DNA from: a virus
Virus record (IMG/VR): IMGVR_UViG_3300031963_000630
Span: 1-31,251 of that record
Length of the DNA stretch: 31,251 bases
Strand: one strand, 5' to 3'
Notes under the pieces: model-generated
Seen by the model: only the letters and a program-made list of their open reading frames with translations
Databases searched by the model: none
What the model was told of the DNA's origin: nothing
Shown here: positions 1 to 31,251 of the stretch, piece by piece
Numbering within the stretch: the stretch's first letter is position 1
How the letters are laid out: each line of letters starts with the position of its first letter
Program-made: the position numbers and the translations under genes

Positions 1-111
1 TCCCAGTATGAGGTAGATGAGGAAGATGCCGAACTAATGTTAGACTCGGTAGAGATAACCCCGATAGTGCTTGCCACTATCACCGACAGTATAGATAGAT
101 GGAGTAGATGA
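1..111 (+). CDS. Partial hypothetical protein, C-terminal end only
   Basis: Frame 1 is open from the window edge to a TGA at 109-111, giving 36 residues that are acidic early (EVDEEDAELMLDSVEITP) and end in DRWSR. The start lies outside the window. The stop overlaps the ATG of the next gene in an ATGA arrangement, the usual sign of translational coupling, which supports it as a true coding end. The fragment is too short to assign a function. Confidence 0.6.
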   Translation, partial: SQYEVDEEDAELMLDSVEITPIVLATITDSIDRWSR

Positions 112-332
112 AGAGAGAAGTAGAACAGAGGATAGAAACTGCGAAGGCTCAAGCCGTTCGTCAGAGAAACTACCGAAGAGCAAGGGACAGGGCGTTAGCT
201 CGTTTGAGTAATGATTACCCAAATGTATATCGCACCTATCTTGAAGAGGAGATGGAAGCTGATGAAAGTATGGGTAAGAAATGGCTTGATATTACTGGCA
301 ACACTAGGTCTGCTAACACAAGGTCATCATAA
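108..332 (+). CDS. Small charged hypothetical protein
   Basis: This 74-residue protein starts at an ATG overlapping the previous stop (ATGA). It is rich in Arg, Glu and Lys (RRARDRALARLSNDYP), with helical character in the first 50 residues and no visible membrane segment or cysteine motif. Its last 71 bases overlap, in another frame, the beginning of the transglycosylase gene, whose ribosome binding site lies inside it. The family is not recognised. It is likely a small phage protein co-translated with its neighbours. Confidence 0.5.
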   Translation: MKREVEQRIETAKAQAVRQRNYRRARDRALARLSNDYPNVYRTYLEEEMEADESMGKKWLDITGNTRSANTRSS

Positions 333-687
333 ATTATTTCCACCTACCACAGTAGGTAGAATATCTGATGGTGTAATAGAGAATAGGAAGGCAACACAAG
401 ATGAGAAGAACCACAATAGAAAGATCGCAAAGGCCTACGCTCAGGCTGGTTTCGGGTGGAGTGGGAGAGAGAGCGAGTGCTTACTCGCCCTTTGGACCAG
501 TGAGAGCAGGTTTGATAACTACGCAAAGAACCAGCGAGGATCAAGTGCTTACGGAATTGCTCAACTCCTTGGAGAGAAAGATAGTAGAGCTGAGTATCAA
601 ATCTTGCGAGGTCTTAAATATATTTCTAAGCGATACGGAACACCTTGCAAGGCGTACAGGTTCTTCCTCACGCACAGATATTACTGA
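262..687 (+). CDS. Lysozyme-like/lytic transglycosylase (SLT-type) with N-terminal membrane anchor
   Basis: The protein is 141 residues from the ATG at 262, chosen because an AGAGGAG ribosome binding site lies 10 bases upstream; the frame is open back to 211 but that start lacks a site. Residues 7-19 (NGLILLATLGLL) form a signal or anchor segment. Residues 67-103 match the lysozyme-like core found in actinobacterial transglycosylases: ALWTSESRFDNYA with Glu81 as the expected catalytic acid, then SSAYGIAQLL. The C-terminus (AYRFFLTHRYY) resembles the family ending AW-x-x-H-GWY, so the domain looks complete. It would cleave peptidoglycan, either as a virion-associated or secreted muralytic enzyme. 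It lies outside the lysis cassette at 8-9.3 kb, so a role in entry or in late lysis cannot be separated by position. Confidence 0.75.
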   Translation: MKVWVRNGLILLATLGLLTQGHHKLFPPTTVGRISDGVIENRKATQDEKNHNRKIAKAYAQAGFGWSGRESECLLALWTSESRFDNYAKNQRGSSAYGIAQLLGEKDSRAEYQILRGLKYISKRYGTPCKAYRFFLTHRYY

Positions 688-728
688 TAGTATATAACTC
701 TTAGGTCGGCTCTCTCCGATCTATCTAA

Positions 729-771
729 AGATGGCCCTACCAACCCTTCCTGGTGGGGCTATCTACTTTTT
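729..771 (+). terminator. Rho-independent terminator after the rightward genes
   Basis: A 14-base-pair inverted repeat (729-742 with 751-764, two G-T wobbles) encloses an eight-base loop and is followed by ACTTTTTT. This is a standard intrinsic terminator for the transglycosylase operon. It also covers the last bases of the convergent methyltransferase gene, so it may act as a barrier between the convergent transcripts. On the minus strand there is no good T-tract. Confidence 0.8.
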
Positions 772-1335
772 TCTAATCCAATACTGATCGTTGATAACTA
801 ATGTTTCTATCTCAGCCTTGTGTCGCTCAGTAAATAAGAGTATGCCAGGGCGAGGTGTCTTAGATGGTGGCAGATGGCGACCCCAAGTGTAATCATCAAA
901 GGCCATAACACCACCGGACTTTAGTAAAGGCCAACTAAGTTCAGCATCCATTAGTACACTAACTGCGGTGTGGTCTGCATCAACATAAATAAAATCATAT
1001 GCACCTATAAAGTTATCTCGTTGTCTGATTAGATATTCAACAGTATCACTGACCACAGATACAACAGATAGCTTCTCAATCTTCTTCTTGTACTCTATCT
1101 CAACTGCGCTGAAGTCCATCTCGGCGTGGTCTATCTCATCACTTCCCCGCCAAGTATCAACATCAATTAGTATTGAACTCTTATCAGTTAGTATGTTGTT
1201 GCATAACCATACGCTGGCATCTCCTGTGTACACACCAAGTTGTAAGAACTTTAGGTTAGGTTTACCTGCATACTCTGATAGGTATGTAGTAAAATTATTC
1301 TGTGCGGTTTGTGCAAACCAATTTGGATAGCTCAT
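763..1335 (-). CDS. Class I SAM-dependent methyltransferase (Methyltransf_24-like)
   Basis: This 190-residue protein has a Rossmann methyltransferase core. The SAM-binding motif I is KFLQLGVYTGDASVWL (residues about 29-44), an acidic strand end lies at ILIDVDTW, and YDFIYVDADH followed by LLKSGGVMAFDDY is typical of the Methyltransf_24 group. The substrate cannot be read from the sequence; relatives act on sugars or small molecules. It is the last gene of the leftward early operon, and its ATG overlaps the stop of the FmdB-like gene (ATGA), so the two are translationally coupled. Roles in modifying a virion component, a surface glycan or a nucleotide are all possible. Confidence 0.8.
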   Translation of the reverse strand: MSYPNWFAQTAQNNFTTYLSEYAGKPNLKFLQLGVYTGDASVWLCNNILTDKSSILIDVDTWRGSDEIDHAEMDFSAVEIEYKKKIEKLSVVSVVSDTVEYLIRQRDNFIGAYDFIYVDADHTAVSVLMDAELSWPLLKSGGVMAFDDYTWGRHLPPSKTPRPGILLFTERHKAEIETLVINDQYWIRKK

Positions 1336-1499
1336 TTGTCTGTAGTATAAAAGCCACTACCCTTAAAAGCAATAGAGGGTGCTGACCACAAGCGAGAGGT
1401 TATTTGCTGGCAACAGATAGGTGTTTCCTCAATACCAAAGATAGGTCTTTCAATAGAGATCACACCACCACACACACTGCATTTGTATTCGTAGATCAA
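1332..1499 (-). CDS. FmdB-type zinc ribbon protein, 55 residues
   Basis: The small gene starts at a TTG overlapping the upstream stop (TTGA) and ends with a TGA overlapping the next ATG. The N-terminus IYEYKCSVCGG and the C-terminus PSIAFKGSGFYTTDK are the two signature ends of the FmdB regulatory zinc ribbon family, which normally reads PIYEYKC..CG and ends in FKGSGWY.TD. A CxxC at residues 7-10 and a Cys pair at 29-30 would bind zinc. The function of FmdB ribbons is poorly known; they are proposed to be regulatory or nucleic-acid associated. It fills what would otherwise be a 160-base gap. Confidence 0.8.
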   Translation of the reverse strand: MIYEYKCSVCGGVISIERPIFGIEETPICCQQITSRLWSAPSIAFKGSGFYTTDK

Positions 1500-1888
1500 A
1501 ACAGTATCCCATCTTCTAACTTTAAGAACCCCACTAGTTTAGTACGACTAGTCTTGTTAGCAAACTCAGTAGTAATAGGTAGCCACTTATCAGCCCACTT
1601 AGGTTGAGGTATTGTGGATAAGTTAAAGCCCCATATACCAGCAGGTGTAGAGTTAATATACCAAGGTGTGAGTGATCTAATACCTGCTGCCATAATTAAA
1701 CCCTGATACTTACTCTCTTCAATAAGTAGATCAGGGTAGTGGGTCTTGCGGGATTTTAATTCTATAAACATCTTATGTTCTAGTGATATGCAATCCCAGT
1801 TGTCAAACTCTTCCGACTTCTCTAAGTCTGAGTAGTAAAACTCCTTGAGATAGTCTAAAAGTTCCGGTTCTTTTAACTCTATGCCCAA
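1496..1888 (-). CDS. Putative PD-(D/E)XK-type nuclease-like protein
   Basis: The product is 130 residues with a TTG start just inside the end of the sigma-like gene. Residues 28-46 (ending FIELKSR) place an acidic residue (Asp32) about 11 residues before an E-x-K pair (Glu43, Lys45), preceded by hydrophobic strand residues. That is the layout of a small PD-(D/E)XK nuclease core. A tyrosine and aspartate (HYPDLLIEESKY) follow. The C-terminal half is Trp-rich and unassigned. The motif is short, so this is a tentative fold call; position in the replication operon is consistent with DNA processing. Confidence 0.5.
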   Translation of the reverse strand: MGIELKEPELLDYLKEFYYSDLEKSEEFDNWDCISLEHKMFIELKSRKTHYPDLLIEESKYQGLIMAAGIRSLTPWYINSTPAGIWGFNLSTIPQPKWADKWLPITTEFANKTSRTKLVGFLKLEDGILF

Positions 1889-2514
1889 GGAGTTTCACCA
1901 CCAAGTTTGTTCTGCAACTTACGCAAAGCTGCGGTAGACCTGCGATCAGCAGTGGATGTAGCACACTCTAAGTACTGGCCTATCTGTTGTAATGTAAAGT
2001 TATCGTGGTATCTCATCTGCAATATAGTCTTATCCTCTTGCCCTAACTTTAGATAACACTTCTTAATATCTATTAGGATAGCCAGTAGGTTGCCACCCTC
2101 AGCAGGGGTTGACTGCTTACGAGGTGTGCCATCGTTGATCATCTCTTGTGCTTGCTCAAGGACAGTGCCATTAACAATGGATGCAATAACAAATGGAATT
2201 AGTTGGGCAATAATTGTTGTATCGTAGAAGGCTTCATCACTTGTCTTATATCCAGCCTTACGAGCCTTCTCTTTACGAGCATATCTTTCTGCAACTCTAC
2301 GCATCTGATAGGCAATACGTCTTTCATTCTGCTCACGCTTATCAGGGTTAGGTTCATTAAGTAGATCAGTAAACTGTTGACCACGACCAATAGCCCACAG
2401 ATAACACTCTTGTCTTACATCTTCAGTGTCAACCCATCCTTTAAACTTACGAACGATAACGTAAGTTACTGAAGGTACTAACTCATAAAGAGTTGGGTGT
2501 AGCTCTGGTGTCAT
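1879..2514 (-). CDS. Sigma-factor-like protein (region 2 and region 4)
   Basis: This is a 211-residue protein. Residues about 10-45 (VTYVIVRKFKGWVDTEDVRQ, then ECYLWAIG) resemble region 2 of compact sigma factors. Residues about 150-203 form a region-4-like helix-turn-helix: LGQEDKTILQMRYHDNFTLQ with the recognition helix near ECATSTADRRSTAALRKL. It may redirect host RNA polymerase to phage late promoters, or act as a DNA-binding regulator. Its ATG overlaps the stop of the Nmad1-like gene by four bases (ATGA). The linker between the two regions is long and lacks a recognised domain, so sigma activity is inferred, not shown. Confidence 0.7.
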   Translation of the reverse strand: MTPELHPTLYELVPSVTYVIVRKFKGWVDTEDVRQECYLWAIGRGQQFTDLLNEPNPDKREQNERRIAYQMRRVAERYARKEKARKAGYKTSDEAFYDTTIIAQLIPFVIASIVNGTVLEQAQEMINDGTPRKQSTPAEGGNLLAILIDIKKCYLKLGQEDKTILQMRYHDNFTLQQIGQYLECATSTADRRSTAALRKLQNKLGGETPWA

Positions 2515-2945
2515 TCACAGTCCAGAGCCTGAACTTCGGGCCAGTTGCCATCTAATACCATCATTGCAATAGCTGAATAGTTAAGTAAATCCATAAAAGA
2601 ATCTCGTAATGATTCATTACTTGGCTTAACATTAGAGTCTACTAAATTATTTATACGAGCAATCTTGTCCCACATACGCACTCTTAGCCCATTGATAGGA
2701 CCGCCAGGTGATCTTGCTATATTTAAAGGACCGTAATCGTGGTGCTTACTAATAAGTAGATTACCTGCTGCATCCATAACAGCCCACATATTGGCGATGA
2801 ACTCATCATCTATTCTCTTACCTTCGGTGGTGCTATCTCTATCGTTCCTTTGACGTAATCTATCTTGATTATAGAGATCCCTGAGGTCGCCAACCATTCT
2901 GCTAGTACCATCAGATCTGAGTTCTTCATACATTAGGTACTCCAA
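2511..2945 (-). CDS. Nucleotide modification associated domain 1 (Nmad1/DUF1599)-like protein
   Basis: The protein is 144 residues. The core from about residue 52 to 132 contains KHHDYG, GLRVRMWDKIARI and DLLNYSAIAMM, the conserved helices of the Nmad1/DUF1599 family. That family is found in phages and associated by context with modified nucleotides. The first 45 residues are charged and probably disordered. The ORF overlaps the end of the TOPRIM gene by 20 bases; a second ATG at 2933 (MYEELRSDG) is an alternative start with a shorter overlap. The biochemical activity of the family is not settled, so I give no reaction. Confidence 0.7.
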   Translation of the reverse strand: MEYLMYEELRSDGTSRMVGDLRDLYNQDRLRQRNDRDSTTEGKRIDDEFIANMWAVMDAAGNLLISKHHDYGPLNIARSPGGPINGLRVRMWDKIARINNLVDSNVKPSNESLRDSFMDLLNYSAIAMMVLDGNWPEVQALDCE

Positions 2946-3573
2946 TTGTCCGTTTTGTCTCTTCTATACCCTTTGCTAAGTATAAGTCATTGAGGTCTAG
3001 TCCAGCAGGTAGCGACACGATTGAAGAGTTCATCACTTCCTGAGCTACTCTCCTTGAGAACTCAGCCCCAGGATTAGTGCCATCATCTTTAATATCATTA
3101 TCACCAATAATATAAATCTTGCCATAGCCAGTAAACATCTTAGTAAAGTGTGGCTTCCAAGCAGCAACACCAGGAACTCCAACTGCTGGTATACCTAGTA
3201 CCGCAGAACAAATGATCGTATCTAACTCACCCTCACATACTGCTATGTACTCACTAGATACAATGATGTCGCTAACATTATAGAGATGACCCTTCTGACC
3301 AAGTGGTGCTCCATACTTAGGCTTGCCATCATCTAATCTTCTAAACTTAAATCCAACACAGTGTCCAAGCACAGTTATATAAGGTATGGATAGCCAGCCC
3401 TGATAGTTCTCGTGGGTTGCAAAAGGTTGCTTTATATAACCTAGTTGGTACTGGTCAGCTACCTCTTTAGAGATCCCACGACCTGCGAGAAACGCTACCG
3501 CCTCTTCGTTTAGATCCTTGTTGTACTGAACCGCCGCTTCCAGTGACGATTTCAATTGCACGGGCGAGAGCAT
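2926..3573 (-). CDS. DNA primase, TOPRIM catalytic part
   Basis: This 215-residue protein carries a TOPRIM domain: EYIAVCEGELDTII (residues 108-121, catalytic Glu in CEGE) and IIGDND (155-160, metal-binding acidic pair). The N-terminal segment AVAFLAGRGISKEVADQYQ matches the region that follows the zinc finger in DnaG-type primases. It would synthesise RNA primers together with the CHC2 zinc finger protein encoded just upstream. The start ATG lies inside that gene but has its own GGAG seven bases upstream, so independent initiation is plausible. The gene pair looks like one primase split by a frame change. Confidence 0.85.
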   Translation of the reverse strand: MLSPVQLKSSLEAAVQYNKDLNEEAVAFLAGRGISKEVADQYQLGYIKQPFATHENYQGWLSIPYITVLGHCVGFKFRRLDDGKPKYGAPLGQKGHLYNVSDIIVSSEYIAVCEGELDTIICSAVLGIPAVGVPGVAAWKPHFTKMFTGYGKIYIIGDNDIKDDGTNPGAEFSRRVAQEVMNSSIVSLPAGLDLNDLYLAKGIEETKRTIGVPNV

Positions 3574-3844
3574 CTTTAAACTCCATATTCTCTTTGATAC
3601 TAATAATGTTTACTGCATTGCCACCCTTACCGCAGGTATGACAAAAGTATAAATTCTCCTGCGTATTTATTACTGCACTTCTTCTACTGTCGCTATGCAA
3701 TACACACCTTACAGAGCAAGCCCTACCTTCTCTTACCTCACCGCCATAGTGGGCAACTATTATTCCAATGGGTATTGTGTTCGCATCGGTTCTGCCATTG
3801 CGAAGGCTAGGCTTCCTACTCCTGGACCAGTCTGATGCTGACAT
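3467..3844 (-). CDS. DNA primase, CHC2-type zinc finger part
   Basis: The protein is 125 residues from the ATG at 3844, chosen because AAGGAGG sits seven bases upstream; a TTG two codons earlier is less well placed. The zinc finger is C47VLH50 followed by C68HTC71, with YFCHTCGKGGNAVNII typical of primase CHC2 domains. The last about 35 residues are read in a frame overlapping the start of the TOPRIM gene, and look like the out-of-frame version of it rather than a conserved domain. The N-terminal 25 residues are also read over the end of the preceding small zinc protein and may not be native. It should recognise template DNA for the split primase. Confidence 0.75.
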   Translation of the reverse strand: MSASDWSRSRKPSLRNGRTDANTIPIGIIVAHYGGEVREGRACSVRCVLHSDSRRSAVINTQENLYFCHTCGKGGNAVNIISIKENMEFKDALARAIEIVTGSGGSVQQGSKRRGGSVSRRSWDL

Positions 3845-3942
3845 CCACAATCCTCCTTACATTTCTTGTGCATAGTAACAGCACGCTTGAACTGACCATT
3901 CTTATTCAGCTCACCGCCTAACCTACATAGATCGCAGATCAT
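3760..3942 (-). CDS. Small Cys/His-rich putative zinc-binding protein
   Basis: This 60-residue protein starts at an ATG with a strong AAAGGAGG site. Cysteines at 3, 6, 28, 32 and 34 plus His25 and His36 (MICDLC, then HKKCKEDCGCQHQTGPG) suggest one zinc site. The C-terminal about 25 residues overlap the primase zinc finger gene by 85 bases in another frame, which is unusually long, and are low-complexity. The true protein may end earlier if there is a frame error here. The start overlaps the preceding stop (ATGA). Function unknown. Confidence 0.55.
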   Translation of the reverse strand: MICDLCRLGGELNKNGQFKRAVTMHKKCKEDCGCQHQTGPGVGSLAFAMAEPMRTQYPLE

Positions 3943-4034
3943 TCTTCCTCCTTTACCTCTTCCTCTACTACCACCTCTGGTACTGGTTGTAGTATTTCTG
4001 TTGTAGTTATTACGCCTTCTGGTGTTGGTGTCAT
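3939..4034 (-). CDS. Very small acidic protein, 31 residues
   Basis: The reading frame begins at an ATG six bases after a GAGGAG site and overlaps the nuclease gene stop (ATGA). It ends in a TGA that overlaps the next ATG. The product is Thr/Pro/Val-rich with a highly acidic tail (PEVVVEEEVKEEE). Four-base overlaps at both ends are the main support for real translation. It may serve mainly to couple translation, or be an acidic DNA-mimic-like peptide; the latter is only speculation. Confidence 0.5.
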   Translation of the reverse strand: MTPTPEGVITTTEILQPVPEVVVEEEVKEEE

Positions 4035-4381
4035 TTCTTCTCCTCTAGCCATTGTGTTAAGTCTTGGATTACCCAAGTCTTTTCTATTCCTGCGTTTCTT
4101 CTTTTGAAAAGAACATAAGATAAAGGCCTAGCAACGCCACGATGCTTAGCATAATTATCAGCTTCCTTTTGCGCTTCATCCCAGAACTCCTTTAGGTTCA
4201 ACTTCTTAGTATTCTTTAATTCAAAGATGTAGGTTTGACCGGCAACTATAACTACTAGATCTCCCTCATCCTCTGCTCCTGATAAGCGCAAGCGTTCAGC
4301 TACTGCGCCCATCTTCCTAAACCATTTCATTACATCAACTTCAAACTGAGAACCCTTTTGTTTATTGTACTTGGCTGTCAC
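4031..4381 (-). CDS. Holliday-junction-resolvase-like PD-(D/E)XK nuclease
   Basis: This 116-residue protein has the small resolvase fold pattern. KGSQFEVDVMKWFRKMG (residues 9-25) supplies the first acidic helix. SGAEDEGDLVVIV supplies Asp41, and YIFELKNT supplies Glu54-x-Lys56, the E-x-K of the PD-(D/E)XK site. It would cleave branched DNA intermediates of phage replication or recombination. The start is GTG and lies within the 3' end of the helicase gene. Neighbours are the DnaB-like helicase and primase, consistent with this role. A structure-specific nuclease of a related subfamily remains possible. Confidence 0.75.
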   Translation of the reverse strand: MTAKYNKQKGSQFEVDVMKWFRKMGAVAERLRLSGAEDEGDLVVIVAGQTYIFELKNTKKLNLKEFWDEAQKEADNYAKHRGVARPLSYVLFKRRNAGIEKTWVIQDLTQWLEEKK

Positions 4382-5204
4382 TTAGTAGGGCATCCCTTCT
4401 ATACATACGACCATACTCATCTGCATCACTGATCTGACACACAGAGTAGTTTACAAATAAAGTAGCAAAGTCTGAGCCATCTGCTGTATGTGGTCCAAAC
4501 CTATTCTTAACTGGTGCAACCTTTAAAGTTTTATCTAAAGGATCAAAGCCAAGGGTAAGTATTAATGCTGGTAGTTGTGAGACCTTACCGTGAATAGCCC
4601 TTCGGTGAGGTGGGAAGTTAGTCTTGCCATACTCAGTTTGTTCGCTGACGTGGTGCAAAACCATCACACAGGCTTCAGTCTTACGAGCCATATCGTGGAA
4701 CTCCACCATAATAGCTCGCAGTCCTGCCCACTCATTATCAGTTTCAGCAGCCACATTCATCAGGTTATCAATCACAATCAACTCTGGTGGAATACCAAAG
4801 AGTTCAACATAAGCCTTGATCTCTAACTCAATATCATCTAGTGATGGTGATGAGTCAAAGACAAATTGTATGTTGGACATATTATCTAGGTGCTTATCGT
4901 AGTAATGACGGTTACTATTTAAGTTTGATTCCACCAGTAGTTGACTGTGTCCTGATAGGTGAGAGGCTGCTCTCATCATCACTGTTGCTATGTCGGTATC
5001 AGCCGAGAAAAATAAAGTTGGAACCTTTGCTTTAACTGCATAGATAAGAGCAAACATACTCTTGCCAGCATTAGGCGCAGCAGCAACCATACATACCTGA
5101 CCTCTACGAAACTTGATCTGCTTTACAGCAAGATCTTTCCATACATCAGGTAGTGGTGTTGCATTGGTAGTGCTACCACGCCACGCTCTATCTATGTTTA
5201 GCAA
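4362..5204 (-). CDS. DnaB-like replicative helicase (RecA-fold ATPase)
   Basis: This 280-residue RecA-fold ATPase has Walker A AAPNAGKS (residues 42-49), Walker B LIVID (142-146), a catalytic-histidine motif region VLHHVSE (182-188) and a C-terminal KNRFGPH (233-239) resembling the arginine-finger K-x-R-x-GP of DnaB. It lacks the N-terminal primase-interacting domain of bacterial DnaB, a common phage arrangement. It probably unwinds DNA at the fork with the split primase. The start is TTG with a GAGG site six bases upstream. It overlaps the WhiB gene end by 17 bases and the nuclease start by 20 bases, so the set is co-translated. Confidence 0.8.
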   Translation of the reverse strand: MLNIDRAWRGSTTNATPLPDVWKDLAVKQIKFRRGQVCMVAAAPNAGKSMFALIYAVKAKVPTLFFSADTDIATVMMRAASHLSGHSQLLVESNLNSNRHYYDKHLDNMSNIQFVFDSSPSLDDIELEIKAYVELFGIPPELIVIDNLMNVAAETDNEWAGLRAIMVEFHDMARKTEACVMVLHHVSEQTEYGKTNFPPHRRAIHGKVSQLPALILTLGFDPLDKTLKVAPVKNRFGPHTADGSDFATLFVNYSVCQISDADEYGRMYRRDALLSDSQVQ

Positions 5205-5460
5205 CGTAATCCTCTCTAGGAAGAGTTATCCCTCTTAGCTGTCTAATTCTTTTTCTTTTTGCCGCAGTTATGCCGCCCCAAGTACCGAAGCGTTCCTTGT
5301 TGATTCCCCATTCTGCACACTCTGCAAGGTGGGGACATATCTTGCAGACGTTTATAGCCTGTTGAGTGTGGACTCTATCTCCATCCTCTACTTCAGGAAA
5401 GAAAAATTCCACACCCACTTCGGCGCAAGCTGGGTTCTCATAGTTCCAGGGAACCCGCAT
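5188..5460 (-). CDS. WhiB-family iron-sulfur regulator
   Basis: This 90-residue protein contains the four cysteines of the WhiB [4Fe-4S] cluster: Cys12, Cys39, Cys42 (CKIC) and Cys48. They are followed by the turn motif GTWGG (59-63) and a basic C-terminal segment (AAKRKRIRQLRG) as in WhiB DNA-binding tails. WhiB proteins are essentially confined to Actinobacteria and their phages, where they bind the primary sigma factor and adjust promoter use. A phage copy could redirect or dampen host transcription. It is the strongest single host clue in the window. Confidence 0.93.
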   Translation of the reverse strand: MRVPWNYENPACAEVGVEFFFPEVEDGDRVHTQQAINVCKICPHLAECAEWGINKERFGTWGGITAAKRKRIRQLRGITLPREDYVAKHR

Positions 5461-5463
5461 TGC

Positions 5464-5835
5464 CTATCTAATCCAGACGGTTTCGCATTTGTCTACAGCA
5501 CCTTTAGGTGCAGCACACATCCAACCTTTCCAAGGACCTTTCTGTCCTACGCCTGAGCGAAATGCCATTGAGCCGTGCTTACAATCAGGTGCAGTTGCAT
5601 CTGTTGCAGATACAGCAGTAGCGCCTAGTGCTTTCTTAGCATAGGCAATTGCTCCACCACTTGGTTGTGCGGTTACACCAAGTGCGGTGCCAGTTGATGT
5701 TACTAATGTTGCTACATCAGCAATTGAAGTTAGAGATGCCTCTAATTCAGCCTGACTAGTTGCATAAATATTTACTAGAGTTCCATCACCTAGCTTGTAG
5801 TTGATCTGGAACTTCGTGCTTTCCGGTGCAGCCAT
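5464..5835 (-). CDS. Hypothetical protein with C-terminal cysteine motif
   Basis: The protein is 123 residues. The N-terminal part (FQINYKLGDGTLVNIYATSQ) looks beta-rich, followed by an Ala/Thr-rich linker. The C-terminus CKHGSMAFRSGVGQKGPWKG with WMCAAP and CETVWIR has three cysteines and one histidine that could hold zinc. It lies three bases from WhiB and directly downstream of the exonuclease gene, the usual place for single-strand binding or annealing partners. That role is inferred from position only. Confidence 0.6.
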   Translation of the reverse strand: MAAPESTKFQINYKLGDGTLVNIYATSQAELEASLTSIADVATLVTSTGTALGVTAQPSGGAIAYAKKALGATAVSATDATAPDCKHGSMAFRSGVGQKGPWKGWMCAAPKGAVDKCETVWIR

Positions 5836-6804
5836 TTACTTACCTCCAGTATGTTTGACAGATAACCTTGTTGATTCCTGTCCTTGTTTCTTTGGTACGA
5901 AACCGAGAAGTTTCTCAACCTCTTCGGTATCTACTGATTCTCTACCACTAACAGTGCTCCAAGTAATGGATACACCGCTATTAGTAGAACCAGTAAATCC
6001 TTCTAACGCAGCTTTTAATGACTCGCGTTCAGTAGTCAGTTCTTTAATCTTTGCATCTAATTGTAAGTACTTCAAGGCAGATGTGTCCACTTCAGGATTA
6101 TCTATAAAGACTTCATCTTCCTTGATACGTTCTTTTTTTAGACCAGTACATCCCATCTCGCCCGACTCATCAAAGTACTTGCAATAGAACTTGCAGTAAC
6201 TTTGATCGCGCTCTGGCCCTGGTGCATCTGCGCTCTCTTTAATAGCAGATAACCAATTCAAAGCATCTTCTGCTAACTTCGGATCATAAGGTTCTGAATG
6301 AACCTTGACATCTCTTTCATCACCATCTCTTGCTATGGCTACTAGATTAACAGTTCTGGGTGACCCCTTTCCAGACTTGTCAAGCAAGTAGCCATATACC
6401 TGAACTTGCCAACGCTGTTGTAGCGATGGGAAGTAAGATAGATTCTTAACCTTAACGGTTTTCCAATCTATCACATCTCCTGTTTCTGGTATATATAAAT
6501 CTATATGAGCTTTCATTCCATTGTATTCAACAGATGTTTCAACCCAATACTTCTCACCCTTTGGATCAGCAGTTGATATTGCTTTCTCTATCTCAGCGTG
6601 GATAGCAGTACCCATAATAGCTGAGAGTTTTAATTCATTATCATTAGTTTCAGGTTGATCGTTAAGACGATACCAAACCTTACGGCGACAACCACCCAAC
6701 TCTGATGGACCTACCTGTGTCTGTTTAGATCTAGCCCTACCAGCATCCTTATCTCGTAAGACTTGTAGTAGTAATTCTTTTGGATCGGTCATATTGACAT
6801 CCAT
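5836..6804 (-). CDS. RecB/Cas4-like exonuclease (PD-(D/E)XK, probable iron-sulfur)
   Basis: This 322-residue protein has the RecB-family nuclease layout. The sequence GGCRRKVWYRL contains Cys39; IMGTAIHAEIE contains His69; AHIDLY gives Asp102; DVIDWKT gives Asp113 and Lys115; and QVQVYGYLL supplies the motif-III Gln. Cys39 together with Cys204, Cys208 and Cys219 matches the four-cysteine iron-sulfur clasp of AddB/Cas4-type nucleases. It probably resects DNA ends during recombination-dependent replication. The C-terminal about 90 residues include a coiled coil (KIKELTTERESLKAAL). An alternative start at 6792 (MTDPKELL) overlaps the preceding stop as ATGA. Confidence 0.82.
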   Translation of the reverse strand: MDVNMTDPKELLLQVLRDKDAGRARSKQTQVGPSELGGCRRKVWYRLNDQPETNDNELKLSAIMGTAIHAEIEKAISTADPKGEKYWVETSVEYNGMKAHIDLYIPETGDVIDWKTVKVKNLSYFPSLQQRWQVQVYGYLLDKSGKGSPRTVNLVAIARDGDERDVKVHSEPYDPKLAEDALNWLSAIKESADAPGPERDQSYCKFYCKYFDESGEMGCTGLKKERIKEDEVFIDNPEVDTSALKYLQLDAKIKELTTERESLKAALEGFTGSTNSGVSITWSTVSGRESVDTEEVEKLLGFVPKKQGQESTRLSVKHTGGK

Positions 6805-6962
6805 CCTATATATCCTGCATCGGGATTATCCCGTAGCCACTGCTCTCTCATCTTGTTCTGTTCCTCCCAGTTAGTATTGGTATCTCTGCAAGCCTTGACG
6901 CCATCTTCATAACCCTTTTCATAGGCTTCTTGGATAGCAAACTTTCTAGTCTTTATGATCAT
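6789..6962 (-). CDS. Small hypothetical protein, 57 residues
   Basis: The frame opens at an ATG overlapping the HslV-like gene stop and closes at a TGA overlapping the ATG at 6792 of the exonuclease. The product is charged and aromatic (FAIQEAYEKGYEDGVKAC, then REQWLRDNPDAGYIGW). The overlaps at both ends and continuous coding character support a genuine gene. No family recognised; the YEKGYEDG pattern suggests one amphipathic helix. Confidence 0.65.
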   Translation of the reverse strand: MIIKTRKFAIQEAYEKGYEDGVKACRDTNTNWEEQNKMREQWLRDNPDAGYIGWMSI

Positions 6963-7525
6963 TTACTTTTTCTTTTCTGCACCGCAATCTGAATAGGTGG
7001 ACAGGTATTGATATCTAATATGCTGGCTATCTCTACTGCCTTCTGTGCTATCTCAACTGCTTTATCTTGAGTCATAACCTGATAGTCAAGTGAGAATAGA
7101 TATCCAGTAGCAAATTGACCACCTGATCCAATACCATAAACCTTTAGTTCATTTTGTATAAATGACATATCACAGGCAATATGAAACAGATTAGAATCAA
7201 AGGCTATTAGATAATCAAAGCCACCATCTTTCTTATCAACATTAGCCCAGTCATAAGTGTTCTTATTGAAGGCATTGATAATAGATGGAATCATTTTCTT
7301 ACCCATAAACTGGACAGGATCTTCACCTCTATACGTTGGTGGCTTCCAGTTATAAGTTAAGATATCACCAGCTCTAGTATCACCGGTAATTCCAATGGCA
7401 ACATAACCAACTTGAACTATCTTGGGTGTGCCTAAACTAATTGTTCTTAGATTATCTTCAGTAATCTGTGAGTCAGCAGCAAGAACTACATAACCATTTC
7501 CTTGAATACCAACAACCGTAGTCAA
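6959..7525 (-). CDS. HslV/20S-proteasome-beta-like Ntn hydrolase
   Basis: This 188-residue protein begins MTTVVGIQGNGYVVLAADSQ. Removal of Met would expose an N-terminal Thr, the nucleophile of HslV and proteasome beta subunits. Asp18 (AADSQ, family Asp17), Lys35 (GTPKI, family Lys33), GITGDTRAGD and YGIGSGGQFATGYL all fit the fold and its active site. Length agrees with HslV (about 175 residues). The start is TTG with AAAGGAGG seven bases upstream and is the first gene of the leftward operon. No unfoldase ATPase (HslU, ARC/Mpa) is visible here, so it would need a host partner or act alone. A penicillin-acylase-type or other Ntn hydrolase role cannot be excluded. Confidence 0.8.
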   Translation of the reverse strand: MTTVVGIQGNGYVVLAADSQITEDNLRTISLGTPKIVQVGYVAIGITGDTRAGDILTYNWKPPTYRGEDPVQFMGKKMIPSIINAFNKNTYDWANVDKKDGGFDYLIAFDSNLFHIACDMSFIQNELKVYGIGSGGQFATGYLFSLDYQVMTQDKAVEIAQKAVEIASILDINTCPPIQIAVQKRKSK

Positions 7526-7552
7526 TATAGCCCCTCCTTTTGTCTTAAATTA

Positions 7553-7561
7553 ATTGTAGCA
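7553..7561 (-). promoter_or_regulatory. Candidate extended -10 promoter for the leftward early operon
   Basis: On the minus strand the sequence reads TGCTACAAT, an extended -10 element (TG-n-TACAAT), about 30 bases upstream of the TTG start of the HslV-like gene, with AAAGGAGG between. No convincing -35 hexamer lies 16-18 bases upstream. It is the only promoter-like element found ahead of this long gene cluster. Confidence 0.5.
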
Positions 7562-7707
7562 CTAGGCACAGACAATGGTGGGATGTGATAAGGACACGCC
7601 GTGAATACGATCTTTATCGGTTACTAGTCCCAGAATGTGTACCATATGAGCCGTGAGGCGAATTACGGTACGGGCGGCGCATTAAGCGCCGCGATAGTAC
7701 GGTCAGT
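7562..7707. promoter_or_regulatory. GC-rich divergent intergenic region with perfect hairpin and short repeats
   Basis: This 146-base gap separates leftward and rightward genes. It contains a perfect seven-base-pair palindrome GCGGCGC-attaa-GCGCCGC (7674-7692), GCCGTGA twice (7598-7604 and 7650-7656) and GTACGG twice (7668-7673 and 7697-7702) on either side of the hairpin. It is markedly more GC-rich than the surrounding DNA. A control region or replication origin are the natural explanations. No tRNA-like fold was recognised. Confidence 0.45.
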
Positions 7708-7944
7708 ATGTTCCGTCTACCAACCCTGCGAAAAAATAAAGATAAGATACCTGATAAATTTGGTACAGATCTTAGATCTCTAGGACCATTACACGCTTGT
7801 CCTTGTGGCTCTAAAGTCTTCTCTATCCTAGCTACCTTTGATAACTTTGAGATCTCTTGGTATATGTTAGATGCAACCTGCGCTAACTGTGGCAACCTAG
7901 TAGTGGTTCCCTGTCCAATAGATGATCCAGCCAGGGAAATTTAA
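7708..7944 (+). CDS. Small zinc-ribbon protein
   Basis: This 78-residue protein is the only rightward gene in the middle of the window. It has CPCGS at residues about 31-35 and CANCG at about 58-62, a two-knuckle zinc ribbon, with a beta-rich stretch between (VFSILATFDNFEISWYMLD). No ribosome binding site precedes the ATG; GATAGT at 7693-7698 could be a -10 box that would give a leaderless transcript, common in Actinobacteria. The function is unknown; a regulator is plausible from its position between the early and late blocks. Confidence 0.65.
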   Translation: MFRLPTLRKNKDKIPDKFGTDLRSLGPLHACPCGSKVFSILATFDNFEISWYMLDATCANCGNLVVVPCPIDDPAREI

Positions 7945-7947
7945 GGC

Positions 7948-7984
7948 ATAAAAAAAGAAGGCCACCCCGTTTAAAAGGGTGGCC
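7948..7984 (-). terminator. Rho-independent terminator of the late operon
   Basis: On the minus strand GGCCACCC, a nine-base loop and GGGTGGCC are followed by TTCTTTTTTTAT. The eight-base-pair GC-rich stem and T-tract make a textbook terminator placed 26 bases after the last late gene. For the rightward zinc-ribbon gene the stem lies downstream too, but no T-tract follows on that strand. Confidence 0.85.
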
Positions 7985-8009
7985 CTGTATAGCCTCGCAG
8001 TAAACTAGA

Positions 8010-8198
8010 TTACTCTGAGCCTCTACCAAATTCTGTAGCTGATGGATCTAGCCACTTCAATAATGGTCCTGCTAGACCTGCTAATGCTGCTGCGCCTAAT
8101 TGCTTAGGATCGGTGATTCCACTTACATACAGTGCAACTGCTGCTGCGGCTGCTGCTCGGAACCAACTTAGTGCTGCTTGCTTGAACGTTGGGTTCAT
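8010..8198 (-). CDS. Holin-like small membrane protein
   Basis: This 62-residue protein has an Ala-rich hydrophobic helix (FRAAAAAAVALYVSGI) and a second weakly hydrophobic stretch (LGAAALAGLAGPLLKWL), then a short polar tail (DPSATEFGRGS). Length, composition and position directly after the endolysin gene fit a phage holin that would permeabilise the membrane. It is the last gene before the late terminator. GGAGAG lies just upstream of the ATG. Not all such proteins have been tested as holins. Confidence 0.65.
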   Translation of the reverse strand: MNPTFKQAALSWFRAAAAAAVALYVSGITDPKQLGAAALAGLAGPLLKWLDPSATEFGRGSE

Positions 8199-8209
8199 TT
8201 TCTCTCCTT

Positions 8210-8713
8210 CTATTTTGTCTTGCTATGCACCTTGCAACAGGTACACACTGGGACTTTATATGCTTTCTTTGCTGGTGTAGTCATAACCGAAGCAATCAAA
8301 GTATTGATCGCTTTAGGTTGATTCATCCACCAGAACCAAGGTGATGTGTCATTTGCTGACTCATCGTTTATAGAAATATGTAAATGTTTATTGTGTTGGT
8401 TACTGCCGGTATAGGTGCGGTTACCCTCTTTGGCTTTTTCTTTAGACCAGATCTTCCCCTGAAATATCAAATACTTAACTCTTGCATCCTCTTTTAACTT
8501 CTCAAAGATTTCTATGCAATCCACACCATTCTTAGGATCGTGGGTTAGATCAACTGCTAATCCAGTATTGTGATCTGAGTTAGGGCTTTGTTTAATGTGT
8601 GCCGATGAAGGCAACAACCCGTCTGATAGCCTGTTGCGCTTCGGATACAACGCTGTCGCTTGGCGTAGCACAGCTATTGCAGCAGGTGTTGCTCTCTTTG
8701 CAAGTAGTTTCAT
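8210..8713 (-). CDS. Endolysin, M15-type peptidase
   Basis: This 167-residue protein has the metal ligands of the M15 (D-Ala-D-Ala / L-Ala-D-Glu peptidase) family: His48 in SDHNTGLAVDLTHDP, Asp55 in the same segment and His112 in NKHLHISI, with His110 as the likely further active-site residue. It would cut the peptide part of peptidoglycan in late lysis. The C-terminus carries KVPVCTCCKVHSK, a cysteine cluster of unknown role. It has no signal peptide, so export through a holin is expected. Genes for two small membrane proteins and a lipoprotein lie immediately upstream. Confidence 0.85.
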   Translation of the reverse strand: MKLLAKRATPAAIAVLRQATALYPKRNRLSDGLLPSSAHIKQSPNSDHNTGLAVDLTHDPKNGVDCIEIFEKLKEDARVKYLIFQGKIWSKEKAKEGNRTYTGSNQHNKHLHISINDESANDTSPWFWWMNQPKAINTLIASVMTTPAKKAYKVPVCTCCKVHSKTK

Positions 8714-8982
8714 TTGGCATCCTCATCCTTTCTCTTACTCTTTAGTCCGTTGGCAGATACGATCCCCGCAAGGGTTCCTGTAAGGAACACACACAGGGTT
8801 GATACTAGATCAATAGCAGCTTTATCATTTGGTGCTTGTTCACCTAAAGGTTGAGTAATAAATAAGAACGCATAGAGCAAAGAGAAGACTGATCCAGCAA
8901 ATACAATAGCCAGAATGATTCCAATGGCTACTATTAATCTAGCGTGTAGTTCTTCAGCGCTTAGTCGTTGACGTTTTTCCAT
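8710..8982 (-). CDS. Two-helix membrane protein, putative second holin
   Basis: This 90-residue protein has a charged N-terminus (MEKRQRLSAEELHARL). Two hydrophobic segments follow (IVAIGIILAIVFAGSVFSLL at about 17-36 and a second around STLCVFLTGTLAGIVS), with a very basic tail (KSKRKDEDAK). This is the class II holin topology. The stop overlaps the endolysin start (ATGA), so both are produced together. A GGAG lies upstream of the ATG. Holin or antiholin cannot be separated by sequence. Confidence 0.6.
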   Translation of the reverse strand: MEKRQRLSAEELHARLIVAIGIILAIVFAGSVFSLLYAFLFITQPLGEQAPNDKAAIDLVSTLCVFLTGTLAGIVSANGLKSKRKDEDAK

Positions 8983-9175
8983 CAGTATCTCCTACAGAAT
9001 CTGGTATTAGGTCTTTAGTACACTGTCCTACTGCTAAACACTGAGGCGGATTACACTCAGGTTTTTCCCAATTCTCAAACTCTTGGCAGGGATAACGCAT
9101 CCAGCCTTGGTAGCCACAACCAGTTAATAAGCTAAGGTTTGCTACGATTAATAAGGATGCTATAAATTTCCTCAA
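8954..9175 (-). CDS. Small lipoprotein of the lysis cassette
   Basis: From the TTG at 9175 the product is 73 residues and begins with a clean lipoprotein signal: basic start (RKF), hydrophobic core IASLLIVANLSLL and lipobox LLTGC. The mature part is cysteine- and proline-rich (YPCQEFENW, PECNPPQCLAVGQC). The frame is open to an ATG at 9223, but that start has no ribosome binding site and would bury the signal peptide. The gene begins inside the end of the upstream transmembrane protein gene, the nested or overlapping layout seen in some spanin pairs. Spanins are defined in Gram-negative systems, so the role here is open. Confidence 0.65.
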   Translation of the reverse strand: MRKFIASLLIVANLSLLTGCGYQGWMRYPCQEFENWEKPECNPPQCLAVGQCTKDLIPDSVGDTDGKTSTTKR

Positions 9176-9335
9176 CCTGTCGTTCCAATCTATCAACGGA
9201 GTCTCGGAGGCTTGAGCCTCCATTCGGGCGAAGTTCAGATAGGTAATATTTAACTAGGTGTCTTACTGTCATTGCTAACGCTCCAACAAGAGTCGTTGCT
9301 GCTACTGCCAGTCCTACCCATTCATTCGGTGTCAT
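9132..9335 (-). CDS. Single-pass membrane protein with coiled coil
   Basis: This 67-residue protein has one transmembrane segment (WVGLAVAATTLVGALAM, about 6-22), a basic junction (VRHLVKYYL) and then a coiled coil (LRDSVDRLERQVEEIYSILI). The motif LRPNGGSSLRD between them is characteristic of a small phage protein group. Its 3' end overlaps the lipoprotein gene, so the pair may act together at the cell envelope during lysis. No enzymatic motif is seen. Confidence 0.65.
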   Translation of the reverse strand: MTPNEWVGLAVAATTLVGALAMTVRHLVKYYLSELRPNGGSSLRDSVDRLERQVEEIYSILINRSKP

Positions 9336-9339
9336 ATTA

Positions 9340-11250
9340 TCATATCAATCTAATAGTAGCGATTAACAATCCACCGTATCCGGAGAATCGTCTATCACTT
9401 GGGGTTCTGTTTATAAAGTCAAGCTCTTCAATTAATCCAATGTATGACTCACCAGTTCTAAAGTCTTCTACTCTGATGGTGTCTCCTACATTCTCTATCG
9501 CTTCTAGTTGACTCAACCGATCATAGGCTGAACCTTCATAGCCCACCTCAACGCCTAAGTTATCGCTCTCGTGGTCATAGCAGAATAAAGGGTATTGGAT
9601 TATTCTTTGGCGAGGTACAGCAGGTAAAGACTTTAGTTGGTATCCAGTAAATAATGGACCCTTAGTTGCATCAGTAGATGATCTAGACATAGTAAATTTA
9701 AATGCAAGATACTCTTGCGCTGAGTTAGGATAAGGTACACCTAGTTCACTAGTTGCTGCACCTTGAGCAAAACCACCTATATTATATTCAGTATCTGCAT
9801 AATCAATAGACTTAATAGTTATAGCACCATTTGTGGTATCTATTCTAGGATTAAGTAGTTTAAATAATTTATTCTCTAATGTGTTATATCGTATAAAACC
9901 TGTTTGTAAGTAACCACTTGTTACCTTATTACTTGTTGACTCAGCGTAGATAACATTGCCAGAAGTAAAGGCTGCTCTATCTGTATTACCAAAGAAGGCT
10001 ACCTGATTAGATGCAGCAGCAACACCACTTGCTACTAGATCCCAAGCCCAAGGAAATACTAGGCTATTAGCTATTACAGTTGTAGATAGATCTACCTTTA
10101 CTAGTCCTGCCTCACCATCAATAGTGGTTGCAATATAAGCAAAGCGATCTCTAAATGCTATTGAGTTACAGGCAGCTTGATCAAATAATAAAGGACCATA
10201 CTGGATGTTACCATTTGTATCTGATACGCCTACTCTAAATCCTTTATTAGTTGCAAGGACTGCATAGGTACCAAGGTATACATCAAAGTCATTGATGCGC
10301 TCACCCTCTGGTAGATCAATAATAACTGTAGGTGTTTCAAGAGTTGGAAAACCTAATGAGTTAGAACTTGTTACATCTAAGACAATTTTAAAAACAGATG
10401 AGGATGTTCCATTAGGATCATATCCTGATATGTAGATAGCACCAGGTCCCTCTGATATAGAAGACCATACCCAAGATGAGTTGGGATGGGTAAAAAATGC
10501 AGTAGGTAATCCTGTAGAAGAAGTCCTTGTAGCATCTAGTTCATAGATAGTAGGGCCGATAGCAGCGATAAGGCGCTGCTTTACATAACGGATTGTGGCA
10601 CGAGTAACGGTAGCATTATAGATTTCAGTATCGGCAGGTGTAGCACCGACTGAACCTTTGTGAATGTGGGTACCATTAATAAAGTAATAACTAGAACCAT
10701 TAGTAGTAAGGCTATATATAGTAGATGATGTACCAGCTTGAGAAATAGTAGTAGGTGAACCAGCAGATGATGCTTGTTTCTTTAAAGCTGTACCATCTGT
10801 AAAGAAGATACAGTCATCAGTACCATCATTAACACCTATTAGTTGAGCAGGTGCTGCGCCTGAATAAAAACTAGCAGTGCTATTTAGTAGAGTAACTTGT
10901 CCTTTAGTAAAGACATCTACACCTTTAGACTCTGTATACTGGAAACGAAGTGACTCATCCTGTGCTGGTTCAAAGTATTTAATACCTGCGCCAAGATGGA
11001 ATGTTGATTGAGATCTGAACCACCAACCAGTAAGTGATTGCTCACCAGCTTCTCTGGTCTGGTCATACTGTTCTTTACGATACTTTGCAGTTACTCTACG
11101 ATAAGGTGAATCATCGGATGCTGCAATAAAGAATGGTTGACCGGCAATAGCCATATCATAATTAACACCAGTAGCTGAATAGTTTGTAGCACCAGCAGGG
11201 TTGGATAAGACATACGGGATGCCTTCGGTGATATCATCACTATAAGCCAC
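9340..11250 (-). CDS. Large tail protein, beta-propeller-like
   Basis: This 636-residue protein starts at a GTG seven bases after GGAGG. The N-terminal 110 residues contain RRVTAKYRKEQYDQTREAGE and TGWWFRSQSTFHLGAG, a phrase found in minor tail proteins of actinobacterial phages. The remaining 500 residues are a series of beta-strand repeats with Gly/Asn/Ser turns (YYFINGTHI, GAIYISGYDP, YAVLATNKGF), as in a beta-propeller. The C-terminus is a short beta domain. A tail-tip, nozzle or receptor-binding structural role is likely. Its first seven codons are nearly duplicated in the HNH gene just upstream. Confidence 0.65.
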   Translation of the reverse strand: MAYSDDITEGIPYVLSNPAGATNYSATGVNYDMAIAGQPFFIAASDDSPYRRVTAKYRKEQYDQTREAGEQSLTGWWFRSQSTFHLGAGIKYFEPAQDESLRFQYTESKGVDVFTKGQVTLLNSTASFYSGAAPAQLIGVNDGTDDCIFFTDGTALKKQASSAGSPTTISQAGTSSTIYSLTTNGSSYYFINGTHIHKGSVGATPADTEIYNATVTRATIRYVKQRLIAAIGPTIYELDATRTSSTGLPTAFFTHPNSSWVWSSISEGPGAIYISGYDPNGTSSSVFKIVLDVTSSNSLGFPTLETPTVIIDLPEGERINDFDVYLGTYAVLATNKGFRVGVSDTNGNIQYGPLLFDQAACNSIAFRDRFAYIATTIDGEAGLVKVDLSTTVIANSLVFPWAWDLVASGVAAASNQVAFFGNTDRAAFTSGNVIYAESTSNKVTSGYLQTGFIRYNTLENKLFKLLNPRIDTTNGAITIKSIDYADTEYNIGGFAQGAATSELGVPYPNSAQEYLAFKFTMSRSSTDATKGPLFTGYQLKSLPAVPRQRIIQYPLFCYDHESDNLGVEVGYEGSAYDRLSQLEAIENVGDTIRVEDFRTGESYIGLIEELDFINRTPSDRRFSGYGGLLIATIRLI

Positions 11251-11262
11251 TATTCAACCTCC
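11231..11262 (-). repeat. Direct repeat copy 1: RBS and first codons of the tail gene
   Basis: About 32 bases containing GGAGG, the spacer, the GTG start and codons 2-7 (AYSDDI) of the 636-residue tail protein. It matches the start of the HNH gene (11677-11710) at roughly 25 of 32 positions, allowing a one-base gap in the spacer. Confidence 0.7.
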
Positions 11263-11696
11263 GAATATTTATTGAGATACTCAATTGCTTTCTGTAGCAA
11301 TTCTGGATTATCTTTAAAATTACCAAGTGCTACATTGCAGTTGTGGCAAAGCACACCTCTTGGTTCATTAGTACTGTGGTTATGATCAGCGTGGAATTGT
11401 CCACGCCCACCAGGATTATCTGTGCCACATATTGCACAGACTCCGCCTTGATCGTTTAATCTTTCGTCATACAACTCTTGAGGAAAATTATATTTAGTTT
11501 TCCTTACCCAACTTCTACGAGTTTTAGTAGCTCGTACTTTATTTTCTGGTTTACTTTTATAAATTTCTCGCATAGGTTTTTCGCAATCTTTACAGGAGTA
11601 TCTATAACCACGAGTAAATTTTGATTCTTTGAAGAAGTCAGACTTTGGCTTAGTTGCTTTGCATTTATTGCATTGCATATCATCGCCATACGCCAT
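11250..11696 (-). CDS. HNH endonuclease (endonuclease VII-type), probably homing
   Basis: This 148-residue protein has a first zinc knuckle at C9NKC12 and C35KDC38. The endonuclease VII-type HNH core follows at residues 76-124: GVCAIC (87-90), FHADHNH (102-107), RGVLCHNC (117-120). It would cleave DNA; free-standing phage copies usually behave as homing endonucleases. The first residues MAYGDDM mirror MAYSDDI of the tail protein that follows, and the preceding ribosome binding site is duplicated as well. The stop TAG shares one base with the GTG of the tail gene. It interrupts a run of structural genes, which fits a mobile insertion. Confidence 0.85.
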   Translation of the reverse strand: MAYGDDMQCNKCKATKPKSDFFKESKFTRGYRYSCKDCEKPMREIYKSKPENKVRATKTRRSWVRKTKYNFPQELYDERLNDQGGVCAICGTDNPGGRGQFHADHNHSTNEPRGVLCHNCNVALGNFKDNPELLQKAIEYLNKYSEVE

Positions 11697-11710
11697 TACT
11701 TAGACCTCCC
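11677..11710 (-). repeat. Direct repeat copy 2: RBS and first codons of the HNH gene
   Basis: This copy carries GGGAGGT, spacer, ATG and codons for AYGDDM. Together with copy 1 it brackets the entire HNH coding region as imperfect direct repeats in the same orientation and the same reading frame. Confidence 0.7.
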
Positions 11711-11771
11711 ATAGATGTATCCAATTATTAGACCACAAAAGAATCCTAGATAGGCTAGGAAATAAATCATT
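11700..11771 (-). pseudogene. Tiny ORF, possibly a frame-disrupted membrane peptide
   Basis: An ATG at 11771 with AAGGAG upstream opens a 23-residue frame (MIYFPSLSRILLW, then NNWIHLWEV). One base away, the neighbouring frame reads FLAYLGFFCGLIIGYIYGRS and ends at a TAA just overlapping the HNH ATG. That frame is a classic small transmembrane peptide but has no start codon, because of a run of four T on the minus strand near 11760. A one-base insertion there, real or from assembly, would explain both facts. Confidence 0.4.
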
Positions 11772-11820
11772 CTTCTCCTTGCAATAAATTACTTACTAGG
11801 CACAATTCCTCGAGATTATG

Positions 11821-12039
11821 CTAAAGACCTAGAGCCTGTAAATCCTCAACAGTTAAACCGAGTGTTGCAAGTTTTGCCTGTGCTGCAGCCTTAGCCTGAG
11901 CCTTTGCTTCGGCTTCGGTTTTGCGATTTAACTCTGCTTCCAAATCTGCTTTTCTAATTGCAAATTCAGCATCAGTCATTTCTCTTTCAATAACTTCATT
12001 TGTTTTGACATTGTGTATTGTTATCATTGGATTAGCCAT
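11821..12039 (-). CDS. Small fibre-partner protein, paralogue C
   Basis: The protein is 72 residues: a beta-like N-terminus MITIHNVKTNEVIEREMTDA, a long Ala/Lys/Gln helix and a C-terminal LGLTVEDLQAL. It is paralogous to the products at 12689-12904 and 13808-14023. Each of the three directly follows a fibre-like gene and overlaps or abuts it, so a fibre assembly chaperone or fibre-attached subunit is likely. That role is by analogy with chaperone genes placed after tail fibre genes; no homology to a known chaperone was recognised. Confidence 0.65.
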   Translation of the reverse strand: MANPMITIHNVKTNEVIEREMTDAEFAIRKADLEAELNRKTEAEAKAQAKAAAQAKLATLGLTVEDLQALGL

Positions 12040-12689
12040 TATTTCACCCCATATAGTTTCACTGTTCCACCATTAAAATCTCCACCATTACTGAAAATGT
12101 CAACGCTAGTTATTGCATCATCTGTTTTGATAATACCGCTTAAAAATGCTCCTGTATACGCACTATTTGTATCAACACCACCACCAACATAAGTTATATT
12201 TTTATGTTTTCCAGTTTCAGCATAATTGTAAATAGTTATAATTGCAGCATTATCTGCATTAGTTCTTAATGTATTCCATCCAGGAGATATTGCAGTATCA
12301 GTTTGAATTGCTACTGCTGCGCTGTTGCTGTTATTTCTACCGCCATTTGCTTGAACATTATTATTACCATTAGGTTTGACAATTAAAGCACCATTGCTTG
12401 ATAAGTTTGTATATTTAAAAATGTACAATTCCAAATGAGTATAAGTTTGATCTATACTAGATAAAGTGACAGTAGCACCCGATAAAGAAGTTGTTGATAA
12501 TAAAGTCATTCCACCACCAGTAGCGGGAGCCGCCCATTTTAAACCTGTGGCGGTTGTGGAATCTGCTGTGAGTACTGTGTTGTTTGCACCCACCGCTAAG
12601 ACTGAGGAATCATTGGTAGCGCTACCTACAACAAGGTCACCCTTTGCTGCTGCGGTTACCGCATTACCCGATGCTTTAGTTATTGGCAT
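12039..12689 (-). CDS. Tail-fibre-like protein, paralogue C
   Basis: The protein is 216 residues. The N-terminal third carries the phrase shared by all three fibre paralogues ([38 protein letters not shown]). The middle is variable and beta-rich, and the end is FNGGTVKLYGVK. The stop overlaps the small partner ATG by one base (TAATG). It is the shortest of the three and lacks the MATGRI/MTTGRL opening of the others, starting MPITKASGNAV. A trimeric fibre or spike surface protein is likely. Confidence 0.7.
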   Translation of the reverse strand: MPITKASGNAVTAAAKGDLVVGSATNDSSVLAVGANNTVLTADSTTATGLKWAAPATGGGMTLLSTTSLSGATVTLSSIDQTYTHLELYIFKYTNLSSNGALIVKPNGNNNVQANGGRNNSNSAAVAIQTDTAISPGWNTLRTNADNAAIITIYNYAETGKHKNITYVGGGVDTNSAYTGAFLSGIIKTDDAITSVDIFSNGGDFNGGTVKLYGVK

Positions 12690-12904
12690 TAGTTACCTCC
12701 TAGTAGGATTGTTGCTTCTTCTTCTGTTAAACCCAGACGGGTTAGTAGAGCTTGGCGTTGTGCCGCCTTTGCTTGGGCTTCGGTTTGGCGTTGCGCTTCT
12801 AATTCTTGCTCCGCCTGATATTTAGTAAATTCAGCATCGTTCATTTCTCGGTCAACGATTTCATCTGTTTCTACATTATGGATTCTTATTAAAGGTTTAC
12901 TCAT
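12689..12904 (-). CDS. Small fibre-partner protein, paralogue B
   Basis: The protein is 71 residues (PLIRIHNVETDEIVDREMND, then an Ala/Gln/Glu helix and LGLTEEEATILLGGN). It aligns along its whole length with the other two partners; IHN, the acidic turn, RE and the LG(L/I)T ending are shared. Its stop overlaps the next fibre start. The charged helical middle may form a coiled coil. Confidence 0.65.
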   Translation of the reverse strand: MSKPLIRIHNVETDEIVDREMNDAEFTKYQAEQELEAQRQTEAQAKAAQRQALLTRLGLTEEEATILLGGN

Positions 12905-12905
12905 T

Positions 12906-13805
12906 TTATTTTACTCCGTAAATTAGAACTGTGCCGCTTGAAAAAGTGCCTGTATTTGGCGAAAATGTTAAACTTGAAATTGCTGCTGTATCCCAAAATG
13001 TTGCACCCGACAAATTGTTCACATAACTAGGGCTATCATAACTCACAAAACTTCCTATAAATGTTTTTTTGTAAGTAGTTGAAGCGTATTGCGTAATGTA
13101 TAAACTACCCACAAAAACATCATTAGCAGCCGCTGAACCAGTTAATTTTAATTGTTCCGTTCCGCCCATATTAGTACCACCAGAACTACCTGAACTTAAA
13201 GTGCTTATTGTTCCATATATTTTATTGGTTGCAGAATTAATTTTTACTCTAAATTCAAAACCTCCACTACATACTACATCATTTACAACTATAAACAAAT
13301 CTGTATAACTTCCACTAATACTAGAAATAGTGGTGGTTGCACCCGATAAAGTTGTAGTTGATAATAAAGTCATACCACCAGCAGCAGGGGTAGCCCACTT
13401 CAATCCAGTACTAGTGCTACTGTCAGCAGTAAGAACTGTATCGTTTGCACCAACAGCTAATACTCCTGGTGTTGATGCAGCACTTGCTGAGAGTAATGCA
13501 CCCTTAGCATTGAACTGACCTTTACTGATTGCATCAGTTAGTGGTACTAGTTCATTAGCAAATACCTCAATAATGTCTCCAGTAATAGTGGCATCTATTA
13601 AAGTAATAGTAGTTCCATTAGTTGCTGTGTAATCATTACCACGAGATAGAAGAGTACCGTTACGGTATACCTGCTCGTACCCTACTGAATATACTAGGGA
13701 TACGGAGTTGTCATCTAGCCCACTCAACGAGGTGGTACCACCTGTTGGAGCTTTAGACCAGCGAACTCCTAGGGTTGGTGTAACCCCTATTCTGCCAGTT
13801 GCCAT
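12906..13805 (-). CDS. Tail-fibre-like protein, paralogue B (longest)
   Basis: The protein is 299 residues. It opens MATGRIGVTPTLGVRWSKAP and then has an extra segment of about 80 residues (YEQVYRNGTLLSRGNDYTAT, TLIDATITGDIIEVFANELV) that resembles a small beta domain common in phage tail fibres. The family phrase [20 protein letters not shown] with KWATP follows, then a variable beta-rich middle and the shared end [11 protein letters not shown]. It would form a virion fibre. The extra domain makes it the only one of the three with a second module. Confidence 0.72.
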   Translation of the reverse strand: MATGRIGVTPTLGVRWSKAPTGGTTSLSGLDDNSVSLVYSVGYEQVYRNGTLLSRGNDYTATNGTTITLIDATITGDIIEVFANELVPLTDAISKGQFNAKGALLSASAASTPGVLAVGANDTVLTADSSTSTGLKWATPAAGGMTLLSTTTLSGATTTISSISGSYTDLFIVVNDVVCSGGFEFRVKINSATNKIYGTISTLSSGSSGGTNMGGTEQLKLTGSAAANDVFVGSLYITQYASTTYKKTFIGSFVSYDSPSYVNNLSGATFWDTAAISSLTFSPNTGTFSSGTVLIYGVK

Positions 13806-13807
13806 AT

Positions 13808-14023
13808 TTAGTTACCTTCCAGTAGTAGTTTTGCTTCGTCAGCGGTTATGCCTAAACGCTGAAGTAATGCAGCCTTAGCCTGAGCCTTTGCTTGGGCTTC
13901 AGCTATTCGCTTTTGACTTTGTATTTGATCTAATTCAAATTGAGCAAATTCATCATCAGTCGCTTCTCTATCAATAACTTCATTTGTTTCTGTATTGTGT
14001 ATTCTGATCATTGGTTTTGTCAT
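13808..14023 (-). CDS. Small fibre-partner protein, paralogue A
   Basis: The protein is 71 residues (PMIRIHNTETNEVIDREATD, then AEAQAKAQAKAALLQRLGIT and LLLEGN). It is closest to paralogue B. Its ATG overlaps the stop of fibre A by one base. Position and similarity give it the same inferred assembly role. Confidence 0.65.
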   Translation of the reverse strand: MTKPMIRIHNTETNEVIDREATDDEFAQFELDQIQSQKRIAEAQAKAQAKAALLQRLGITADEAKLLLEGN

Positions 14024-14706
14024 TATTTTACTCCGTAAATTAGAACAGTTCCACCATTAAATGAAGAACCAGAACTGCCTGAATAAACTCTAAATTCAGT
14101 TATTTGTGTGTTGCTTCTATAAGAACCAGAACTGTTTATTGATTGAATTGCATTGGTGCTATTGACAACAAAAGCACCAGCCAAATTGAAAGGCTTGTGA
14201 CTGCTTGTTGAAGCATAATTGTAGATTTCTAAAGCCCAAGCATTATTTGTATTAGAGGCAGCATATTCATCTTTATTTAATGGTATTCCAGGAAAACCGC
14301 CATCGCCTTGTGTGGAGATAGTGCCACCTGTGGCAATTTGATTTGAATATGCAACTGCATTAGTAGTGCTGTTTGGCTCTATTCTTACATAAGCATTAGT
14401 TCCTGAACTAACATCTATGTTTTTAATTATTATAAAAAGATTGTTATAGGTTTGATTTACCGAACTGATAAGTGTGCTTGTTCCTGATAAAGTGGTTGTT
14501 GATAACAAAGTCATACCACCACCAGCAGGTGCAGCCCACTTTAATCCTGTTGCTGTTGTTGAATCTGCTGTAAGTACTGTATCATTAGCACCTACTGCAA
14601 GTCTTGCGGGAGTATCAGCAGCAGTTGCTGTAATGATATCTCCCTTAGCATCTACAATTGTAGGTTGTATACCACCTTCTACCGAAGGTAATCTTCCTGT
14701 TGTCAT
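14023..14706 (-). CDS. Tail-fibre-like protein, paralogue A
   Basis: The protein is 227 residues from the ATG at 14706 ([14 protein letters not shown]), chosen because it matches the MATGRI opening of paralogue B and leaves a one-base gap after the upstream gene; an ATG at 14751 would overlap that gene by 44 bases. It shares [20 protein letters not shown] and the ending [10 protein letters not shown] with its paralogues. The middle, with [13 protein letters not shown]-type strands, differs. A virion fibre is likely. Confidence 0.7.
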
Positions 14707-14707
14707 A

Positions 14708-15037
14708 TTAAGAAATCTCGCTTCCGAAAGCTGAGAAGGACATTGTGGCACTTGATGAGTAAACTGTGATTACATCTGTAGCACCTACTGTGATACCAAG
14801 TGTTAGCGTATCTGAAGCGTTAGCAGGTAGTGATACATCATATGCAATGTACTGACTTGTTGCTAATGCTGCTCCTGCAACTCGTATCGCAATGCGATAG
14901 GTAGCAGCAGTTGCTGCTTGATTACAGACTGTAATAGTTGATACTACAGACTGTGTAGCTGCTGGTACTGTGTATAGAGTTGTTGCTGTTGCTGCGCTTG
15001 GTATGCTCTGACCAAGCACCTTGTAGTTTGTTGCCAT
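14708..15037 (-). CDS. Putative virion structural protein, beta-rich
   Basis: The protein is 109 residues: [70 protein letters not shown], and FSAFGSEIS. Alternating hydrophobic strands suggest one immunoglobulin-like or jelly-roll beta domain. Proteins of this type recur beside tail fibre genes in environmental phages. It is encoded immediately upstream of the fibre cassettes, so a collar, adaptor or fibre-base role is reasonable but unproven. Confidence 0.55.
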
Positions 15038-15060
15038 TTGTTTTTCTCCTTAGTGTTTGG

Positions 15061-15438
15061 TTAGCCACCCATTAAAAGTAAGCTACTGATAGTTCCGCCG
15101 GTACTGCTTTCTACTCCTGCTTCAAATGCGTTTAGATCATCTGAAGTAAGAACGTGTTTAACGCTGGCACCAGCAGAATGAGCAATAGCACTAGAACCTG
15201 CTTGACCTCTAGTTATTACAAAGGTGCTTCCTGATGGACCTGATGTGATAAAGACAATCTCTTCATTAATAGTATCTGGATCTATTGCTACAGTAAACTG
15301 ACTATTTGCTACTAGAGTTACTCCACCAAGTAAGGAGTTTGCAGTTCCTGCTGCTACCGTCATAGATGTAACAGAGCTATTAATGCTAGATGCTAGTGTT
15401 GTCTCAACACTTATTGAGCTAAATAAACGAAGTGCCAT
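15061..15438 (-). CDS. Putative tail structural protein
   Basis: This 125-residue protein is rich in Ser/Thr/Ala. The phrases SMTVAAGTANSLL, FTVAIDPDTINEEIVFITSG and FVITRGQAGSSAIAHSAGAS are typical of a small beta domain in phage tail proteins that displays a hinge before a fibre. The GQAG..AHSAGA motif has a counterpart in the next upstream protein (GRGYQGTSPAPHSQYA), so the two may share a fold. Location between connector-like and fibre genes supports a tail role. Confidence 0.6.
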   Translation of the reverse strand: MALRLFSSISVETTLASSINSSVTSMTVAAGTANSLLGGVTLVANSQFTVAIDPDTINEEIVFITSGPSGSTFVITRGQAGSSAIAHSAGASVKHVLTSDDLNAFEAGVESSTGGTISSLLLMGG

Positions 15439-15447
15439 TAACCTTCC

Positions 15448-16350
15448 TTACTTTGTGTAGTGTATGCGTATTGGGTACTTGTCTTTCAACTTCAACGCCT
15501 CTTCGTTTAATCTCTGTTGGTACAGAGCGAAGATATAACGAGAAGCTGAAACACCAGCAGTGGATGGAGTCTTGCTATCAGCATTATCAGCCTCAGCAGA
15601 TGTAAGGTTAATACGACCTGCATCTAAGAATGATAGTAATTTATAGGAAGCACCAAGAGTTACTACATCCTGAGCTGATTGTGGTAAGCCAGTAACATCA
15701 GCAAAGTCATCAGTATTAGCATCTAATGTGTTAGCTGTGGTTGTGTAGTAAACTTGAACTGTTCTACCAGGTTGTACATTGTCATAAATATTTAAAGTAG
15801 CATTAGTATTAAATGTTGCACTGTTAGCAAAGTTATCTAAACGCCATCTTCTTAGTGGTAGCCACTCTTGACTTGATCCAGTAGTCTGCCAAGATATGTA
15901 CAAGACATCCTCAACATCATCTGGTAGAGCATAGGTTGTTACGGATGCGTTAAAGGTAAAAGTATATGAAGAGATAGCCCAAAGACTAGGATACAAAGAG
16001 TTGATAGTATCGTTGATAGCCTTCTTGATTGAAGTTCTTGGAAATGTAGGAGCTAAAGTAACTTGAGCATACTGCGAGTGAGGTGCGGGGGATGTTCCCT
16101 GATAGCCTCTACCAAATCCTGGTATTACGTTAAGTATGTTATTTGCTTTATCAAAAGAATCAATGAAGATAAGTTCATCATCAATTTCAATAATACCTTT
16201 AGCAAGGTTTGAAGCAGAGCCAATAGTAATGGATGTACTGGTGGTACTTAATCCAGCAGCATTAGCTACATAACTAATACGATCTTGTCGCAAGGTATAA
16301 CCTTGCAGGTTAGACTTGATCTCATCTACCATATCGTTAAGAGTGCTCAT
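15448..16350 (-). CDS. Putative connector or tail adaptor protein
   Basis: This is a 300-residue protein. The N-terminus (STLNDMVDEIKSNLQGYTLR) is helical. Residues 35-100 (ITIGSASNLAKGIIEIDDEL, GFGRGYQGTSPAPHS) contain the same beta hinge as the following gene. Residues 100-135 (PRTSIKKAINDTINSLYPSL) and the C-terminal helices (QDVVTLGASYKLLSFLDAGR) resemble helical parts of head-tail adaptors. It overlaps the glycosyltransferase gene by 14 bases. A neck or tail-tubular role fits, without a family match I can name. Confidence 0.5.
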   Translation of the reverse strand: MSTLNDMVDEIKSNLQGYTLRQDRISYVANAAGLSTTSTSITIGSASNLAKGIIEIDDELIFIDSFDKANNILNVIPGFGRGYQGTSPAPHSQYAQVTLAPTFPRTSIKKAINDTINSLYPSLWAISSYTFTFNASVTTYALPDDVEDVLYISWQTTGSSQEWLPLRRWRLDNFANSATFNTNATLNIYDNVQPGRTVQVYYTTTANTLDANTDDFADVTGLPQSAQDVVTLGASYKLLSFLDAGRINLTSAEADNADSKTPSTAGVSASRYIFALYQQRLNEEALKLKDKYPIRIHYTK

Positions 16351-17392
16351 TTATCTTCTCTCTGTAGTGTTTCAAATTGTTCTGTAATCTCTCATCCTCT
16401 GGGCTAAAGGCCAACGCCTTCTCACCGTGTTCTATTGCAGTTTTATACTCACCTAATTGCCAGGCTGCTATTGCTACTAGATCATCAGCCATATGTCCCC
16501 AAGCCCAACCTTCAGCCATAAAATCTGTTTGCTTTTCAGTTATACCTAACGCTCTTGTTGCAACTCTAAAACATTCAGGCCACTGCATCTGTTGATAATA
16601 ATGATTAGCTAGTGCTAGGACTGACTCTCTACTAGTACACTCTGTTATTGATTGCTCTAAATGTTTCTCAGCATTATCAGGATCACACTTAGCCATCATT
16701 CGCAGAGCGTATGATCTCTCTGCTTTGAATGTGGATTCCTCTAAGTATCTTTTAAAAGTCTGTAATGAATCATAATATCTTTGTTTGTAGTAATACTCTC
16801 TACCTAAGTAGTAAAGACTACGAGAACATTTTGGATCTTCATCTACTGCCATCTCAAGCATATCTAGGTATTGTTCTCTAGACTTCTCTTTATCTTGGAA
16901 ATGATGTATTGTTAAATCTATTCTTGCTCTAACTTCAGGAATTTTATAAGGAGATACCGCCTCGTGGATTGGAAACTTCCATCTATATCCTCTACGGGCG
17001 TGGATCTTAATACCATCAAAGTTTAAATCTGGTTTACCGTTTTCATCCCAACCATATACATAATTATATATTGGTCTAGTAACACCAGCCTCTAGAGCTT
17101 TAGGTAAATCCTTCTTCCAACCTTTTACTAAAACCTCATCCATATCTAGTGCTATGCAGTAATCAATATACATTGGTATTGCAGCAAGTGATGCGTTACG
17201 AGCATCATCAAAGCGCCAAGGATCTACTTTAATCTTTATAACATTAATACCTAAAGACTCAGCAATTTCTACTGTCTTATCTGTTGAACCAGTATCTGCT
17301 ATTAGTAAGTAGTCTGCATCTTTAGCTGACTCATACCATCTCTTAACGTGCTTCTCTTCATTGAGAGCAATTGTATATACAGCAATTCTCAT
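16337..17392 (-). CDS. Glycosyltransferase family 2 with C-terminal TPR repeats
   Basis: This 351-residue protein has a GT-A type catalytic domain: YTIALNEEKHVKRW (residues 6-19), IADTGSTDKTVEIAESLGI (31-49) and the metal-binding DMDE (83-86), followed by the acceptor-binding part (GYRWKFPIHEAV). Residues about 195-350 are helical repeats with TPR character (SRSLYYLGREYYYKQRYYDS and LVAIAAWQLGEYKTAIEHGEKAL). Such enzymes transfer a sugar from a nucleotide donor to protein or glycan. It lies directly next to the Thr-rich collagen-like fibre, a possible substrate. Confidence 0.85.
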   Translation of the reverse strand: MRIAVYTIALNEEKHVKRWYESAKDADYLLIADTGSTDKTVEIAESLGINVIKIKVDPWRFDDARNASLAAIPMYIDYCIALDMDEVLVKGWKKDLPKALEAGVTRPIYNYVYGWDENGKPDLNFDGIKIHARRGYRWKFPIHEAVSPYKIPEVRARIDLTIHHFQDKEKSREQYLDMLEMAVDEDPKCSRSLYYLGREYYYKQRYYDSLQTFKRYLEESTFKAERSYALRMMAKCDPDNAEKHLEQSITECTSRESVLALANHYYQQMQWPECFRVATRALGITEKQTDFMAEGWAWGHMADDLVAIAAWQLGEYKTAIEHGEKALAFSPEDERLQNNLKHYREKINEHS

Positions 17393-17406
17393 ATTGTGAG
17401 ATTCTA

Positions 17407-19102
<1,696 letters not shown>

Positions 19103-19106
<4 letters not shown>

Positions 19107-19390
19107 CTTGAGATCGCTCTCAGAGCTTGTGCTGCTGGTAATCCAGTAGTAGATGCTAAAGCATTACATACACCATTGTAGTCAAGGAATTTTGAAGGAT
19201 CTGTACGGCTACTAATAGCGTTTAATACACCTACAGTATCTGTAAGGTTAGTAGTTACTGATCTTTGTACAGCCCACTGGCGAGCAGCAAGTGCTTCCCC
19301 AACCATTTCTGAAGATGCTCGGTAAGTGCCACCATTTGCTAGGCGATTTAGTTCATCTAATAATGTTGTGCCTGATACTCCTAGTGCCAC
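19103..19390 (-). CDS. Hypothetical protein, 95 residues
   Basis: It is Ala/Leu-rich and mainly helical (LLDELNRLANGGTYRAS, GEALAARQWAVQRS, VGVLNAISSRTDPSKFLDY), with no recognised domain. It overlaps the next gene by four bases. It belongs to the structural cluster between the small basic proteins and the collagen-like fibre. A virion or assembly function is likely by position only. Confidence 0.6.
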
Positions 19391-19398
19391 TTTCTACC

Positions 19399-19566
19399 TC
19401 ACTTCTTTTTAGATTTTTTAGCTACTGCTGCGTTATCTACTAGATTTGGATAAGGTCTACCAGCAGCCTTAGCCTTTGCTTTAGCAGCACTCTTTTGTGC
19501 TGGCGTTAATTTCTTAGAAGTTTTCTTAGGGTTCTTCTTATCCCAAAATGCTACTTTCTTTTTCAT
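19399..19566 (-). CDS. Very basic small protein, 55 residues
   Basis: The ATG frame ends in TGA at 19399. The protein contains about 19 lysines: KKNPKKTSKKLTPAQKSAAK, then AAGRPYPNLVDN and a KKSKKK tail. It starts four bases before the end of the DUF6321-like gene. A nucleic-acid-binding or capsid-internal role is plausible because of its charge. The GRPYPNLVDN phrase marks it as a conserved phage protein rather than simple repeat. Confidence 0.6.
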   Translation of the reverse strand: MKKKVAFWDKKNPKKTSKKLTPAQKSAAKAKAKAAGRPYPNLVDNAAVAKKSKKK

Positions 19567-19841
19567 TTGCAACTACAATCCCAAGCCCGTAAGGACTTGT
19601 TTATTCTAGAGTTTGGATCTCTTGCTGTCTTAGCAGAGGTCAATTTAGATTTCATTCCACACATACGACCACAGAAAGACTTACGTCTAGCAGCAGACTT
19701 AGGTGACTTCTTAGCCTCAGCCTTTTTTACTGGAGGTTTAAGGTTCATACCTTGCGCTTTAGCAGATGCTCTGCCAGCAGCGTTTAATCCACCTTTAGGA
19801 TTCTTACCTGCTTTTCTTTGCCACGCTGGACTCTTTGCCAT
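19563..19841 (-). CDS. DUF6321-like basic small protein
   Basis: From the ATG at 19841 the protein has 92 residues: AKSPAWQRKAGKNPKGGLNA, AGRASAKAQGMNLKPPVKKA and, after the basic linker, RRKSFCGRMCGMKSKLTS. That is the motif order (SPAW-x-RK-x-GK-NPKGGLN-A-x-GRAS, then RR-x-SFC-x-RM) of DUF6321 phage proteins. An ATG three codons upstream (19850) is also possible. Function unknown; the basic character and the cysteines suggest contact with DNA or the capsid interior. Confidence 0.7.
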   Translation of the reverse strand: MAKSPAWQRKAGKNPKGGLNAAGRASAKAQGMNLKPPVKKAEAKKSPKSAARRKSFCGRMCGMKSKLTSAKTARDPNSRINKSLRAWDCSCK

Positions 19842-19965
19842 ACTCTCCATACTTTCCTAAGATTGATCGGACAGTGCCATTCTTATTAAGACGGACAATA
19901 CATCCGTCTTTAATTTGAACTGGATTAAATCCATCGTGGCGCTTATAGGTACCAGTAGATGCCAT
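19804..19965 (-). CDS. Small protein, 53 residues
   Basis: The frame from the ATG at 19965 reads ASTGTYKRHDGFNPVQIKDG, CIVRLNKNGTVRSILGKYGE and ends at TAA 19804. It overlaps the DUF6321-like gene by 38 bases or more. The ATG shares a base with the stop of the preceding gene (TAATG). Small beta-hairpin style protein; no function recognised. Confidence 0.6.
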   Translation of the reverse strand: MASTGTYKRHDGFNPVQIKDGCIVRLNKNGTVRSILGKYGEYGKESSVAKKSR

Positions 19966-20126
19966 TACTTCTTTTTCTTCTTAGACATCCCTGCTTCTGA
20001 TAAAGCAATAGCAATTGCTTGCTTCTTGGACTTAACCTTCTTGGCAGACTTGCCAATATTTAGTTCGCCCTTTTTAAACTCTTTCATTACTTTGGCAACC
20101 TTCTTAGCGCCTTTTGCTTTCTTCAT
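19965..20126 (-). CDS. DUF6496-like lysine-rich protein, 53 residues
   Basis: The product is AKKVAKVMKEFKKGELNIGK, SAKKVKSKKQAIAIALSEAG and ends SKKKKK. The phrase KVMKEFK-x-G-x-L-x-x-GK with VKS-x-KQAIAIALSEAG is the conserved core of DUF6496. Family function is not known. The start shares a base with the stop of the upstream gene and the stop shares a base with the downstream ATG. Confidence 0.72.
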   Translation of the reverse strand: MKKAKGAKKVAKVMKEFKKGELNIGKSAKKVKSKKQAIAIALSEAGMSKKKKK

Positions 20127-20281
20127 TAGCTAGGCATCTTTCCCATTGCGCCAGTTTGAACTGACTCATAAGATGAGTACTTTGCTGCATTTGGATATTG
20201 CTTGTCTGGTGCTGGATAAGGCATTAGATCCTCTTCCATACCCATATCATCCATCATTGAATTTTCTGAATTGTTCATCAT
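20126..20281 (-). CDS. Small methionine-rich acidic protein, 51 residues
   Basis: From the ATG at 20281 the frame gives an acidic Met/Asn/Asp-rich start (MMDDMGMEEDLMPYPAP) and then DKQYPNAAKYSSYESV with QTGAMGKMPS. Two adjacent ATG codons follow an AAGAAG stretch. It overlaps both neighbours by one or more bases. The contrast to its lysine-rich neighbours is notable. No family recognised. Confidence 0.55.
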   Translation of the reverse strand: MMNNSENSMMDDMGMEEDLMPYPAPDKQYPNAAKYSSYESVQTGAMGKMPS

Positions 20282-20400
20282 TTCTTCTTACCCATTTTCT
20301 TCATAGCCATTTTCTTACCAGCTTTTTTAGCCATTGCTTTCTTAGCCATAGCCTTGCCCTTCATTGTGTAAGGGAATTTCTTTCCATCTACATTTGGCAT
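20278..20400 (-). CDS. Lysine/methionine-rich peptide, 40 residues
   Basis: The frame reads PNVDGKKFPYTMKGKAMAKK and ends KKMAMKKMGKKK, with about 16 lysines and no acidic residue beyond Asp5. An ATG start after AAGGAGTA (six bases) supports expression. The VDGKKFPYT opening is conserved-looking while the tail is low complexity. A DNA-condensing or capsid-internal peptide is possible. Confidence 0.6.
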   Translation of the reverse strand: MPNVDGKKFPYTMKGKAMAKKAMAKKAGKKMAMKKMGKKK

Positions 20401-20402
20401 AG

Positions 20403-20684
20403 TTACTCCTTGTAAGTTAGTGAGATACCGTCAAACGCTTTGCCGGCATCGTTAGATAGTTTTACTGCTGCATCTATATCTTTCTTTCTTGTTGAGCGCG
20501 GCTCTATACCTTGACGAGTCGCATCCCAATAAGACTGTATTTCCTTCTCATCTTTTTTAACTTTGTCTTGATCCCAACCAGTCTTGGTTGGATTGACTCC
20601 AACAAACATTGGTGTATTAGATCGTAAACATTCGCCATAATTATCGTGGTCTTTGGTCTTACAAGATGAAGTGCAGTTACTCAT
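20403..20684 (-). CDS. Small cysteine-containing protein, 93 residues
   Basis: The N-terminus SNCTSSCKTKDHDNYGECLR holds Cys4, Cys8 and Cys19 plus His13, a pattern repeated in environmental phages (C-SSCK-x-KDH-x-x-YGECL). The rest is helical and charged (KVKKDEKEIQSYWDATRQGI). Zinc binding is possible. The start overlaps the upstream gene stop by four bases. Function unknown. Confidence 0.6.
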   Translation of the reverse strand: MSNCTSSCKTKDHDNYGECLRSNTPMFVGVNPTKTGWDQDKVKKDEKEIQSYWDATRQGIEPRSTRKKDIDAAVKLSNDAGKAFDGISLTYKE

Positions 20685-21007
20685 ACTGGAGTCACATAAC
20701 TGCCATAGCCAGCATTGATTAAAACGTTAGCTTCATAGTCACTAATGGTGTACTCGTGTCCACCTAGATAATAATAACTTGCTGCTGCCAAATCATCTTG
20801 GCTTGGTGTCTGTGTTGCAGTAACAGTAGTTCCATTTACTAATAGAGATACACCTCTTGGAATATCTGTAAGGCTTACTGGAATATTGCCATTAACAGTT
20901 CCACCATTAAATTCTTTTCCTGCTAAACGAGCATACGGAGAAAACGGATTGGATGAATCAATACCATAGGTTTGATTAAGCCAAGGTGTAATCAGTGTGT
21001 ATGCCAT
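20681..21007 (-). CDS. Putative head-associated structural protein
   Basis: The protein is 108 residues (LITPWLNQTYGIDSSNPFSP, PVSLTDIPRGVSLLVNGTTV, YYYLGGHEYTISDYEANVLI). It is beta-rich with aromatic clusters. It lies directly downstream of the major capsid gene after a hairpin. Genes in this place are often head-completion or decoration proteins, so that is the leading idea, without a family match. Confidence 0.55.
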   Translation of the reverse strand: MAYTLITPWLNQTYGIDSSNPFSPYARLAGKEFNGGTVNGNIPVSLTDIPRGVSLLVNGTTVTATQTPSQDDLAAASYYYLGGHEYTISDYEANVLINAGYGSYVTPV

Positions 21008-21027
21008 AATCTTCTTTCTCTAGTGAT

Positions 21028-21051
21028 AAGAGGCGGTTTGACCCGCCCCTT
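21028..21051 (-). other. Hairpin after the major capsid gene
   Basis: On the minus strand a nine-base-pair stem (one G-U) AAGGGGCGG / CCGCCTCTT with a six-base loop lies 13 bases after the capsid stop. It is not followed by a T-tract, so it is more likely an attenuator, RNase barrier or mRNA-stabilising element than a full terminator. Confidence 0.6.
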
Positions 21052-21064
21052 ACCTAACGAACAA

Positions 21065-22243
21065 TTAACCGTTTGTTGCTGAAGACTCAATACGGACAAG
21101 TGCTGCCTCGCGTAGGCGATTAAAGCCTCCGAAGTAGTACCAACCGATTGTGCGGAAACGGCGTAGAGCATCAATCTCTGGACCAATGATGGTTGAGATG
21201 TCTGCGGCTTGCGCCTCAGCTAATGCTTCACGACCTGCAATAATTGCACGGTAGTTGTTTGTAAATGTAACAGTACCTGTGTCAGCAACTGATGTAATGT
21301 TAGATGCTGTAAGTGCATAGGTAAATGTTGTTGATGTTGTACCTGTGATGGTATATGTGCCGTTAACACCTGTGTTAGTTGTAGCAGCAACTGTTACAAC
21401 CTGACCTGTTCCGAGGCCGTGAGCAACTGCTGTAGTAATTGTTACTACGTTAGATGTCAAAGCAACGTTGGTGATAGTTGTGCTTGTAGTGATACCAGCA
21501 GCCAACTTTAGACCGTTAAGTACACGAGGTGTCTCTACTACGAAAGCACCTTCTAATACACCAACTGCACCAGCAGTAAACGGTGTACGCTCTACATACT
21601 TGGTCAACTCTTGGAATCCTCCGGTGCCTGATTCGGCGCGAAGGTCAGCAGATTGACGTGGGTGTAGATATGCAGCATATAGCTCACCGATACGAGGCAA
21701 AGCCTTGTTGGTGCGTAGAGTTACTACAGCGTTGCGGATATCCGCAGTTGTAATTGTATCTACTGGAAGCACTGCACTAGATGCTGTTGGAACTGTTCCT
21801 GATGGACCGTTTGCATAAATTACTTGGGTTCCAGCACAAAGAACTTGACCAACAACATTGTCAATGCTGTCTGCTGCGTTGTAAGCGATGATGTCAGCAA
21901 GAGCTGAATCTACATCGTTAAATGAAGTTAGGTTTAACTTCTTGGTTGTTGAAACGGCTGAGCCGTATTCAGCAAGGGTTACAGTAACCTGTGATGGGTT
22001 ACCTAAAGCGATTGAGGAAACATCGGTTGATTCTGTCAACGTAGATGTAGCTTGTGCTAAATCTGAATAGATTGAGAATACAACTGATGATCCTGGCATC
22101 GCCTGTTGAACTGGTTTAACATCGGCAAGTGAGCGCATAACAGGAATGGAACGAAGTGCCATTCTTACATACTGATCGTATGCTGCTGTGACTAAATTGC
22201 TAATGCTGGATGTAGTGGTTAAACTACCGCCTGGAATTGCCAT
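21065..22243 (-). CDS. Major capsid protein (N4-gp56-like family) with inserted beta domain
   Basis: This 392-residue protein has the helix-rich N-terminus (SNLVTAAYDQYVRMALRSIP), the segment PGSSVVFSIYSDLAQATSTL, a central TTADIRNAVVTLRTNKALP with YAAYLHPRQSADLRA, and a C-terminal YRAIIAGREALAEAQ followed by GWYYFGGFNRLREAALVRI. These are features of HK97-fold capsid proteins of the N4-gp56 type. Residues 252-328 form a separate repeat-like beta domain (VVTITTAVAHGLGTGQVVTV and NGTYTITGTTSTTFTYAL) normally seen in tail proteins. It is placed so that ETPRVL and YRAII of the capsid fold flank it. Scaffold lies directly upstream. Confidence 0.8.
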   Translation of the reverse strand: MAIPGGSLTTTSSISNLVTAAYDQYVRMALRSIPVMRSLADVKPVQQAMPGSSVVFSIYSDLAQATSTLTESTDVSSIALGNPSQVTVTLAEYGSAVSTTKKLNLTSFNDVDSALADIIAYNAADSIDNVVGQVLCAGTQVIYANGPSGTVPTASSAVLPVDTITTADIRNAVVTLRTNKALPRIGELYAAYLHPRQSADLRAESGTGGFQELTKYVERTPFTAGAVGVLEGAFVVETPRVLNGLKLAAGITTSTTITNVALTSNVVTITTAVAHGLGTGQVVTVAATTNTGVNGTYTITGTTSTTFTYALTASNITSVADTGTVTFTNNYRAIIAGREALAEAQAADISTIIGPEIDALRRFRTIGWYYFGGFNRLREAALVRIESSATNG

Positions 22244-22270
22244 TGGGCATTACCTTTCATTAGGATTGGA

Positions 22271-22747
22271 TTAGAGTCCAGATCCCTTAATGATTGCATC
22301 TAACTCTTCGCGAGTATTAGCGTTCATAAGTTTTTTCATAATATCGTCATTGTGCTCAGGTGTAATCCCTTGCTCAACAGTATTAGTCATCCTCTTGTAC
22401 GCTGCCGCTTGAGCAGGATCAACATTAGGTTTCTGGGGTACTTCTTCGGTTTGAAGACCAAACACATCTGCGTTTGCTTCTAACCATTTTGATACAGACT
22501 CCTCAGTTGGGTCTATATCCTGCGGAATAAAAGAAGAAATCTTCTGATTTACCCCGCGACTTGCGAGGGCTTCTTTGATTGCTCGTTCTCTTTGCGCTTT
22601 ATTTAAAGATTCAAAGTTAGCTTTAAGATCTGCCAACTCTTTATCTTTTGCTTTATTAGCCTTGCGTAGTTGTTTAACGAGATCATTGCTTAATGACTCA
22701 ACACTTGTGTCGGTCTCGTCATCATCCTCGTAGTCATAGTTGGACAT
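22271..22747 (-). CDS. Capsid scaffolding protein
   Basis: From the ATG at 22747 the protein has 158 residues; this start follows GGGAGA eight bases upstream, whereas the frame remains open to 22834 without a site. It opens with a strongly acidic run (YDYEDDDETD). A coiled coil follows (LVKQLRKANKAKDKELADL, FESLNKAQRERAIKEALASR), then a C-terminal helix (MKKLMNANTREELDAIIKGS). Acidic coiled-coil composition and placement just before the capsid gene are hallmarks of scaffolds. It should guide procapsid assembly and be removed before packaging. Confidence 0.78.
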   Translation of the reverse strand: MSNYDYEDDDETDTSVESLSNDLVKQLRKANKAKDKELADLKANFESLNKAQRERAIKEALASRGVNQKISSFIPQDIDPTEESVSKWLEANADVFGLQTEEVPQKPNVDPAQAAAYKRMTNTVEQGITPEHNDDIMKKLMNANTREELDAIIKGSGL

Positions 22748-22835
22748 AGTCCATCTCCCATTCGTTGTAGTTGTCGTAGACCTCATACAGTTTGGGGATT
22801 CCTGTATGGCTTCTACTACCGGTTTTGTTATCACT

Positions 22836-22859
22836 CCATCAGACCGGTGGTCCTGATGG
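22836..22859 (-). other. Hairpin upstream of the scaffold gene
   Basis: An imperfect inverted repeat of ten base pairs with one bulged base (CCATCAGACC against GGTCCTGATGG) lies in the 121-base leader between the upstream virion gene and the scaffold ATG. No T-tract follows, so it is not a simple terminator. Together with the hairpin at 21028-21051 it brackets the scaffold-capsid pair. Confidence 0.5.
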
Positions 22860-22868
22860 CAGGCTTAG

Positions 22869-24038
22869 TTAGTAAGAGCCAGCTCTATTTTGGCTCAGTG
22901 CTCCGCTTGAAACTCCAGTTTGTCCACCGAAGGTGGCCTTCTCTAGTCCGATAATCTTCTTACGCTTTTCTCCTGCTTGGGTTTGTCCTGGTAAATTAAA
23001 TACTTCTTCTTCAGCTACTGCCTGATTATAGTCTGGTTGTTGATAGATAGATGATAATTGTCTACCTCGCTCAAGACCGCCACCAATAGCACCATAACCT
23101 GCTCTAGCAGATTCAGCAGTTACGCCATAACTGGCAAGTTGTTCTGCTCTAGCAGCAGATGTATCTAATTTAGAACCAATTGCAGCGCCACCTATTTCAG
23201 CAGCTAATACTTTCTTTTGAATGTTTGCTAATCCTTGTGCTGGATCTAGAGTATAGGCAAGAATATCGCCATCCTTAATATCAGGATAGAATTGCTTTAA
23301 CGCTTCTTTAACCTGTGGTGCTGCATCAATAACTCTCTTTTGTGCAATAGATATACGATCCTCTAACTCAGAGGCAGATACATCTCCTGCAATAAACTTC
23401 TCAAATCCTGCTTGTTTACCAGTAGCATCTTTAGTGTAATAGGTTGCAGGTAATCCATAATTACGCATTACATTCTGGTATTGATCTTCTAGAGTTACAT
23501 ACTCAGCCTCTGACAAGGCTCTCAACCCATTATTAATACGATCTTTATTAGCAGCAAAGCGAGCTTGATATGCTTTAGTTTGACGTAAGGCTAAGGTCAA
23601 CGATGCTTCATCAGCACCAGTTACTATAAGATCCTTTACATCATCTAGTAAAGTGCCTAGACCATATCTGTTAAACTCTGCAAGTAATAGGTCATAAGCA
23701 GATTGTCCTGCACGGCGCTTCTTTTCTGCTTCAATGGCAGCATCTTGTTGTCTTTGATAAGCTCGTTCATTCTCTCTTATTTGCTCATCAGTTAAAGTAG
23801 TTGTAGTAGATCCACTACTACCTGCTGTAGTGGTGGTTACGGGACCACCAGTCTTAGGATCAATACCATATTTTTCTTGTAATGGTTTTAATTCTTCTAC
23901 TAATTTTTGAGTAGAAGTAGCAATCCTCGCATCAATCTGCGCTTTAGTTTCAGTAGGTTTTTTAGTTTCTTTTTTAGTTTCTTTTTTGGGTGCTTGAAAT
24001 AAAGGATTGCCTGAACCGTATACAAAGTTAGTAGACAT
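22869..24038 (-). CDS. Putative internal virion protein, 389 residues
   Basis: The protein is Lys/Thr/Glu-rich at the N-terminus (PKKETKKETKKPTETKAQID). A low-complexity Thr/Ser linker follows (TTTTAGSSGSTTTTLTDEQI), then long amphipathic helices (QAGFEKFIAGDVSASELEDR and LAAEIGGAAIGSKLDTSAAR) and a Gly/Ala-rich tail. No enzyme motif seen. Placement between the large 1624-residue gene and the scaffold fits a head-internal or ejected protein. Confidence 0.55.
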   Translation of the reverse strand: MSTNFVYGSGNPLFQAPKKETKKETKKPTETKAQIDARIATSTQKLVEELKPLQEKYGIDPKTGGPVTTTTAGSSGSTTTTLTDEQIRENERAYQRQQDAAIEAEKKRRAGQSAYDLLLAEFNRYGLGTLLDDVKDLIVTGADEASLTLALRQTKAYQARFAANKDRINNGLRALSEAEYVTLEDQYQNVMRNYGLPATYYTKDATGKQAGFEKFIAGDVSASELEDRISIAQKRVIDAAPQVKEALKQFYPDIKDGDILAYTLDPAQGLANIQKKVLAAEIGGAAIGSKLDTSAARAEQLASYGVTAESARAGYGAIGGGLERGRQLSSIYQQPDYNQAVAEEEVFNLPGQTQAGEKRKKIIGLEKATFGGQTGVSSGALSQNRAGSY

Positions 24039-24040
24039 AG

Positions 24041-25456
24041 TTAGGCCTGAAATCCAAAGTCCCTAAGGACTTTAAGTGCGACATTAGAAACATCCCTCTT
24101 TGCGTTGTCTGTATATTGCCAGCGATAATCTTTGCGTAGATTTTTTTCAAAGTCATAGATAGGCATTTCCTTATCGGGTCCAATAGCAGATCTTAGAGTT
24201 GGATCCTTTAGATCTATTGATTCAGGGTTTAGTTCTAGTATAGATGCCATAAGGTTTTTATAAGGTGAGTAAACAGTATCAAGATCTATGCCTTGTGCTA
24301 GTAACTTCTGTACCTTCTCAGGCATACCGAGTCCTGCAATACCGCGAATCTCATTATCAATAATCTTTATATCTGTACCATCTTGGACTCTTTTAGCAAA
24401 GGAATCAATTTGAGTTTGATTTAAAGATATACCATTAGCCTTAGCGGTACCTAATATAGATTGAGTAGTAAGAGATAACTTATCTGTTTTTTTCTTAGCA
24501 AACTCTGGAAGTTTTTGAATTTCAACAGTTAAAAATTCTAAAGGATTTCCAAGTCCACCAGTAGTAACACCATTGACAGTTTTTTTAGGACTCTTTTTTT
24601 CTGCTGTTTGAAGTGCTTTACTATATTTTGATATTTCAGCAGCAGTTGGATCTCTCTGGAGAACAGATTTAAACACACTTCTTACATAACCGGCAGCTTC
24701 AGTAGGATCTGAAACATTCACAGTTGGCACTGTTGCGCCACCTGATCTGTATGTACCCTCATTACCAGCAGTTATTAAAAATTCTGCAAATGGTATATCT
24801 TTGTTATAGTCTAAAGAACGTACATAGTTATCTGAAAGAGCTGTAACATAAGCAGATTTTAATTCTTTAGAGTATTTACCATCTATTGGTAGGTTTAAAT
24901 TATAGGCTTTATTTAAATCTTTTGCTAAAACTATTCTTTGAGTACCATCCATTGCTGCAATTCTTTGACCAGCAACAGCTACCTGCTCACTATATTGAGT
25001 TTGTATTTTATTTGTAAGATCTGTTTGTTCTTTAGATTGATTAGGGGTTGATTCTTTTGTTTTATCTTTAGGTTTTTTTGTTTCAACTACAGGTTCTACA
25101 TATGGCTTAGGATTCTTTAAATTTTCTTTAAGTGCATTAATAGATGTTTGAATAGAATCTAGAGCATCTTGATTAGGGGCAGATTTTTTTGATTCTTCTA
25201 ACCTAGCAATAGAATCTGTAATTCCAGAGGTAGATATACCAATATAATTTTTCTTAAAATATGCTGTAGCGTTTGCGACAAGTTTATTATAAGTATTTTG
25301 TGCTGTAGTTTGGATTCTTTGAAGTTCTGCTAAAACATCTGGCGTAACATTACGAGCACCGGTAAGTGATTTAGTAGCTTCACTAAGGATCTTCTTAGCC
25401 TCTTTAACACTAGGATCATTATTTAAATAATCCTGTAATGTTATATCTGTTGCCAT
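24041..25456 (-). CDS. Putative internal virion protein, 471 residues
   Basis: It is mostly helical with a Lys/Pro/Thr-rich hinge near residues 115-145 (PYVEPVVETKKPKDKTKEST). The later part contains AGYVRSVFKSVLQRDPTAAE and GISLNQTQIDSFAKRVQDGT, helical repeats of a kind seen in virion-internal proteins. It lacks signal peptides and catalytic motifs. It follows the 1624-residue gene by five bases and is transcribed with it. Role by position: head content or ejection apparatus. Confidence 0.5.
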   Translation of the reverse strand: MATDITLQDYLNNDPSVKEAKKILSEATKSLTGARNVTPDVLAELQRIQTTAQNTYNKLVANATAYFKKNYIGISTSGITDSIARLEESKKSAPNQDALDSIQTSINALKENLKNPKPYVEPVVETKKPKDKTKESTPNQSKEQTDLTNKIQTQYSEQVAVAGQRIAAMDGTQRIVLAKDLNKAYNLNLPIDGKYSKELKSAYVTALSDNYVRSLDYNKDIPFAEFLITAGNEGTYRSGGATVPTVNVSDPTEAAGYVRSVFKSVLQRDPTAAEISKYSKALQTAEKKSPKKTVNGVTTGGLGNPLEFLTVEIQKLPEFAKKKTDKLSLTTQSILGTAKANGISLNQTQIDSFAKRVQDGTDIKIIDNEIRGIAGLGMPEKVQKLLAQGIDLDTVYSPYKNLMASILELNPESIDLKDPTLRSAIGPDKEMPIYDFEKNLRKDYRWQYTDNAKRDVSNVALKVLRDFGFQA

Positions 25457-25460
25457 CTAT

Positions 25461-28400
25461 TTACTCTCCTAGTAATCTACTAAATATGGACATATATGCT
25501 GTCAATGTATTTTCATTAAAGGTAGATAGATTTTTTATTTTACTTAGAGTTCCACTTTTTACCAAGTCTATAACTTCTCTATCGCCACCAGTTAATTCAA
25601 ATATTTCTTTTTGTTTTACATAACCATCATAAGCCTTAACCATTTGCCTTAAAACATCTTGGGTTTCAGGCCTAATGTTTGAGAACTTAGGATCATCTAA
25701 CATTTTAGATAGATCATCTAACGCTCTAACTCTTTCTACTGCTCTTTCTCTGCCCTTGCCTAGATATTCTTCTAGCATCGGGCGACCTGCCATATAAGTA
25801 TCTTTCCAAGTGTTATATTGTTGGCGGAATATTTTTCTTATTTGAGGATCAGCAATATTAGACAGTGTTGCATCAAGTTTGTTTTTTCTTTCATAATATA
25901 TCTCAGCATCTGCTGCCGCTTGTACTTGCACTAAATGATCTTCTACTCTTTTGTTCTCTCTAAGGCCCATAGTCTTCATAGTTCTATAAGCATCGTAGGA
26001 GAAAGCACCCTCATTAGGTATTAAGAAAGCAGCGCCCTCTTTATAGGTATTAAATAACTCTTGGTTATCTTCTACGAATTTACCAGAATCTTCTGCTGAC
26101 TGAAAGATAGCTACAGTTTTACGATCTGATTCAGACACTGTATATGGAACTTGGTTAGGATATAGTTCTACCCATTTTGCCATTGCAATATCTTTATCAA
26201 AGTTATTCTTTTCGTATAACTTATACCATACTTCTTTCCAATTTGATTTACCAGAATCTTTAATCCATTCAGCCATCTCTGATTTAAGTTCAGTTTGGAC
26301 TGAAGCTGGCGCAAAGAAACCAAATGTAAATCTAAGAGCAAGGACAGATAAGGTAGCGTTCTTTAATCTCTCCCTATATGCTTCTCTTTCGGCAATAGAA
26401 GGTGCTATTAAGTTACCGCTTGCATCTAACTTTTTTGGTAAACCATTGCCAGATGCCTCTAAGTATGTAACTGCTTTACGATAAGCAGAGGCGTATTGGG
26501 AATCTCTGTCATCTTGACTCATTAGAGCAAGCCCTCTATTAACGTGTGCTGGCATTAACCTAGATAGGAATGGTTGATTTACTGCATACTTACCTAACAC
26601 CATACCTGTTATGGTATCTACGTTTTGCTGTGAACCTTGGAAAGGTAATGAAATAAGATTACCTAATGTTGTTACAGAAAGAGCCGCTAATGGTCCAGAG
26701 AATGTTGGAAGAATTGAATCTGGATTTAAAGATGGTGTTAACATCTTTACAGATCCACCAAATTGTACTGGAAATGGAACCTTAAAGTCTTGTGGTATTC
26801 CCATTCCTGCTAATGCAGTCTGCATTATTCTGTATCCAGGAGCCATCATAGGATAAACAAAATAAGCATCACCGTTTTCATCTTTTTGAATAAATCCATT
26901 ATGATCTATTCCATCAAATGTGGCTGCTGCTCTAGCAAATGCTTCTGGGTTGTACTTAGCAAGACGACCTAAACGTCTGTAGAAATCTTCTTGAGCGCGA
27001 TAGAATCTAGCCCAGTTTCGTACTGCGAATGAACCTTGAGATCTAATTAAAGGATTATCTACATAAGATAGAACCTGCATAATAGCTCTTTCTTCTGCCG
27101 CTTTAGCTAACTCTGTCTTGGCTGCTTTTACACCAGCCTGATAATTAAGAGTTCCTTTTTGAGTACCTTTAGTCCACTCATCAATAAACTTTTGTTCAAA
27201 TCCAGTACTTCGCATTTCTTTACGAATACGGATTGATTCATATAATGCCATAGGTTGACGAGAGATACGAGCATTGGCAAGACCAAGCCATACCCAACCA
27301 TTCTTCATTAGGTTGTAAGTACGTTGTGATTCTTCAACAACTGGTACAAGTTCTGGTCCAACATATTCTGCTGGTAGATCCTGAAGATCTATGCCTCTAA
27401 CATCATCTAAGCTTAATTTACCAGAGATAGTGTAAGTATTTACACCTTTGCCTAAAGGAGCAGATGGATCATACTCGCGAATCTTATCTAAAAGATTTTT
27501 GTTTATATCGCCATCGCCTCTTTTGGTAACTAATTCCTTGGCTCTAGTAAGAACTTCCCTAGCATATCTAATATCATCTATATCAAGTTCACTTACAGCA
27601 GTTGCTTCGGACTTTAATTGCTTACCCCTTGAACTTTGTAACCAATTACGAAGAATCGTCATTACCTGATCATCAGGTAAATCTGCATTTGCTAAAGCAA
27701 GAGAACCTAATTCATCGTTACCGTAAAATCTAAGACGTAATAGATATCCAATTAATGATGCTTCGCTCTTATCGCTAGTAATTGCTCTAGTGCCAAAACC
27801 TGCTACATTTGCAGATGCTCTATACTGTTTAGTAGCAGTAGTTAAATCCAGTCTAAGTGGTCTAACGTCAACACCTAAATCTTTAACTAACTGCAATACT
27901 GATTCATTATAAGTAGCACCGGTAGCAAAGTTCATACCACCTTCAGATACCTCTGCTAATAGGTTATCTATATTACCGTAAATTATCTGTTCAGTTAGTA
28001 TCTCTATAGATTCATCATCTATTACTTTAATACCAAACTGGCGTAGGAAAGTATCTATCTTACCCTTAGATAAAGATTCGGCTAGTATTTTTCTGGTTTG
28101 ACCAGCAACTCCACCCTGGATCTTATCTTCTAGTTTTGCTATTTTAGATGTGATTTCCTCTGACTTCTTAGTATCAAAGGTTAGAACATTCATACTGCCA
28201 AGTTCTTTTTTAAGTTGGAATAGTTCTTCTCTATTATTAATTATATCTAAGTCAATTGCTTTTATTCTAGCAGCGTTTACTTCTGCTTCTTTTTTATTAA
28301 TAAATCGCATCATTACGCCAAGTGGATTAGCAGCAAAGGCTTCTAATTTGTCTAATCCTTTAACTGATTGCAAGGCTGTGTTTAATCTAGTAGCAGTATA

Positions 28401-30335
28401 TCTTTGCTTTGCAAGTCCCCAAGGGCTTGTACCCATAGCCAGAGATACCATTAAATCTTCTCCAGCATTACGGATTGCATAACGAGGACCAGCTAGAGTT
28501 AAGAATGACCAACCATTGGTCATAGTTTCTACCCATTTACTATTAGCTGTGCCTAGTACAAATTTAGCAATAGTGCTTTTGCCTGCTAAGATATCTAAAT
28601 CTACAAGGCTTGGTGCAGAAACAGTGGTATTCATTTCGCTAGGTAATAACGCTTTTTTAGATAATTCACCATCACCTAAACCGTGCCGAACATTACCTTT
28701 GTTAGCGTACATTCTAGATACAGTATTTCCAGTATCTGTTAAATCTAAACCTCTTGCATTATTAGTTTGTTTTAACAAGCCTTGATAAATACTCATTTTC
28801 TTAGCCACAGAATCTGTGCCAGCATACAATTCTTTCATTAATGTTGCAAAATTTGTGGGTGCAAATATTGCTGCGAGTCGGTATATTTGATCAGGAGCAT
28901 CTTTTGCAAGAAGATCAAATTCCTCATTTTTAAACATTGGTACTGGAGTTAATGATCTTTTAATCTTATCTAAGCCAGTTGCTATTTGAAGAGAACTAAA
29001 TCTAGCAGAGCCTTTTACCCGAACACCGTCTAGTGCTTCTTTTAATTTACCTGGTTCTAATTTAACAAGGTCGTCAAGTATACCGTCTGCGTTATCAGGA
29101 GAACCAAATACTGCATTTACCAAACTAGGTGATACTTTACTAATGTCAAATACTTTATTTGTTTCGGTAAGAACTTTTCTTCTTAACTTACGAGCAGGGG
29201 TTAGACGAGGTAGAATAACTCTTTGACGAGCTATTGACCCTTCTGCTACAACTTTCATAACATCTCTGGTATTTTCAAACCAAGCCTTAGCAGTACTGGC
29301 GCTTGTAATTGGAGTTGGTCCTTTAATAAATTCATCTATTACAGAACGACCAAACTCTGGCAAAAGGACAGAAAGTTCTTTTCTTGCCTCTGCTGCTGCT
29401 TGAGGATTTACACCTTTAGACTCTATTAATTTTTTAAGAGGTACACCAGCTTGATCCCATAAAGCAATTGTTGATGGTTGATCAAAGTATTTATCAAACT
29501 TTACACCCTTGCCACCAGCTTGTGCGGCAACTACTTGCACTGAATAATTATTTAAATCGTAAAGTTTTTTCGCTTTACTTAATACAATAAATGGATCAGT
29601 ACGTAGACGAAATATTGCATCGCCAACTCCTGATACCATTTTATAAAAGAAGCCTTGTTCATACAAATCACCAGGAGTTACTACATCAATAATATTTGCT
29701 AGTTGACGACCAGGTGAGAATTTGGCAGCATTGACAGCATTTAACGCTTCATCAAATTCTTCTCTTGCTTCTCTGTCATTCTTTCCTGCATCATTTGTAG
29801 GATCTGCTATACGAAGATAATATTTTTCTTCTTCAGTAGCATTGTTTATTAGATCCGCTATATCAGCACCTTCACTGATTTTTTGTGCAATCTTGACTTG
29901 AGCATCGCCATATTTTTTAGTGGCTGCTTCAATACGGCCTGTGTTATATACTTTCTCGCCATCTTTGCCTGCTTCATCCCAAGCAAAGCCAATTTGACCA
30001 CGTTCTACTAATGGGATAGCAACAGCACGATAGGTTTGACTAACCCTATCTGCTAAAAAATTTAAACCTTTATATGCTTGATAAAAAGTATAGTGATTAG
30101 CAGTACCAAGCCAGCCTTGTTTTGGCTTCTCTTCTTCAGTTTCATTGCCAAAATTTTGCACAAGGTTTTCTTGTTGTGCTTGTGGCAAAGATTTATATAC
30201 TGCGTTAGCCGCTTCTGCTGGCATAGCAAGTAAGTTTTTATGTACAGTTAATGCTTTACTTAGGTTATCTATTCTTCTTTTATCTTGCTCTGATAACCCT
30301 GCCGCATATGCTGCTGCTTTTAAGCTCTCAGACAT
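25461..30335 (-). CDS. Giant virion protein, candidate internal/ejection protein
   Basis: This 1624-residue protein is the largest product in the window. The N-terminal third is helical and charged (SEQDKRRIDNLSKALTVHKN). A hydrophobic stretch lies around residues 610-640 (WSFLTLAGPRYAIRNAGEDL), a long coiled coil around 680-750 (ELFQLKKELGSMNVLT, IAKLEDKIQGG), and another hydrophobic segment near 1205-1240 (FSGPLAALSVTTLGNLISLP). No polymerase, protease or transglycosylase motif was recognised. Position upstream of scaffold, not after a major tail protein, argues against a tape measure and for an internal or DNA-ejection protein, but a tape-measure-like role is not excluded. Confidence 0.6.
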   Translation of the reverse strand: MSESLKAAAYAAGLSEQDKRRIDNLSKALTVHKNLLAMPAEAANAVYKSLPQAQQENLVQNFGNETEEEKPKQGWLGTANHYTFYQAYKGLNFLADRVSQTYRAVAIPLVERGQIGFAWDEAGKDGEKVYNTGRIEAATKKYGDAQVKIAQKISEGADIADLINNATEEEKYYLRIADPTNDAGKNDREAREEFDEALNAVNAAKFSPGRQLANIIDVVTPGDLYEQGFFYKMVSGVGDAIFRLRTDPFIVLSKAKKLYDLNNYSVQVVAAQAGGKGVKFDKYFDQPSTIALWDQAGVPLKKLIESKGVNPQAAAEARKELSVLLPEFGRSVIDEFIKGPTPITSASTAKAWFENTRDVMKVVAEGSIARQRVILPRLTPARKLRRKVLTETNKVFDISKVSPSLVNAVFGSPDNADGILDDLVKLEPGKLKEALDGVRVKGSARFSSLQIATGLDKIKRSLTPVPMFKNEEFDLLAKDAPDQIYRLAAIFAPTNFATLMKELYAGTDSVAKKMSIYQGLLKQTNNARGLDLTDTGNTVSRMYANKGNVRHGLGDGELSKKALLPSEMNTTVSAPSLVDLDILAGKSTIAKFVLGTANSKWVETMTNGWSFLTLAGPRYAIRNAGEDLMVSLAMGTSPWGLAKQRYTATRLNTALQSVKGLDKLEAFAANPLGVMMRFINKKEAEVNAARIKAIDLDIINNREELFQLKKELGSMNVLTFDTKKSEEITSKIAKLEDKIQGGVAGQTRKILAESLSKGKIDTFLRQFGIKVIDDESIEILTEQIIYGNIDNLLAEVSEGGMNFATGATYNESVLQLVKDLGVDVRPLRLDLTTATKQYRASANVAGFGTRAITSDKSEASLIGYLLRLRFYGNDELGSLALANADLPDDQVMTILRNWLQSSRGKQLKSEATAVSELDIDDIRYAREVLTRAKELVTKRGDGDINKNLLDKIREYDPSAPLGKGVNTYTISGKLSLDDVRGIDLQDLPAEYVGPELVPVVEESQRTYNLMKNGWVWLGLANARISRQPMALYESIRIRKEMRSTGFEQKFIDEWTKGTQKGTLNYQAGVKAAKTELAKAAEERAIMQVLSYVDNPLIRSQGSFAVRNWARFYRAQEDFYRRLGRLAKYNPEAFARAAATFDGIDHNGFIQKDENGDAYFVYPMMAPGYRIMQTALAGMGIPQDFKVPFPVQFGGSVKMLTPSLNPDSILPTFSGPLAALSVTTLGNLISLPFQGSQQNVDTITGMVLGKYAVNQPFLSRLMPAHVNRGLALMSQDDRDSQYASAYRKAVTYLEASGNGLPKKLDASGNLIAPSIAEREAYRERLKNATLSVLALRFTFGFFAPASVQTELKSEMAEWIKDSGKSNWKEVWYKLYEKNNFDKDIAMAKWVELYPNQVPYTVSESDRKTVAIFQSAEDSGKFVEDNQELFNTYKEGAAFLIPNEGAFSYDAYRTMKTMGLRENKRVEDHLVQVQAAADAEIYYERKNKLDATLSNIADPQIRKIFRQQYNTWKDTYMAGRPMLEEYLGKGRERAVERVRALDDLSKMLDDPKFSNIRPETQDVLRQMVKAYDGYVKQKEIFELTGGDREVIDLVKSGTLSKIKNLSTFNENTLTAYMSIFSRLLGE

Positions 30336-30733
30336 TAATTACCTCTAGATAAAGCGTTCTGATAAAGATATTGGATCTCACCGGTAGTGTCGTAAGGAAT
30401 CATCTCTGCTAAAACATCTGATAATTTACGATTAGCAAACTGTGATTGCATCATAAGTGATGATGCGCCAGCGCCTTCTCCTATATCAACACCAGTAGTA
30501 ATGGGTTCTTCTGGTCTTTGCGATGGTGCATATAGTGGTGTTACTGGAGTTAATGGATTAGATGGTCTTCCACCTACATCATCTGCTACACCACGAGTCT
30601 TTGACTTTGGCGCTGCTGTATTGAGTGCGGCAGTCTCGCCGCCTTCTCCGTATGATGTTGAACCTAAACTCATATCTGTTCTTTTGGAGAATTTACCTGG
30701 GCCTGATGCGCCAGCTAATGGACCTCTTGCCAT
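30335..30733 (-). CDS. Hypothetical virion-associated protein, 132 residues
   Basis: The N-terminal half is low complexity and probably disordered (ARGPLAGASGPGKFSKRTDM, PSNPLTPVTPLYAPSQRPEE). The C-terminal 40 residues are helical (SQFANRKLSDVLAEMIPYD, GEIQYLYQNALS). The opening GPLAGASGPGKFSKR resembles conserved starts seen in environmental phage proteins. Its stop overlaps the giant gene ATG. A head-associated or assembly role is inferred from position. Confidence 0.5.
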   Translation of the reverse strand: MARGPLAGASGPGKFSKRTDMSLGSTSYGEGGETAALNTAAPKSKTRGVADDVGGRPSNPLTPVTPLYAPSQRPEEPITTGVDIGEGAGASSLMMQSQFANRKLSDVLAEMIPYDTTGEIQYLYQNALSRGN

Positions 30734-30942
30734 TATTCCTCCTTTAAAGTTTCTAAATCTTGCGAAAATTGTTGCCAGATTTTTTCTTCTTGGCTTTTCT
30801 GAGTTGAATTATAGATAGCTAATTGGTGCAGATCATCTGCAAGTGCTTCTATTACTGATGTTAAATTTAAAAAGAATCCCGATACTATTACTAGATAGTC
30901 AGACAGTCGTACTGGGCGATTAAGATTGTTATCGTTATTCAC
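30733..30942 (-). CDS. Small helical protein, 69 residues
   Basis: The start is GTG with GGGAG about eight bases upstream. The product has a moderately hydrophobic first helix (SDYLVIVSGFFLNLTSVIEA) followed by an acidic coiled-coil tail (EEKIWQQFSQDLETLKEE). One weak membrane-associated segment is possible. Function not recognised. It lies between the small basic gene and the 132-residue gene in the late operon. Confidence 0.55.
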   Translation of the reverse strand: MNNDNNLNRPVRLSDYLVIVSGFFLNLTSVIEALADDLHQLAIYNSTQKSQEEKIWQQFSQDLETLKEE

Positions 30943-30966
30943 CCAGTACTCCCGTCTTTAAAATAA

Positions 30967-31098
30967 TTACGCTTTTGTTCCTTTGCGGCCTGCTGGTGTG
31001 TAGCCGAACTTAACTTCTCCACCTGCTGGCTTGGCTGTATCCATCTTACCTTGTACAGGCTTGACCTCTACAGACTTTTGAAATGTTCCCTTTTTCAT
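30967..31098 (-). CDS. Small basic protein, 43 residues
   Basis: The gene has an ideal AAGGAGG site six bases before its ATG. It encodes KKGTFQKSVEVKPVQGKMDT and then GGEVKFGYTPAGRKGTKA. Lys/Gly-rich and short, it lies directly after the portal-position gene. No family recognised. The strong ribosome binding site is the main evidence for expression. Confidence 0.6.
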   Translation of the reverse strand: MKKGTFQKSVEVKPVQGKMDTAKPAGGEVKFGYTPAGRKGTKA

Positions 31099-31113
31099 TT
31101 TCACCTCCTTATT

Positions 31114-31251
31114 TTATGCTGCTCCGCCAATGGAGGCGAGTAGTTGTGCGATGTCAGGTCTAGGTCCAGCAGCAGGGGCCTCTCCGCTTTGTTGTTGTTC
31201 AGTTGGCTGCGAGGCAGGAACGGGGGCCGTTCCTACTGCTGGAATACTAGA
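31114..31251 (-). CDS. Partial gene, C-terminal end, possibly portal protein
   Basis: The minus-strand frame enters at the window edge and stops at TAA 31114-31116, giving 45 residues: a Pro/Ala/Gln-rich linker (PVPASQPTEQQQSGEAP) and a short helix (PDIAQLLASIGGAA). Such flexible tails are common at portal protein ends, and the position upstream of scaffold and capsid fits portal. The assignment rests on position only because the conserved body is outside the window. Confidence 0.4.
   Translation of the reverse strand, partial: SSIPAVGTAPVPASQPTEQQQSGEAPAAGPRPDIAQLLASIGGAA

Follow-up and report, generated by a model that had tools for sequence, protein, structure and literature searches.

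A proteasome-superfamily threonine hydrolase gene at the head of the early operon of a freshwater actinophage and its possible role in host takeover

Results and Discussion

The first gene of the early operon of a freshwater actinophage encodes a protein which, judged by its conserved residues, is very probably a catalytically intact and active N-terminal nucleophile (Ntn) threonine hydrolase. The gene lies in the window, that is, the whole stretch of 31,251 nucleotides analysed here (IMG/VR record IMGVR_UViG_3300031963_000630). The best reading of its function, held with slightly less than even confidence, is that of a threonine protease which is self-sufficient and acts on proteins of the host. 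A fuller proposal is more doubtful: that these freshwater phages supply the only proteasome-superfamily protease to an order of hosts without 20S core, Mpa and HslUV, that they carry it as one copy at one of three positions, and that in the early-operon lineage with the GACAC box it is an unfoldase-independent takeover protease. If true, the virus brings its own protein shredder instead of hijacking that of the host.

Protease gene and family assignment

The features of the protease gene and its surroundings are as follows.

6959..7525, minus strand: gene of the proteasome/HslV-superfamily Ntn threonine hydrolase (188 aa, TTG start, Thr1 expected to be exposed by fMet removal)
7533..7538, minus strand: Shine-Dalgarno sequence AGGAGG of the protease gene, read from the sequence
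7553..7561, minus strand: extended -10-like element TGcTACAAT, recognised by eye; a similar TGnTAnnnT stands directly upstream in many relatives
7593..7601, minus strand: conserved box CGGCGTGTC, whose reverse complement GACACGCCG contains GACAC
6789..6962, minus strand: ORF of 57 aa that overlaps with the stop of the protease gene (ATGA) and occurs in some relatives, not all
5836..6804, minus strand: PDDEXK/Cas4-like exonuclease (profile matches), the next conserved gene of the operon
5464..5835, minus strand: Mycobacteriophage L5 gp49-like protein (Pfam)
5188..5460, minus strand: WhiB transcription factor, an actinobacterial host marker (PF02467, E 1e-12)
4362..5204, minus strand: DnaB-like replicative helicase (profile matches)
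7708..7944, plus strand: divergent conserved small ORF on the far side of the promoter region (CPCG/CANCG, zinc-ribbon-like by eye; no Pfam match)
7958..7986, minus strand: terminator-like hairpin at the end of the transcript of the lysis genes, lying upstream of the protease unit

The translated N-terminus was M-TTVVGIQGNGYVVLAADSQ and the motif GIGSGGQFATG was also present. The catalytic lysine is Lys35 with the start Met counted and Lys34 after its removal. The protein matched PF00227 (Proteasome) with 49.5 bits (E 5e-13), above the curated gathering cut-off of 22.4, and residues 1-187 matched the HMM of phrog_1040, 'peptidase HslV family' (E 1.1e-25; PHROGs have no curated cut-off). The ORF with its motifs and both of these matches bear out the original prediction of an HslV/proteasome-beta-like threonine hydrolase. 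The equivalog models were not reached by the protease, the scores being 34.5 against 157.75 bits for TIGR03692 and 35.6 against 137 for NF003964 (both HslV) and 14.5 against 191.9 bits for TIGR03690 (PrcB), and it also stayed far below the cut-offs of the curated models of archaeal beta subunits. By curated scores the protease is a member of the proteasome/HslV superfamily which is neither HslV nor PrcB. Relatives were found on at least 579 stretches of IMG/VR. A scan of bacterial genome contigs for copies of the window type, using strict patterns from alignment A1 which divergent bacterial relatives could escape, matched 79 stretches, and 0 of these were relatives.

Active site, selection and predicted fold

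The comparison covered 163 relatives, comprising 77 of the window type, 80 of the E7 type, 4 of the DSL type and 2 isolated phages; 80 window-type loci were collected and 3 of them were left out because the gene start fell outside the contig. Thr1, Thr2, Asp17, Ser18, the lysine, Gly47 and Arg50 were invariant in 163/163 relatives, and the Thr/Asp/Lys triad is thus kept in every one of them, in accordance with the predicted protease. Four residues of the GxGGxxAxG region, glycines and the alanine, were likewise invariant in 163/163, and the second Gly of GSGG was found in 162. The catalytic set of the proteasome superfamily, Thr1, Asp17, Lys33 and Gly47, is present, with the Lys standing here at mature position 34. 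The codon directly before Thr1 was ATG, GTG or TTG in 162/163 relatives and ATA in the remaining one. As the start codon directly precedes Thr1, these proteases have no propeptide, and a PrcB-type propeptide was ruled out on the same ground. The dN/dS values (Nei-Gojobori) ranged from 0.06 to 0.19 in 9/10 pairs, while dS was saturated in the tenth (L027/L037). By this measure the protease is under strongly purifying selection.

A single-chain model of the protease was built with AlphaFold2 using an alignment of 41 rows. The model (pLDDT 88.6, pTM 0.85) revealed the Ntn sandwich fold, its strands and helices in proteasome order, with helices H1-H4 present (H2 = 70-88) and no helix beyond the last strand. 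The Foldseek ranking against the PDB placed BPH first, followed by 20S beta subunits and HslV (E 1e-12 to 1e-10). In the VIA comparison, archaeal 20S beta and BPH were tied as the top two with a Z value of about 20 (rmsd 2.6-2.8, 167-174 aligned). Against a viral structure library the model matched other phage HslV-like proteins. The comparison with HslV and PrcB that had been suggested for the predicted protein thus placed the single-chain model closest to BPH, HslV and 20S beta.

Early operon and promoter region

The gene had been predicted to be the first of the replication operon, and this is upheld by the terminator-like stem after the lysis genes, by the box and extended -10 element before the protease, and by the overlap of its gene with the 57-aa ORF, behind which come the PDDEXK, gp49-like, WhiB and DnaB genes. 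Among the eligible window-type loci, the divergent small ORF was present on one side of the protease in 65/65, the PDDEXK gene was downstream of it in 69/69 and WhiB was downstream in 40/40.

GACAC is given as the WhiA/WhiB consensus in the available text of PMC4850268. The core GGCGTGTC was found on either strand within 150 bp upstream of the protease in 74/74 eligible window-type loci, with 1 other occurrence outside that range in 650 kb. In the window alone there was 1 box against 1.14 expected by chance (one mismatch allowed); the weight of the box is in its conservation and place, not in its count in the window. The core was also observed upstream of the early operon in E7, F5, G327 and G334; at this place G322, G331 and G344 gave no match. 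Since G334 is devoid of the protease and still has the box ahead of its early operon, the box belongs to the operon and not to the protease. A sigma-70 scan requiring a -35 element gave 20 sites against 32.2 in shuffled sequences, none of which was at the protease start. The GACAC box, nearly unique in the window-type loci, marks the promoter of the early operon (also in L053-L079, L085, G327 and G334). In many loci it overlaps an extended -10 element a few bases before the ATG, and this overlap suggests leaderless early transcripts. The phage WhiB may itself act at the GACAC box.

Phage kinship and position of the gene

The window also encodes a sigma-70 region 4 protein, a primase-like protein and a PF13252 capsid protein. 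WhiB is exclusive to Actinobacteriota (PMC10202952) and was present in 22/25 protease-bearing records, the 3 without it being possible fragments. Two phages, LanE43-AprE7 (E7) and F5, have been isolated on Candidatus Planktophila (OX376640, OX376641; PMC10202952). Window-type records contain homologues of the TerL, portal, giant, MCP, adaptor, lysis, gp49-like, DnaB, primase and sigma genes of E7, and their order is largely conserved. From WhiB and this kinship with the Planktophila phages we infer Nanopelagicales as hosts. The 1624-aa protein encoded at 25461-30335 (minus strand) of the window has no Pfam match; its homologue is a 1764-aa protein of E7, it occupies the place of the giant protein in Streptomyces phage Manuel, and it is possibly a virion internal or ejection protein. 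The Beephvirinae of Streptomyces (Manuel) have gene order and MCP similarity in common with the freshwater phages studied here, which suggests that they share one family architecture.

The position of the gene was analysed in a sample blind to the protease, consisting of all records of 28 kb or more returned by a lysis-gene scan (15/80 loci) and all additional records of 33 kb or more returned by a second one (15/80 loci). Exactly one protease match was found in 26/30 of these related phage records and none in 4/30. The gene was located after the portal in 14 of the 26 carriers, at the head of the early operon in 7 and just after the MCP in 5, so that 19/26 have it among the virion genes. In the E7-type loci it directly followed the portal in 64/64 eligible cases. 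Two copies in one genome were never seen in the phage records checked. The window contig stops short of the portal. In its relative G312 (39,656 bases), whose protease is 100% identical to that of the window, the gap between portal and giant gene contains no protease but small ORFs, three in number, of 45, 69 and 132 aa. Tree analysis showed that the early-operon type formed one clade (100/100), the post-capsid type formed one clade (100/99) and the post-portal type fell in three places. The tree and the positions together indicate that the gene changed place, each carrier keeping one copy. The early-operon lead of the original prediction therefore stands for window-type phages; what it did not capture is that most related phages carry such a gene amid their virion genes.

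The main rival explanation, which is unlikely and still has to be taken seriously, is a virion-morphogenesis protease whose substrate would be a head, portal or internal ejection protein, the window-type gene having merely moved operon. The sites after the portal and the MCP and the single copy per genome are in accordance with it; the virion-gene site in 19/26 records suggests late expression there, which fits morphogenesis better and counts against takeover. It is opposed by the early-operon site in 7/26 records, by the 4/30 records without a protease match and by Streptomyces phage Manuel (L395), which has no protease although its portal, giant protein and MCP are in the same order. The lengths and N-termini of the MCP were compared for 14 records plus the window. 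The MCP of protease carriers was 390-400 aa long in 8/10, the others being 308 and 317 aa, while that of non-carriers was 390, 395, 314, 324 and 321 aa; several of these MCP ORFs are short, at 308-324 aa. Neither length nor N-terminus followed the presence of the protease, and no cleavable N-terminal domain was seen. Phages of the same architecture exist without the gene, and the protease is therefore not strictly required for the head.

The protease could also be a counter-defence factor which removes a specific host immunity protein, though this is quite improbable as a separate explanation. The early site in window-type phages agrees with it, and the moves of a single gene between slots along with its absence in some relatives are accessory-gene-like. 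However, PADLOC returned no match for the window protease, and retention in 26/30 sampled relatives is high for an arms-race gene. Takeover, of which counter-defence is a special case, is placed ahead on two grounds: phages with this architecture can do without the gene, and its presence is not accompanied by any N-terminal domain of the MCP.

Host proteolysis

PF00227 proteins were found in 238/296 Actinomycetes genomes and were missing from 118/121 genomes of the order that fits the host (order of G064), which is probably Nanopelagicales. The remaining 3/121 genomes of this order have two adjacent PF00227 genes and Mpa. Seven presumed host genomes were searched, all single-contig and PF00227-less, 1.22-1.43 Mb in size; the GC content of their first 15 kb was 42-48%. 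Neither Mpa nor HslU was above the cut-off in any of them (0/7 each), while Mpa was present in 3/3 PrcAB-bearing relatives; the matches below the cut-off are presumably other AAA+ proteins. The likely hosts of the window phage appear to have lost their own proteasome.

On the phage side, 0 AAA+ unfoldases were found among the window ORFs scanned with Pfam (some small ORFs being outside the scan), as the original prediction had noted. The lack of an unfoldase partner in the phage ORFs scanned and the host genomes searched would also suit a highly specific, connectase-like processing enzyme or ligase, perhaps monomeric, and the available text of PMC8665760 describes monomeric, specific relatives in the superfamily. 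The predicted model is, however, compact with both helix pairs, whereas connectase is without the first pair according to the same text, and we consider this explanation very unlikely. The suggestion that the protease replaces or poisons the host 20S core, or co-assembles with it, draws on the fold similarity to 20S beta subunits and on the presence of PF00227 in most Actinomycetes, but is extremely unlikely, given the 118/121 genomes of the host-fitting order without PF00227, the 0/7 results for Mpa and HslU and the PrcB score far below its cut-off.

Proposed mechanism of host takeover

A stand-alone protease directed at the host is favoured by three points, namely early placement, missing host partners and the fact that some relatives can dispense with the gene. 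For such a takeover protease, Met aminopeptidase would remove fMet and leave Thr1 free without any propeptide, and by analogy the subunits may assemble into an HslV/BPH-like ring. In window-type phages it would be made first from the early operon, with expression probably via the GACAC box, host WhiA and phage WhiB. In a host without 20S, Mpa and HslUV the protease could work by itself or together with a general AAA+ protein, for example ClpX. Its substrates would be exposed or unfolded proteins of the host, regulators or defence proteins among them, and their degradation would favour takeover. The host order, oligomerisation, substrates and takeover role in this scheme are those that we infer. 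The actinophage clade, the cultured phages E7 and F5, the proteasome-less host order and the contrast between early and virion positions make takeover and maturation testable against each other.

Comparison with known systems

Phage HslV-like proteins have already been described (PHROG 1040; Fuchs 2021), and what is new here is the unusual host context and the gene position. Phage proteasome-like proteins have been listed since 2021, and the available text of Fuchs 2021 gave no functional context (PMC8665760). No functional study of such a protein was found among the titles and abstracts listed by the literature searches (subscription papers and preprints were outside them), and the words proteasome, protease, HslV, Ntn and peptidase are absent from the freshwater actinophage metagenomics paper PMC6802176.

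In the tree, the window clade, the E7-type, post-capsid and DSL-type proteins and the proteins of Microbacterium phage Pumpernickel and Arthrobacter phage Hum25 grouped together (93/92), apart from the AAH-like sequences (Streptomyces, rhizobia and other phages), HslV and PrcB; PrcB was represented by 3 sequences and HslV by 1, PrcA was left out, and several long branches are unsure. Profile comparison of the window type gave E 4e-29 to 1e-41 with the other actinophage types, against E 7e-5 and 2e-4 with the thinly sampled HslV and PrcB. On the question raised with the original prediction, whether the relatives cluster with HslV, PrcB or another group, they form a virus-borne actinophage clade apart from both.

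BPH (Thiobacillus 5ovs) and HslV are the best structural matches of the window protease. They differ from it in having only about 20-24% identity, and the window protein stays below the HslV cut-offs and has no HslU. Salmonella jumbo phage SNUABM-04 likewise has an HslV-like protein without HslU in the available text of PMC7823757; this is an unrelated phage with an unrelated host, and HslV is known there as an annotation only.

In the available text of Fuchs 2021 (PMC8665760), PPH (proteasome homologue of phages and their hosts) and AAH are group I homologues carried by phages, with neither a function nor an AAA+ partner known; that text reports no AAH in actinobacteria-specific phages. By the same text AAH, like the window protease, is a compact group I-like subunit, has no propeptide and is also phage-borne. 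The AAH-like sequences gathered here, whose labels are derived from their hosts and not from the published accession list, matched the window type in profile comparison (E 3e-19 to 1e-20), while in the tree the window type was in a clade separate from them. PPH is also phage-borne and without propeptide in that text. Identity with PPH was rejected, as PPH is given there as about 140 aa and without helix H2, whereas the window protease has 188 aa and a predicted helix at 70-88.

AAH-like homologues were also seen on large legume-symbiont plasmids, 19/21 plasmid records being from Rhizobium, Sinorhizobium, Mesorhizobium or Paraburkholderia and the other 2 from Streptomyces. Among the plasmid genes of L171, L391, L392 and L394, one is close to nifQ and rpoN and two have a gene for prolyl oligopeptidase nearby, and these homologues may be linked with symbiosis. 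The AAH-like gene on plasmid b of Rhizobium tropici CIAT 899 (L171 3001-3534) is unannotated, has an early in-frame stop, lies beside transposase genes and is probably a broken copy. Long C-terminal extensions were observed in the homologues of Pseudoalteromonas phage J2-1 (388 aa, L388 3001-4167) and Vibrio phage 1.101.O (288 aa, L385 3001-3867).

The protein WJZ48484 of Actinomycetia phage DSL-LC01 is 31.5% identical to the window protease and its gene also adjoins WhiB, but this is a 129-kb phage with another gene neighbourhood. For the Planktophila phages E7 and F5, the main text of Kavagutti 2023 (PMC10202952) mentions genes for degrading host cell wall, proteins and DNA, and the records OX376640 and OX376641 carry no annotation. 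Both phages, like the window-type phages with which they are collinear and related, have WhiB and sigma. Their proteases share the superfamily, catalytic residues and length class of the window protease and occur as one copy each, whereas they are only 26-27% identical to it and their gene follows the portal instead of heading the early operon.

Follow-up and report, generated by a model that had tools for sequence, protein, structure and literature searches.

The fibre locus on the minus strand of the IMG/VR virus record IMGVR_UViG_3300031963_000630, analysed here over 31,251 nucleotides (the window), is best read as a three-slot receptor-binding array, in which interchangeable lectin-like heads are carried on slot-specific stubs and each is served by a cognate mini assembly chaperone, a reading to which we give a probability of about 0.7. 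ORF calling placed three fibre and partner pairs at 11821-14706, and all six genes of the units described in the first-pass annotation are present on the minus strand, flanked by a conserved adaptor gene and a conserved gene for a 636-aa tail protein (Table 1). Every slot encodes a fibre in which a slot-specific anchor stub carries a lectin-like head that can be exchanged; translation of this fibre is coupled to that of a partner of ~71 residues, whose N-terminal beta-hairpin would recognise the head and whose more constant C-terminal helices would oligomerise or cap it. The slot-1 fibre has an alternative GTG start 15 codons upstream, which would lengthen it to 242 aa.

Table 1. Positions of the fibre array and its neighbours in the window, and of example loci in related contigs (L numbers)
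Feature	Position	Strand	Remarks
636-aa tail protein	9340..11250	-	phrog_11667, E 2e-270; constant right boundary of variable locus
Free-standing endonuclease VII-type nuclease	11250..11696	-	PF02945, E 1.6e-21; right edge of array
Slot-3 partner	11821-12039	-	72 aa
Slot-3 fibre	12039-12689	-	216 aa
Slot-3 head	12042..12518	-	head HMM and alignment
GGGG(TG) within YGVK codons, Shine-Dalgarno of partner 3	12047..12050	-	fibre-end codons
Slot-3 stub, residues 1-57	12519..12689	-	identity to other slot-3 stubs
Slot-2 partner	12689-12904	-	71 aa
Slot-2 fibre	12906-13805	-	299 aa
Slot-2 head	12909..13382	-	AlphaFold2 all-beta sandwich, pLDDT mostly >80
GGAG within YGVK codons, Shine-Dalgarno of partner 2	12914..12917	-	fibre-end codons
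Slot-2 stub, residues 1-141	13383..13805	-	identity to other slot-2 stubs
Slot-1 partner	13808-14023	-	71 aa, putative cognate fibre-head chaperone
Slot-1 fibre	14023-14706	-	227 aa from ATG
Slot-1 head, predicted lectin-like beta-sandwich domain	14026..14523	-	head HMM and alignment
GGAG within YGVK codons, Shine-Dalgarno of partner 1	14031..14034	-	fibre-end codons
Slot-1 stub (N-terminal anchor), residues 1-61 of 227-aa fibre	14524..14706	-	identity to other slot-1 stubs
109-aa fibre-related protein	14708..15037	-	phrog_693 tail fibre; conserved left neighbour of slot 1, many relatives
125-aa fibre-related protein	15061..15438	-	first variable-locus gene in relatives
300-aa adaptor-like protein	15448..16350	-	phrog_7578, E 3e-127, SU10_adaptor; constant left boundary of variable locus
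A-B-C triads (examples)	L170 2680-4491; L274; L163 16636-18509		single partner
Fibre-head invertons	L021 920-2422; L044 5481-6977; L247 5133-7500; L253 10759-14000; L259 7267-8742		phrase repeats enclosing opposed units

The common ancestry of the three units, proposed on first reading, is supported. Their partners are homologous far beyond chance (partner 1 against the other two, E 5e-21 and 6e-15; 52% identity), and the fibres, in each of which a stub, 57-141 residues long in the window, precedes a head of ~160 residues, do share the ending LIYGVK/KLYGVK. The shared N-terminal phrase is likewise present but is not diagnostic of the fibre family, since it also occurs in 35 ORFs without a window-type head, and the fibre middles are divergent, as had been described, but not unrelated, all of them belonging to one homologous all-beta head. 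Over its first ~80-100 residues the slot-2 stub is similar to parts of fibres from T7-like and other marine phages, and it matches fibres of cultured cyano-, pelagi- and roseophages.

Single-chain AlphaFold2 models present the head as an all-beta sandwich that is complete alone. Its nearest solved structures were concanavalin A-like lectin folds (GH32 C-terminal modules, galectins and legume lectins; VIA Z 6.6-8.4), with Z up to 8.4 for GH32 C-terminal modules (114 residues, 3.3 A) and 7.6 for galectin-8 (111 residues, 2.9 A), and the best Foldseek E against solved structures was 0.006. Because these matches are coherent yet lie within a middling range of VIA scores, the likeness of fold suggests, rather than establishes, that the head binds sugar. 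At E<=0.001 the head also matched 99 viral models, many of which are unnamed proteins of uncultured phages. The partner is modelled as a beta-hairpin (5-20), a long helix (23-57) and a short helix (61-69) at pLDDT 92, so that the earlier description of it as helical holds for its Ala/Glu/Lys-rich helices but not for the predicted hairpin at the N-terminus. None of the three partners hit a Pfam family above cut-off, profile searches of the PDB with head and partner gave zero matches, and Foldseek and VIA searches with the partner fold returned no convincing PDB match.

Fibre and partner genes are joined by their translation signals. The TAA stop of the slot-1 fibre overlaps the ATG of partner 1 by 1 nt, an arrangement found in 109 of 147 distinct fibre-partner pairs among the matches listed, and the GGAG or GGGG of the partner Shine-Dalgarno is supplied by the Gly and Val codons of the fibre-end YGVK. 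Among the matches listed, GGA or GGG encodes the Gly of the final YG in 140/146 cases, against 746/2248 elsewhere in the same heads, and the almost identical end of the fibres is therefore partly a translation signal.

The related loci compared below are viral contigs that were found because they resemble the window or one of its relatives; they form a non-random sample in which many contigs are fragments and some are present twice, counts from the partner and fibre scans of viral contigs are lower bounds, and identity values vary by aligner. In this sample the slots have recognisable counterparts. The slot-1 stub is 95%, 89% and 87% identical to those of L135, L016 and L091, with heads at 31-41%; the slot-2 stub is 85-92% identical to slot 2 of L135 and L016 (92% in L016); and the slot-3 stub has 72-82% identity to its counterparts in six other phages (82% in L023 and L130). 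Same-slot stubs thus reach 82-95% identity across phages while their heads reach merely 29-42%, and the order of slots 1, 2 and 3 is kept in 11/11 loci among the matches listed. By sequence comparison, the slots are old and their heads exchangeable, because the stubs are slot-specific, the order is fixed and the heads are so far apart; heads and partners are drawn from a pool common to these phages.

The same comparisons bear on what is exchanged. In L181 and L190, identity is ~97% until the slot-1 stub ends and ~91% from the last partner codons onward; the single block that differs in between encodes another type of head, and another type of partner, in each of the two contigs. Among the matches listed, 41 pairs combine stub DNA at least 85% identical with heads <45% identical. 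L134 and L175 differ in the slot-2 head, and the L134 partner has an unrelated N-terminal part with the same C-terminal helix, while the constant partner end is often common to both sides of a swap, its C-terminal 20 residues being 90% identical in L094/L103 and L144/L130. For 137 window-class heads among the matches listed, correlations that are modest and were computed on related sequences link partner residues 1-28 to the N-terminal 55 residues of the head (r 0.37, 0/500 shuffles) and to the head middle (r 0.15, 0/500 shuffles), whereas the head and its own adjacent stub gave r 0.03 (N-terminal 55 residues) and 0.00 (middle); within the window class among these matches, the head and the last 20 residues of the partner showed no clear correlation (r 0.03-0.07). 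Physical linkage alone predicts the opposite, because the N-terminal part of the head adjoins the stub and lies ~110 codons from the partner. A counterexample is provided by L029 and L031, which share a head (91%) yet differ in the partner helix. Taken as a whole, these patterns identify head and partner as one exchange unit, whose left end would lie at the stub/head phrase and whose right end would lie near the conserved partner end. The proposed swapping of a variable part is therefore upheld as exchange, but not for the fibre middle alone, since the whole head and most of the partner move together.

The pairing extends well beyond the window. Among the matches listed, a partner lies directly 3' of the fibre in 174 of 186 fibres with a window-type or sister head, and the 12 partnerless fibres all belong to the sister class ending YGI... 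Gene order in these matches follows two grammars, with either one to three successive head-partner units or A-B-C-partner triads; counting cassettes in relatives, as the first-pass annotation had advised, gave 118 single and 10 double loci, with triple arrays in the window and L091, and longer mixed arrays are also present. The partner was a separate gene in every pair examined, with no natural fusion to a fibre seen. Tblastn of INPHARED gave zero matches for the partner (own and consensus sequence) at E 0.01 and 1, where low-complexity filtering may hide partners (the isolates E7 and F5 do carry a distant one), and zero for the slot-1-type head at E 0.1; across 50,697 phage records only a distantly related triad was found, in two isolates, and window-type heads and partners gave no match. 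The array DNA had no relatives among phage records, and the partner none in a genome-contig search. The module of head plus putative mini-chaperone is widespread in aquatic phages and so far without a name. In L187, L179 and L169 the place of the array between the adaptor gene and the gene for the 636-aa tail protein is taken by a glycine-rich fibre of 553-876 aa (..GGSGIVI.RYA), followed by proteins of 66-67 aa and 114-115 aa (phrog_7759 in L187), apparently another fibre and partner pairing; the start of this fibre, MPI.GI.AS, is shared with triad head A.

That the partner is dedicated to its fibre, as had been suspected, is supported, and it is most likely a cognate assembly chaperone, judging by analogy with known systems. 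As in Mu Tfa and Pam3 gp25, which work with trimeric fibre tips, its gene lies directly 3' of the fibre and encodes a variable N-terminal and a more constant helical C-terminal part (PMC9608196); in Pam3 gp25 the variable N-terminal part binds the fibre tip and the constant helical part oligomerises (PMC9608196). The partner differs in size (~71 residues against ~160-200), in having a hairpin instead of a beta-sandwich domain, and by profile, as it matches no Pfam chaperone family. Window partners did not match XkdW (PF09636), for which the partner of the related L225 scored 19.0 against a cut-off of 24.6; given the lack of a Pfam Tfa or XkdW match, the partner is said to work like these chaperones, not to belong to their families. 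Beta-hairpin tentacles on helical bodies, as in the partner model, are known from Alteromonas phage chaperones and from intramolecular chaperones (PMC10579305). The fibre and cognate chaperone module of the Alteromonas phages A5 and V22 is, as here, common to distant phages (PMC10579305), but their fibre tips differ and their chaperone is larger; unlike intramolecular chaperones, which are fused to the fibre C-terminus, the partner is separate. It is unlikely, although it deserves more weight than the other alternatives, that the partner is instead a structural subunit which remains part of the virion, capping or bridging the tip of the fibre: one-to-one pairing of the genes and joint exchange of head and partner would fit this equally well, and the Mu and Ur-lambda chaperones are present in mature phages (PMC9608196), but the partner is a very small helical protein without an adhesin-like domain and the heads are predicted as complete sandwiches alone.

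Whether the three fibres act separately can be weighed against the triads of related loci. Among the matches listed, 40 loci (33 of them flanked by at least 1.5 kb of sequence on either side) carry three paralogous heads in an invariable A-B-C order, and further triads occur in several mixed arrays and in L274, where the set is doubled to A-B-C-A-B-C. In the tree, A, B and C heads form separate groups by position, and the nearest neighbour shares the triad position in 74 of 75 cases among these matches, the exception being an A head of L274. The median number of residues before the head is 21 for A, 7 for B and 5 for C, compared with 93 in the window class; B and C are bare heads with no anchor, which suggests from sequence that they assemble with A. 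The cultured Planktophila phages E7 and F5 (OX376640, OX376641) share the tail backbone and head superfamily of the window (PMC10202952) but have an A-B-C triad with one, distant, partner, where the window has three head-partner slots.

Phage fibres are usually homotrimers, and a hetero-trimeric receptor-binding tip would be unusual. No paper on a heterotrimeric fibre from tandem paralogues was found in the open-access literature. It is improbable that the window fibres combine into a single heteromeric fibre instead of three homotrimers; the three slots with fixed order and different stubs, and the seemingly obligate nature of the related triads, are consistent with it, but single cassettes are by far the commonest in this head class and every window fibre has its own anchor and partner. 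We consider it possible, at somewhat less than even odds, that there are two assembly modes, one with homo-oligomeric heads and their own mini-chaperones and one with an obligate hetero-oligomeric A-B-C tip, an anchored A and one chaperone. The presence of triads in the cultured E7 and F5 makes the hetero-oligomer question directly testable.

A recent tandem duplication of one cassette in the window phage, followed by divergence or swapping of the middle, had been the first explanation of the array and is very improbable. The three partners and junctions are 63-81% alike in window DNA, and the window heads rank at the 86th-93rd percentile among all head pairs. Nevertheless, cassettes of the same contig are no closer than those of different contigs (likeness within against between contigs 0.25 and 0.27 for heads, 0.46 and 0.45 for partners, among the matches listed), and in the same matches each window head has, out of 151 outside heads, 16-31 that equal or surpass its nearest sibling in closeness, the corresponding figure for the window partners being 51-76 outsiders. 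Recent triplication in the window phage was rejected on these two grounds and on the orthology of the slot stubs across phages. Mere co-transcription of an unrelated partner has in its favour that the function of the partner is a putative one, but is scarcely credible given near-universal adjacency across unrelated contigs among the matches listed and a partner that co-varies with the head, not the stub, and changes type with head type.

Many relatives have a tyrosine recombinase (PF00589) adjoining the fibre locus. One of them is L247, in which the adaptor protein is 96% and the tail protein 91% identical to its window counterpart. At several of these recombinase loci the stub/head phrase forms inverted repeats with the core GTAGCGGATAGTGC, and opposed units, mostly head plus partner, are enclosed beside the recombinase, as in the L021 layout (S> head> p> p< S< recombinase, S being the phrase). 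Among the matches listed, loci with sites facing both ways number 35 where a recombinase is present (~28 distinct contigs once seven double entries are removed), compared with 0 of the 219 loci that lack one. The open frame upstream of the site has a median of 106 residues with a start codon for forward sites and 13 residues for reverse sites, and both open in the same frame into heads of ~165 residues; inverted heads lack a stub, and 24 of 56 lack a detected partner among these matches. As read from sequence, phrase repeats, opposed units and recombinase together are a fibre-head inverton architecture, and the neighbouring tyrosine recombinase probably inverts these segments. Blocks in opposite orientation between colinear flanks (L261/L354, L253/L337, L359/L372) suggest past inversions, and a search for the same head (at least 80%) in both orientations across contigs found no contig pair. 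From the locus layout, we infer head switching by inversion in these relatives.

Constant fibre N-termini, opposed variable C-termini and an adjoining recombinase are likewise found in the Bifidobacterium Rin shufflon and in Mu Gin and P1 Cin, and the Mu invertible segment also holds fibre and chaperone. Rin is a tyrosine-recombinase receptor-binding shufflon of Bifidobacterium prophages (PMC6109161), so that both recombinase type and actinobacterial phages correspond to the relatives of the window. The Rin crossover is an unrelated 11-bp repeat, whereas the site in the relatives is the coding phrase VADS..TGLKW, and most variable heads of the relatives, compared with Rin, carry their own partner. 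Since Rin has been reported, the inversion switch is of a kind already known, and what is new is the crossover phrase and the linked partner. The relatives have the Rin-like layout of recombinase, inverted crossover sites and silent in-frame alternative heads; the window does not. Inversion within the window itself was rejected, as it has no inverted repeats, site or recombinase. Since the window units are in direct orientation, the phage should produce its three fibres simultaneously, and the earlier idea of a multi-specific phage is plausible. As in the window, the complex of Ackermannviridae includes several adjacent receptor-binding proteins; it is branched and recognises various polysaccharides (PMC11414711), and it consists of tailspikes, where the window has small lectin-like heads on slot-specific stubs. 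Together the window and its relatives show three routes by which one phage lineage would diversify receptor binding at a single locus, namely parallel slots, an invertible head switch and the A-B-C triad.

Genes for free-standing endonuclease VII or HNH nucleases are found within fibre arrays or next to them, in some cases separating A, B and C heads (L274 11397-11765 and 13904-14473; L233 6587-7129; the window gene is in Table 1), and may promote head exchange. Upstream of the window array, a 452-aa collagen-like fibre (17407-18765; G-x-x repeats, PF01391) adjoins a glycosyltransferase (16337-17392). The 1624-aa protein at 25461-30335 had zero matches at E 0.01 in a PHROG search. The window backbone is similar to those of Streptomyces phages (Flowerpowervirus and others) and of two cultured Planktophila phages, E7 and F5 (PMC10202952), and a WhiB-like regulator and a sigma-70 region-4 protein lie at 5188-5460 and 1879-2514, as in the Planktophila phages; because of this backbone likeness and these two genes, the host is likely a freshwater actinobacterium. 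A 188-aa protein at 6959-7525 matches the phage HslV-type peptidase family phrog_1040 (E 1e-25).
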